In this document: positions 1 to 64,000 of the stretch, one piece after another
How positions within the stretch are numbered: position 1 is the first letter of the stretch
How the letters are laid out: the number at the start of each line of letters is the position of its first letter
Source: Sycon ciliatum
Taxonomy: Eukaryota > Porifera > Calcarea > Leucosolenida > Sycettidae
Length of the DNA stretch: 64,000 bases
Direction of reading: 5' to 3'
NCBI RefSeq assembly: GCF_964019385.1
Contig: NC_088645.1
Span: 42,570,831-42,634,830 of the forward strand
Translations under genes and position numbers: made by a program
Notes under the pieces: model-generated
Told to the model about the DNA's origin: nothing
What the model saw: the letters and a program-made list of their open reading frames with translations, nothing else
Database searches by the model: none

Positions 1-1898
1 AACTCGACGCACTGCTTCAGGTCGGAAGTGAATGGTACTGATCGTTTGGGATGTGGGCAAGCCGTGGGGAGGGAGATCAGCAGTGGAGATATCGTCGCCG
101 GGGATGCTACACTTCTTTGCAAAGAAGCGTCCAAATGCCTCCGATTTCTCTGCACTTGTTGCGTACTCGTGGCCATTGGCGTCAGCAATCAGCGGTATAT
201 CTGTATGGCGCCCTATGCCACTTGCACACTTGAGCTTTGTCCACCACTGCTTGCTGTGCATGGACCCGTTTGATAAGCTGCGGCGTAGGCTGTCCTCCTT
301 AGGCCCCGGTCACACCGAAACAAGCCACTTTGGGCTTGTTATTGCTGGCGCTCAGCTGGCTTGCGTGGTCGCTGTGACGCGGTCACACCAGACCCTGACT
401 GCAAAGCTTGAATGGCTTGTTTTTCTTACCCGCCAAATTTTGAATATCTCGAAGCACACCAATGTTTGCAAGAAACCGGAAAGCAGAACGTTCGTGATCT
501 AAAACTGTACTTGTTCTTGTGTTCAGTTTTGATGAAGAAGCAAAGGAAGCCCGGATTCTGAATTGCGAAGTTGTGCTCTTTTTATTTGTTCGGTGTGCAT
601 GGACGCGATGGTTCGGGTGGTGTTTCCTGGTGTCTAGCTTTCTGCCCCGCCGGTTGCCGTTCTTCAACTCAGTTGCAATCCACTCTCTTCTTCGTACCCG
701 GCTTTCTTCATGAATTCGGTCGTGAGTGTGGTGCCTTGTCTTGGCCTCAAACCACAGCTCCAACAATCTACGCAGCAGTCTAGAGGCACAGCGGAAGAAA
801 TCCATGGTCGTCGGACAAAATCCAAATCAAACTGAATACACTGTAGCTGGATAGACAGACTCACGGTCAAAACCAAAGGCGAAGGGATAGCACGGTTCCA
901 CGGACACAAGAAAGAACATCAATATCAGTTCATCATGTCAACTAGCTACATGATGTGCTCCAAGCGCACTCAAATTATTTTTTGAATTTCGGCTTTCAGC
1001 CGCTTGTACAAGCTGTGGCTGAAACAAGCCGAAAAAACGGCTGAGAGTCAACCACGGCTGAAAGTCGCTTGTTGGACATTTTTCAGCCATTTCCATGGTA
1101 ATAGTGACGTAAACAAGCGCTTTTTTCGGCTGAACGGCTGAATCGAGCTCGGTGTGACCGCGGCCTTAGCCTGATGGGCTCGAAAGAGGGTTGCAACAGC
1201 CTCATTGACAGACGTCACAAATTGTTGCTTCAGTATGACGTCCTGGGGGGGGGGGGGGGGGAGCGCCTCCAGGACCACCAATGCCTGTCTTTGATGGCCA
1301 TTGCCCGCGTGCACTCCGGGGTCCACCACTTTGGATCTGATGGCTTGGTGGTCATTGCCTTTGACGGAACGAATTGGGCGACGGCGTTGGATATCGTGGC
1401 AGTCACCTGCTGGCAAGAAGTGTCCGGGTCATCCGTTATGATGTCAGACCAGTTGGTATTCCTAAAGTGGGAGCGGAGACGGTTCCAGTCTGCTTGGTTG
1501 TAGCGCCAAACAGTTCTGTAGGTGCGCTTCTCTTGCTGCACTCGAGCGGGGAATGTGGCAACAACTACAGCGTGATCTGATTTACCAACAAGAGGCAACA
1601 CATCTACCTCCACTGGCTCCTGGAAGTCGGACATTATCAGGTCAAGAGTGTTGTTTCCGCGGGTTGGTTCTGCCACATGCTGGGTGAGGCCATGCTGGGC
1701 ACACATATCCTCAGCGGCTTCGCCGGCTAGAGACGTCCTGCTGCTCTGAAGCCAACTGTTGTTGTGCACGTTGAAGTCCCCGGCAATTACGAGCTTGGCG
1801 CCTTGCTGTCGCACTCGATCGATTGTGCTGTCAATATGTTCCAGGATTGAGATGTCATGATCTGCACATGAACCTGGCCGATTAGCCCCATCCCTCAC
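1..1898 (-). pseudogene. LINE ORF2 fragment (APE-type endonuclease plus linker), split by a TIR element
   Basis: Non-LTR retrotransposon ORF2 remnant. The APE/EEP endonuclease nicks target DNA to prime reverse transcription. Reading leftward from 1898, the catalytic block is visible as VIAGDFNVHNNSW, then NTLDLIMSD and the terminal GKSDHAVVVATF motif, followed by a linker rich in Trp (WWTPECTRAM). The frame slips at the G-run near 1250-1261. It resumes as QQFVTSVNEAVATLF up to 1166, is broken by the 302-1165 insertion, and continues at 298 with KQWWTKLK and EKSEAFGRFFAKKCSI, the usual spacer before the reverse transcriptase. The RT domain would lie beyond the window edge. The N-terminal third of the endonuclease is missing, so the copy is 5'-truncated near 1898. 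The clade (CR1/L2/Jockey-like) was not resolved. Confidence 0.85.
302..1165. mobile_element. 864 bp non-autonomous TIR element, Harbinger-like (TTA target duplication)
   Basis: The ends are inverted: GGCCCCGGTCACACCGA on the left, and the complement of TCGGTGTGACCGCGGCC on the right. TTA flanks both sides (299-301 and 1166-1168). A 3 bp TTA/TAA duplication and a GGCC..GGTCACAC terminus fit PIF/Harbinger MITEs. Removing it rejoins the LINE linker reading frame. Inside are repeated GGCTGAAA/CAAGC stretches forming partial inverted repeats, but no transposase. The same terminus and TSD occur on the 5.4 kb element at 40163-45537. Confidence 0.8.
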
Positions 1899-1963
1899 AC
1901 AAACAAGTCAACAAAGAGGCATCTTTGGATTGAGGAGTGCTGGTTTCGAAACAACTGGTTTGA

Positions 1964-2332
1964 AGCTCAAAGTAGAGCTGGTGTTAGCTCAGAGCAGAGC
2001 TGCTGTTAGCTCGAAGTAGAGCTGCTGTTAGCTCAAAGTAGAGCTGCGGTTAGCTCAAAGTAGAGCTGCGGTTAGCTCAAAGTAGAGCTGCGGTTAGCTC
2101 AAAGTAGAGCTGCTGTTAGCTCAAAGTAGAGCTGCTGTTAGCTCAAGGTAGAGCTGCTGTTAGCTCAAAGTAGAGCTGCTGTTAGCTCAAAGTAGAGCTG
2201 CGGTTAGCTCAAAGTAGAGCTGCTGTTAGCTGAAAGTAGAGCTGCTGTTAGCTCAAAGTAGAGCTGCTGTTAGCTCAAAGTAGAGCTGCTGTTAGCTCAA
2301 AGTAGAGCTGCTGTTAGCTCTACGTAGAGCTG
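1964..2332. repeat. 22 bp minisatellite, about 17 copies
   Basis: Tandem units of AGCTCAAAGTAGAGCTGCTGTT run head to tail. Most differ only at the CTG/CGG position and by a few single changes. AGCTC and GAGCT inside each unit make short self-complementary steps. It lies between the LINE fragment and the downstream end of the DIRS-like element. No reading frame is implied. Confidence 0.95.
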
Positions 2333-2511
2333 CAATGCTAAATGGATGTAATATAGCGCAAGGCAGAGCCGCAGCAAATAGCTAGATAACACCAGTTGTG
2401 AGAGTGGACCCATGAAACCAGCACTCCGTTAACTAAGCACTATTGACGCACAGCAAGGGTCAATTAATGTCAGCACAGGCAAGCATTGCGCAGCTAGAGT
2501 TCAGTAGCTCA

Positions 2512-3274
2512 TTACTCACCCGAGTTGGGGATCATGGCATCCATGGCACGGCAGCAAGCCGGGACGATAGCTGGCGCTATGCGCTTGTTGTAGTCTGGAT
2601 GTAGCATAGACACGCATCGCTCTTTCCACTGACCTGCCACTCGGAAGAAGGAGTCGGGGGCACTAGCCATAGCAGCGGTGGTGGCTACACCAATGTGGAC
2701 CGAATGCCCGGAGTAGTTCGACTGGGATGGTACACCGGCCGCAGCGACAAGAGACCATACTGTTACTGTGAATGACTGCCTGGTCAGCTGCTGTCTGTTC
2801 GAGAGTACGAACAAGAGTTGCTCCGGTCCCTCGCGACGAGTGACAAATGGGTAGCTAACAATGGCACGGACCGGGCAGTACGGCGGTACAGACGGGCCAA
2901 TGTCACTAGTAACGCCTTTACCGAATGGGTCCGTCTTGGATGAAAGCAGGAAGAGTTGCAGGCGTCCGTCACCAGGGGAGCTAGTACAGCCCCGTGTGAT
3001 GCCATTAGTGAATTCAGCGCACCGAAGAAATCCAAAGAAGCAGCATGGCGGCTTGGTAGAGCAGCTTGTCATGGCCATTCAGGATACTACTTTTCCGGCG
3101 TGCATCCGTCAGGTGTCGTAGGATTGGCATAGTTATAGGAGGGCGAGGGGTGAGTGCAGCCGTACCATGGCATCGCTGGATGCCCTTCAACACCCTCTTC
3201 AGAAGCCACGCATCTACCAAGGGGCCGGCAAACCCATTCTTAAGGTGGGCTTTATGCACCGCACTCGCATACAC
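2512..3274 (-). pseudogene. Tyrosine recombinase of a DIRS/Ngaro-like retrotransposon (inactive)
   Basis: Integrase-type tyrosine recombinase that, in DIRS-order elements, inserts circular cDNA. The N-terminal SAM-like part reads YASAVHKAHLKNGF...LLKRVLKGIQRCHG (3274-3160). The catalytic part follows in another frame: FFGFLRCAEFT, KTDPFGKG, CPVRAI, LTRQSFTVTVWSLVAAAGV, YSGHSVHIGVATTAA and the terminal QWKERC block. The first catalytic Arg (in LRCAEF) is present. In the HxxR box, H is kept but R is replaced by H (GHSVHIG), and no Tyr sits at the nucleophile position after the QWK motif. With the frameshift near 3060, the enzyme is judged dead. The domain joins the RT with no RNase H between them. 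Confidence 0.85.
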
Positions 3275-3297
3275 AGATACAGTTCAGGGCACGCTGA

Positions 3298-4317
3298 TCA
3301 TAGTTCACGCATGAATGTGTGTCCAGGAACGATGACTCGGGCAGCAAAAGTGAGCTTCCCCAGGAGGGACTCGAGTTGACGCTGGCCGATGCTGCGCTCG
3401 CTGATAGTAGCCATGAGTGGCGCACGGATCTCGGACAGCTTGTCCTCTGGTAGCCGAGCTTCGTGGCGCTCGCCGTCTAGGACAATACCAAGGAAGGTCA
3501 ATGATGGTGATGGCCCTTTGAGCTGGGATGGAGCAAAGAGGAGTGCCGAGATACGTGAACGCCCGGAGGGGGATGGTGAGTTGCTGGTTGGCTGCAGCCA
3601 AACCAGTGGAGATATCGAGAAAGTCATCGAGGTAGTGAAGCCGGAGATCTTTAGCAAACTCGTGCTGCATGATCCAGTTGACTGCTGTGGCTACTGAGTC
3701 AAAGACGGCTGGGCTGGAGCGGAGGCCGAAAGGCAGAAAGCGCTCGTAGTAGTAGGAGCCTTCCCAGCGAAGTCCTGACGGCGGACTGGGATCTGCCGAA
3801 ATGCACTGCGTACATCGAGCTTGGACAAATACACAGGCTGTGGGCATGACATGATGATGTTGATCGCGTTGTCAATGCTCGCGTAGTGCAGAGAGAGCGG
3901 CTCGGCAGGAATGCTGTCGTTCGCGCCGGTGCCTTCCGGACTAGACAGATGGTGGATCATTCGCGGCTTGCCGTTCTTTTTGGGGATGGCACCAATACCA
4001 GAGCGGCGCATGAACTGAAATGGAGGTGACGGAAATGGGCCTGTGGTCTCGCTGCGGGCGCAGGAAGCAGCTAATTGCTCGGATATAAATGCCGAGTGAG
4101 TGAAAGCCAATGGTAGATTATTAGAGAAAACCGAAATGTCGTGTTGGCCGGCAGATCCAAGAGTAAAGCCACGGCGCAGGCCATGGAGAACATACGCAAC
4201 ACATGATTGATCTGAGTGGTTACGTAACAGGCGGGCAAAGTGATCAGCTAGCAGTGTGGTGTCTGCAGAGTGTATAGGAAAGAAGCTACGTACCGAGTCA
4301 AGCGATTCAGTAGCCAT
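3298..4317 (-). pseudogene. Reverse transcriptase of the DIRS/Ngaro-like element, RNase H lost
   Basis: RT typical of YR retrotransposons. From 4317, the frame opens with MATESLDSV and runs through GIGAIPKKNGKPRMIHHLS and LSKLDVRSAFRQIP. A frameshift near 3775 leads to YYYERFLPFGLRSSP and the active site LHYLDDFLD. A second frameshift near 3620 leads to SLTFLGIVLDGERHEARLPEDK and LLGKLTFAARVIVPGHTF, the connection block that normally precedes RNase H. A stop follows at about 3298, and the recombinase N-terminus starts within about 25 bases. Family members carry an RNase H of roughly 120-150 residues here, so an internal deletion is inferred. Confidence 0.85.
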
Positions 4318-4321
4318 TCTG

Positions 4322-5420
4322 CTAGGTGCGGCGGGGTGGCCGATTGGCTCCGCGCTGCTGCTGGTTGCACATGATGCATGGGTGGTCCTTGCCACACTGG
4401 CTGCAGGTGTGGGAGAAGCGGCACGACGACAAAGAACAGCGACCTCCATTGAAGTTGCGGCAGATTTCTTGGCCGTCGCTGGTATGGTTGCGACCACTGG
4501 AGGTAAATGCTGCTGGCTTCGGGACGAAAAGGACACAAACCGCCCCTGGATGGACCGTCTTACATTGAGCGCATTTTGGGTGTGCATGGCCTGTGACGGC
4601 TATCTGCCATAGGTTCACGTCGATGGTGTCCAACCTCTTCGTGCCTGGTTACTGGGCCACGAGCATCCGCAGCTGGCGGTCGTACTCTAGCCACGCGCTT
4701 GGGAAGAACTGGCAGTTAGCAGTCAGGATCAACTGCTGGTACGCAATCAGTTCAGCAGTGCGGTGTAGGGCAGCAGCCGTGATAACAGACATGTATGTGG
4801 TCCATGCCTCGAGCCGGGTAGCTACATGTGTAATTATCGTGAACCTTGCGACGCACCTGCTTCGCGTCATCCGACTCAACGATATTTAGCTGGCTATCGT
4901 TATTCGGGTTGTGCACCAGCCGGAATGTTGGGCCGGAAGTGTGCAAGAATTTCAGGCAACAAACTTGAAAAATCTACGAACTCCCCTCGCAAGATACGTT
5001 CTTGCACAGCCTTGGGCACAGCTGGTGCAGGTGGCTGATCGGGTGGGTTACAGGAGCTTAGCCTGGCATAGTGGCGGCAGCTGCCGCATTGCCTTGGCCT
5101 TGGGTGAGGAGCGGCACAATGCTCTCCGATAATGATAAAATGGCGGCCGACAAAGCCGACTACACCTCGTCCCGTACGGGAGCGCAGAGATCCGTTGATG
5201 AGCCCGCGTCACCTGAGCTGGCGGAGGAGGCATTGGTGCACGTCGGGCTTCTGGGCTCGCGAGCCGTGTCCGCACTGTCATGTTGCTGGTTCTCCTGGCC
5301 GGAGCAGACCTCACTACCAAGGGCTAGTTGTGCCAGCAAACGGTCCTGTAAAATACTTTTACTAAGTTTCCTTTCGGATTCAAGCCGCGCTGAGAAGGCT
5401 CGCCGCGGAGGGCTTGGCAA
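4322..5420 (-). pseudogene. Gag-like ORF1 of the DIRS/Ngaro-like element
   Basis: Degenerate structural protein upstream of the RT on the same strand. It has a charged N-terminus with SERKLSKSILQDRLLAQLALGS (5380-5300, split by an indel). The central EAWTTYMSVI...AELIAYQQLILTAN...WLEYDRQLRMLVAQ (4830-4650) resembles the conserved Gag region of Ngaro/DIRS elements. A cysteine cluster follows: CAQCKTVHPGAVC, CRNFNGGRC, CRFSHTCSQCGKDHPC (4560-4350). At least two frameshifts separate the pieces. The 5' end of the element was not located; 5430-5735 has no recognisable coding or terminal repeat. Confidence 0.75.
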
Positions 5421-6030
5421 GGCATTGCCTTGACAGTGTCGACAGTAAGGTCAGACATACTGAAGAAATACAGTGTCGAGGTGACACTCGGGCTGGCAGC
5501 AAAGCTACGAAAGGAAAAGAAACACTGCTGAAGCACGATCCGTTGTCTGGAAGAGCACAACAGGGCAAGCAAGATTTGTTTTTCTTTTCCGCAAAAATGG
5601 GCTGGTGCCATTTGTGATTACGCAGCAAAACAAAGCGCATGACGTCAGTCTTGAATGCAGAACAAAGCAATGCAGTGCAGTGTGTGCGCTAGTTCGGATT
5701 GTTGCTAACAAGTACTAGCACAGCTAGTACACCATAAGCGGCACACATTGTAACACGACACCCTGTTTGCAGTTGCACTGTAAGCCATATGACTTCCAGG
5801 TCACCGCAGGTTATCATTCTGCTCCATGTGGCTATAAGCGAGGCCCGAACGTACCCAGACGGCGACTCCACCGCCTTGCGCTGTACGATCTCGGCGGATT
5901 GGCGGTGAATAGCCAGTAGTGTTGAAACGATCTCACCGGATACTCGTTAGCTCGCTCGCCAGAAACTCGGCTCGTTTGTGCAGCCAGCTCGTTTGCACTA
6001 ACGAACACCTTACTCCGTGCACATGGCAGT

Positions 6031-6170
6031 ATAGGGTTTTACGTCGGGCCCTAGACGACGGCTACTTTGGCCAACCGGACAACGAAGAAGTTGTGACCAA
6101 AGAGAATGATTTTATTTCTTGCGCATGCGTTTGTAGAATGACGTAATACTCAGTGAGTCAGGTCGCTACA
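6031..6170 (-). repeat. TRIM copy 1, 3' LTR (left)
   Basis: About 140 bp, nearly identical to 7023-7161. It ends in CTACA on the plus strand (TGTAG at the LTR start on the minus strand) and contains an AATAAA signal. Confidence 0.85.
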
Positions 6171-7022
6171 GTACTCCCCCGCCAGTGGTGAGGTCGGGAG
6201 GAGCGAAGCACGATAAACAAGAAACAAGAGAAGAGAAAGGAAGCGCAGCATGTACAAGGCGGAAAGGCAAAACTATAAGAATATGATACATATGTACAAG
6301 CGAGAGCTGCGTGTATGAAATTTGTTTGTGACGTGGCAACAAAGGCCGAAACAAAATCAAAAACAGTGAAGAAAGCGGAGGTGAGAGAGATGCATGACAG
6401 AGGCGGTTTAACATGTCAGAGGTGTGTTAACGTGACAGAGGTAGAGAGCATGTCAGAGGCAGAAAGAAAGAAAAGAGGAAATGTACGCGTGACAGAGGAG
6501 TGTTATCGTGTCAGAGGCGGAAAAAAAGGAAATGTACGCGTGACAGAGGAGTATTATCATGTCAGAGGCGGCTCCATGTTGCAGGCTTGGCGGGATACCA
6601 GCAGGAGCGCTGCACTGGGGCGAGGCGTGCCGACTGAGGCGGGGACAGATGGAGGCGAGCGCAGCTCCATGGGGTCCGGTGCCGGGCGTGTGCCTGCGTG
6701 CGTGCACAGACTCCTCAGTGAGTGAGCTGGTACGACGGGTGGAGGTAGCCAATTTCCAGCTTGAGGCCAGGACGAATACGAACGACGACGACTGGACGAT
6801 GCCGTGGCAGGATAGCGGGGTATCCAGGTGGGCCGGGGAGGGTGGCAGGGGCCACAGCAGTTCCGAGGGCGGATCCAGTGGTGGTGAGGCTCAAGTTTTA
6901 CGTCAACAGCCGGCGATTGACGGGATCCCGAGAGTTGAGGCGAGCAGGAAACTGCGACGGGCCGAGCTCGGGGATGGCAGGCTCAAAACTCCGAAGAGCG
7001 CAGCGTCAGGGGTCACCAATTT

Positions 7023-7161
7023 ATGGTTTTTACGTCGGGCCCTAGACGACGGCTACTTTGGCCAACCGAACAACGAAGAAGTTGTGACCAAAGAGAATGA
7101 TTTTATTTCTTGCGCATGCGTTTGTAGAATGACGTAATACTCAGTGAGTCAGGTCGCTCCA
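7023..7161 (-). repeat. TRIM copy 1, 5' LTR (right)
   Basis: About 139 bp. It differs from the left LTR by a small indel at its edge and a few substitutions (for example ACCGAACAAC against ACCGGACAAC). The PBS-like sequence follows it on the minus strand. Confidence 0.85.
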
Positions 7162-7414
7162 GCAGTACATGTCGACCGGGCCCGCGGGCCGGGAGTCGTA
7201 AAATAGTTTACAACTCCCTGGCCTGGTCGATCGAGAGTCCATGGGGGATCCAGTCCCGCGCAAAGTGAAAATCACTCGCAGTTACAGTAACTGTATGCCT
7301 GCACGACACTTGAGTTGTTTCAGTTGTCGTTGCAGCTTTGGTAGACTCTACTGATGTCTTGCTCTGCATCTGCTGACCTGTCCCAGGATATGCTTCGGTC
7401 ACGTCTCCATTCGA

Positions 7415-7606
7415 GTGAAAGTTACGCTAAGTCGTTTGGAAGTTTTCTCCCGCGATGCAGCGAAGACCAGGGCTACTTGCAATTTTTGCAAAACGGTCTA
7501 TTCTTACAAAGGCTACTCGACGACGGCGCTGAAAAGACATCTTGACACCAAACAGCAGTCCGAAGTGAAGCAGCAGCAACCCCAAATATCGGCGGTGATA
7601 ATTTGA
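7415..7606 (+). pseudogene. BED zinc-finger fragment of a hAT transposase
   Basis: The frame reads ATCNFCKTVYSYKGYSTTALKRHL, the C-x2-C ... STxxLxxHL signature of BED fingers that bind hAT ends. The final His of the usual H-x3-5-H pair is replaced (HLDTKQQS), and the frame ends soon after in a Gln-rich tail. The catalytic RNase H-like region is absent, so this is a relic of the transposase N-terminus in the hAT remnant. Confidence 0.7.
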
Positions 7607-8097
7607 ACCAGCTGAAAAAATCGAACTTAGAAAATTTATCAGTCCATAAATCATATTAATTTTGCCACATCAATGAAACTCGTTAGCTCGCTCGATAGCT
7701 TGCTCGTTAGTGGAACTGATCGCTCGTTTGTTATAGATACGCTCGTTTCAACACAAATAGCCAGGTAGCATGACATTCATTGCTCCTGATCTCCTGATCG
7801 GAATGTCGACGACCTGGATTTCTTCGCCTCTCTCCAGTTAGACATCTCTTTCGTCGCCAAGGGGAATCGCAGGGACCTCCTCGAAGCCGTTGTAGAATGC
7901 TGGGAGGATTTTCCTGCCGAGAAAATGCGTAGCTTGTGAATGTGCTTGAGGGACTCGTTTCACGGCATAATGGAGGTCGCGGGTTGGACCGACTGAATAT
8001 AGTCGACACCGATTCGTACACAGCGCTGGAAATGAAGAGGACATAACCAAAGTCCCGCGTCGGATCATGTTCACAGTTGCTATTCCCTCTCGCATGC

Positions 8098-8226
8098 GCT
8101 GGATGAAAAATTATTTTATTAGTGATGTTGAAAAATTATTGACGCTTCGGGCCAGTTACCAATCGTCAGAACTGAGTTCAATTTTTCGACATAAGTAATG
8201 AAATAATTTTCATCCAGCGCGTGTGC
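8098..8226. mobile_element. Short palindromic MITE
   Basis: GCGCTGGATGAAAAATTATT at the left and its near-complement AATAATTTTCATCCAGCGC at the right form arms of about 30 bp around a ~70 bp loop. There is no coding capacity. It separates the LINE fragment from the kinase exon, followed by a C-run at 8264-8276. Confidence 0.65.
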
Positions 8227-8321
8227 CAAGAGTGAATTACAACTGAAGAGAGATGTTGTCAGCCCCCCCCCCCCCCTTATAAGCAAAATGCAAATACAAA
8301 ATAAGCATAATTATCGCTTAC

Positions 8322-9288
8322 CGGAGAAAAACCACGTGCCACCTTCACAGTGTCCAGCACTATATCATGCAGCTCCTCAGCCTTGGGACGATCTTTCGCA
8401 ACGACTGCCAGGCAGCGAAAGATTGCAGGCTTGAGTGGATGGGCGTCTGGTATTCTTTCCAAATCAACGCCGCGCCGCTCGACTTCGGTGATAGCCGTGA
8501 CGGTCTCGTCACGCGTTCCGTCTGCTCGCTCCACTTGTCTGATGATGGTCCTTGGTGAGGTGTGCAGGTCTGTCGACGGTTCAACTCCTGTCACGACGCT
8601 CGTGGCCAGCACGCCAAACGAAAATATGTCGAGCGATTCGTCGTACACCGGAGGGTTTTGCAGAGCCTCCGGCGCCATGTACAGCACGTTGCCTGGGCAT
8701 GCCGTTAGATCTGGAAGAAAGCCAACCAAATCCGCAGGACTTGTTGGTCGCAGTCGCGCACAACCAAAGTCACAGAGCTTTGCGATCTGGCCCTTGATCA
8801 ACACATTGCGCAAAGTCAGGTCACGATGAATGACAGGGGGATCTCTGCTATGGAGATAGCGAACACCCGCCACAGCATCCGCCAGGAACGATAGCAGGGC
8901 GACATGGTCAAACCGATCTGCACCGACACTGCATTCACAAAGTGTATGATCGAATAGCTCAACCACTAACACTGGAAGATGACGATCGGCAGTGACTGCA
9001 AACACCGAGAACTTGACACAAGTTTGGGTGGTGCAGCTTAGACAGTCTTGCTATCTCAGCGCCAAATCGCCGCAGGTTCTTATCTCTCCCCTCCACATCT
9101 GCTTGATCATGTCTGGGGTGAAACACCTTTGCGGCTACCGGTATGCCTTGCCATACTACTCGATACACATCAGCGTCCGAACCGCGGCCAATCTGATCCT
9201 CGACGGTGAAAATACCGTGGTACGCGATTTCACCTCTGCCTAAGCCTAGATCTCGCAGTAACGCCGCTTCAGGCGTTGATACCGCCAT
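8322..9288 (-). CDS. TKL-like protein kinase, exon with one frameshift
   Basis: Eukaryotic protein kinase domain, transferring phosphate from ATP to Ser/Thr or Tyr. The start ATG at 9288 follows a purine at -3. N-lobe: glycine loop IGRGSDADVY, then VAAKVF with the ATP-binding Lys, then LSKLHHPNLCQVLGV. At about 9003 the frame slips by one base. The C-lobe then reads LPVLVVELFDHTL, HRDLTLRNVLI (catalytic loop), LCDFGCARL (Mg-binding DFG), YMAPEAL and DIFSFGVL. The domain ends near DRPKAEEL. The coding part ends with VARGFSP at a good donor (GTAAGC, 8321-8316), so a further exon lies to the left. HPNLCQ...LPVLVVEL resembles kinases expanded in sponges and other early animals. The frameshift means a pseudogene or a sequence error; all catalytic residues are kept. 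Confidence 0.85.
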
Positions 9289-10070
9289 CTCTACGGCTTT
9301 ACATGTGCGCCAGGGAGGGTGGAGTGCGTCCGAAAGCTAAGCCCGTGATCGATCTGCAAGAGCGTGGCCGTGGTCTTCCAGACTCTAGAAGGTAAATGAA
9401 AACTCCCAGCTCAGTGACTATCTGCCCTTTGGTCCGCACACGGGATCCTAATAAGTATACTTGTTCGTTTCGGAGTTGTGTTTCGAACTACATTGTAGGG
9501 ACAAGGGTAGATAAGGCTTTACTGGTCACAGCGCTGCATTCAAACACTGCAGATCTACGCGTAGCCTGGTCTGGTCACTGTCGCCAGGCACCAGCAGCAG
9601 CAGCCGTGGCAGCAACATGACCTGTCAGGATTGTTGTCGGACCATGTCATGTGGGCTCAACCTTACTCTAGTAGTAGATCTACTAGTCTCTAGTCTGGCC
9701 CAGACGAACAACGCAGTCGCCAGTGTTCTTCGTGACCTGGTGACTGTCCCCTGACCTGTGCTGGCCCTTTCCCCGCGCCTGGCCCTGCTCGAGTAGTAGT
9801 AGACAGTAGACAGTAGAGAGTAGACATCGGTATCCAGTATCCAGTGTCCATCATGATGAGGTGCGCGTCTGAAACATGTCGAGGCCGGGAAGCAGTCCCG
9901 TCGACGGCAGGCCACTACGGCACTGGTTCAGTTCGGCATCTGGCGATCTGCATGACTAGTACGATGTAAATGTCACACAAAGACGTTCAAAGATTTGTGG
10001 TAGCCGCTGAGTGGTACAGCCATTGCAGTAAGTAGCATTGGAATGATGCAGTCACAAACCGACACCACTC
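9289..10070. other. Region upstream of the kinase, no gene recognised
   Basis: Presumed 5' flank of the kinase. It contains short purine/CAG-like runs (9590-9610) and a TAGTAGTAGACAGTAGA-type stretch (9790-9830). No convincing promoter motif, exon or terminal repeat was identified. Confidence 0.5.
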
Positions 10071-10076
10071 TACTAG

Positions 10077-10252
10077 GACATGGAAATCCAGTCGATTGAC
10101 CGGGGCCCGCGCCCTCAGCGCGTACAGAACTTTTGAAAGTCGTTGCATGCAGCGCACAATCATGTTGATGCGACCAGCAGCAGCGCGTAATAATGCATGC
10201 CATGGCTGAATGGCCAGCGCCCTGGGGCCGCTAGACGTGTGACCGGATTTCC
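10077..10252. mobile_element. ~176 bp MITE with GACATGGAAATCC termini
   Basis: Left GACATGGAAATCCAGTC and right GACCGGATTTCCATGTC are inverted. The interior shares GTTGCATGCAGYGCACA and CGATGCGACC-like segments with the split copy at 34393-34526/38709-38764, defining a family. The TSD was not clear in this copy. Confidence 0.7.
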
Positions 10253-10373
10253 ATGTCTACGACAGTACTAGGACTGTCTGTACTAGTACTTACAGACTGT
10301 AACCAAGCTACCTAATCATCAAATACGGACCGAGACTAGCGAGAGGTCGCCGATTCGAGCCCAGCGGTCGCAC

Positions 10374-11232
10374 ATCTGACTGCAAATCCCCGTGACGCAG
10401 CTCACCAGATCATGTACATGTATTTGGCAATCCTCTTCAGAGACAGAGTCAAGCTAGCTGTATTCCCGGTGCCGAAAGGCGGGCTCACCAGTCCAACCCT
10501 GTATGGCAACTTCCCCATATCTACCCCCCCCCCCCCCAAAATCAAGACGAAGTGAATAAGGCAGAGCGCATGTCGTGGTCATATTATACTGACTGAAGTA
10601 AAAAACAAACAAATGCGGAGTGTGTTGGATGGGCTACGAGATTTCTTCAGTATACTGTTTTGTTTAGGAATGTGTTTTCTCCCACACTGGAGCTCGCGTT
10701 ATTCCGCCGACTTGACTTGACACTTGACTGACTCACGACTGCCATACAGAGAACAAGAAGCTCAACTGATGAGGGGTGAATTCCCCGACACACTGTGTAT
10801 TGAGCAGGGATTGGTGCTTTCTTGCAGTTTGCCGAGTCGTAGGTTCGATGGACTTCTTGTGATCTCTGTATGGCAGTCGTGAGTCAGTCAAGTGTCAAGT
10901 CAAGTCGGTGGAATAACGCGAGCTCCAGTGTGGGAGAAAACCCATACCTATACAAAACAATATACTGAAGAAATCTCGTAGCCAATCCAACACACTCCGC
11001 ATTTGTTTGTTTTTTACTTCAGTCAGTATAATATGACCACGACATGCGCTCTGCAGTATTCACTTCGTCTTGATTTGGGGGTTAGACATGGGGAAGTTGC
11101 CATACAGGGGTGGACTGGTGAGCCCGCCTTTCGGCACCGGGAATACAGCTCGCTCGACTCTGTCTCTACTGAGAGTGAAGAGGATCCCCAAATACCCGAT
11201 CTGGTGAGCTGCGCGGATTTGCAGTCACACCA
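10374..11232. repeat. Large palindrome 1 with hammerhead-like core
   Basis: Imperfect arms of about 380 bp: 10374-10754 is repeated inverted in 10862-11232, for example GACTGCAAATCC against GGATTTGCAGTC and TGCCGAAAGGCGGGCTCACC against its complement. The spacer is ~108 bp. The inner ~130 bp of each arm and the spacer closely match palindrome 2, whereas the outer arms are unrelated to it. A C-run (10527-10537) interrupts one arm. No coding sequence was found. Confidence 0.85.
10760..10805 (+). ncRNA. Degenerate hammerhead ribozyme in the core of palindrome 1
   Basis: Stem I is GCUCAA / UUGAGC (6 perfect pairs). The core CUGAUGA follows, then stem II GGGG-UGAAUU-CCCC. The expected GAAA appears as GACA, then stem III ACA-CUG-UGU and the cleavage triplet GUA just before stem I. 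The A-to-C change in the conserved GAAA box should impair cleavage. Confidence 0.7.
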
Positions 11233-11468
11233 CCCAACTTGGGCGGGCCAGGAATATCAAAGATACATGTAATGGAAGGGGAAGCTTTGCGAAAACGAAT
11301 TGTACAAAACTAGACGCCAATATCTAACGGTATTCCTCACGCATGACACTATTGTGGACGAGTAGACTACGATAACAAGTACGTGATTGTACTTCATAAG
11401 TTTCTTCAAAACTCGTTCTCTTGTGTTTTCTTCTACTTTGCATTTATTTTTGGCTCAGTATCCGAGTT

Positions 11469-11787
11469 CAGAACTAAATATTGCGACAGAGCTTTCAGCC
11501 ATATTTTCAATTCATTGCATTCCCAACTCATCACAACCACGCGCTCCTCAGCCGAACCATACAGACACCAGCAAGGACACTTCCGTTGAGAGATAATATT
11601 GCTCCACGCCTCTAGACAGCTGTTTCGCTCCCTGTCGGAGCTCATCAGTAGAGGATGATAATGATGATAATGGAGGAATGATCATTCTTATACACCAGAA
11701 ATGGCGCAAGTGCGCGATTATATCAATGGCATATGCAAGCTGCTAAAGCTGAAGAGCGCGTGGTTGTGATGAGTTGGGAATGCAATG
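11469..11787 (-). mobile_element. Dispersed hammerhead (retrozyme-like) partial monomer with 12 bp target duplication
   Basis: Closely matches the start of the 846 bp array unit at 48.5 kb (ACTAAATATTGCGACAGAGC through AATGGCATATGCAAGCTGC). It is bounded by AGTATCCGAGTT on both sides (11457-11468, 11788-11799). The last ~40 bases are an inverted copy of its own 11513-11553 segment, as produced by template switching or twin priming. There is no ORF. Confidence 0.8.
11609..11654 (-). ncRNA. Hammerhead ribozyme (intact motif)
   Basis: On the minus strand: stem I CCUCUA / UAGAGG (6 pairs), core CUGAUGA, stem II GCUCC-GACAG-GGAGC (5 pairs), box GAAA, stem III ACA-GC-UGU (very short), and cleavage after GUC. 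All conserved core residues are present. The tiny stem III is typical of the hammerheads reported in Penelope-like elements and metazoan retrozymes, which often act as dimers. Confidence 0.9.
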
Positions 11788-12014
11788 AGTATCCGAGTTA
11801 GTTAACTTAAGCACAAAAATTATCAAAAATAAAGAATGAACAGTGCAAACCCAGTAAAACAAAGGATATTCAAACCCAAGAGCAAAAGTGGTCTGTGATG
11901 GAAACTAGTCCCAGACCGTCAATGTGTACAAGTAGCTGGTCATGTGACCAATACAACAGCAATGTCTAAAACGTAGAGTGCACGTGTTGGTACTTACTTC
12001 CTTTTCACTCATTC

Positions 12015-12064
12015 AGGAGTCTCTGATGAGGTGTGAATGACCGAAACAACTGTCGGAAAGTCTT
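12015..12064 (+). ncRNA. Hammerhead-like motif, left arm of palindrome 2
   Basis: Stem I AGGA-G-UCU / GGA-AAG-UCUU (two short helices with an internal loop), core CUGAUGA, stem II GGU-GUGAAUG-ACC (3 pairs), box GAAA, stem III ACA-AC-UGU, cleavage triplet GUC. The core is intact. Stem I is weak, so activity is uncertain. Confidence 0.6.
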
Positions 12065-12501
12065 ACTTGTATTTCATAGTATTTCAAGTAGTTTCTTAGG
12101 AACTGTCAGCGTTGTCCTTGACAATGCCATACCTGTGAAAAGCACCATCGACATAATCATTGCATAGGAGTGATAGGACTAAATCAAACAGCTGCGGGCC
12201 AGGGGAAAATCACGCGATCTGGAGTCAGGTGATCACGTTCGCACCGTGCGTTCCCCTGTACAACACAATCATGACTGTTCAGTCAGCATACTAGTATTTT
12301 TGTATTTCTACCATGACTTGTGTAATGCATGCTGGCGGGCAGGTTGCAGTTTTCCTGCTACAATACAGTACGAAATAGAGGTTGCGACTTCGGCGATGAT
12401 TTTGTTTAGGAATGGGTTTGCTCCCACACTGGCGCTCACGCTATTCCGCCGACTTGACTTGACACTTGACTGACTCACGACTGCCATCCACAAAACACAA
12501 A

Positions 12502-12548
12502 GCTCAACTGATGAGGGGTGAATTCCCCCAAAACACTGTGTATTGAGC
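12502..12548 (+). ncRNA. Degenerate hammerhead ribozyme in the core of palindrome 2
   Basis: Same motif as 10760-10805: stem I GCUCAA / UUGAGC, core CUGAUGA, stem II GGGG/CCCC, stem III ACA-CUG-UGU, triplet GUA. Here the GAAA box reads CAAAA (G lost plus an extra A). The two core copies carry different lesions, so the ancestor was probably intact. Confidence 0.65.
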
Positions 12549-13175
12549 AAGGAGTGGTGCTTTCTTGCAGGTTTGCCGAGTCGAAGGTTCGATGGACTTC
12601 TCGTGATCTCTGGATGGCAGTCGTGAGTCAGTCAATTGTCAAGTCAAGTCGGCGGAATAACGCGAGCGCCAGTGTGGGAGCAAACCCATTCCTAAACAAA
12701 ATCATCGCCGAAGTCGCAACCTCTATTTCGTACTGTATTGTAGCAGGAAAACTGCAACCTGCACGCCAGCATGCATTACACAAGTCATGGTAGAAGTACA
12801 AAAATACTAGTATGCTGACTGAACAGTCATGATTGTGTTGTACAGGGGAACGCACGCTGCGAACGTGATCACCTGACTCCAGATCGCGTGATTTTCCTTT
12901 GGCAACCCGGTTTCCCCTGGCCCGCAGCTGTTTGACCGAGTCCTATCACTCCTATGCAATGTCGATGGTGCTTTTCACAGGTATGGCGTTGTCTAGGAGA
13001 ACGCTGACTGTTCCTAAGAAACTACTTGACAGTTGCCTTGGAAAGAAAACAATTCAAAGCCAGGTACAAGAAGCAAAATTTCGCTGTTGAAAAGTCTCCG
13101 TAAATTGACTGACCACTGTTACGTCCTTTGGCCGACCACACAACCTTCTCTCACCAGAAACAGGTTACTTCTGAG

Positions 13176-13356
13176 TAGGGTCCAGCGGATTCTGCCGGCA
13201 GAGAAATTGGCAGAATTCGGTACTTTTTCTGGTAAGTTTCATGCATGTTTGGTATGTGGATAAAGAAATGGAGCAGAATTCGAGGAATTGCCCGCCATTA
13301 GGTTTGTATCGTTCTGCCAATTTCACTGCTTTTCGAGCAGAATCCGCCGGTCCCTA
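13176..13356. mobile_element. 181 bp hAT MITE with perfect 8 bp TSD
   Basis: Ends TAGGGTCCAGCGGATTCTGC and, from the right, TAGGGACCGGCGGATTCTGC; CTTCTGAG is on both sides (13168-13175, 13357-13364). The internal TTTTTCTGGTAAGTTTCAT recurs at 58228-58250, marking a second, decayed copy there. Confidence 0.9.
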
Positions 13357-13390
13357 CTTCTGAGTCCCGAAAATACTACGAAATACAAGT

Positions 13391-13440
13391 AAGACTTTCC
13401 GAAAGTTGTTTCGCTCATTCAGACCTCATCAGAGACCCCT
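13391..13440 (-). ncRNA. Degenerate hammerhead-like motif, right arm of palindrome 2
   Basis: Inverted counterpart of 12015-12064. CUGAUGA and GAAA are intact, but stem II pairing is poor (GGUC...GAGC), and stem III with the cleavage triplet reads CUUUC instead of CUGUC. Likely inactive. Confidence 0.5.
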
Positions 13441-14004
13441 GAATGACTGAAATTAGTGAAAAGGAAGTAAGTACCAACAAGTGCACTCTACGTGTTAGAC
13501 ATTGCTGTTGTACTGGTCACGTGACCAGCTACTTGTGCACATTGACGGTCTGGGTCTAGTTTCCATCACAGACCACTTTTGCTCTTGGGTTTGAATATCC
13601 TTTGTTTTACTGGGTTTGCACTGTTCGGGAGAATGAAGTCGAAGACACCACTGCAGCTGTACTTATGGTTGATAATTATGGTGGTAAAGACACACCTTGC
13701 AATATGGCGGTAAACACACGCCTGCATGATGATAGACATTGCCGATGTACATTCACATTTACATCTTAATAATATATTTACAAAAAAAGCAGAAGAGAAG
13801 AGAGACAGCCGGCTAGGTCATTGTTGTAGGGCTGCGTTTCATGCACATAGCAAAGCTAAGGCAATCCTCAGACAACTGATAACCTCTACATCATCTCGGT
13901 CCAAATTTACACCCAGGCAGGTAGCTAAAACAGAGCGCGCAAAGTGAGTAAAGCGCCAAAACGCAGGTGGCATAGCGCAGTATCGGCTCGAAATTACGTC
14001 TACT

Positions 14005-14460
14005 CAATGCTATTGTTTTATCCATATTCCTTTATGCTTGCCGGTCTTGGACCTTAACTGCTGAAATTGTGAAAAAGATCGAGGCTTTCGAAATGAGAAG
14101 CTATCGACGCCTTCTCAGGATTCCGTTCACTGATCATCGGACGAATGTGTCTATTAGAGAGGAAATATATAGTATTCACAAACAAGTCCCACTTATTGTT
14201 TCTGTTCGTAAAAGGAAATTGCAATTTTTTGGTCATATTGTTCGTTCCGGCTGTTTGTCATTGACTGTTCTTCAGGGTTGTGTTGCTGGAGATCGTGGCC
14301 GAGGCAGGCCCAGGATGTCATGGCTTGATAATATTATTTCATGGACTGCACCTGCTCGCTGCTACACGCGATCGATTTTTATGGCGCTCGCTTGTTCATA
14401 CTTGCTCTGTGATGCCCCGACGGCCTTAGGGCTATGGGCTTGTAATGATGATGATGATGA
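14005..14460 (+). pseudogene. LINE reverse transcriptase C-terminal tail
   Basis: The frame reads LSIFLYACRSWTLTAE, KKIEAFEMRSYRRLLRIPFTDHR, VRKRKLQFFGHIVRSG and GRGRPRMSWLDNI, the conserved tail of many animal LINE RT proteins downstream of the catalytic domain. The 3' end runs into LGLWACN and a (GAT)n tract at 14446-14461, consistent with a LINE 3' terminus. The catalytic YADD region is absent, so this is a 5'-truncated copy. Confidence 0.85.
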
Positions 14461-14789
14461 TAGCGCGCAAAGGTGGCAAAAACGCGACATTAGTGTGACA
14501 TTTCAAGTGATACGTTAGTTAGGGAGACATGGTGCGGATGGTGTCGGTTATTGCATGGGAGGTGAAAAAAGGAGGGAGAGAAGGAGGGGTGAGAGTCAAG
14601 TTACAGTGACGGCGGGCAGGCAGGCAGGCAGGCAGGCCCTGGCCTGGGCCTGGTGGCGGCAGGCAGGTGCTGGCGGCGGTATGCAGGTGACTAAGTGACG
14701 CCAGTGCCGAAGCGCGAGAGGTGCACCGGCCTACAGGGAAGCACTATCAGCCAGCGGATTCCCGGCCGCACCAACATTCAACAACTGGG

Positions 14790-15680
14790 GCCAGGCAAAG
14801 AAGAGCCGAGAAAGAAAGGGAAACATAATCTGGTACAACCCGCCATTCAGCAAATCCGTGTCTACCAGTAACGGCCAGAGGGTTCTGACGCTAGTCCGAA
14901 AGCACTTCCCGGCATCGTCACCTCTTAGTAAAATTTTCAACAAAAATAAGGTCAAGGCCAGCTACTCGTGTATGCCCACCCACTATGGCCTGCCTCATCA
15001 AGGGGCACAAACAGAAAGTGCTGGCCCAGGCCGGCTTGCGAAAACCAGTAGAGGAATGCAAGTGCTGAGCTAAACCCTCTTGCCCTCTTGACGGCCGGTG
15101 TTTGCAGGAAAGGTTGGTCTACCAAGCGAACGTCACGGCTCGGAGCTCAGGTGACGAGAAACAGTACAGTGAAACCTGGTTAGGAAGAACACTGATAAGA
15201 CAAATGTTTGCTTTAGAAGAACTAGTATTCGTAACTCCATTGGATAAATCACTGTGTATTCACTGGGTATAACATACAGATAAGAAGAACTCCCGTTATT
15301 GCGAACAAATGTCATCGGTCCCTTGGTGTTCGTCCTAAAGAGGTTTGACTGTACTTCGGGCTTTGCGAGACACCATTCAAGACGCGCTATGGCAGCCACC
15401 TCACGACTATGAGATACGAAAAGTGAGCCAAAAGCACGCAGCTGTCGAAGCGCCTGTGGCCACTGCAGGACCAGGGTGAAGAGTACGATATCAGGTGGTC
15501 CATCGTCGACAGAGCAAAGACCTACAGCGACATCTCAAAAAGATGCAGCCTGTGCTTAGCGGAAAAGGTCAAAATAATCCGCGCTGACGCAGCCACGCTC
15601 CTCAACAAAAAATTAGAATTAGCATCAAAATGTCGACACCAGAATAAGTTCTACCTCTCGCGCTACGGCACAGTACTGGC
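14790..15680 (+). pseudogene. Penelope-like element C-terminus: RT tail and GIY-YIG endonuclease
   Basis: Penelope-like elements pair a reverse transcriptase with a GIY-YIG nuclease. Visible blocks in order: IIWYNPPFSKSVSTSNG and HFPASSPLSKIFNKNKVKAS-YSCMP (RT tail), LQERLVYQANVT, then, after a MITE, YFGLCETPFKTRYGSH (YIG motif plus the conserved Arg region), TQLSKRLWPLQDQG, YDIRWSIVDRAK, RCSLCLAEKVKII, ATLLNKKLELASKC and RHQNKFYL. There is a frameshift near 14980 and a stop near 15410. The RT core is missing. Removing the MITE at 15165-15353 with one TA restores the frame exactly at YFG. Confidence 0.85.
15165..15353. mobile_element. Mariner/pogo-like MITE inside the PLE
   Basis: Left TACAGTGAAACCTGGTTAGG and right-end complement TACAGTCAAACCTCTTTAGG; TA duplicated. 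CAGTnAAACCT termini fit pogo/Tigger-type MITEs. It is non-coding. Confidence 0.85.
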
Positions 15681-15769
15681 GTCACTAATCACTGCATGCC
15701 GCCGCCAGCACCTGCATGACGCCGCCAGGCCCAGGCCAGGGCCTGCCTGCCTGACACTAGTGACAGATA

Positions 15770-16040
15770 TGATACGACCTCTGGTATTCATTGTTATCAC
15801 TCCCTTAGTATTGACTCACATAGATGTTTGCCATACCTAAGCAGTCAAATATTCCTGCATATTTCACTCCTTAGGGCTGTATTGACTGCTTATATTTGAC
15901 TGCTTAGGGGTTGCGCAGTTGAACGGTGCCTAGTGCAGCATTGTCACTGCATGAGTAGGTGGTGGTGCAACGGTTGTGTAATCATAAAACCGGGATTCAT
16001 GAGATTATCGTTTTGGATTTTGCAATACAGACTGTTTGTC
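15770..16040. other. No gene recognised
   Basis: AT-rich, with a partial repeat CCTAAGCAGTCAAATATTCC / GACTGCTTATATTTGACTGC (15836-15910). No exon or terminal repeat was supported. Confidence 0.4.
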
Positions 16041-16041
16041 G

Positions 16042-16186
16042 TGATAAATCTAATATTGACTTCGTACTTGGTCAGTATAGGAAATAAAAACCTCGTTAAA
16101 GACCTCGGCTTCGCCTCGGTCTTTTACTCGGCTTTTATTTCCTATATTGACCTCGTACTCAGTCAATATTAGATACGTAAACATGA
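16042..16186. mobile_element. ~145 bp hairpin MITE
   Basis: AATCTAATATTGACTTCGTA...GGAAATAAAA is inverted at TTTTATTTCCTATATTGACC...CAATATTAGAT, making arms of ~50 bp around a CTCGGCTTCGCCTCG loop. Confidence 0.8.
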
Positions 16187-16189
16187 CGG

Positions 16190-18210
16190 ATCTGGTGAAG
16201 CCCACCAAGTATGGCCAGTTACTGCTACTCAACAAGTTGGATAAGCTATTTTTAGATTCGGACCCTATCATGCACGTTCCTGGGCGTGTTGTGAGCTTCT
16301 TTCTGGCGCCAATAGGTATTGTCTGGCAGACAACGTTCCTATAGAGCACAGGCAGCATAATTTTGTCAAGTGAATTATCACGTCTCAATAAAGCGGGCAT
16401 GGAAGGAATACGGTCGCCCAATGCATGGTATTGGACGTCCTGCGATGCCGATTATTGTTGTCGCTAATCCGCGTGGTTGTGCTGGACATGAGCACACCTG
16501 CCATCCTTTACAAACCTGAGACAGGGACAATGACATACATTCTACCTACATGTATGTATGAACATGTATCAAATGTATCCAATGTAGCCGTAAGTCATGC
16601 GACAAATGCACCTTTGGGAGCATATCACCACCCTTCGAAACGCCGCTTCGGCAGCAGATCGAGCAATGCTAGTTTTTGGTCTTTGGGAGAGATGTCGAAC
16701 TCCCACCACGATATTGGGACGGTCCCGGCCAAATCAGGATGGTTGGCATGCATCAGCGATTCCCAATCCTTGAATTACCCAACAAGGCACTGATTCCTCG
16801 GACAACGTTTGTGCTCCCCAGCCTTCATCTGCACCATTGGCAGATGTCACCTCCGTAAAGCATTGGTAGAAATTGGTGATCCCGTGATCTCGTGATGGCT
16901 CAGCAACCACACGCAGAGTCGACAGTCACTGCTACTCCAAAAGGTCGTGTCCTCTCTTTCTGCAAGCTTTTTCCTCGCTCGATCTCGCGCCGATAGCTTC
17001 GGCCCAACAGTCAACACTCATACATGTGCACATCACCATGCACATAATACAAGTTATACAAGTAATGCATGTACACAACGCTCGTGCAGCAATGACACCA
17101 CCAAGTCCTTTCCTGACGTCACTCAGAGTCTCATCAGACACAGCATGACATGACCTAGACTGGTATTCACGGAGGGTCTTGAAAAAAGAAGGCAGAGCTA
17201 GAGGTGACTGAGGTACTTATTTCAGTAGCGCGTCATAATTACGTGAGTATTATTATGCTGCCTGATGAGTAACTGTGAGAACTGGCAGAAATTGACTTGG
17301 TTGTGTCATTGCTGCCTGAGTATTGTATTACCGGCTCTGTTCATTGGACACAGCGCACTGTACGCAGCTGGAGAATCTCAGGCAACTGTCTATCACAGCC
17401 CCTTTTTCGGGAAAAATACACACAAGAAATATATTCCCCCAAGTGTTCCAAAAAACTTCAACTTCAACTCAAAGTACTAGAAGGAAAAACAGTACAAAAA
17501 CACAAAAAATCAAAATCAAAACCACAACAGCATAATAATGTCTATACCTACTTAGGTAAACAACTGTCTGCATGTACAAGAATACAGTTGTCTAAAATCC
17601 GCAGGCTCCGTATAGTGCTCTATGACCAGTGGACAGAGCCAGTGAGACAAACAGCAATAGCGCAACCAGGTCCTTCCGTGCCATTACTCGGAGTTCTGTG
17701 TCTGAAAATACTCATCAGATGGGGGAGATGCCCAGTCATGTAATCAGACACACACCTTCCTCCCCTCCCCCCCCCCCCCCCTCCCCACACACACACCATT
17801 TGACGCCCATCGCGGAAGGTGGTGATAGCGATGCTACAGCAGAAGCCATAGCAACTTGTGCGGGGATTGCACCCGGTTCCATAACTTGCAAAGCTGGACA
17901 ATTGACCGCCACTATTCAGCCAGGTCTACACTACACAGCTACTATGAAGTGGCTTTTCCTGGCCAGGTAATCCCTACTTGTTTGGTCTTTTTTTCTTCTT
18001 TTTTCGCATTACACCACGCACACCGGCATGCACTGGCTGTTGGTAACCACCCAGGAGAATGAATGAAAAGTCAGGAGGAGTCTGAGAAAGAGAAGAAAGA
18101 CGTGTGGGATCATAATCGTCGAGGATCGAACCCGCAGCCGCTCAATTGGAAATCACTGCACACACACACATACAAACATACACACACACACTTCTTTTTT
18201 GGTGCACTGA
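16190..18210. other. Mostly non-coding, no gene supported
   Basis: Several open frames of 60-150 codons overlap here, but none shows a known motif. There is a C-run at 17766-17780. The small ATG frame at 16183-16344 (MTDLVKPTKYGQLLLLNK...) follows the hairpin MITE and is unassigned. Confidence 0.4.
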
Positions 18211-18214
18211 AGTG

Positions 18215-18320
18215 TCGCTGAAGTTTGTTTTTGTTTGTTTCTTTTATTTGAATTCGTTTAGAGCACAGGCAATTCTGCCTTCTCACCAGAGGAAAAACCT
18301 CCGGTTTCTGCTAAGAACGA
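18215..18320 (-). repeat. LINE 3'-tail-like fragment
   Basis: The minus strand carries GGTGAGAAGGCAGAATTGCC followed by CTGTGCTCTAAACG and an A/C-rich AAACAAACAAA end. This closely resembles the 3' tail of the LINE fragment at 38455-38535. Confidence 0.6.
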
Positions 18321-18615
18321 ATATAATATTATGAGAGAAGGAAATATTAAAAAGAATCATAACAATCATGATAATTCCAAAGCACAAAGTTTGTTTAATT
18401 CAAATGGGTGTGTGTATGTGTAATCGAGATCTTAGGTCGGCCGAGATGCTTCAGTTTCACCACCATAGTTGCGTCTGCAACCACCTCTATCATGCAGTAT
18501 TCTGTTCTCGAGGTCCGTGGTTTGTCGTAAAAACATACACACACACACACACGCGCGCACACAAAAAACAATACAATACAATATGCCCATCCGGAGATGA
18601 TAGCAGGTCCCGAAG

Positions 18616-19020
18616 TCACGTAAAGTCACGATCAGAACGGGCTTGGCGAGTCAAGTCCTGGCGACGGCGATAGCTCTTTCCACAATTGCAAAAGAGGTCT
18701 AAGGTGACGGGCTCGGTCGGAGGAATGGTGCTGCATGCTGATCTCCACTTTCTGCAATCTTGGGCGAGGTCGCACCAGTCCACTATCTGGCGGTCCTTCG
18801 TGTCGGACACAACATTGTCTCGCCACCGCTTCTGGGGCCCATGACGTGACCGGGTCTTGTCCAGTTCGCCGAAGAGGATACACTTTGGCATACGGGAGTT
18901 ATCCATTCGAGCAACATGGCCTAACCAGCGGAGTCGACGCTTTTTCAGTGTTTCCTCAATCGGCTGTACCTTGCCTCGTTCAAGGAGAGTGGTGTTGGAT
19001 ATGCTGCACGGTGATTGCAC
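18616..19020 (-). pseudogene. LINE reverse transcriptase C-terminal tail with terminal Cys cluster
   Basis: The frame reads TLLERGKVQPIEETLKKRRL-RWLGHVARMDNSRMP, LFGELDKTRSRHGPQKRWRD, DWCDLAQDCRKWR and LFCNCGKSYRRRQDLTRQ. RWLGHVARM and GPQKRWRD are hallmarks of LINE tails, and the end resembles the C2H2-like finger some LINEs carry after the RT. The catalytic domain is not present. (CA)n lies at 18535-18552 just beyond the 3' side. Confidence 0.85.
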
Positions 19021-19292
19021 GTCGGACCCAATAAAAGGAGAACGCCGAAATGGAAAAACACAACTGTAGCTTAACAGACAAATACACGCACACATTCCTT
19101 TTTCCTTTCACGTCTTGACCGACGATAATAGTTCTGTTTACTTAAGAGCACGAAGGAAATCTCTGGCTGTTGCCTGAAGGGCGACATTCAACTCAATCAC
19201 TCCCACTGGCATGGAACGAGCACAATTTGAAAGTCGTGTCCTTTGCGTTCGACCTACAAAGTGTGCCAGTTACAGTGAACCAATTGCAGACA

Positions 19293-19806
19293 CAGTGTAT
19301 ACTCGTATACTCCTAGTATAGATTTGTTAAACGGTTAGCAGGAACTAACCAGTGTATACTCGTATACTCCTAGTATAGATTTGTTGAACGGTTAGCAGGA
19401 ACTAACCAGTGTATACTCGTATACTCCTAGTATAGATTTGTTGAACGGTTAGCAGGAACTAACCAGTGTATACTCGTATACTCCTAGTATAGATTTGTTG
19501 AACGGTTAGCAGGAACTAACCAGTGTATACTCGTATACTCCTAGTATAGATTTGTTGAACGGTTAGCAGGAACTAACCAGTGTATACTCGTATACTCCTA
19601 GTATAGATTTGTTGAACGGTTAGCAGGAACTAACCAGTGTATACTCGTATACTCCTAGTATAGATTTGTTGAACGGTTAGCAGGAACTAACCAGTGTATA
19701 CTCGTATACTCCTAGTATAGATTTGTTGAACGGTTAGCAGGAACTAACCAGTGTATACTCGTATACTCCTAGTATAGATTTGTTGAACGGTTAGCAGGAA
19801 CTAACC
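19293..19806. repeat. 57 bp minisatellite, 9 nearly identical copies
   Basis: The unit begins CAGTGTATACTCGTATACTC and ends GCAGGAACTAAC. Starts fall every 57 bases (19293, 19350, ... 19749). Only the first unit differs (TTAAACGG for TTGAACGG). Each unit holds the hairpin GGTTAG-CAGGAA-CTAACC and the nested GTATACTCGTATAC. Confidence 0.95.
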
Positions 19807-20255
19807 AGCGCTAAAACCACCTACAGTACAACATGTACATGTACAGGAGAGAGAGACTCAGTGTTTGTCACAGACGAATACTCTGCTTCAGCTCCTCCCA
19901 TATCACAAGTAAACAAGAGAACCTCGCGGAACAGGAGCTACATGTACATGTATAGTTGTGATCGGTACATGTAGAATGAATGGACTAAGAGTTGATGGAC
20001 AAGCCGTTGATTATCCACTCTCATTGTTATATCAGTGCTGATGTTGTTCAGAACAACGAAACGTCTGGAGAAGTACCGTAAATATTTCTATCTTTATTTA
20101 TCAAACATACCACTCTCTGGTCAAGAAAGAATACTTTTTGATAATGATAATGAATGGACTGCACATACTCGTGCTATGCATTGTAGTCTGTTCGATGGTG
20201 ATGTAGTGTAAGAAAGCACCTGTGCTGAACTCATACAGTAATACGATAAGAAGAC

Positions 20256-20436
20256 TACAGTAAAACCTGTCAAGGCGATCACTCGAATAAGGCGACCGCC
20301 TGTCACAGAAGACCACTGCAGCCAGGACCAAGGGATGCCATTTCCAGTCAAATGGCATGGAAAAGGAGACCACCTGGTAACAGAGACCACATTTTGAAGG
20401 TCCCTTGAGTGGTCGTCTTAGACATGTTTCACCGTA
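20256..20436. mobile_element. Mariner-like MITE
   Basis: Left TACAGTAAAACCTGTCAAGG and right-end complement TACGGTGAAACATGTCTAAG, with TA at both ends. Internal GGCGACC / GAGACCACC motifs resemble the tandem motifs of the MITE at 59860-60325. Confidence 0.75.
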
Positions 20437-20502
20437 CTGTGACGTTTTGTCACGGACCTGAGTGACAGATGGTCTGCCAGGGCCTGCATTTTACACTGAG
20501 AT

Positions 20503-20683
20503 TGTAACAGTCCAACTAACTTCAGTAGTCATTCTTGGAATAAGCAATGATCCTTGCCATACTGCATTCTTATATACATGAACAAGCAATGATGGACATA
20601 ACACCTAACAGCAGCAGCGTGATAATAGCAGGTGATAAGTGTATCCTATTCCTAGTGTTAGTAGTAACAGTGAATCTGTTACA
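20503..20683 (-). repeat. Chromovirus 3' LTR
   Basis: 181 bp, TG...CA. Reads CATACTGCAT where the other LTR has CATAATGCAT. Preceded on the minus strand by the purine tract. Confidence 0.97.
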
Positions 20684-20706
20684 CCATTCCCCCCTCTCAC
20701 CTGTCA
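20684..20706 (-). promoter_or_regulatory. Polypurine tract
   Basis: Minus strand GGTGAGAGGGGGGAATGG immediately before the 3' LTR, the expected plus-strand primer for DNA synthesis. Confidence 0.8.
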
Positions 20707-20936
20707 GAACAGTACCAATTCGAAGGAACAGTTATGGTAACTAATGATCATGCATGGATATGTGGAATGCATGGTAGCCGAAAACAACACTGATGAACTC
20801 AAGATCCAGTGCATGTCCTCTGCAAATAACGCCTGGCTGGCAGGGAAGCACTATCCTAATCATGCAGAATGCTGCATTTCTATTGCAACACGTAGAAACT
20901 AGCAATACAACTGTGGCTGCCAATTAAATAGCAATT

Positions 20937-23900
20937 TTATGAAAAACGGTCCAGGTAGGTTTTCAGCGGAATAATAGCGTTTCCTGCTTCATCCATCAAG
21001 TATTCCTCCGGCTCCCAGGTGGCATCTCGGTAGCCCTTCCATTTCACTAGGTACTGCGTGCGCCGTCCTCTCTTCTTGTGCGACAACACCTTTTCGACAA
21101 TGTACCGCGTATGGCCATCCGCATCGGTTAGGGGTGGAGGTGCCGGCTGAGTACGGCCCGGTATCTCATTGCCATGGTACAGCTTGAGGGCAGCAATATT
21201 GAACACTGGATGGGCCCGAATGATTCTTGGAAGAGCTAATCTGTACGCATTCGGGGCCACTTTCTTCTGCACCTTGAACGGCCCATACCACTTGAGCCTT
21301 AATTTGTGTGAAGGCCTGTCTCGTTCCTCGGGCGTCAGCAGGAAGTCCCTGAAGACCAACACCTCATCCCCCTCCTTCAGGGCGTCCTCCACCCGTCCTC
21401 GATCCGCATACAATGATTGCCGGGCCTGCGCCGCCACGATGGCATCCTGTGCCTCACGTAGTGCCTCTACGCGGCCATCCAGCCATGACAGCGGACCATT
21501 CGTGTCCATGCCAGCTCCAGCTTTCTGCTTCGTCAATAAGCTCGAGGGAGTAACTGGATGGCATCCATGGTTGAGGAAAAATGGCGTGTTACCTGTTGAC
21601 GCTTGATCGGCATTGTTGATCGCAAACTCACATAGCGATAGGAGTTCATCCCAATTGTTTTGCCTATGGTTGACGAAAGCTCTTAGCGTATCCTCAATGA
21701 CACGGTTCACACGCTCAGTCATGCCATCGGTCTGCGGGTGGTTGGCCGTGCTCATTTTTAGCTCCACGCCAAGAATACTGAAAACCTCCTTGAAGAACGC
21801 CGACGTGAATCGCGGATCTCGATCACAAACTATCGTTTTGCTCAAGCCATGGGCAGCAAACACATGATCCACGTACAATCGGGCTGCCTCCTTAGAGTCA
21901 ACATGAACAGTCGTCGGGATCAGGTGCACATACTTCGTCAGACGGTCCACAAAGGTTAGAATGGCGCTATGTCCTCGGCAGGTCAGCGGCAGTGCCATGA
22001 TGAAATCCATGCTGATGTCTGTCCAGGGCTGTTCGGGGACTGGAAGGGACTGCAACAGTCCTGCCTTGGTCTGGCTACCCTTTACGCGTTGGCACCGGTC
22101 GCAAGATTTAACGAAGTCCTTCACAGTACTTCTCATGCCTGGCCAATAGAAGTATCTGCTCAGCTTCAGGTAGGTCCTGTCTCTCCCCGGATGGCCGGCC
22201 GTCAGGCAATCATGATTCTGTTTGAGCAGTTGCAGCCGTACCGGACCGCGAGGAATGCAGAGGCGAGCATCGCCCGATGTTACTAGGTACAGCCGCCGGT
22301 CCACACTGTTCCAGACGTATCGCTCATGCATGGCGTCTTCGCTGCAAGCCATCAAGCGCTTGATTACTGGCGAAAGCTCTGGGTCACTATCATACCCTGC
22401 TGAGATCTGATTCGCAATTCCTTGATTCACATCCAGAGAGAACTCGATTCCATTCAGTTCCAAGTCTGGTCGACGTGACAACGGGTCTGCTATGTTACAC
22501 TTCCCTGGCTTGTGATGTACCGTGTAGTCATAGTCGGCCAGGAATTCAATCCATCGAGCCTCTCTCTTGGTTAAGTTTGGTTTGGTCCTGAGGTAGACAA
22601 CTTCCATGTTGTCGGTGTAGAGTTGAAAGTGGCGAAATAGGTAGACTCGCCAGCACTGCAGGGCGTACACTACAGCCAAAGTTTCTCGCTCGGCGGCCGT
22701 GTAATTCCGTTCGGCAGAAGACAGCTTTCGGCTCACGTAAGCCACAGGATGCCAGGACTGGTCCTCTGCTTGCTGCGTTAAGACTCCTGCCACAGCAAAG
22801 TCACTTGGGTCAGTCTCAACGCGGAAATCCTGACTGACGTTTGCTAGTCGCAACACTGGTGCATCCAGCAGAGCAGACTTCAATCGCTCAAATGCCTCCT
22901 GTCGAGTCTGATTCCACTCGAAGCGCACATGTTTCCCTGTCAGTTCCTCCAGGGGTTTGGAGATGGCCGAGAAATGGTTAATGAACCTTCGAAAGTAATT
23001 AGCGAATCCCAGAAACTGTCTTACGTGCGTGACCGTCGTCGGGAAAGGCCAGTTATGCACGGCCTTGATCTTCTCTGGATCTGGGGAAATGCATTGGCCG
23101 TCTATCCGGTGCCCAAGAAACAGAACGTCTGTCCGGCCGAATTCACATTTAGACGGTTTGCAATATAGCTCATTCCTCCTGAGGGCGTTTAAGATGGTTC
23201 TGGCATGATCGAGGTGCTCCTCCCATGATTTGCTGAATATGAGGATATCGTCTAGAAACACCACAACGAATTTACGCAGGTATGGCTGGAGGACACTGTT
23301 CATCAAGGTTTGGAATGTTGCCGGGGCATTTGTTAGGCCGAAACCCATCACTGTGAACTGAAAGTGACCGAATGGGGTATTTATTGCTGTCTTCGGAATA
23401 TCTGTTTCTTCTATTCGAATCTGATTGTAACCGGACCTCAGATCTAGCTTGGTGAAATACGCACTGCCTTGGACGGTATCAAAGAGGTCGTCAATATTCG
23501 GTAGGCATGCCTTGTTCTTAATGGTTATGCGGTTTAGCTCACGCCAGTCGCATACCATTCGAAGTGTTCCATCCGCCTTCTTTACGAAGAACACAGGGGC
23601 TCCGTATGGGGATTTGCTGGGCTGGATGAATCCTCTACGGAGCAGCTCGGTGAGCTGAGCTTGAAGCTCATCCATCTCTGGTTTTGGTAAACGATATGCT
23701 GCACGAGATGGCGGTTTAGCTCCTTCTTCCGTTTTTATCTCGTGATCTGCGCCTCTTCTGGGTGGCAGCTTGTTTTGAAGCTCATCGGGAAAGACGTCCC
23801 CAAACTCCTTCAGCAGGTCCTTGAAATCCTTCTGATCCTCCCTACCCGGACTATCCACCGTCTGTGGCTCGTCCGGATCTGCTGTCACATACGCTAGGAT

Positions 23901-24041
23901 TCCTTCTGCGCCACCTCTCATTGCATGCCTAGCCTGCTTCTCTGAGATGAGGAACGTCTCGATCGGTGGGTTGGATTTGTCCGTGCCATCACTTTCACTC
24001 GGTTGACAGATGATGGATCCACCCTCCAGCTTGATTTTCAT
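20937..24041 (-). CDS. pol: Chromovirus Pol: RT, RNase H, integrase, chromodomain
   Basis: 1034 codons, opening with MKIKLEGG. RT (residues ~110-320) has FVVVFLDDILIFS with the two catalytic Asp. RNase H (~385-510) shows FRVETDPSD, AAERETLAVV and LYTDN. The integrase zinc finger (~615-660) has HDCLTAGHPGR...CDRCQ (HHCC). The catalytic core has MDFIMALP, VCDRDPRF and the Glu in GMTERVNRVIEDT. A GPF module KWYGPFKV follows. The C-terminal chromodomain (~980-1030) reads YIVEKVLSHKKRGRRTQYLV then KWKGY...TWEPEE, which in this family steers integration to marked chromatin. The length is normal and no stops interrupt it. It is in the gag frame, +1 relative to protease, with a 47-base overlap. Confidence 0.97.
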   Translation of the reverse strand: MKIKLEGGSIICQPSESDGTDKSNPPIETFLISEKQARHAMRGGAEGILAYVTADPDEPQTVDSPGREDQKDFKDLLKEFGDVFPDELQNKLPPRRGADHEIKTEEGAKPPSRAAYRLPKPEMDELQAQLTELLRRGFIQPSKSPYGAPVFFVKKADGTLRMVCDWRELNRITIKNKACLPNIDDLFDTVQGSAYFTKLDLRSGYNQIRIEETDIPKTAINTPFGHFQFTVMGFGLTNAPATFQTLMNSVLQPYLRKFVVVFLDDILIFSKSWEEHLDHARTILNALRRNELYCKPSKCEFGRTDVLFLGHRIDGQCISPDPEKIKAVHNWPFPTTVTHVRQFLGFANYFRRFINHFSAISKPLEELTGKHVRFEWNQTRQEAFERLKSALLDAPVLRLANVSQDFRVETDPSDFAVAGVLTQQAEDQSWHPVAYVSRKLSSAERNYTAAERETLAVVYALQCWRVYLFRHFQLYTDNMEVVYLRTKPNLTKREARWIEFLADYDYTVHHKPGKCNIADPLSRRPDLELNGIEFSLDVNQGIANQISAGYDSDPELSPVIKRLMACSEDAMHERYVWNSVDRRLYLVTSGDARLCIPRGPVRLQLLKQNHDCLTAGHPGRDRTYLKLSRYFYWPGMRSTVKDFVKSCDRCQRVKGSQTKAGLLQSLPVPEQPWTDISMDFIMALPLTCRGHSAILTFVDRLTKYVHLIPTTVHVDSKEAARLYVDHVFAAHGLSKTIVCDRDPRFTSAFFKEVFSILGVELKMSTANHPQTDGMTERVNRVIEDTLRAFVNHRQNNWDELLSLCEFAINNADQASTGNTPFFLNHGCHPVTPSSLLTKQKAGAGMDTNGPLSWLDGRVEALREAQDAIVAAQARQSLYADRGRVEDALKEGDEVLVFRDFLLTPEERDRPSHKLRLKWYGPFKVQKKVAPNAYRLALPRIIRAHPVFNIAALKLYHGNEIPGRTQPAPPPLTDADGHTRYIVEKVLSHKKRGRRTQYLVKWKGYRDATWEPEEYLMDEAGNAIIPLKTYLDRFS

Positions 24042-24678
24042 TGGTACGAAAATTGATCTGTGGGTTCGTCCGGGTCAGCCATGGTTTGCCGAGGATCACG
24101 TCATACCGCGTCATAGGGAATACTAGGAACTGTTGGTGCTCGCTAAAGTCGCCGACTACGGTCTTCAAGCTGTCCGTTTTCGTAATAGGCTGTGAGCGGA
24201 CCGATCCATCAGCAAGTGTGACGTTCAGGACGTCGCTACCGGTTGTTGTGGAGATGTTGTGCTTCTTGACAAGGTCAGTTGAAATGAAGTCGTGGGTTGA
24301 CCCAGAAACCAGTAGCATGGTAACGCGACGTCCATTTATCTTGCCCTGGACGCGCATTAGGTCGTGTTCGTTGTCGGCGGAAATGCTCCCTGTGCTGGCG
24401 GTTACTTCATTAGGCCGGCCAACAGTATCAGGTGACGAATGCTTGACAGGCGAGGCTTGAATTTCGGTCTCCTCGAGGCGTGGATCCTCATTTGCTAAGG
24501 GGCTGAATTTGTTCTGAACTTTGATTCGTGGCCTATTCCTGGGTGCTCTCGTGTTCGCCAGTAGTCGCACTCCCTTCCTTACTGGCGTCCATCGTTTAAA
24601 GAAGGCTTGCTTGTGGCGTTCCTCCCTCCTTCTGGACAGAATCTGGCAATATGGCCGGGTTTCCTGCAGGTGAAACAC
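23995..24678 (-). CDS. Chromovirus protease region (active-site Asp replaced)
   Basis: 227-codon frame overlapping gag by ~100 bases (-1 relative to gag). The second half is a retropepsin-like fold: GKINGRRVTMLLVSGSTHDFIS, LADGSVRSQPI, then MTRYDVILGKPWL. Family proteases have Asp before S/T-G-A/S at the first motif (D-S-G); here Val occupies that place (LLVSGS), so the catalytic dyad cannot form as read. The rest of the fold is conserved. Either this copy is defective for maturation or a recent point mutation hit it. The downstream frame change to pol is at about 24041. Confidence 0.85.
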   Translation of the reverse strand: MFHLQETRPYCQILSRRREERHKQAFFKRWTPVRKGVRLLANTRAPRNRPRIKVQNKFSPLANEDPRLEETEIQASPVKHSSPDTVGRPNEVTASTGSISADNEHDLMRVQGKINGRRVTMLLVSGSTHDFISTDLVKKHNISTTTGSDVLNVTLADGSVRSQPITKTDSLKTVVGDFSEHQQFLVFPMTRYDVILGKPWLTRTNPQINFRTNENQAGGWIHHLSTE

Positions 24679-25463
24679 AGCCTTGAACGACCCTCTGGCT
24701 CCCTGGTTTCTCTCCCACCGGATGGTGTTGGTTGGCTTGACCAGGGTCCAGGCTGGCGCCTCTGATGCCCTGGTGCGCGCACTGCCTTGGCGTAGCTTGC
24801 TTGGGCTAGCCGCATCGACTGGTCTGCTGAGACCGCAGCTCGTATGGCTTGGGCCAAATGTTGCGGATGCTCCCTAAGTACCTCACCGCTTAGGCCCTGA
24901 GCCAGCCCACGCGTGAAAAAGATAGCTCTGGAGTGGTCATCAAGCTCGGAAACTTGTAAGCTAAGCCACGAAAATTTGTTGATGTATTCGTCAAGAGTCT
25001 CATCTTGGTGAAGAGCGAATAAGTCGATGCGCGCATGTTCCCTGTCATAAACCGGGCCGTACACTTCTCCCAGCTTGCTCTTCAGGTCTGGCCAGTCGGA
25101 AAACAGCGTGTTTGCCTCCTGAGAGGCGATAAACCAAAGACGAGCGTTGCCCTCCAGAAAACTCGCCGCGTAGCTCAAGCGCTCCTCCGCGTTGTCCAGC
25201 TGCAGGGACTTCATGGCGAGTTCGATGGCGAAGGCCCACTCCTTGAACTCTCTTGTATCTCCACGAAACACAGGCGGGGACTTAACATGGCGCATGCGTG
25301 GCCTCTCTCCGCTGGGAGCTTGAGCACGTCTTGGCGTTTGATCTGATCCATCGCACTGACCGAGTGCGATAAGGTGATTCAGACGCTTCTGAATCTCGAA
25401 TATACCGTAGGCGACTAATGCGGCCACTGCGCATAGCCCGAACATGACGAAAAGAAAAACCAT
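24579..25463 (-). CDS. gag: Chromovirus Gag with N-terminal hydrophobic segment
   Basis: The first ATG (25463-25461) lies within the tRNA primer-binding site; the open frame continues upstream into the LTR without another ATG. The N-terminus MVFLFVMFGLCAVAALVAYG is strongly hydrophobic and looks like a membrane or signal segment, unusual for a Ty3/gypsy Gag. The capsid region follows, with FKEWAFAIELAMK, NARLWF, WPDLKSKL and ARIDLFALHQDETLDEYINK, typical of chromovirus Gag. Near the C-terminus is a CCHC knuckle, CFTCRKPGHIARFC, for nucleic-acid binding. The stop at 24579 overlaps the protease frame. Confidence 0.93.
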   Translation of the reverse strand: MVFLFVMFGLCAVAALVAYGIFEIQKRLNHLIALGQCDGSDQTPRRAQAPSGERPRMRHVKSPPVFRGDTREFKEWAFAIELAMKSLQLDNAEERLSYAASFLEGNARLWFIASQEANTLFSDWPDLKSKLGEVYGPVYDREHARIDLFALHQDETLDEYINKFSWLSLQVSELDDHSRAIFFTRGLAQGLSGEVLREHPQHLAQAIRAAVSADQSMRLAQASYAKAVRAPGHQRRQPGPWSSQPTPSGGRETREPEGRSRLCFTCRKPGHIARFCPEGGRNATSKPSLNDGRQ

Positions 25464-25476
25464 CCTCTTGCTACCA
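25460..25476 (-). promoter_or_regulatory. Primer-binding site, initiator tRNA-Met type
   Basis: Minus strand TGGTAGCAAGAGGATGG starts two bases inside the 5' LTR. It complements the 3' end of initiator tRNA-Met except for one extra A in the middle (recalled tRNA end; not checked by search). Confidence 0.8.
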
Positions 25477-25477
25477 G

Positions 25478-25658
25478 TGTAACAGTCCAACTAACTTCAG
25501 TAGTCATTCTTGGAATAAGCAATGATCCTTGCCATAATGCATTCTTATATACATGAACAAGCAATGATGGACATAACACCTAACAGCAGCAGCGTGATAA
25601 TAGCAGGTGATAAGTGTATCCTATTCCTAGTGTTAGTAGTAACAGTGAATCTGTTACA
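25478..25658 (-). repeat. Chromovirus 5' LTR
   Basis: 181 bp, TG...CA, one difference from the 3' LTR. Flanked by GAGAT on its outer side. Confidence 0.97.
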
Positions 25659-25663
25659 GAGAT

Positions 25664-26780
25664 CTACAACTCTGCACGGTCTGTGTATCACAGTCTGTTA
25701 GACATGTCTTGTGCCATACGATACAAAGCTGCTCAGAAAACTTCAAAACACAACACGGGGAAACAAAAATTAATGAAAACCGGGATGCTCGCGTTGTTTG
25801 GCTCGGGCATCGAAAAACAACGAATTAGACGAATTAGACGTGAAATTGCGAGTCACGTCGGAAATGACGTGCATCGTAACCTCTCTAATATTATTATATT
25901 ATTAAGTCAGCTACGATGGATCTCTAGGCAGCGACTATGGCTGTAGGCGATATGCTAGGGGCAGGGGCAGAAAACATGGTCCGGCTACCACGCACACTCA
26001 CCCACTTGCCAGTATTACCCGTAACACGACTGCGCCGAGACAACACGGGATGAATGCCATGGTGAAAGAGTTTAGGGCTCACTGGTCTTCTCCGCTAGCA
26101 ATGCAACAATCCCTTTTCTGTAGAGCTGATGCGCACTTGCTTGAGTCATACCACCGGATGTAGAGAACACTGGCGGCACAAACGAGGCGTGCTCCACATC
26201 AAGCGTTGTCCGTAGATCTACGCCCGCCTCTTGACTTTCAAACGAAGGCTGTATGCTGCCGAGACGGAGGAGGAGGAGCGATTCGAGGGCGCAAATCGGT
26301 TGAAAACCTTACATTGACATTTTCTTATTTACATGTACTGTATGTGTGCGGGTGCGTGTGAGTGTTTAAATTAAGGTGGCTCCTACCCCTTGGGTCCAAT
26401 TCCTTTTGTTTGAAACGTGGCTACAAACGATTGTACTTTGTTCCGTATGATATCTAGTGTGCGGAGACAACATTTTATCAAGTTCTACCGGCCGGTTTCA
26501 CTCGGGGGAGGGGCCAAACATAGCATACTCACAATTGCCAATTTAGGCCAAAAAAAACACCGGAAAACCACTTTTTTGGCCGTAGCACTCGTAGTTACCC
26601 CATTTTTCTTGATGTCCGACATCAGGACAGTAGTATACTTGCTAAATATCAGCATAAGCTGTAGAAGTGGGTAGAATTCTGCTAGAAGGTGACCTTTTTC
26701 TCTTTTCAGAATCATCCCATTTCAGCGCACACGTCCCACATATTAGCCCCGCCCACAAGTATTTGACACTTGACCTGCCC
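25664..26780. other. No gene recognised
   Basis: Contains GACGAATTAGAC duplicated at 25824-25844, (ATT)n at 25888-25902, and a GGAGGAGGAGGAG run near 26263-26278. No supported exon or transposon end was found. Confidence 0.4.
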
Positions 26781-27660
26781 TGTATTCGATGGTTATGCTA
26801 TCATAACCTAATAATGGTACTGTGTAGCAAGTCTGAGCAGGTTCTACCGAAGGTAACTCTTGAAATAAAACTTTGAAGTGTCAAGTGATGCCATATTTTC
26901 AAGAATCAGCACATTGCACTGGGACATTGTCCAACGCCTTAGAACCCCTGACTCCACCATATGACAGATACGTATCTTGCAATAATTGATTGCAACATCT
27001 TCAGAACATAGTAGTAGAGCTTTGGATCAAGTTTTAGCAGTTTCCACCTAAGCTAACTACCGAAATAGAACTTTGAAGTCGCCCACATACTAAATGCCAT
27101 AGCTGAGCATGTGCATTGTGTGTATGGTCTAAAGGTTTTCACAACTAGCTCCAATGTGGCAGATACGTGTCTTACATTACTTGATTGCAACATCTTCAGA
27201 ACATAGTAGTAGAGCTTTGGATCAAGTTTTAGCAGTTTCCACCGAAGCTAACTACCGAAATAGAACTTTGAAGTCGCCCACATACTAAATGCCATACATG
27301 TAGCTGAGCATGTGTATTGAGTGTACATGTATGCTCTAGTGTTTTTCACAACTTTCTCCAACATGAAGCCAATACTGATGTGGAATTTTTTGACTGCTTT
27401 GTCCAAAACACAGTGCTGAAGCAATGCACATTGGGCACTTTCTACTGGTAATGCAATTATTATTATACAGTGTTTGCTGCCAACATAGCAAGCAATACTG
27501 CTATACTGGGTACGGTCCAATGGCTTTTCACTTCGCATCTAGCCACTGTTCTTCGTGCATTACTTGAATGCTTAGTCTCCGTGGTAATGAAGCTAAGAGC
27601 CACACTGGAGAAGTTTCTACTGAAGCTAACTATCAAAAATATAAAATTTCCAAGATGCTA
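26780..27660. repeat. Decayed ~190 bp tandem repeats
   Basis: ATTGCAACATCTTCAGAACA through TTTAGCAGTTTCCACC recurs at 26988 and 27183, with the following CTAACTACCGAAATAGAACT also repeated. More diverged relatives (GAAATAAAACTTTGAAGTG near 26860, GAAGCTAACTATC near 27620) suggest about five units. Confidence 0.7.
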
Positions 27661-29460
27661 CTATTACATAAAGTAGCTGTGTGCAATGCCACTCTGTTGA
27701 ACACAGTAAGCAAAATCGAGTCACTAAAACCCTATTTGCCAGATATAAGCTGTTGAGACTGATAGTAGCTGAGCTGTATGATCTGATATGGATGGCGGTT
27801 CCACACTGACCAGCACATGTACACGTGCACAGGCAGAAGAACATACAAGTAATACACCTAACGTTACTTCGAAGTCCATCATGTAAACACAAGCGTATAT
27901 ACAAGCATCACTCCTGTTCTCCACAACCTGCAGTCCTGGGCCACTCCAGCTGGTCAGAGTGCAATAATTTCTGCAGCAGGTTTGACTTGGAAAGCTAATC
28001 ACAACTGCCATGGTTGCAACATTAGTATTACCAGTGCTGTTACAGTGCTACTTGTATTCTATTATTGTCAATCCATAGTGGTGCATGGCACTCGTTTTCA
28101 ACAACCAAGTTTATGTCATTAGTTGCATATCCAACGCCAATAGAAAAAAGAAGGGGTGGGGCAAATTACCACGGTTCAACACTAGTCATATTGAACGGCG
28201 TTATGCCATGCCAGGCGCGCACACAAAACGCCCGCGCGAGCGCGCATGCATGTACACACCCGGGTAACACACATTCGTGCCTGCACTGCTGTTCTATGTC
28301 ATAGGAGTGAGTGCACACGTACATGTAGATTGCCTGATTTTGCATACGTAATAAAATTGTGTAAGTATACACACATGTGCGTGCACATATAGATAGACTC
28401 AGCGGCATACGCATGAGTGTGTGCCGATAGGGCCACATGCCAATTATCGGATTAGTCTGTGAAAGTTGCACGGCACGACAAACTTTCGGACAGTCTAAAG
28501 ATATGACACAATGAATGTGGAATACCCACCAGTGTGTAAGACCATTTCATACCTATTTCGCAGCGTTTGTGATTTTCGGAGCGTCCCATTTTGATGTCCT
28601 GACTTGGTTGATGACACAGTCACAAATTATCAAATTCACCTCCAATGCCATCCAATCTGCGTTCCGCGATACATGTACAGTGAACGGTGTTGAGGAAAGC
28701 CATGCAGCAATAAAACAGTCGAGACTCCAGTCCCAAGCAGAGGATACAATTCAACAGCGTATTGAAGTGCAAATTGTTGTAAACAATTTTCAAGACACAA
28801 TTACAAAATTTGAAGTGCGTCTTGAAACGTGTTTGAAGTGCTTCGTTGTATTTACCTTCGATCTCCCTGAATCGATCCATCCACAGCTACCTGACAAATT
28901 TACCAGTCAGTGCGGGAGATGATCGAGCAAGTTATATTTGAAGGTCGCGAGATGTCAGTGGCACTGGCAGGAAATCTACACAAGCGTATTCTGAAATAAT
29001 TTTCTAAGACTCAGGCGTAATTCAAGAGCGGACTTTGATTTCTCCCTTCTTATAGTACGAGCACCAGTCGACATTGCATTCTTGGAAAATCTTCTGCGAG
29101 TGCTGCCTTCCCCTTTCATAGAAAGAACGAGTGAAGAGGGACACTAGCAGCAGGTTCAAGCTAGGTCGCCAGAATTGCAGAAAAGCGAGAAGACGTTTCC
29201 TACAACGATTGCTCGCACAAAAATCATCGCTACCGAAAAATTTCCTGATAATCTACATTTTTCAAACGATGCGCGCGCAGAGGGTGTGAGCCACCTTAAG
29301 TACTTTGTGTCCAGTGTGCCAGCGTTATTCATGCCATCAGAGTACCCGTGCTGCATGCATGTACAATGACTATGTACATGACTGTACATGTACAGGAGCT
29401 CCAAGTCTGAAAACATACACGTACAAACGAGAGAGCTTGGAAGCTCAGGGCCCTACCCTA
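27661..29460. other. No gene recognised
   Basis: Open frames such as 28515-28922 show no known domain. Alternating GCGC/CATG and TACATGTA motifs are frequent (28200-28400). Confidence 0.4.
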
Positions 29461-29479
29461 TGCTTTTTTTGCCTTGATA

Positions 29480-30200
29480 ACCTAGACAAAAAAAAGCATA
29501 GGGATGTTATAAATTCTTATAAGTTTCTACTTTTTGTAATTTTTTAGACATAACCTTGGATTCGAACTCGCACTATCGCCCTGCATGCACCCCCCCCCCC
29601 CCCCCGATACACTGCGCATACATACAAATTCTTCCAAGTTGCTTCACGTTATGATCTTGTATTTGAAAGCCCTATTTGAATATGCATTGTGGCCAGCCGT
29701 CTTTGTAATGTACGGTACGGTACGGGATAGGTACGGGATAGGTACGGGACAGGTACGGGGCAGGTACGGGATAGGTACGTTTGAGGGTAATACGACACCG
29801 TCTACTGCCTTGATGACGGCAAAAAAAGGAAAGGGATGTTATACATTTTTCAATTCCCCTATTTTTTGTCAGGCATTACCTGGGATTCGAACCCGCACTA
29901 TCGCCCCACATGCATTCCCCCATACACTTCGCATTCATACTCATTCTTCCAAGTTGCTTCACGTTATGATCTTGCGTTTGAAAGCCCTACTTGCATATTG
30001 CGGCCAGCTTTATGTGGCCAGCTGTGTTTGATGGTACGGTACGGTACGGGACAGAAACGGGATAGCGCCAGGCGTGACACAAACACACAAACAAACAAAC
30101 ACCAAATTAAAGCTGTGTGGACCCTGGCTAGCGCCAGACGTTACTGAAGTGACCTTGCGAAGCAAAATAAAAATCAACAACAACAAGAACAAGTAACGCC
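29480..30200 (-). repeat. tRNA-like dispersed repeat, two tandem copies
   Basis: Two ~300 bp units in the same order: GGATTCGAACYCGCACTATC (29561 and 29881), TTCCAAGTTGCTTCACGTTA, and a GGTACGGGATAGGTACGGGA-type 12 bp run (29708-29775). On the minus strand, GGGTTCGAATCCCAG matches an RNA polymerase III B box, hinting at a tRNA-derived SINE. The 30040-30150 part (GATAGCGCCAGGCGTGACAC) recurs inverted at 47935-48060. Confidence 0.6.
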
Positions 30201-30402
30201 TTCTGCATAGCTACGGGAATAAAAGTCATGTAGCATACACGCACAAATAAAAGTCATGTAACATCTTCCCGCCTAGGACTGACTCGTAGCACACCTTCCT
30301 CCCTATCATTAGTCTTTGTTTGTATTTATACCCGAAAGGCCACAGCCTATCGACCAGGTTTCCATAGTAAAATAGGATGATAGCAGATGCGTCCTGAGTG
30401 GG

Positions 30403-32472
30403 AGGCTCCGGCGGATTATGCCGGTATAATTATTGGCATAATTTGGCGGTTGAAAATTTGGAGCATAATTCGGCATCGTCTTGGGAGGTAGGAGCATAAC
30501 TGCAGTCTACATATACATGTAGATGATTATACTACAGTTCTAGTATGTAGGCTACACAATTGTGTACAATGCACCTGATCAGATCTGGTGGTCTGCATTT
30601 GAAAGGGTTTGGAGGTCATGCGGATAGTGTTTTCGATGAAAAGCAGGGTAGAAATCATGGCAATACATTACTGTATGCTCGAACTCGTCTTTTTCAAAGT
30701 TCTTTCTCACACTGACACAGTACATGTAGCAGAAGATGCGAATGAATCAGCCTTTATCAGGTATCGCGGGGCGGACGAGATAGTGATTGGTAGTCCGCAA
30801 AACTCCGCGTACATGTACATGTACATAATGCTGTTTTCTGCATGATACGAAGTCATGACCTCTAGAATTTAGCAGCCATGACTGTGCAGGCTATGGATAT
30901 TGCTCTAATAACTTAGAAAAATTTAGGTACATGTATAGCTCATGTTCGATCATGATTGAAGGAGAGGTGGAGCTACGGGAGAGATGAGCTAATTATTTGC
31001 AGGGTGAGGTGGACATCGATTGGATAAGACAGTTGAACGTGATAATTTTCAAAGGTAACTCAAACTAAGTTGGCAAAGAAAAAATCGTTTTACAAAAGAA
31101 GTCAATTTCTAGGCAATTCACACGACGTGAAAACTCACCACAAAAGTGTTATCGTACCGTTTCCAAGGACATTTACTCTACCTGACCATGCACCCTCCCC
31201 TTTTTTTTCGATGCCAGGTTGCAACGCTAACGCCTAGAGACCCCTGGTCGGTCGAGTTGCTCACTGTACATCGGCACGTCGTCCCTACATCCCCTGTGTC
31301 TTGTCTTGTGTTTGTCTCCACATGTCTCTTTGTAGGGCTTTGTTCCCAATAAACAAAAAAAACAAAAAAATCTTGGCCGAGGCCCTTTTGCTCGCTATTA
31401 TCTTTGCACGCCTGCAAAAGTGTCGGTTGCTGAAAGTGCGTACTGCAAATGCAGTGCTTGAACAATTTCACGGGATTTTCAGGTGGTCACTATGGATACA
31501 TTGACGGTTGCAAAGTTTGCCCAGCACCGTGTGAACTGGATCACGGTTTGCCAGTGTTCTTTTGGTCACACACGTGCAAGTTTTTATCACGTCGTGTGAA
31601 TGGCCTATAATGAATACTCAGAATAGAAGAAGTAATGTTGTCTCTTTTCCATGTTGATCTCTAGCATGCATGGACACCTTAGTAAGGGGATACTCATGTA
31701 TTTTGTTGTACTTATGGCCACTAGTAAGTACGAAAACCGCCCGATTTTCCGAACTTTATATATTATATTTATTACAACATCTCAAGACTCGGTGGAAACA
31801 CCGGCCATTAGAGTGAGTGATTATTGAGGCTCCATAAGTACAACAAAGTGAATATGTATCCCCGCGTGCCAAAGCATAATACGATGATTTTGCGAGCATA
31901 CATGTACATGTACATGTAATGTGAGAATCCATGCAAGCACAATTACATGATTTCGCGAGCATTATCCGCCGGTAGGCCTTGACAGATTATGCTAATATTT
32001 TCGTGAAATTATGCTTTTCGCATTGCTGAAAAAATTGCAGAATTATGCTATTTTTATGCTAAAAGTTATCATAATATGCCGCATCATGCTCACATGTGCT
32101 GCTTATGTACATGTATATGATGGTTTTGTGCAAAATAACAGGTGATTTTTTTGTAGAGGGCGTTGCACTGTAGTAGCAAAAGTTCAACAGGGTCAACGCA
32201 CCGTCCGACCTACATGTAGCTGGGACCGTCACTGATTGTAGGAGACTGGACATGTTATCAAGGGAGTCGTAAACCTTCGCCTTCCTGGTGCATCTACTTG
32301 TACTTGTAGAACATGTACAACTGTATGGAATTTGATGCGAACAGGCGGATTATTCCAATTTTATGCGATTCGTATGCAATTTGCCTCGAATTATGTGATT
32401 ATTTGATTTTGGTAGGAATTATGCGAAAAATTATGCTAGCATAATCTGTCAAGGCCTATCCGCCGGAGCCTA
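30403..32472. mobile_element. Non-autonomous hAT-like element X
   Basis: Left AGGCTCCGGCGGATTATGC, right-end complement TAGGCTCCGGCGGATAATGC. It is an inverted relative of element Y (34527-38708): X's left part (30410-30840) matches Y's right part (37670-38708), and X's right part matches Y's left. It hosts the MITE at 31973-32458. No transposase was found. TSD not clear. Confidence 0.7.
31973..32458. mobile_element. hAT MITE, 486 bp, perfect 8 bp TSD
   Basis: Ends TAGGCCTTGACAGATTATGC and its inverted match; TCCGCCGG at 31965-31972 and 32459-32466. Interior AT-rich with many ATTATGC motifs. Confidence 0.9.
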
Positions 32473-33875
32473 GTCGAGATGCGCACAACAGAGACATTAT
32501 TAGTCAGGAAGCCACCTGTCATGTCCCGAATTTCGTCGTGTGTCATATTAATGATTTAAAGTAATAGCAAGTTCAGGCCAAACTGTTTGGTGTCTCTCGC
32601 ATATACATGAGTATGTGTTGCCTGATGATCGTAGTAACACGTGAAACTCAGAGTTGTAACAAAGCTTCCAATCTCTCTCTTGTGTATAATTGTTTTATTA
32701 TGTACATGTACCTGTAAAAGTCTGTAGTTGTGGATATCGTGAAAAACAAACTCAGTCAACAACACATCCTACATTGTGTGACCCATGCAATTATTCCTTG
32801 CCACATCCAAGGCCGAAGAAGTCCAAGAACAAGGACAAGTAGAAACCCAGACAGGTTTTACAAAAATAGTTAAGGTATGCAATGGCAAAATGTATGGAGA
32901 AGCAGATCCCGAACCCAGATACTAAGAGGTTTGAAGTGTTTACTTATCCTCAATTCGGCCCAAATCGGACTTTCAAAAGCCAGCTGGACTGTTTCCGACG
33001 AATGTACTGTAGAGTACTGGACGCATCGCTTCCACACGCTCAGTGCCTTGTTGTCCACCTCCGCGAACGACTCTTTTGGCTTTGATTTGGGTCTACATAT
33101 ACATGTATACTTGCTCATTTTGAACGAACTGGTGGGGCTATTCCGTTCTTTCCCACTTCAAGGTGCATCGGATTTGCATTGGACAAGACTGTCAAAAAGC
33201 AGCTTCCCCTCAGCTAAATACATATTTTCCGGCTAACCATGCCTGAAACAAACTGAGTTCGAGCCAAATGAACAATCCGCTCGTGAAGGGCAAGATATCC
33301 ACAAGGATACACCTCCAAACCAAGAAATAACAACGATGTTGCAGAGAAGCTACCCTCGAGCCTCAGAAAGCTGCATACGTTGTACATATGCCAAGCAATT
33401 GCAACTGTAAATCCTCCCTGACATGCCATGGTGGCAACCGCAAACCCAACCCACGACACTTTCCCGTTGTCCAAATAAGAACACGACTGCTACTGTACAC
33501 TGCTCTGTATGAAGGAAATTCACATTCAGACGTGCCTTTGCCCGTAGTCTGAATCGAATCAATCAGAATTATAGATTTTTCATACGTGTACATATAGATC
33601 AGCAGTACGGCTCTCCTGCAGCATGCTGCATTGGCATTGTGGACGGATCCACCATGTCCAGCAGTTATGTGTCTACATCTCGATCTCGGAACGATTACAA
33701 TCATGTGCATTACGCCACATTGTCATTATTAGTCAGGCGTCCTGTTCTGTATCATAATCGACATTGGTAAACGCTCGTGTACTGTTTGCGTCTCAAGAAA
33801 GAAGGGACACTTCGTTGCTTCATGAACTCAGTTGAGTACGTATAAGCTCAGTGCTGGTGAACGCCTACGTGCTGT

Positions 33876-34045
33876 TTGCGTCTCAAGAAGGAAGGGACAC
33901 TATTTTTCTTCATGAACTCAGTTGATCAGGTGGTGCTAAGAGCATTCTCGCTAGAAAAATTTCCTCTCGCCAGAATGCTCACACCTCCTAATCAACTGAG
34001 TTCATGAAGAAAAAGAGTGTCCCTTCCTTCTTGAGACTGCTGTGT
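33876..34045. repeat. Hairpin with ~75 bp arms
   Basis: CTCAAGAAGGAAGGGACACT...TTCATGAACTCAGTTGAT is inverted at CAACTGAGTTCATGAA...AGTGTCCCTTCCTTCTTGAG. A partial direct copy of the left arm lies at 33775-33838, and a decayed one at 46440-46500 in copy B. Confidence 0.85.
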
Positions 34046-34662
34046 GGGTGACCGTGACAGGGATCCGCTGTCTTGAAAGATTTGCGACGCAATCCCAGCT
34101 AAGAACGAGGTAAGCGGGGGCGATATAGATTAGTTCCGTTGAGACTTTAGTTAGTGTGGCGTTTGCACGAAACCATGTTAAATTTTGTTTGTGTTTTCTT
34201 CACTACTGAGTACCGTCGTTCATTTTACGCGTAGCTGCAGTATAATACATGTACATGTATGTGCTAAAGTTATATTTACATTCATTTCCCTTCGCGGAAA
34301 TTGCTAAAAATTGACATACCAGTGCTCAGTCAACCCCAGAAACGATTGAATGAAGCGAGGGAAGTAATCATCCCCTGATGTACTACTAGTATCGTGGACA
34401 TGGAAATCCAGTTTGAATTACCGCGGCCGGAGACCTCACTCCTCAGTGCGAACAGATCGTTGCATGCAGTGCACATGTTGAACCGATGCGACCTGCGCGC
34501 TGCAGCGCAGAAACACGGCTGTACGGTAGGCACCGGCGGATTATGCTCGCGAAATCAAGGAATTATGCTTTCATGGATTCTCGCATTATGCTTGTAAAAT
34601 CCTCATAATTATTATGCTTTGGCACCCGGGGATATACATGTATATTCACCTTGTTGTACTTA

Positions 34663-35219
34663 GGGACCATCGCAAAAGTTCACAGAAGCCCCTGAAACGA
34701 AGAGCATACGTTTGGGGGGGAGGGAGTCGTGTCGAAAATCGCAAACCGGGCTTCAATTCAAAAAAGTATTGACGACATGTAGGAGCTGATATAGTCTATA
34801 GATTAGCATGCCATCACAGCCGGCGTAGATCGCTTGTCAGGACGCGTAGTCATGCGCGTGTCGCGTAGCTGGCTGCCTGTACACTGTGTGTAGTCTAGTA
34901 CCAAGAGGCCATAAAACGCGTGGTTTATGGACTCTTGCTAGCACTAGTACTAGCACTAGTAGCAGGGGTTCATAAACCCTATCATATCATCGGCCTATGA
35001 ACCCCTGCTACTAGTGCTAGTACTAGTAATCTATAGACTATATCAGCTCCTACATGTCGTCAATACTTTTTTGAATAATTATTATGTGTGCAGCATCCAA
35101 GTGAAATAATGAAGCCCATATTGTGAATGTCGTTTCGTTTGAGGGGGGAGGGAGGGGGGTCAGGCCCGAAACTCACGGTCTTCGTTTCGGGGGCTTCTGC
35201 GAACTTTTGCGATGGTCCC
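34663..35219. mobile_element. Foldback TIR element with TTA duplication
   Basis: Arms begin GGGACCATCGCAAAAGTTC and match over ~150 bp with gaps, including GTATTGACGACATGTAGGAG and its complement. TTA at 34660-34662 and 35220-35222. A decayed relative may lie at ~42585-42807. Confidence 0.8.
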
Positions 35220-36043
35220 TTATCGAGCCTCAAAGTTCGGGAAATTGTGCCTTTTTTCGTACTTGCAAGTTACAAGTGGCCATAAGTACAAGAAAATACA
35301 TGTACATGAGTATCCCCATACCAAGGGCAAGGTGTCCATGCATGTAAGAGGTCAACATGGTAAAGAGAAAACAATACTTTTTCTATTCATTACTTGATTT
35401 CTTTTGTACTTCAGTAAAAAATATTATTTCATTGCTAAATTAGTTTGAGTTACCTTTGAAAATTATCATGTTCAACTGTCTTCGTAATCATCATACTCGT
35501 CCATCCGATGTCACCCTGGGCCTCACCCTGCGAATAATCAGCTCATCTCTCCCTAGCTCCACGTCTCCTTCCATCATGACCGAACATCATCTATACATCA
35601 ATTTAGAGCAATATCCGTAGCCTGCAGTCATATCATGGCTGCTAAAATCCAGACTGGTCATGACTTCGTAACTAGTGGTTTCCACAAAAAATTCTGAATA
35701 TTTTCTGAATTTTGGCGATTTTTTGATTTTTTTAAAATTTTTGAGTCCCTTTTGTTGAATTTTGCCATGCATTACCCACTTGCATGGTTGGTTTTGGGTT
35801 TCCAGTAAGCTGTTGGATGCCATCGTCCGATCGACCTGTGTGGAGAAACCTTGGATCAAAAAAATAATAATAATAATCACCGGAACTGGAAAGCAGATTG
35901 ACAGAAGATAGACCACAACCATTTTTCTTCGGCCACCATTTTGCGTTACCATGGTGTTGCCATGGTGATATCCAGAAGATTCGGCGCAACCAGAGTGATT
36001 GGCTGAATTTTTTTAAATTTTGCCATTTTTTTGAATTCTATTT

Positions 36044-36922
36044 ATGGTGTTTTACGTCAACCATGACGGCTACAATGGCCAACCAGATCACAACGAAGTT
36101 GGGGCCAAAGAGAAAGTTTACATGTATTTCTTTCACGTGAAAATATATACAGGGGCCATTTTTACGAAAAATGATTTATGTATACAAAAATGCATGTACG
36201 AAGTCACTACATTACACCCCACCAGAGATGAAGCCGAGAGCAGTTGCTGAAGAACGCCAAACGGAAAAAAAATCTTGGAAAGGAAAGGAAAGAGTGAGCG
36301 AAGCGTACAAAGCGGAGAGACGGGAAAGAAAAATACACTGTACAAAGAGAAAGACTGTACAAAGAGAAAAAATATGCGCTGCATGTGGAATACCGTTGTA
36401 TGACACGTGGACACAAGGTCCGAAACAAGGTAGAAAATGCAGGAAAGGGAAAGAGGAAACATGAGTGACAGAGGTGGAAGAACGTGTCAGAGGCAGTCCA
36501 GAGAAAGAAAGTAGAGAAAAGAACAAGGGAAACGTACGCGTGACAGAGGAGGAGGGATCTTGATCTTGTCAGAGGCGGCTGCGGGCTAGGAGATCGTGGC
36601 GGTTGATCGGCGGATCGGTGGATCGGCGGATGGTGGGCTGGTGAGGTTGTGGGCTTGGGCGCCTGCTCAATCTGGGCCGCGGAGGTCGAAGGCGCGATGG
36701 CCTGCTCCATGCCATCCATACAGCAACTCCGACTCGGCGCAGTGTCAGGGGTCACCAATTATGGTGTTTTACGTCAACCATGACGGCTACAATGGCCAAC
36801 CAGACCACAACGAAGTTGGGGCCAAAGAGAAAGTTTATTTCTTTCACGTGAAAATATATACAGGGGCCATTTTTACGAAAAATGATTTATGTATACAAAA
36901 ATGCATGTACGAAGTCACTACA
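36044..36922 (-). mobile_element. TRIM-like LTR element (copy 2)
   Basis: LTRs 36044-36211 and 36761-36922 (TGTAGTGACTTCG...at the minus-strand start). PBS-like TGGTGACCCCTGACACTG inside the right LTR, purine tract GGTGGGGTGTAA before the left one, AATAAA in the LTR. Flanks CTATT/CTATC are a possible TSD (4 of 5). The left LTR has ~8 extra bases. The interior shares GTGACAGAGGAG and GTCAGAGGC motifs with copy 1; no gag or pol. Confidence 0.85.
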
Positions 36923-37949
36923 CTATCATTGAAATTTGCCTAATTTGTTTTAAAATTTTGAATTTGAATTTTGAGATTTTTTTCTTGAATTTTGTGGAAA
37001 CCCTTATTCGTAACATGCATAATGTATTAATGTAATGTAGAGGGGACGGTTTCAAATAGGACACCGGTTGCAAACCGGAACGGACTCAATATTAACTTTC
37101 TCTCTTGGTATTTTGATTAGAAAACATATGTCATAGTGAGACTACGATGTGTTATACACCGAGCCAAAATTTCATGGCTCTACGATGACCAGAAGCGCCA
37201 TATCAAGCAGGTGAGTTTTTGACGTGTTGCTTCGCACTGCGACTTGAGTTTTTACGACTTTCGAAAAATCAACTTCTTGTCGCAGGTAAACAGCGGCTCG
37301 CCTCTCGCCAATAAAGCACCGCATACCAATCAAAACTAATGGAAGCACACACAAGGCTTATTGTTACTCTGTACTGGCCGTCGTGGAGCGATAGCAATTA
37401 CCTAATTTCAGACCCAGAGTGAATTTGACGTGCACTCTAAAACGTGTCCGGTTTGGAGCCACCTCTGATTTGAACTTTTTTGAAGCGAAAGGGCAACTTG
37501 GAGGCAATGGGTCAACACAAAGGAGTGGCTCAGTTCGATTGACTCTGGCCCCAGAGCAAACTTCAACATGCCAGTTTCCTTCCACAAACATATTTCGAGT
37601 GAAAAATCAACGCTGATGATCGGTTTGGGTCTATACAAAATTGGCTGTCAAAGCGTCCCGGTATCGAGCCGTCCCCTCTACATGTACATGTACATGTACA
37701 TGGAGTTTTGCGGACTACCCGCCACTACATGTACATGTACACGTACATGTATCTCGTCCGCCCCAGCCGGGATACCTGATGAAGGCTGATTCACTCGCAT
37801 CTTCTGCTACATGTACTGTGTCAGTGTGAGAAAGAACTTTGAAGAAGACGAGTTCGAGCATACAATAATGCATTGCCATGATTTCTACCCTGCTTTTCAT
37901 TGAAAACACTATCTGCATGACCTCCGAACCCTTGGCCATGCAGTCTGTC

Positions 37950-38535
37950 GACTTTCTTCTTACTCTTACTCAGATATATTTTTTGTTCACAGATGTCTTG
38001 GTGCTGAAATGATCAGTTGTCTTTTCAGCACTTTCTTTGATTTAGTCAATGGTCGTGCCACGCAGCGTCAGGCTTCACGTCTGCTTCGTGTCCCGTTTTT
38101 GCCGAGTCCTTCCGGTCGATCCACTGTTCAGTTCATTGGTAGTGTGTACTGGAACTGCCTGCCGCCTGATGTCCGCTCCATCACAATTCCTTCTGCATTT
38201 AAGAAAGCAATTACAAACGATATCTTAAACTCTCTTACCCTCTCCTAAGATCTCTAAAACGCATAACTGTCAACATTCCCTCACCCTGGAACCTTTCCAT
38301 CCGTTGCATTATTTTCATGAAAAATTCATCAAATTACAATTCGTTACTTGTAGTACTCCCTCATTGATTTGTTTCCGTCTTCTCTTTGTGCCTTGTTCAT
38401 GATTGTATTTTCCTCTTCCTCCTTTTCTTATATCACCACCTTCATCATTTTGCGAGAACTGTGGCAATACGCCCAGTGAGAAGGCAGATTTTGCCTGTGC
38501 TTCTGGTGAAGTAAAAGAAAGCTAAACAAACAAAC
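37950..38535 (+). pseudogene. LINE 3' fragment (RT tail plus 3' UTR)
   Basis: The frame at 38009-38248 contains RQASRLLRVPFLPSPSGRST and YWNCLPPDVRS, the far C-terminal tail of LINE RT proteins, ending at a stop. The 3' UTR ends GTGAGAAGGCAGATTTTGCC then AAACAAACAAAC. It is a clean extra block relative to element X, so it inserted into Y after the two diverged. Confidence 0.75.
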
Positions 38536-38974
38536 AGACCACCAGCACTGATCAGGTGCATTGTACACAATTGTATAGCCTACATACTAGAACTGTGGTA
38601 TAATCGTGTAGTTATGCTCCTACCTCCGAGAGGATGCCAAATTATGCTCCAAATTTTCAACCATCCAATTATGCCAATAATTATGCCGGCATAATCCGCC
38701 GGTGCCTACTCTACGGCCAGGGCCTTGGGACCGCTACGCGTGCTACCGGACTTCCATGTCCACGAAATTGCAATTACATGTACATGTACATGTATGTACG
38801 AGTGATTACCTCGGTGAATGCATGTCATTATGCAGCACCCGACTCGTCAACAAAGCAATAAGTCAAAAAGACGGTATTCAAAAAATATGTCATGTTTTTC
38901 TACGTTCATTTCTACATCTTCTACTGGACCTGACTTCGTGTCTCTTCGTGCTTCTCTTGAACGTTTAGCAAAAT

Positions 38975-39022
38975 GTAGTCATGTAGTCATGTAGTCATGT
39001 AGTCATGTAGTCATGTAGTCAT
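38975..39022. repeat. 8 bp microsatellite (ATGTAGTC)n
   Basis: Six consecutive copies of ATGTAGTC, in copy A; copy B has only one to two at 47455-47465. Confidence 0.95.
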
Positions 39023-40833
39023 GGGCATGAAACCGGGTGGTTACTAGTACTTCAGGGTTTGCTGATTTTCCAATTTCCAAGCGCTGAGCTGCGAAAAAAT
39101 TGTGAAATCACCTAACGAAATAGGGATCGACGAGAGAACAACCCCCCTCGCACCAATGGTAGCGCACAGCTTCGGGATGGCAAAGTTTCTAAATCTCTCT
39201 CTAGAGGCCATCACTGCTCCCTCTGTGCGAAGCTGCAAATATTCCCTCCGAACTGGCTCACCCCGGGCCCCGTGAAAAAGTCATCGCACAGACCTACATG
39301 TACATGAACATGCAAAGTCAGAGCGAAACGTCATTAGCTGTCCACAGATTTCTGTACATGCAAAGTCATGTACACGTTCAATGTACACTGTACATGCATT
39401 GAGATTAGCGATGCGCAAAAGCCTGAAGAGGGAACGTGGATGATGTTGTTTTCCCAGGCCAGAGGCATAACAGTCTAGACCCTGCCTGCAACACCATGAA
39501 CACTGCAGAGTCTGGACTGCAGTAGACATGACATGACATGTCCACATCACAGTCGTGTCTTGCACAGCTACATGTGAATGTAGGGCTACACTGCTGTCAA
39601 TAGCCTGTCGATGTCACGTAGGGATGTTTGGACAAGGAGGGACATTGTACTTAATTTGTAGGTTTTGCATGTCAGCTTGAGACGTCACAAATCATGTGCA
39701 CTTCTATACATTGCCGTGCATGCATTTGATCTGAACGCAGTTCACTGTACAAGTCATGGTTCTGATGTGCACGCGCAGTTTGTACAGTTCTAACTGCGAA
39801 GGCTCATAGACTACAGAGAGTCCATTCATTGCAAACTGGCACCCTACCGGTACCTGTTTGGTGTCTCCGCGGGTCCAGCATTGCAAACTGGCACCCAAAC
39901 TGTTTGCTGTCTCCCGCATATACATCACGTACAGTTATGTACATGTACCTGTAAAAGTCTGTAGTTGTGGATATCGTGAAAAACAAACTCAGTCAACAGC
40001 ACATCCTACATTGTGTGACCCATGCAATTATTCCTTGCCACATCCAAGGCCAGAGAAGTCCAAGAACAAGGGCAAGTAGAAACCCAGGCAGGTTTTACAA
40101 AAATAGTACAGGCATGCAATGGCAAAATGTATGGAGAAGCAGATCCCGAACCCAGATACTAAGGCCTCGGTCACATAATTATGCACTTTTTTTGGCGGTT
40201 CCGCCAAAGCGTAGCTTACGCTTCCGCCGTTGCCTCGGCAACGGCGGAGGCGTAAGTTACGCTTTGGCGGAAAGTTTGGATTTCGCTACGCCAAAAATAT
40301 GCGAGCGGAACCTCCGCTATCGCGGATCCGCTTTGGCGGAACCTGCGTGGTGATGGCTTTGGAGTTTGGTGTGCTACTTCTGCGCTGAGTTCTGGTGTTG
40401 TTTGGTTGCCGTTTGGTATTCAGTTTTCATATTGTTCTTCTTTGCCTATGTACTGTACGTTCTGGAGATCTCGCAAACCAGGGAGTCGTATAGACCCGGG
40501 AGGCGACACGCGCATCACTTGTGCACAACCATGATCGACTCAACGATTCAAAATATTACGACCTGCTCGGTGTGGGACAAGTCCGTACATAGGTCATAGC
40601 GCCCGGGAAATCCGTACATAGCGTCGTCTTCGTCCTTTCGCTGAACAATTGTGGTCAGACTTTCGATCTCCATTGCCGAAATACAGCCATCTGTGGCCAT
40701 CGCTGAGGAGTTCACTAATAAAGGGTCTTGTTCACTGGCTTACTCACTGGCTTTGCACTGCCACTCGAACTCTGAGGCACTTTGACCACCTAAGATGAGG
40801 TAATCCTTTCTTTACAAATTGCCTCAATATTTT

Positions 40834-41345
40834 CTCACCTTTAGGGCAATGAAGTAATTTTTTTCCTCGTGACTAACTTCGACCGACCAAGTTGCCCTGT
40901 CCCAGTGATCTACAATACTTATATTGCACATTTGTGAAATATTGGACCTATCCAGATAAACGAAATGACTTATATTCGAAATTACATTTTCCAAAGTTTT
41001 CCTTCACAATAGTCCCAATTTGTTCTCACCTTTAGGGCAATGAAGAATTTTTTTTGCTCGTGACTAACTTCGACAGACCAAGTTGTCCTGTCCCAGTGAT
41101 CTACAATACTTATATTGCACATTCGTGAAATATTGGACCTATCCAGATAAACGAAATGACTTTTATTCGAAATTACATTTTCCAAAGTTTTTCTTCACAA
41201 ATAGTCCCAATTTCTTCTCACCTTTAGGGCAATGAAGTCAATGTTTCTTCAGGACTAACATTGGCTAACAAAGTGGCGCTGTCCCAGTGATCTACAATAC
41301 TTATAATCATTGCACATGTGAAATATTGGGAGTCACAGAGTGAGG
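40834..41345. repeat. ~190 bp tandem repeat, ~2.7 copies
   Basis: TCTCACCTTTAGGGCAATGA begins units at ~40834, 41024 and 41217, each continuing to CCCAGTGATCTACAATACTT. The third unit is cut short. Confidence 0.9.
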
Positions 41346-41864
41346 AAATGGCCTAAATTGAAACTTGAACTGTTCTGCCAAGTTTTATGCAGTGAACGCA
41401 GGGCTGAGAGCCCGCAAGAGCCATCCCGGCAGATCTTGTGCGCCACCAACCGAACCTTCGGTGAATGTTCACAAGGTTAGAAGCTCGTACAGATAACACA
41501 CATTGGATGCTAATAGTAATACAATGCACTCAGGAATGTGTGCAAATACGACAGAATTAATTCCAAATAAAGTCAACAATAGCTGCCTCAACACAGTGCT
41601 ATCCACCTTCCGTATTTTCCATATTTGTACGGAAAATCACTACTTCGTCCACGCTATGGATTTTGAGAAAAATGTACAGAAAATTGAACGGGATTGATCA
41701 GTATGTATAAGCATTGCAAGTGCAAGCTGAGCGATGAAAAGAAGAGAACCGAGTGGAAAGAAAACGCTGCAGTGGAGAGTCCTTAGAAAAGACTTTAAAA
41801 ATATCAATAATATCGCTGCACGAGATCATCCTTATAAGTTATAACGTCAGCTGATCGTACTGTG

Positions 41865-42460
41865 GTTGATTCATACGGCGGTAAATACACACCTGCCTAC
41901 ACACGCTCTCTAAACTGAAAAGTTATTCTGGCACAGAGCTCTCCTTCCCGCCACCACCACCATCATCAGTTCGCGTCTGGCGCCTAGTCGATGCAGGGTG
42001 AGTGGTGTCCGACATAGCAGGCTGGTACATCAGGTAGCGTATGGCGCATAGCAGATGACACAGCAACAACATAGCTTGATTGCGACGTACCTTTCGTCCC
42101 GGCTGGACTCATCAGGCAATCTTCTTCTTAGATGTCTTCACAAGGAGCTTGACTCGGGAGAATGAAGTTGAAGACTCCACTGCAACTGCACTTATGGTTG
42201 GTTCATATGGTGGTAAATACACACCTGGCAATATGGGGGTAAATACACGCCTGCCCAGACACGCTCTCTAAACTGCAAAGTTATTCTGGCACAGAGCTCT
42301 CCTTCTCACCACCACCACCACCACCACCACCATCAGTTCGCGCCTGGCGCCTAGTCGATGCACGGTTAGCGGTATCCGACATAGCAGGCTGGCACATCAG
42401 GTAACGCATGGCACATAGAAGATGGCAACGACATAGCTTGATTGCGACGTACATTTCGTT
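41865..42460. repeat. Direct duplication ~270 bp
   Basis: GGTAAATACACACCTG...GACACGCTCTCTAAACTG and CGCCTAGTCGATGCA...ATAGCTTGATTGCGACGTAC occur at 41880-42091 and 42210-42451. The GAGAATGAAGTTGAAGAC segment (42159) also matches 13630 beside palindrome 2. (CCA)n at 42310-42332. Confidence 0.8.
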
Positions 42461-42834
42461 CTCCCCGTTGTGCTGTAGCCTGAAAAAGGAAATAAGACAA
42501 TGCATCCACATGACACAGACAAGTAATTACTGTTACAAATAATGCATACTGCTTGATAACAGAGAAAGAAAGTCAGTGGTCACACAAGTTTTTGGTTGTC
42601 CCTGAAATGAAGATTGTTCCAGGGGGGGGGGGGGGGGGGGGGGAGGGGGGAGCTAAAATCTCAGTCGACTGACACTATGCATACACATGTACATGCATGC
42701 GATTTTCGTCGTCCAATCATTTCGGAGGGTGGAGAGGAGGTCCGAGTACGAAATGAATGATGTTTTTTTCAGGGATGACTAATCACTTTTGCGATGACCC
42801 CTTATTGCATCAATTTATCGTCTGAACTGCGCAA

Positions 42835-43543
42835 TTGAGTCCCACTTTTATTATGTTGGGTCCAGATTTCAAGACTTGTGAAGCTCGAGGCGAAAAGCAG
42901 GCCGATGAAGAGACGCCAGTAATTCAGTCTAGTCCGGTGTCATGGAGAGGGGCCGATGAACCGGCAACAAGAGAATTCAATACGCATGCAATTCTTCAGT
43001 TCATTGCTGGGGAAGACTACTCAAGGCCACGGCACTCCGGCAATTTAATGTACAAATCAGCAGCAACACTTGCAAACGTATTCCTACCAGCTGACTAGCA
43101 AGTTACCAGCCATCAGCTCTTCAAATAATTTCCACTTAACAAAGAGAGGAGACGGACAGATCGGAAAGTATCGTGGCAAGCTCAGGACAACACACGTCCG
43201 GCCCTATGTATCAACAGTGGAAAGTGCGTGCCATGGTATATTTTCGCAGGCATATCAAGAACCAGCTAATGTGGACTGGGAGTCCATTTGCATCGTCCGA
43301 TCAGCTGCTACAAGTGCCGTGAGCCAATGGCAAACACGTTTGACAGAGACTACTACCTCTACTGAATGCAACTTTGGCATGGCAGAGATCTACAAGCACG
43401 TTATCTTATCTATCAATAGAGTTGTATCCTCGTATGATTATGTGAAGTGTGAGGTCGTACTGTACTGCAGACGCGTCTACGACCTGGTTGGAAATGTACG
43501 CAACAGTTCCCACCCTCTTGACCAGAGATCGCACACACCCTAG
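42835..43543 (+). other. Two adjoining unassigned open frames
   Basis: Frames at 42835-43098 (…FNTHAILQFIAGEDYSRPRH…) and 43070-43543 (…WESICIVRSAATSAVSQWQT…) overlap and could be one disrupted coding stretch inside the hAT element. No domain was recognised. They may be transposon cargo, a captured host exon, or chance. Confidence 0.3.
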
Positions 43544-45004
43544 GGTTTTGATGGGTTTGTACGACTCCCAGCTCTTGACTTTTGTTGGGTGTACGAGACG
43601 CACGCACAGTTTTCTTAGGGTGAGTACTTTTTCATGTAGTACTGAATGCGGCAAGCAGGACTCGCCCATCCGCCCCTCCCCAAATGGATCTACTCGAATG
43701 GTTCCGGAGGTAGGGGTGCTCTGGCGGGATTTTACGACATACACAAGCGCGCACACACGCACACAATATACACACGCACGCACACACATACACACAAACG
43801 CACGCTATGTCGCACGTCTTGGGCATGGCTTCGTGAATACAAATAATAATTTAATGTTATAATTTATAGGATCCAAATGTTAGAGCAGCTTTACAAAACC
43901 TACCGTTCAATACCGGATCATCTTGTGACAGCTTCCTTGCAACACCCATGACTTGACCCCACTTCGTCTTGACGTCGGGAAATCGTTCACACCGGAGTTG
44001 GGACACGACTCATTGAAATCCAGGCCTATCTGCAGCTGGGAGCAGGACAGAGTTGATGGACGTCAGCAGCGGCTGTAGAACAACCATAAACGAGTCTTCT
44101 TTCTCCGCAGTCAGGCGGGACAGCAGCTTTGCAACGCAAGCTTCTTGCCTTCTGTGGGTCTTTAGCGGCTGGGATTCGGAACGCTCTGTAGAAACCATTG
44201 AACAAGTACTGCACTCTATCAACCCACAAGTATTTCTTCCAATTCATGATTATTCGCAACTTTTTATGCAGTACGCGCACCAGATCAGAAGCCGCTAAGT
44301 AGCAAGGTTGAAAGTTTCAAGACAAATTGAAAAATATAATAACATAGAAAATTAGAATTTAAACCATACCTGTGGCCCAAGCCAATACAGACTGAGCGTT
44401 CACGCGAAGAGAACGTAGATCTACGTCAGTTGAGGTTTCTTGACCCGGATCTGGATCGCGATCAGCAGCACTCTCTGCCTCAATCACGATCATCAAATGC
44501 AACTAATTACTTGGAAAAGTAGTTCATTCTTCTTCTTCTTTTCGAGCTACGATTTCCCACGATCCTATCGATCCTGCACGAGTCCGTTCCCCAAAGAGTG
44601 CACTCCCAAAGTCCCATGGCATAAGTACGCGGAGTAGTTGGTTTATAACTCAGGGCACGCACCGGGGATATCTGAGGGAAAAGTGGGAGAAAGTGCCGCG
44701 AGTCAATCATAGTCGGCCCGGAAGGCCTCGTGTCGCCTCCCGGGTCTATACGACTCCCTGTCGCAAACGATACTGCATCGTTATGAGTGGATAGTTGGCG
44801 AGGGATCCGTCTCCCAACTCATTGGCCCCGATCGCGGACGATCTCCAACTCTCTCCTTCTCTCTCCAAGCAATGCGTCCACCAGAGTATGCAACACTAGG
44901 ACTGCAACCAGGGAGTAGTAGAGTACTCTGCCACACCCTCACTGCAACTGCAGGCATCCACGCAGTCGCTGGGGTCGATGATGGATCATGGAGGAGGCAA
45001 CGAC

Positions 45005-45357
45005 ACCCTGCTATAAAACTATTTGAATTTGATATTGATGTAAACTAAACTAATATTCAAATACACCTGGACTGACAGGACAGGAGACATTCAGCAGCCT
45101 GTCAGCGATCCACGATAGCTCTACTTGTACTAGCGAAGGTCGCTTCAACTCGGACAAGAACGACACAAGAACGACACCCTGCTATACAACTATTTGAATT
45201 TGATATTGATGTAAACCAAACTAGTTATAACAATACAAATACACCTGTACTGGGCCGCAGTGAATGCGCCCCAAATCCACGAGTGTACTTGACAGGAGAC
45301 ATTCAGCAGCCTGTCAGCACTTGTACAAGCGAAGGCGCTTCAACTCGGACAAGAACA
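45005..45357. repeat. Tandem duplication ~175 bp
   Basis: ACACCCTGCTATA-AACTATTTGAATTTGATATTGATGTAAAC and GGAGACATTCAGCAGCCTGT occur twice, the second copy carrying a small extra segment. Confidence 0.8.
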
Positions 45358-47894
45358 TCTAAAATTTTATAGGTCGTGCTGCATTTGCATTCTCTCCGCC
45401 AAAGCGGAGCGTTGAGGAGCACAGTAGTCTACATGTATGTGTGACCGCTGCATCGTGTGGTCCGCCAAAGCGGCTGGGGTAGTTCTGCTTTTCGCCTCCG
45501 CAAAAGCGGTGCAAGCTTTTCATGTGTGACCGCGGCCTAAGAGGTTTGAAGTATTTACTTATCCTCAATTCGGCCCAAATCGGACTTTCAAAAGCCAGCT
45601 GGACTGTCTCCGATGAATGGACAGTAGAGCACTGGACGCATCGCTTCCACACGCTCAGTGCCTTGTTGTCCACCTCCGCGAACGACTCTTTTGGCTTTGA
45701 TTTGGGTCTACATATACATGTATACTAGCTCATTTTGAACGAACTGGTGGGGCTATTCCGTTCTTTCCCACTTCAAGGTGCATCGGATTTGCATTGGACA
45801 AGACTGTAAATAGCAGCTCTCCCTCAGCTAAATACACATTTCCGGCTTAGCCCATGCTTGAAACACACTGAGTGCGAGCCAAAATGAACACTCCGGTCGT
45901 GAAGGGCAATATATCCACAGAGAAACAATACCAACCCAAGAAATCAAAAACAAGCGGACTACTACAAGAAACAATGTTGAGGAGCAGCTAGCTTCGCGCC
46001 TCGGAAAGTTGCAAACATGCGCCAAGCAGTTGCAACTGTCAATCATCCCTAAAATGCCATGGTGGCAACCAAAAAACGTAAACAAAAGTCACTACACGTG
46101 CCCTTCGTCCACATAATTATTTTGAAACACATCTACTACTTCTAGTACTACTGTACTGTACACTGCACTGTATCATGGAAATTCACATTTACACGTGCCT
46201 TTGCCCCTAGTCTGAATCGAATGAATCAGAATTATGAATTTTTCATACGTGTACATATAGATCAGCAGTACGGCTCTCCTGCAGCATGCTGCATTGGGTT
46301 TGTGGACGGATCCACCATGTCCGGATTATGTGTGTCTACATCTTGATCTTGGAACGATTACAATCATGTACATTACGCCACATGGTCATTATAAGTCAGG
46401 CGTCCTGTTCTGTATCATAATCGACATTGGTAAACGCTTGTGTCTTGTTTCCGTCTCAAGAAGGATGGGACAATAATTTGCTTCATAACCTTAGTTGACT
46501 AGGTGTGCGCTCAGCTTTATGAGATAGTTTTGCTCTTTGGGACAGCGTGAAAGGGATCCGCTATCTTCGCAGATTTACGACGCACGTCTCGGTAAGAACA
46601 AGGTAAGCGAGAGCGATATAGATTAGTTCCGTTGAGACTTTAGTTAGTGTGGCGTTTGCACGAAACTACATGTGTGTAAGATTTTGTTTGGGATTTCCTT
46701 ACTACTGAGCACAGTCGTTCATTTTGCGCCTAACTGCAGTATATAACATGTATGTGTTACCGTTACATTTACATGTAATTTCCTTCGCGGAAATTGATAA
46801 AACCTTGACATACCAGTACTCAATCCAGCACACAAACGATTGACTGAAGTAGGGGTAATAATCATCCCATGATGTACTGCAATGACAAGTGACTACTTCG
46901 ATTTATGCATGTCATTGTGCAGCATGCGACACAACAACAAAGGAATAAGCCAAAAGACGTTATTCAAAATATGTCATGTGTTTCTACGTTCATTTCTACA
47001 TGTACATGTACATGTATGGGTTATAATCAAGGGTTCGCACAAGGAACACTGATTGTGCCAGACAGCCGCCATGATGTGTACCTTACCACCTTCAATACAC
47101 ACTTTCCGGCCGCTTGTTGTCTAGCATGAAATTGTTTGTAGTGATGATTAATCTACAAAACACTATTGGTAAAAAACACAATCCAGAGGCACCTCGATGG
47201 AGACGGGCAGTTTCTACGGCACCTGCCTGTCATCAGCAGGGTCAAATGGCAAAATCACTTAGCCAGTACGTGTACGCACGACAATCTCAGGAACACCAGT
47301 CCTGTCCTCCTTCAGCTACACTGCAGCCACCAGCCATGTTACTTCAGACCTCAACGACACAATTCAAAAAACAAAACGTTTCGTCGACAGAAAGACTTTA
47401 CGTTTCGCTCCGTGTTTCCTCGTATTTTTCTTGAACGTTTAGCAAAATATACAGTCATGTAGTCATTCGCATGCAAACGTGTGGATTCTAGTAAGTCTGG
47501 GCTTTCTGATTTTTTTCGCATTTCTCAAGCGCTGAGCGGTGCAACAATTGTGAAACCACGGAACGATATAGGGGTTCGACGAGAGAACAAACCCCGTCGC
47601 ACCCATGTTAGCGCACAGCATCGTGACGGCCAAGTTCCTAAATCTCTCTCTAGATGCCGTCAGCTTCCTTTGTGCGAAGATTCAAGTCTCCCCTCGGAAC
47701 TGGCATACCCCGGTGAAAAACGTCATCGCACAGATTTCAGCTCCCGAACTAATGTTGTATACAGAACACAGTCCGGATCCTGCAAGTAATAGTTGAGCAA
47801 CACTGAAGAGTCCAGACTGCAGTGCAGTAGACATGAGGTAACACGTACCCATCACAGTCGACAGTCGTGTCTTGCACAGCTACATGTACAATGA

Positions 47895-48330
47895 CTTTAT
47901 TCCCGTAGCTATGCAGAAGACGTTACTTCAGTAACGTCTGGCGCTAGCCAGGGTCCACACAGCTTTAATTTGGTGTTTGTTTGTTTGTTTGTTTGTTTGT
48001 TTGTTTGTTTGTTTGTTTGTTTGTGTCACGCCTGGCGCTATCCCGTATCTATCCCGTACTGTACCGTACCAGCAAAGACAGCTGGCCACAATATTTTTGT
48101 TTGTTGTTTGTGCCATCGACATGCCTGGCGCTATCCCGTACCTGTCCCGTACCATCAAGAGTACGGTACCATCAAGAGAATCAGTACTAGTATATATGCG
48201 AAGTGTATGGGGGAATGCATTCAGTCCAGTAACATTTTGTGTGGATTTGTGTGCGAGGCCAAGATCCCACTAGCTGGCTGGCTGGGCCGCCTGTCGACCA
48301 GCCCGGGAATCGCATGTAGGCGGAAAGCAT
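47895..48330 (+). repeat. Dispersed repeat, inverted relative of 30.0-30.2 kb, with (TTTG)n
   Basis: TCCCGTAGCTATGCAGAAG and AACGTCTGGCGCTAGCCAGG match 30040-30210 inverted. (TTTG)n at 47977-48022. TAGCTATGCAGAAGACGTTA also recurs at 51474 on the far side of the hammerhead array. Confidence 0.7.
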
Positions 48331-48460
48331 AATAATTATAACGTATATACAGTCATGTCTTTGTCTTTGTTTCTCTCCTTATTATTCAGTTCGCCGTGGT
48401 TGGCTACCACCCGACTTCTCATATATATTGGCAGTCTTCTGACGAGCCAGGAGATGTTGA

Positions 48461-48496
<36 letters not shown>

Positions 48497-48637
48497 TCAG
48501 GACTAAATATTGCGACAGAGCTTTCGGCCATATTTTCAATTCATTGCATTCCCAACTCATCACAACCACGCGCTCTTCAGCCGAACCATACAGACACCAG
48601 CAAGGACACTTCCGTTGAGAGATAATATTGCTCTACG

Positions 48638-48683
48638 CCTCTAGACAGCTGTTTCGCTACCTGTCGGAGCTCATCAGTAGAGG
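48638..48683 (-). ncRNA. Hammerhead ribozyme, array unit 1
   Basis: Stem I CCUCUA/UAGAGG, CUGAUGA, GAAA, stem III ACA-GC-UGU and GUC cleavage triplet intact. Stem II has one C-U mismatch (GGUAGC opposite GCUCC). Predicted cut on the minus strand falls between 48644 and 48643. Confidence 0.85.
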
Positions 48684-49483
48684 ATAATAATGATGATAAT
48701 GGAGGAATGATCATTCTTATACACCAGAAATGGCGCAAATGCGCGCTTTCCACATATATCAATGGCATATGCAAGCTGCTAAAATGGTAAAGTGTGAGAA
48801 CAGCGATAAATAATCATAGTACGCGCTCATTGGTGAAGAAACACACCACACAAGCGATGAAAACCTGACGCGGAATACTGATGCCAATGGAAAGTACATG
48901 TATGTTGTTTATTATTATGATGTCGCAATGTCCATGTATTCAGGCGAGGCTAGACTCACCGCCGAGATCCCCCAACGCGACAGGCTCGGTTGCCGTTCAG
49001 GATTCACACCGACCTGTCCGCCCGTCAACAGGATCGACAGCGGGAGGCCCCACTGATGCCGATGTTGATGCACACCGGGAAACTTGTAGTCGTGAGTGTG
49101 ATACTAACAGGTCTAGTACTAGCAACCACTGACAAACGAGAGGCCAGCTGGGGCATTCACTCCAGTCAGGGATGCTTGGTCGACGCTTCGTATCAGCAGC
49201 TCAGCTCAGTTTGATCAAAGATGTTGCAGATGTGTCTTGCTTTCCTCCTTCCTTCTTCACCGACTCGTCTTGTCACCTCTTCTTCTTGCTTCCCCGACAC
49301 TTCGTGTTCACTCTGCTCTGCCACTAACGGCGCATTAAAACTTCAGAACTAAATATTGCGACAGAGCTTTCGGCCATATTTTCAATTCATTGCATTCCCA
49401 ACTCATCACAACCACGCGCTCTTCAGCCGAACCATACAGACACCAGCAAGGACACTTCCGTTGAGAGATAATATTGCTCCACG

Positions 49484-49529
49484 CCTCTAGACAGCTGTTT
49501 CGCTACCTGTCGGAGCTCATCAGTAGAGG
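49484..49529 (-). ncRNA. Hammerhead ribozyme, array unit 2
   Basis: Identical to unit 1, including the stem II mismatch, exactly 846 bases on. The shared mismatch indicates units 1 and 2 derive from one recent duplication. Confidence 0.85.
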
Positions 49530-50329
49530 ATAATAATGATGATAATGGAGGAATGATCATTCTTATACACCAGAAATGGCGCAAATGCGCGCTTTCCACA
49601 TATATCAATGGCATATGCAAGCTGCTAAAATGGTAAAGTGTGAGAACAGCGATAAATAATCATAGTACGCGCTCATTGGTGAAGAAACACACCACACAAG
49701 CGATGAAAACCTGACGCGGAATACTGATGCCAATGGAAAGTACATGTATGTTGTTTATTATTATGATGTCGCAATGTCCATGTATTCAGGCGAGGCTAGA
49801 CTCACCGCCGAGATCCCCCAACGCGACAGGCTCGGTTGCCGTTCAGGATTCACACCGACCTGTCCGCCCGTCAACAGGATCGACAGCGGGAGGCCCCACT
49901 GATGCCGATGTTGATGCACACCGGGAAACTTGTAGTCGTGAGTGTGATACTAACAGGTCTAGTACTAGCAACCACTGACAAACGAGAGGCCAGCTGGGGC
50001 ATTCACTCCAGTCAGGGATGCTTGGTCGACGCTTCGTATCAGCAGCTCAGCTCAGTTTGATCAAAGATGTTGCAGATGTGTCTTGCTTTCCTCCTTCCTT
50101 CTTCACCGACTCGTCTTGTCACCTCTTCTTCTTGCTTCCCCGACACTTCATGTTCACTCTGCTCTGCCACTAACGGCGCATTAAAACTTCAGAACTAAAT
50201 ATTGCGACAGAGCTTTCGGCCATATTTTCAATTCATTGCATTCCCAACTCATCACAACCACGCGCTCTTCAGCCGAACCATACAGACACCAGCAAGGACA
50301 CTTCCGTTGAGAGATAATATTGCTCCACG

Positions 50330-50375
50330 CCTCTAGACAGCTGTTTCGCTCCCTGTCGGAGCTCATCAGTAGAGG
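50330..50375 (-). ncRNA. Hammerhead ribozyme, array unit 3 (all stems intact)
   Basis: Stem II is fully paired (GCUCC-GACAG-GGAGC), as in the dispersed monomer at 11609. All core residues are conserved. Confidence 0.9.
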
Positions 50376-51186
50376 ATGATAATGATGATAATTGATGAAT
50401 GATCATTCTTATACACCAGAAATGGCGCAAGTGCGCGCTTTCCACATAATATCAATGGCATATGCAAGCTGCTAAAATGGTAAAGTGTGAGAACAGCGAT
50501 AAATAATCATAGTACGCGCTCATTGGTGGAGAAACACACCACACAAGCGACGAAAATCTTACTCGGAATATTGATGCCAATGGAAAGTACATGTACTGTA
50601 TGTTGTTTATTATTATGATGTTGCAATGTCCATGTATGCAGGCGAGGCGAGACTCACCGCCGAGATCCCCCAACGCGACAGGCTCGGTTGCCGTTCAGGA
50701 TTCACATCGACCTGTCCGCCCGTCAACAGGATCGACAGCGGGAGGCCCCACTGATGCCGATGTTGATGCACACCAGGAAACTTGTAGTCGTGAGTGTGAT
50801 ACTAACAGGTCTAGTAGCAACCACTGACAAACGAGAGGCCAGCTGGGGCATTCACTCCAGTCAGGGATGCTTGGTCGACGCTTCGTATCAGCAGCTCAGC
50901 TCAGTTTGATCAAAGATGTTGCAGATGTGTCTTGCTTTCCTCCTTCCTTCTTCACCGACTCGTCTTGTCATCTCTCCTTCTTTCTTCACCGACTCTTCGT
51001 GTCCACTCTGCTCTGCCACTAACGGCGCATTAAAACTTCAGAACTAAATATTGCGACAGAGCTTTCGGCCATATTTTCAATTCATTGCATTCCCAACTCA
51101 TCACAACCACGCGCTCTTCAGCCGAACCATACAGACACCAGCAAGGACACTTCCGTTGAGAGATATTGATATTGATATTATGTGGA

Positions 51187-51223
<37 letters not shown>

Positions 51224-51234
51224 TAGATGTATAG

Positions 51235-51265
51235 CAGGGAGTCATATTATGTGAACGACTCCCTG
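51235..51265. mobile_element. 31 bp minimal hAT-like relic
   Basis: CAGGGAGTC ... GACTCCCTG with only 13 bases between the ends; flanks ATGTATAG and CTGTATGG match at 6 of 8. The ends match the 4.3 kb hAT at 40479, suggesting an extreme deletion derivative. Confidence 0.55.
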
Positions 51266-51367
51266 CTGTATGGAGAGATTTTCTGGAAAGAAATACGAAG
51301 TAGGAAGACGAGTAAATGTAATCAGAATGGATGTTAGTTAACGTCAGTATAATAATAAGAAGAAGAA

Positions 51368-51472
51368 GAACGCCCGTGATCGGCAGAGTCAGCGCCGGTC
51401 CCAGGAAACGTCAGGACAGACATCCCGTCGACTCCAGAACGCCCGTGATCGGCAGAGTCAGCGCCGGTTCCA
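51368..51472. repeat. Short direct repeat, ~40 bp
   Basis: GAACGCCCGTGATCGGCAGA-GTCAGCGCCGG occurs at 51368 and 51438, separated by ~30 bases. Confidence 0.8.
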
Positions 51473-52019
51473 TAGCTATGCAGAAGACGTTACTTCAGTA
51501 TCTCATTGAAACGTTTTTGCAATACAATGATGTAGCTAATCAAAGGAAAAAGCATTTCCATCAGTTCTAACAACATGCACGATGAGCTAGGCAACAAAGC
51601 ATAGCGCAGGGCCCTGAGCTTCCAAGCTCTCTCGTATACATGACCACTGCAGTCACTACTACTGAGTAGCCTGTCCATGGCATGTAACTTTGTAAGGGTG
51701 TTTTGACAAGGAGGTTTTGTATCTCAGCTTGAGACGTCACAAGTCATCTGCACAGATAATAGTGCCGTGTATGCAAATTTTGATCTGAACGCAGTACACA
51801 GTACAAGTCATGTCATGGTTCTGATGTGCACGCGCAGTACTGTTTGTACAGTTCTAGCTGCGAAGTACAGTGTATCTGCTTTACTGACAAATTTGTGCTC
51901 GTAGACTACAGCAGACTGTCAGTCCATTCATTGAAAACTGGCACCCTACCTGTACAGAGTACAGCGTATCTGTTAGGTGTCTCCGCGGATCCGGCGTTGT
52001 AAACTGCCACCCTGTGATC

Positions 52020-53204
52020 ATGGTGATGGACTGCTGCTGCTGCTGGCACGCGACGCTGATGCGACGTTTGAGTTTGCCTGGGACTGCGCTGACGGTGTAC
52101 TGACCGTCAGGCTGGCAATGTCGCCAGAGCTCACCACTACTGTTGTGGAGTCAACTAAATCATGGCTCACAGTTGCGAAGAAAAGCGTCGATTAGATGGG
52201 GGCGGTGCACGTGCTCCAAAATGCCAGCTTGGCCAATCAGCAGTCAGCATTTCGTCGCATTTTTGCTCGAAGTAGGGGGGGGTTGAAGGAGTTAGCAGCA
52301 CTTCAGCCAGGTTCTACGAAGCTGGGACTTGGCCCAGGCACAGATGACAGGTGTTCCAAAAGATTTACCGCAACAAATTTTCATTACTCACACGGGTATG
52401 CCAGAGCATATGCGTAAACTTCGGGAGATATAGTACAGCATTCGAAAGGAGTATCCAAAAACGTCTCGGTAAATTTCTTTGCCAGGGTCTCCTGAAATTT
52501 TTGAGCCATAGATTGTCCAAATCGACCAAGGGGGAGATGCTCTGTACTGATTTTAGTAACCCCGAGTCCCCGCGGCGCGCAACCGCTTGCGCGAAAATGT
52601 GTGAAGATCAAACAACAAGAAAAACGCATGCATGCAGCAGAACAGCAACGCGTGCCGTCGAAGAGAAAATCATTGTGCACAGATTGTTCAGTGTTCTCTC
52701 CTCCGTTCGCCCGAGGCGTTGGTTGCTGTGCTTTCATTCTCGCTGGAGTTCTTGTGGCAGCGCATTTCGCCATCATGGAGAAACTGGCACCCTGGGAAAC
52801 CTGGTCTTCAGTGGCCCTGGACAAACGCCCGGTGGATTTGCTGGTCCCGTTCACCTCCATCCGATCACCAGCTCCGTGTGATATCATCATGTTCTCGGCG
52901 TTACCTGCCTGGCGAGCTCTGACTCGTTTGTTTGTCTTCTTACCTGTGGAATCATCACGATCGCTCATTGTAGGATCAGCTTTTGGTCGAACATGGCATG
53001 TTGTTTTTACTGGGACTAGCACAGGTTGCGTTTCGCCTTCTCCTTCAAAATATCGCGAACATCGGCTCTAAAATTAAGGATTCTTTACGATGTCGAGAGT
53101 GGTTAGCAATTTTTTGCGTCGTGCTCAAAGCCCCACCCACGCTGGTGGCGGAGGGCATATGTAGTGGAACAGATATTGTACCACCGACACCGAGTCCTGT
53201 CAGG
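52020..53204. other. Region upstream of the LINE, unassigned frames
   Basis: A 212-codon minus-strand frame (52384-53022) contains MSDRDDSTGKKTNKRVRARQ and a polar, low-complexity N-terminus. It could be a host first exon or the antisense of a LINE 5' UTR. No domain was recognised, so it is not called as a gene. Confidence 0.3.
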
Positions 53205-53923
53205 ATGAATGGCCATAAAGCCAAGGCACCTAGCCCTGCCGAGAGTTTGTGCAGTGTGCAGTGCGAAGCTAAGGAACCTTTGCAAGCTGGTGCGAGGAAA
53301 CGGATACGCGACGCTCCGGATTGCGGCTTACAATCGGTAGGGAGTATCAATGTAGAAGGTGTTGTTTCGCTTGATTTACTAATCTCGGAATTCAGAAAAA
53401 CAATGAACGAAGTTCTTGATGATAGAATGGCGGCCATAATTGTTGAAGTTGAAGAATTGAAGGATACATGCACAGAACTCAAGGAAAGAGTAGAAGTGCT
53501 TGAGCACCGCAACCGCAAACTGACATGCACTGTGGAGTCTCTTGGGAGATCCGATGCATCCAGAACGCACCCGTCATCTGTTGCAGGGCCCCAACTCGAC
53601 CACACCGTATGGGAAATCGTCCTGGAAGAGCGCCGGCAACATGACCTCCAAGATAACGTGATCATCTCAGGACTTCCGGAGTCCGATGTTGAAAATCTCA
53701 CCCAGCTTGTGAGCGGGCTGGTGCCCAAAGTGAACCCAACTGCCATTACCGTGAGACGAATAAGGAAGCCCTTGGAGAACAAACCCCGGCTGGTTCACGT
53801 TCAAGCAGCTCCGTGCCAAAGGTATAAGATGTACCCTTCCGCTTGACATAATTCTTGTTGAGGGAAAGCCGGTATCCCAGCAGGATATCCAGCGACTTTT
53901 GTCAGGTAATTCTTCTGCATAGG
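53205..53923 (+). pseudogene. LINE ORF1 (coiled coil plus RNA-binding domain)
   Basis: ORF1 proteins of CR1/L1-type LINEs coat the transcript. The chosen start is MNGHKAKAPS at 53205. A coiled coil follows (VEVEELKDTCTELKERVEVL, 53440-53500), then an RRM-like start QDNVIISGLPESD, VRRIRKPLENKPRLVHV. At ~53800 a one-base frameshift breaks the frame; the C-terminal KQLRAKGIRCTLPLD and VSQQDIQRLL continue in the next frame to a stop at ~53921. ORF2 begins almost immediately after. Confidence 0.8.
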
Positions 53924-53929
53924 ACCTAC

Positions 53930-55950
53930 GGGGATCTCCAAAAACCGCATTTAGAGCAATAACACTGTGCACTATTAACTGCTGCAGCCTTATAAGCAAG
54001 CAAGCGGAAATCGTACAGTTAGTCAAGTCAGAATCGGTCGACATTATCTGCTTGACAGAAACCAGGCTCAAGCCCAATATACCAGATGCGGCTATTGCGA
54101 TTCCTGGTTACACATTGTACCGTTTTGACCGCGCCAACACATCCCTACCATGGTCCCAACTTGGTGGGGGTGGAGTGGCGCTATTTGTCAAGGAAAAATA
54201 TACGTGCAGTGTTCGACAACAGCCTGGGAATAACAGCTGTGAAATGCTATTGGTTGAGGTAAAGCTTCCTGGTAGACCTCTGTTTGTATCTGTTTGGTAC
54301 AGACCTCCACGACAACCAATTGCTGCAATTACGAATTTATTTAACGAGCCCTCTCATGTATTCGATGACCACAACTGTATAGCGTTAGGTGATTTCAATG
54401 CAAGAAATTGTGCATGGAACAACTCTGACGTCACTGACAGTAGTGGTAGAGCACTGCAACTGGCATTTGTGCAATATGGATTCACGGTTATCAATAAGGA
54501 TGGTAAACGCCCCAGTATGCGCAGTGGTTGCACTCCTCTACTTGACATCATAGCAACCAATATTCCAGATATCATCTCGTCAATCACCACTCTCCCACCC
54601 CTGTCAGACCACTGCCCCGTTATCGTTTCTCTTACACTACGTGCACCAACACCACAACGGACAACTCTACTGCATCGAACAATTGATTTTAATAGGCTTC
54701 GTTTCCTGATGGAAAGGGAACCATTCCTTGAGCGCCTCTATGGATGTGAAACTGATGATGCTTCTTGGAAAGCATGGGAATCCCATTTCCTAGATTTAGT
54801 TGAAAGGTCATCAACCTGGGTGCGTAAGCGTGATCAGCGAAATCAGACATGGTACACACCTGACCTGCGTCAATTTCAGCGGCGACAGAATAGACTGTAC
54901 CATGCTTATTTGCGAAATCCACAATCAACTGAAGCAAAGGCAGCGTACTGTGTATCCAGGAATATTTATCGTAAGAAAATCCGTGCTGCCAGATCTGCCT
55001 TTCTTGATCGCAACGCTGCCAGTATCTCGAAGGGTTGCACGAAAGATGGATATGTGTGGTGGAGGAGAGTTAAGGATTTTTGCAACATTTCAACTCGTAA
55101 ACCATTGATACCAGATTTGCAAGATGGCGATCGTCGGACTAACACGCAATTGGAAAAGGTGAACCTTCTTGCACAGCATTTCGCCAATCAGTGTACGTTA
55201 CCACAAGAAGCAAATCAATTCCCTTGTTTAGATTCCTCCCTTGACACTACCACTCCTCGGTTCCAGATGCCAACATTTTCACCAGGTCAAGTCCACTAAG
55301 ACCTTACAGATCTTTCGTCTCGAAAATCGACTTCAAGTAATTATGTTATTCCAGTACTCCGGTCCATGGCTGATTTAGTATGCGAGTCCTTGTCTTACTT
55401 GTTCAACTCCAGTCTATCCACATCACAATTTCCCAGTGCAAGGAAATCAGCAACGGTTATTCCTCTTTCCAAGTGTAAAGGAAGTGTTTCTTTGCCCACG
55501 AACTACCGTCCCATTTCACTGCTCCACCCCATCAGCCGCCTCTTCGAATCCCGCATAGCCCATCACCTGAACAGCTTTCTTTACCGTAATTGCAGAATTC
55601 CGCCCAGTCAATTTGCTTACGTTCCACAACGATCAGCTACGGATCAACTCATTCTTTTGACCCATCAGATTGCCCGTCTCTCTGATAGAGGCCAGAGATT
55701 TGACTGTGCATTTCTCGACTTCCAGAAAGCGTTTGATAAAGTACATCATCCTACGCTCCTGGGCCACATGAATGCATTCATGGCACCAGAGGCACACGCC
55801 TAGTTTGGGTCCTACTTGCTTGACCGTAGTCTAAATGTGAAGCTGGATGGAACTCCCTCTTCTCAATATATGCTAAACTGCGGTGTTCCCCAGGGTTCGT
55901 ACCTTGCCCCTCCGCATTTTCTTTTGTATATCAATTCCCCTCTGCCTCTG
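53930..55950 (+). pseudogene. LINE ORF2: APE endonuclease and partial reverse transcriptase
   Basis: One frame throughout. Endonuclease: INCCSLISKQAEIVQLV, CLTETRLKPN, GGGGVALFVKEKYTC, WYRPPR, ALGDFNARN and LSDHCPVIVSL, including the catalytic Glu, Asp/Asn and His. Linker WYTPDLRQFQRRQ and YVWWRRVKDF. RT: ATVIPLSKCKGS, NYRPISLLHPISRLFE, DFQKAFDKVHH (first catalytic Asp), CGVPQGSYLAPP. Stops occur in frame at 55297 and 55801. It breaks off at ~55950 beside a MITE, before the second catalytic motif. Clade CR1-like by layout. Confidence 0.9.
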
Positions 55951-55957
55951 TCTTTTA

Positions 55958-56069
55958 AGGCTATTCATACTTCATTTCGCGTACGGGAAATTCATCGCGC
56001 GACCTTCCCGCGATGGCTTTCCCCTTTGCGACGCGTTTCCCGTACGTAAAATGAAGTTTGAATAGGCCT
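55958..56069. mobile_element. 112 bp MITE, TTA duplication
   Basis: AGGCTATTCATACTTCATTT and right-end complement AGGCCTATTCAAACTTCATT, continuing to CGTACGGGAAA; TTA at 55955-55957 and 56070-56072. Second TTA-type family in the window. Confidence 0.85.
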
Positions 56070-56073
56070 TTAG

Positions 56074-56700
56074 TCTCTAGCTCTGTCTTTGTATCGGTCT
56101 CTGTCTTCGTCTCTCTCTTCAAGAAACCAGACATGGCTTTGTTATGGATATCCGAAATGCAAAGTGCAAACATGCAGACAAGCATTAGTATCAGGTGTTC
56201 ACTGAACAGCTTCTTGAACATATGGTTCTCCGACTATGGAAACCATGCATGATGCAACTCCACAAGCCCCCCCCCTCCCCCTCCTAACCCTTGCCCTCAA
56301 AGCATACATAAAAATGCACACACCTAATCAACAAATCCGTTGATCCCCGAGCTGCAGAAAGTGCTCTATGTCAGAAACAGAACTTAGAACATAGCAGACT
56401 CAGGGGAGACGCACAATAAAAATAGTTTTCAGTTCACAATTCACATTCCTGCTGTGGAGGCATCAAGGAAAGAATGGGTAAGTTTGGAGGTGACTATAGA
56501 GGTAAGAGTAATATTCACTCAACCAATCTGGGTATATGTTACAGGGGATTAGGCAGCGTAAAACTAGACAATTACTTGACAACCAGAGAGATGTGAAAAC
56601 AAAGATTAGCAACTTTCTGATAATAGAAAGAAAGTGAAAAGCAGTACAGTTTGCATACTGTAGTTATCATCAGTGATTGACTGTAGTTAGTAACCTACTA
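56074..56700. other. No gene recognised
   Basis: TCTGTCTTTG/TCTC-rich simple sequence at 56074-56115, C-run at 56265-56282. Presumed 3' flank of the kelch-type gene; no clear polyadenylation signal was chosen. Confidence 0.4.
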
Positions 56701-56703
56701 CAC

Positions 56704-57591
56704 TCACACACTCATATCCAGTGTGTACAGAGAACCAGGAGTGTCACTGTCACCTACACTGAGTACCAGTGTACTGCCAAACAGTGTGAGTGATGGAGTG
56801 TAACAACTGTACTCTGGCATAGCTGGTAGTGGATAGACCTCACCAGATGAAATATCATATACCACACACTTGGCAGAAGGAGTGTTGGGGCAAATAACCA
56901 TGCAATGGTCAGACAGTGCGCATGCTGCACTAAACTTCAGCTTAACACCATCAGGTGGAGTGGTGGACACCCACCTACCATCATGGTGTTTGAGAAAACA
57001 ACCAGTAACACCACCAGCTAAGTACAGTGAATCAGGGAATGTAACAAGTGATGCTTCGCTGCATGGTGGTGGCAATGAAGGCAATACTAGGCTAGTATTG
57101 GATGGTGAAGAAGAAGAGCTCCACTGCTTGCTAGCTAGAGAATAGATACTAACATTATTTTGATCTGTTCCATAATGCCTGCCACCATATAGAGAAATAG
57201 CATCAGCACCTACATGTAGAGTACACCAGGCATGCTTACAGTGCGACGGGACGTCCGTAAGTTTGGTCCACTGACCACCATCACCACCACTGCGGCTGCC
57301 ATCACCGTTATCTGGTGTGTCACAGTACTGCAGAATAGAGTACACCCGTGTGTTGGTGCTCTTGGTGTATGTGTTACAGTGCATGTACAGCATACCACCA
57401 TGGGATGCCAGTGATGGGGCTTGCAGCTCACTGTATTCACTTGGTAGGTCAATACTGTGCCATGTCTGCAAGTCTGATGTCTCCATGATATTGGAGATGT
57501 ACACACCATCACGCCACACAGCAACCAGTTTGTCACTGTACGTGGCAAGCATGGCATGATTACCATGCTTCTGTCCTTCAGACTTGTTCCA
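56704..57591 (-). CDS. Kelch-type beta-propeller gene, terminal exon
   Basis: Last exon of a multi-exon gene. The acceptor TTCTTTGATTACGCAG precedes TGG at 57591, phase 0; the frame runs 295 codons to TGA at 56704. Repeated blades show the kelch pattern: hydrophobic strand, G-G or small pair, then W about 12-20 residues on. Examples: DKLVAVWRDGVYI...TWHSIDLP, GGMLYMHCN...QWTKLTDVP, ADAISLYGG...KQWSSSSS, DSLYLAGGVTG...GRWVSTTPP and STLVLSVGDSD...LYTLDMS. About five to six blades are visible, so one may come from an upstream exon. Kelch propellers bind partners such as ubiquitin-ligase substrates or actin; no BTB or other fused domain is seen, so the role is unknown. Confidence 0.8.
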   Translation of the reverse strand, partial: WNKSEGQKHGNHAMLATYSDKLVAVWRDGVYISNIMETSDLQTWHSIDLPSEYSELQAPSLASHGGMLYMHCNTYTKSTNTRVYSILQYCDTPDNGDGSRSGGDGGQWTKLTDVPSHCKHAWCTLHVGADAISLYGGRHYGTDQNNVSIYSLASKQWSSSSSPSNTSLVLPSLPPPCSEASLVTFPDSLYLAGGVTGCFLKHHDGRWVSTTPPDGVKLKFSAACALSDHCMVICPNTPSAKCVVYDISSGEVYPLPAMPEYSCYTPSLTLFGSTLVLSVGDSDTPGSLYTLDMSV

Positions 57592-57656
57592 CTGCGTAAT
57601 CAAAGAAAACCACATACCGGATAACACACAGGCACAAAAACAGACATCAATAGACA

Positions 57657-57697
57657 CACACACACGCTCACTCACGCACACATACACACACATACAC

Positions 57698-57794
<97 letters not shown>

Positions 57795-57874
57795 AACACA
57801 ACAACAACAACAACAAACACATGCACACACGAACACACACGCACACACACACACAAAGAACACACACACACACA

Positions 57875-57955
<81 letters not shown>
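57657..57955. repeat. (CA)n microsatellite in the first upstream intron
   Basis: Long CA runs with occasional CG, AA and CAACAACAACAA interruptions. Lies directly upstream of the kelch exon acceptor. Confidence 0.97.
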
Positions 57956-57959
<4 letters not shown>

Positions 57960-59855
57960 TGTACACATACAAACCGCACATAATAAGATACATAAACAGA
58001 AATGACTACAAATCTACTGTAATGTACATGCAAGGTCTTCATTGCAGAAGATAGGCAGGGAGGCACAGTCCGTTGGTATTAGACCATGATGTAGAAATGA
58101 GAGGTACCCGGTTCAAGTCATGATTGGAAGCGGAAGGATTTTTCCAGCTGTACTGCGACCTGCAGAGAATTGGGTCACCAGTAGCCTTTGGCAGGTAGTG
58201 CTGGCTGAATATTTTACAGAGGTCGGTGCTTTTTCTGGTAAGTTTCATTCATGTTTGGTATGTAGATAAAAAAATAGAGCAGAGGTCAAGGAAGTGCATG
58301 CCATAATGTTTGTATGGTTCTGACAATTTCACTGCGTTAAGAGCAGAATGTGCCAGTTTTTGAAGGGTCAGTCACAAGTGACTGGTGTTCTTATTTTTTA
58401 CCAGGTCAAAGTACCCCTGCCCCCCCCCCCCCCCCCCCCGCAATCGGGTCACTGACCTGGCTAACCTGGTCCTGGAGCAGATACTGGTTGGTATTTTTCT
58501 AACCAGAACATATATTCATGTTATTAGAGAGGTTTTGCATTCCGAATTTCGGATTGTTTTTCGACTGTGCCTTTCCGAAAAAGTGCTTGCTTAAAAACGG
58601 CATTTTCAGTGTTTTGCATTCTGAAAATCTGATTCGACTTCGTTTCCAAGGGTTGCCATGGAAAACGAAATGGAGAGAGTCGAAGGCGCCAAAACCGAAA
58701 ACTGTTTCCGTCCAAATCTTGCAAATCCGGTTTTGAGGTATGCTGGTACCATGGTCCAACAGCAGCAGCGTGTGGCAGCAAACTTTGGGTCAGACGAGGC
58801 AAGAAGTTTTGCAGTCTCCTCGGATCCCACAGAGCTGCGAACAAAGGGGTTGAGCACAAAATAGGAGTTGCCTGAGCAGGATCAAATGCATGCCGGGAAG
58901 CCGGGGCAGGTCAAACTGAATTTGGGTGCGGTTCGAAGACGAGGCTGCGAGGACGGACCGATGGTGGACCGAGTGATCCAACGGCTGAAGACGAGGTTGA
59001 CGAACTATGTCTTGTACCAAGAGTACATAAAAATGTACTCTTGCTTGTACTGTCAGTAGGCTCCATGGCAAAGGAAGATAGAGTGTGATGGAGTGTGAGA
59101 ACATCTAGTCAACATGGCGAGAGCAGCAAAAACCAGCAAAAACCAAAACTACACACGTGGAAATTTTTCAAATATAATCAGTGAGAGCAGCAGAAAACAA
59201 AAATACACACATGAAAAATATTCAAATATGCGCTCCTAAACAGGAAAGAGCCGAAAATCCATTTTCCGAAAACCATGCACTTTCGCCACAGCACTTCCGA
59301 AAGTTCGACTACTTTTTCTACTCTTGCCGCCACATTCCGAAAATATTTCCGAAATTTGGAACGCAAAACCTCTCTATTGACGCAGGCAACCTCTGCTATA
59401 CTGCCTCTGGTTATACCCGAAAGTTTGTTGTACGTCATGCGATTGAAATTAATCAGTTATTTGTTAGCACAAGTCGAAGATGTCTAGTGAGAGCCTGTAG
59501 ACCGATTGTTTTCACCACATACACACCACAAAATGACGGCATACTGATATTAAACACCACATTTTGGCCGCAAATTCGAAATCAAAAACTGAATTCCACG
59601 TTTCATGTGAGACTCAGATAGAGCCTGAGTTTCCCACATTCGTAGGAACTCCACAACCGTCGAGGATCACGGTGCAGATGCATCCCCTGAAGAGTCAGGA
59701 GGAGAGCACATCACACCCACCATTATAGTGGTCAAAGATGTAGAATCTCATTTGCTGCATCCATGCTTCTCTCGGGGCCAGGCCAGGAGTTCCCAATTAA
59801 CCATGGGTCTCAGCACGGCTGGAAAAATCCTTTTGTTTCCAAACATGAGTTGCAG
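57960..59855. other. Intronic region, decayed repeats only
   Basis: 58205-58355 is a worn relative of the hAT MITE at 13176-13356. C-run at 58421-58439. 58520-58630 and 59250-59380 share inverted motifs (TCCGAATTTCGG, TTTCCGAAA). No exon with both splice sites was identified. Confidence 0.5.
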
Positions 59856-59859
59856 CTAT

Positions 59860-60325
59860 TACAGTAAAACCTGGTGTAAGTGACCTCTGGGTTAGCCAAC
59901 TCTGGGTTAGCGACCTCTGGGTTAGCCAACTCTGGGTTAGCGACCTCTGGGTTAGCGACCACCTGCTATTAACCACCTCTGGGTTAGCGAACACCTGCTA
60001 TTAACCACCGTTTTTACATGCACTGACAGTTCTACACAGACTCTGCGAGACCTGGTTCTAAAGACCACCTGGTTCTAAAGACCACCTGGTTTTAAAGACC
60101 GCTTTTACATGGATGCAGCTAATGGGGTCGTTCTCGGTACTTGTGCCAGTGGTTGTGAGACTTATCCACTCACCCCCACCGTTAGGCGCTGCATCTGCCG
60201 CTAGGGTTTACCGGGTGTTAGCGGCCGTCGTCAGTTCCCTTCGGGAACGGACACGATAAGTTACTCTCTTTTTTATACTTTTGCTTGCACCGTAAATGTG
60301 GTGGCTTAAACCAGGTTTTACTATA
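59860..60325. mobile_element. Mariner/pogo-like MITE, ~466 bp
   Basis: TACAGTAAAACCTGGTGTAA and right-end complement TATAGTAAAACCTGGTTTAA, TA at both ends. Contains tandem GACCTCTGGGTTAGC-type units (59880-59995) and GACCACCTGGTTCTAAA units (60045-60100). Confidence 0.85.
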
Positions 60326-60439
60326 TTTGTTTCTTCTGTTTCTCACCCATGCTCCTAGACCATTCCATTGTTAGCCATAATTAGTTACAAAATCCATGGC
60401 ATGTTCTATGATTTTTTGGGATAGTTTTTGGGGATTACA

Positions 60440-60895
60440 CCTAGGGCTGAGTCGGGTAGCATTTTCTTCGGGCATCGGGTTAGGGTAGTTTTCCACGGGT
60501 AGCACGGGTACCCGATCGGGTAATGTTTCCATGGTAACACCACCATGCACCCTTTCCCATACACACTGAGTGCGTTCGATTATGCCCGCGAACCGTCATG
60601 AATCGCCCCTGGCTATTCACATCACCCGATGTGAATAGGTGAATGGATTCCGAATCAATTCCAGAGCTCGTGACATGAAATCAAACGGCGAGATTCCATT
60701 CAAGAATCGAGTCGCGGGCATAATCAAACGCACTCACTGGGTAGACATGAGGAGTATTGCCGTGATTACATGAATTTGTACACGTGCACTGTACATGATG
60801 TCATCTGCGACTTCGGGTTTTCAGGTACTATTCTGTACCCGTCTACGCGAGGTCCTCGCGGGTAGCACGGGTACCCGACTACCCGTGCACACCAC
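60440..60895. repeat. GGGTACCCG repeat family, copy with nested MITE
   Basis: GGGTAGCACGGGTACCCG occurs near both ends (60498 and 60861). The interior (TTTCCATGGTAACACCACCA, GGGTAGACATG) matches 63680-63870 inverted. Interrupted by 60568-60735. Confidence 0.75.
60568..60735. mobile_element. 168 bp MITE with ACT duplication
   Basis: GAGTGCGTTCGATTATGCCC inverted as GGGCATAATCAAACGCACTC; ACT on both sides (60565-60567, 60736-60738). The paralogue at ~63808 keeps the empty site (CACACTGGGTAG). Confidence 0.9.
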
Positions 60896-61025
60896 TAATT
60901 ATACCCAGGAAAGGTATACATACTATCCACACTTGTTTGAAAGTGCTTCCAAGTATCTGGTATTGACACCTGTCTAAAATTGCTACCCCTAAGTCTGAAA
61001 ACACAACGGACTCGTTCAATCTTAC

Positions 61026-61133
61026 CTTTCTGCGTATCCTGATGTTTGCAATCTGTGTTGGGGTTGGCATAGCAGGTAAGACATGATATCCTCTACCAAC
61101 GGATGAAACAGCTGTGCTTGCAGCTCCTGTGGC
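61026..61133 (-). CDS. Kelch-type gene, internal exon (36 codons)
   Basis: Acceptor TTTTAGGCACAG before GCC (61133), donor GTAAGA after AGAAAG (61026); length 108, phase 0 at both ends. Codes ATGAASTAVSSVGRG then YHVLPAMPTPTQIANIRIRR plus K. The Ala/Ser/Thr start resembles the two upstream exons; the basic end may lead into the propeller. Linkage to the kelch exon is inferred from strand, phase and proximity. Confidence 0.6.
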
Positions 61134-61782
61134 CTGTGCCTAAAAGCAGCAGAGAGGCACCATCAAGAGAGAAGGAATCACATAGAAATGAGTTATGAAG
61201 CAACTATCCACGACTGTAACAAGATGATAAGCAGTCAGAAAGTGCGATAACAGGGTACAAAACTGACAGGCCACTGAGACATTAGATTAACGACCTGAGA
61301 CCTAGCTCTAACACATCTCCAGTATGCATACCAACAGCCTCGACACACCGAGCGAACGACGCCAAAGCAAACAAAGAGCGAAAAAAGAGTGCTCCAAATT
61401 GTAGTTATACCGCATTGTCATGTTATTAACTGGTCTCGTTAGCGTCCTGTAACGGTCGGCATTCTTTGTTGCCATGGGACTTAGCTTGTGTACATTTTCT
61501 CTGCGCTAACCTTCCCCTCATTGGTCCTTCCATAATTTTGAACCTTCCAAGCTGGAAGACTGTTGGTTTGCGCACTGGAGATGTGTTCTAGGTCTCAGGT
61601 CGTGCTAGTTGCACTGGAAACTATGCACCAAACTGTCACAGTGAGTTAATGAGGCACAACCTGGGACAAAAAGGAGCCACATTTGGGCAAAATTGCATAT
61701 TTGGCCTTGTGCGGATATCTTGGTCGCTACCGACATTGACTCTGTTGGATATCGTACAACAGAGGTATGTCTTTTAACTTAC

Positions 61783-61878
61783 TCTAGTTACTGCAGGAGA
61801 GCCAGTCACGGCAGGGGCAGTGGCAGAAGTTGAACTTGACTGGCTGTCTTGTGCAGCAATGGGACTAGAAACAGGTAC
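61783..61878 (-). CDS. Kelch-type gene, Ser/Thr/Ala-rich exon (32 codons)
   Basis: Acceptor AAACTGCAG before GTACCTG (61878), donor GTAAGT after AGA (61783); 96 bases, phase 0-0. Codes VPVSSPIAAQDSQSSSTSAT followed by APAVTGSPAVTR. Low-complexity, probably a disordered or O-glycosylated linker. Clearly paralogous to the exon at 62917-62988 (QSSSTSATA against LSSSASATA). Confidence 0.6.
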
Positions 61879-61909
61879 CTGCAGTTTATAACAACGGCAC
61901 AGACACACC

Positions 61910-61912
61910 AAC

Positions 61913-61979
<67 letters not shown>

Positions 61980-62010
61980 TGCACACACACACACATACAC
62001 ATACACATAC
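61910..62010. repeat. (CA)n microsatellite
   Basis: Intronic CA run between the 61.8 and 62.9 kb exons, with CATACA interruptions at its right end. Another shorter run lies at 63003-63033. Confidence 0.97.
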
Positions 62011-62019
62011 ACACACTCA

Positions 62020-62910
62020 CACACAAATATGCACACAAACAGACAAACAAATGGTTTGTTACCTGAGAGGTTTTATATCTGGCAGTGACCGGATATCGGA
62101 CTGGATTCTAGAGGATACCCGGTTATGTGAAAGTTGTATTGGTATAATTATAGGGTGGTGCATGTCAGGGAGGGCATTATGAATTTTTACTGTTAAACTG
62201 GCAATCAGGGTGAGGGGTTATATGGGGGATGCTAAAGACCAGTTGACATTCAACAGGGCGTGACGTGACATGCCTTTAGAAGGAACAGGACACTCATGAC
62301 GCTGATTGACAGCGTCCAATGTGATTGTCAGAAACGAGAATGCAACCGTGCTACCGTACAAACCGGGAAGTGTAGTACAATTTCCCGACTAACATGGAAT
62401 CATACGAGAAAAATCATCAAAATCAAGGCGAAAATCATCTGGTGTGAAATCCGTTGTCACACAGGATTCTGACAAATCTGCTACGATTTTCTTACGATAC
62501 GATTTTTCGACCAAGAATCGCAGGATCGATATTTGACCCAAAGGTGGGCTGACTTTTAGTGCTTTCACAAGCTGGAGCGGACCTTCAACAAGGAATTTCA
62601 CCATGACAGCAGAGAGAGTCGGTGAAGATTGTGAACTAGCCCTTTCATGCTTTTGACCCTGTAGCTTATGTATATAGAAACTATCACATCTCCGCTCTGG
62701 TATCTATCACTCTCTAGTGTGGCTGTGTACAACTTGTATGTGTGTACACAGTCAGGTCTACAAGTGAAATACCTCACTATTGAATGTGTGAACAGGTAGT
62801 TTGACTCATCCGACACAGTCAGCAGATTTCATGTCGGAGGCGGTGTCGAAGCATTGGCCGATAAACTGGCCTAGTGTGAAACCGGCATTACAGACAAAAA
62901 ATGTTGTTTA
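62020..62910. other. Intronic, no exon recognised
   Basis: A 71-codon minus frame (62389-62604, MVKFLVEGPLQLVKALKVSP...) lacks supported splice sites or motifs. Confidence 0.4.
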
Positions 62911-62916
62911 TATTAC

Positions 62917-62988
62917 CGTAGCTGTTGTAGCAGAGGCAGTGGCAGAAGCAGAACTTGACAGGCTTTCTGAGGTAGTGGTAGGCCTTAT
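62917..62988 (-). CDS. Kelch-type gene, Ser/Thr/Ala-rich exon (24 codons)
   Basis: Acceptor CGTCAGCTGCAG before ATAAGG (62988), donor GTAATA after ACG (62917); 72 bases, phase 0-0. Codes IRPTTTSESLSSSASATASA then TTAT. Symmetric phase permits exon duplication or skipping without frame change. Confidence 0.55.
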
Positions 62989-63268
62989 CTGCAGCTGACG
63001 GAAACACACACACGCACACACACAAACACACACACATTTGTACATGCGAACACAAAAAAACATCAACCCAGCAGTTGGTCGTACATAAATTTCCTTTAAG
63101 CCAAGTTACAGAAAATTTCAGAACACTATTGTCAAGCCTACCATAATGGGGCTTGAAAGTGATGACATCAAAACGGCCAGTCTGTAGTAAGTCCACGTCA
63201 GATTTCTACGTTTGGATCCACTAACGTGTGACTTTGCTATTGCCTACAGTGTGTGAGTGCATAGCAAC

Positions 63269-63662
63269 TACCATAAAGTCGCGGATAAAAGCCGGGTTTG
63301 CATACAAGCACATCGCGGATAGAAGCCTGGAAATCAAACGGGTCAATGCATATAAGCCTGTCGCGCGTAGAAGCCTGGCTTCTATGCAAGCGCGGATCGG
63401 GTAGGTCAAGAGTGCATGCACTATTTACAGTGCACAGTAAAACTGCCGCCATACCGGTAGTCAGTGGTAAATCTACGCGTGTTGCGCGTAGAAGTCTGGC
63501 TTCTATGCAAGCCCGGATCGGCCGATGTGCATACAAGCCTGGCAAAAATGTCAGTGGTGCATGTAAGCATGGTTTGCATACAGGCCTGGTTTGCATTGAA
63601 GCCTGATGCAGGAAGCGGCTTATGTGCTTATAAGCCCGGGTTTTATCCGCGACTTTACGGTA
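63269..63662. mobile_element. ~394 bp MITE with TACCATAAAGTCGCGGATAA termini
   Basis: Left TACCATAAAGTCGCGGATAA, right-end complement TACCGTAAAGTCGCGGATAA; TA at both ends. The interior has repeats of AGAAGCCTGGCTTCTATGCA and CATACAAGCCTGG. Confidence 0.8.
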
Positions 63663-63679
63663 GTTGTATGCACAAGTAG

Positions 63680-63870
63680 TTGGGTACCCGTGCTACTCGT
63701 GAGGATCTCGGGGTAGACGGGTACATAATAATACTCTAAGTCGCAGTTGACATCATGTACAGCGTGAGTGTACAAATTCATGTAACACTCCGCATGTCTA
63801 CCCAGTGTGTAAGGGAAGGGGTGCATTGTGGTGTTACCATGGAAACATTACCCGATCTTCGCCACCAGTT
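63680..63870. repeat. GGGTACCCG repeat family, inverted uninterrupted copy
   Basis: Inverted match to 60480-60860 (GGGTACCCGTGCTACTCGTG, CATGTCTACCCAGTGTG, GGTGTTACCATGGAAACATT), supplying the empty site for the nested MITE. Confidence 0.75.
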
Positions 63871-64000
63871 GTCACCCCATCCTCATCAGCCAACCCAGTA
63901 AATTTTACCGGCTATATCACCTTGCTGTGAGTAAGACTGCTTGAAATGTGCTTAGGTCCATACAAACACTGGATCCATGAGGATCCAGTTTTGAATTTTT

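Follow-up and report, generated by a model that had tools for sequence, protein, structure and literature searches.

A hammerhead-bearing tandem array in Sycon ciliatum as a probable insertion of a dispersed, protein-less element with a Penelope-like footprint

Metazoan retrozymes are described as having a repeat unit of 150-450 bp and as giving RNA circles that are highly self-paired, while plant LTR retrozymes, according to the same paper, have a type III hammerhead, LTRs with a PBS and a PPT, and 4-bp target duplications (PMC7229834); the plant repeats are given elsewhere as ~700 bp long (PMC7761336). For hammerheads of the HHR_Amex1 type, cleavage is reported to be poor in single copies and efficient in dimers (PMC7229834). 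Penelope-like elements (PLEs) leave a different kind of insertion. In Adineta, Penelope insertions combine direct and inverted, head-to-head pLTRs, with a 31-bp tail that is optional at one of them, are flanked by target duplications of 8-10 bp, and can have cargo moved in trans (PMC3846280). In the Anolis PLE, the hammerhead cut lies 85-92 nt before the short end, judging by the published positions, and the reading frame starts inside the hammerhead; the tails are explained by two internal reverse-transcription start sites, and the passages on in vitro work in that paper describe two adjacent start sites and report no strand difference (PMC11167929). One review names PLEs, as an inference, as likely candidates for mobilising metazoan retrozymes (PMC7761336). 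In a search of titles and abstracts, with a coverage that mostly excludes subscription papers, none dealt with a retrozyme, hammerhead or Penelope element of Sycon or any sponge, and none since 2021 dealt with a PLE-type non-autonomous hammerhead element.

The window, that is the whole stretch of 64,000 nucleotides of Sycon ciliatum DNA analysed here, contains a tandem array of three complete units (846, 846 and 848 bp) and ~135 bp of a fourth, all on the minus strand (Table 1). The CTGATGA cores start at 48677, 49523 and 50369 on that strand, a spacing of exactly 846. An earlier note on this DNA had described such an array, with (AAT)n on both borders and units 1 and 2 nearly identical, and in these respects it was accurate, the identity of units 1 and 2 being 99.65%. 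Unit 3 is 96.1-96.2% identical to units 1 and 2; two subfamilies (A and B) are present within one array, so the array has either recombined or been copied from something other than a single monomer. It is also without a long inverted arm and is not a clean example of the two-armed insertions described below. The 18 bases at its 5' junction recur on the minus strand within unit 3, at 50439-50456. A second, solo copy in the window has one long and one short end.

Table 1. Positions of the array, the solo copy and their parts in the window
Feature	Position	Strand	Remark
12-bp target duplication AGTATCCGAGTT, left copy	11457..11468	.	right copy 11788-11799
Solo 5'-truncated copy, long 3' end at left	11469..11787	-	
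Solo-copy hammerhead motif, family form	11609..11654	-	
41-bp inverted arm of solo copy, short end at right	11748-11788		by BLAST
(AAT)n, target microsatellite, 3' end of array insertion	48463..48496	.	
Unit 1, subfamily A, 3'-most in element sense	48497..49342	-	
Unit 1 hammerhead motif, stem II mismatch	48638..48683	-	predicted cut between 48644/48643, from motif
Unit 2, subfamily A	49343..50188	-	
Unit 2 hammerhead motif, stem II mismatch	49484..49529	-	predicted cut between 49490/49489
Unit 3, subfamily B, near family consensus	50189..51036	-	
Unit 3 hammerhead motif, family form, perfect stem II	50330..50375	-	predicted cut between 50336/50335
Partial unit 4, unit positions ~713-846, 5'-truncated array end	51037..51173	-	length ~135 bp
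18-bp inverted element piece, 5' junction of array	51171..51188	+	
(AAT)n, target microsatellite, 5' side of array insertion	51187..51222	.	

The motif has the layout CCTCTA-CTGATGA-stem II-GAAA-C-AGCT-G-TC-TAGAGG, with a stem I of 6 bp and a stem III of one standard pair closed by an AGCU palindrome. Stem II pairs perfectly in unit 3; units 1 and 2 each have a single mismatch there. The core, the 6-bp stem I and the perfect stem II of unit 3 had already been proposed from the letters, and all were seen again here. A search with a strict type I pattern, requiring 6 bp in stem I, 4 bp in stem II and a stem III that can close, gave two hits in the window, at 50369 and 11648 on the minus strand, and none in 400 dinucleotide shuffles; the motifs are thus far above chance, in line with their identification as hammerheads. 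Units 1 and 2 miss this pattern because of their single stem II mismatch. Covariance models matched the motifs below threshold only: when 2.9 kb were searched under relaxed settings, Hammerhead_HH9 gave all three motifs 22.7-23.8 bits (E 0.008-0.018), against a gathering score of 52, and no Rfam family reached its gathering score anywhere in the window. In the Hammerhead_1 search of the genome, in which 74 of 76236 candidates were scored, the window array is absent from the 21 matches listed.

Across 56 copies (20 fetched loci and the window), the family form of the motif is identical in 43 and the cleavage triplet is changed in one. The hammerhead was not seen to be more conserved than the rest of the unit, 319 of whose 797 46-base windows vary no more. 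In the minimum-energy fold of the isolated, unconstrained strand, stems I and II pair and stem III is replaced by pairing with the core; as this differs from the catalytic fold, catalytic folding stays a prediction from the motif. By analogy with the axolotl motif, cleavage would likely take place as a dimer (PMC7229834). The newt and axolotl repeats of ~330-350 bp (HHR_Amex1) resemble the Sycon unit in their 1-bp stem III and palindromic tetraloop, and differ from it in unit length and host as well as in the PLE-type insertion ends found here (PMC7229834).

With unit 2 as query, 852 candidate places, not to be taken as confirmed copies, were found in the 538-Mb genome, and the best 40 of these were scored, giving 138 matches. 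Queries with partial units gave 1060 and 1039 candidate places, equally not confirmed copies, with 40 scored each. The copies are scattered in the genome, as expected of a mobile, dispersed element and not of a local satellite. The 138 matches fall into 40 clusters, 27 of which are head-to-head, the left arm lying on the minus strand and the right arm on the plus strand; the other 13 have one arm only and include the window array and three arrays on contig C10. The two arms are joined at their 5' sides, and arm lengths and inner junctions vary freely.

Outer ends were assigned to two classes, defined after inspection of the data: long, at unit position 836-846, and short, at 790-812. These preferred 3' ends lie about 146 and 100-105 nt downstream of the predicted hammerhead cut. 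Among the 27 head-to-head clusters, 21 pair a long with a short end, none has two like ends and six have a non-standard end. With the solo copy in the window added, 22 two-armed insertions have standard ends on both sides, and in every one of them a long end faces a short one, so that the outer standard ends of the two arms always differ by ~45 bp. If the ends were independent, the chance of this would be at most 0.5^22, or ~2 in 10 million, a figure to be read with the post hoc definition of the classes. For 17 of the 22 the flanking sequence was read as well; the other five rest on match coordinates. Some loci from the partial queries were left out since a partial query cannot separate an end from a continuation: six pairs in which a short end lies opposite an arm reaching the long end (C13:14116882, C10:17495363, C1:49145766, C6:87961, C1:69014183 and C5:31146544) and five others (C8:2643219, C8:2544124, C11:1565991, C11:16550931 and C12:2795485).

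Target duplications of 10-16 bp, counted as exact matches in which a few bases may overlap by chance, flank 16 of 29 insertions; eight insertions lie in (AAT)-type repeats and five have no convincing duplication. Targets are often (AAT)n, and tandem units occur among the insertions. In two loci, unit copies are split by unrelated inserts of ~505 bp (L045:2182-2685) and ~390 bp (L058:3285-3670), at nearly the same unit position (~205-228).

These features bear on two other explanations. An ordinary satellite, carrying its hammerhead by descent and spread by unequal crossing-over, would fit window units 1 and 2, which arose when a unit was duplicated locally, later than the segmental duplication of the array. 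It is contradicted by the target duplications and made very improbable by single or partial copies on many contigs with duplications of their own, fixed 3' ends and inverted arms. A fold-back DNA transposon, with the inverted arms as its terminal inverted repeats, would likewise produce palindromic insertions with target duplications, but the variable arm lengths and inner junctions, the 13 single-armed clusters and the constant offset of the outer standard ends do not fit it, and the hammerhead points to RNA; we regard this explanation, too, as highly unlikely.

The earlier note had compared the array to a giant retrozyme. In common with metazoan non-LTR retrozymes, it has non-coding tandem units, a type I hammerhead, a GC content below 50% (48% in the unit) and long target duplications, that is longer than 4 bp (PMC7229834). 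A canonical metazoan retrozyme of giant size, living as a self-cleaved 846-nt RNA circle, would also be consistent with the lack of a long ORF. The unit, however, is unusually long, as had been remarked, measuring 846-848 bp against the 150-450 bp described for retrozymes, and the RNA is not highly self-paired (PMC7229834): the circular fold of the 843-nt consensus, 61% paired, has a z of +1.9 relative to 40 shuffles and is thus no stabler than these. The genome also has a canonical retrozyme family of its own with a 228-bp unit, for which 52 candidates were found and 40 scored. None of its 40 clusters is head-to-head, in a test that admitted opposite arms up to 3 kb apart and would miss arms too short for E 0.001, compared with 27 of 40 in the 846-bp family. 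In one such retrozyme (L003), the 3' end lies ~15 nt past the cut and the flanking duplication is 12-13 bp. The comparison with a canonical retrozyme is accordingly not supported, and we consider it improbable. By insertion anatomy, with head-to-head arms and a single tail that the sampled 228-bp retrozymes lack, the 846-bp family groups with the PLEs. Plant LTR retrozymes are similar in being long, non-autonomous units with a hammerhead (PMC7761336); they differ from the Sycon element, which has a type I motif and duplications of 10-16 bp (PMC7229834).

In insertion anatomy the element resembles the endonuclease-bearing PLEs Pen2a of Adineta and Poseidon PAc of Anolis, as far as these are described in the two papers (PMC3846280, PMC11167929). 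All share direct and head-to-head repeats, an optional tail and partial tandems, a type I hammerhead followed downstream by two internal sites at which reverse transcription starts, and AT-rich targets with ATT, the duplications being 8-10 bp there and 10-16 bp here. The differences are that no reverse transcriptase (RT) or nuclease ORF was found in any Sycon copy seen, that the hammerhead has a 1-bp stem III with an AGCU loop as opposed to the minimal form of PLEs, and that the repeat unit is 846 bp in length, compared with 181-218 bp for the pLTRs of Pen2a (PMC3846280). On these sequence features, the 846-bp element is best described as a non-autonomous PLE with a hammerhead, which shares traits with retrozymes and exceeds their published length range. 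We therefore read the window array as an insertion of a dispersed, protein-less hammerhead element with a PLE footprint, likely mobilised in trans by the RT/GIY-YIG enzyme of the genome's own PLEs, and give this reading a probability of roughly three in four.

A search of the genome for GIY-YIG domains gave 13 matches, nine of them, by our reading, in frames with a PLE-type RT or linker and two (L060 and L061) similar in DNA to one such frame. By their architecture, we read the RT/GIY-YIG frames of the genome as Penelope-like. In the frame at L070, Pfam names GIY-YIG only, and RT domains occur in its homologues. Two of these loci (L067 and L071), read by eye, have head-to-head arms, one of which ends short while the other carries a tail, and duplications of 10-14 bp. 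The PLE hammerhead of this genome is of the minimal form; in L070 its predicted cut precedes the short end by 85 nt, much as in the Anolis PLE (PMC11167929), and a like arrangement is described for the Adineta Penelopes (PMC3846280). A PLE query gave 599 candidates, 40 of which were scored; their 3' ends lie either at 475-482 or at 436-453. Among compact pairs in opposite orientation, four look long/short, on a partial query that does not separate an end from a continuation; among wider pairs, two look long/short and one short/short (C1:3521719 and 3525061), and at C12:9668940 an opposite piece has a non-standard end. One of the two other GIY-YIG loci, L059 (G000:C291:5914-6141), has a long frame with a complete, bacterial UvrC-like GIY-YIG domain, and its contig is possibly symbiont or contaminant DNA in the assembly.

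Comparison of the 846-bp unit with 12 GIY-YIG loci gave no significant match, a 13-mer shared with L070 (E = 6.7) being left uncounted. No RT/GIY-YIG ORF was found in the window array or, as far as seen, in the 40 clusters, so the element can be called a PLE in the non-autonomous sense only. The unit could alternatively be the terminal repeat (pLTR) of an autonomous PLE family, the copies being its solo and tandem pLTRs. The hammerhead and the two 3' ends are placed as in the pLTRs of PLEs, and a 61-codon frame starts at an ATG within the hammerhead core of the consensus, as the frame of the Anolis PLE does (PMC11167929). However, a coding insert between two units was found in none of the 40 scored clusters. 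The 61-codon frame is interrupted in L042 and L051, where 5 bp are deleted, and in window units 1 and 2, which have a stop; its peptide has no match above chance among 101 PLE-related proteins. We consider this alternative unlikely and rejected the frame as coding.

The origin of the individual insertions was approached through the differences between their units. Insertion-specific variants, defined as absent from the other fetched insertions (save L048, a partial duplicate of L047), occur in both arms of nine of the 13 fetched two-armed insertions (L042, L043, L044, L047, L051, L054, L055, L057 and L058); L045, L050, L056 and the solo copy in the window have no variants to compare between arms. 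In the three loci with at least two complete units besides the window and C10 arrays (L042, L048 and L050), unit identity within a locus is 99.5-99.9%, compared with 97.7% between loci. The window and C10 arrays are exceptions, their unit 3 differing by 3-4%. The four complete units of L050 differ by private changes only, and in L043, L051 and L057 the units inside one insertion are not all alike. The 5' ends are scattered, with none between unit positions 691 and 703, and the predicted cut is at 700. A linear, cleaved monomer was rejected as the usual template, as the 5' ends do not cluster at the predicted cut. Together with the variants common to both arms, the scattered 5' ends suggest that the usual template is uncut or circular, a circle being simplest and a transcript of a homogeneous array the alternative. 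The proposal of the earlier note that an RNA copy, multimeric or circular, was integrated is likewise the best reading.

The window array itself has a longer history. Three arrays on C10 match it at 98-99%, and the match extends ~0.5 kb into the flank on either side; they are truncated at unit position 713-714, as in the window, and have only 2.16 units. Because array, flanks and truncation point are common to the three C10 arrays, the window array goes back, on this alignment, to segmental duplication of a single insertion into (AAT)n, and units 1 and 2 are, by the same comparison, the product of a later unit duplication within it. Among the 56 copies examined, the stem II mismatch is confined to window units 1 and 2, so it arose in the window lineage before the unit duplication. 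The near-identity of these units is consequently a local feature and not a trait of the element, the three C10 arrays having one such unit.

On the preferred reading, that of a protein-less element moved by PLE enzymes, the following sequence of events may be proposed. A staggered cut of the target would expose two 3' ends, each of which would prime synthesis at one of two internal start sites in the element RNA. As template, a multimer left uncut could serve or, as the simpler possibility, a circle of 846 nt that the hammerhead had released by cleavage, probably as a dimer, and that had then been ligated. Joining of the two cDNAs would complete the two-armed insertion. The window array would afterwards have been copied by segmental duplication and gained one unit. 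Transcription, cleavage, the 846-nt circle and trans-mobilisation by a PLE enzyme are steps that we infer. More tentatively, the 846-nt circle might be copied repeatedly from both break ends, each with its own start site, in a two-site, double-primed form of rolling-circle retrotransposition; head-to-head multimeric arms would then derive from one RNA circle, and the insertions would record which end used which site. We regard this version as possible but rather unlikely.

In this one genome, PLE-like genes and canonical retrozymes occur together with a third hammerhead element, which carries the PLE footprint. As this footprint is found on the 846-bp element and not on the sampled retrozymes, the question of who moves what can be tested from insertion ends. 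The pairing of long with short ends in all 22 insertions also sharply limits the ways in which PLEs could prime the two strands.

Other hammerhead-like sequences were also noted. On C8 of the same genome, three retrozyme matches (G000:C8:8215003, 8218451 and 8221899) are exactly 3448 bp apart, from which spacing the retrozyme copy rides in a 3.4-kb tandem repeat. In the window, a diverged dimer of a ~358-bp repeat (41863-42459, minus) looks like an old retrozyme: it has a hammerhead-like motif at 42078-42125, with a 6-bp stem I (GATTGC/GCAATC), a perfect stem II and a lost closing pair in stem III (GAAAGGTACGTC), and its second copy retains only GAAATGTACGTCGCAATC. A ~250-bp repeat present in inverted copies has two hammerhead-like cores, at 12010-12060 (+) and 13395-13446 (-); given their weak stem I, these are possibly decayed or due to chance.

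The window further contains tandem arrays of a 57-bp unit (19293-19808; 9.1 copies, 99% matches) and a 22-bp unit (1964-2333; 16.8 copies, 95% matches), and gag/pol-like long frames at 20937-25490 (-) that we interpret as an LTR element of the Ty3 type. At 53923-55803 (+), a LINE-like frame includes an endonuclease domain. Adjoining the array, at 51230-51270, lies a near-perfect hairpin, AGCAGGGAGTC...GACTCCCTGCT, with no more than a sub-threshold match to mir-929; the target duplication of the L055 insertion, ACTCCCTGATGTA, is similar to this hairpin sequence.
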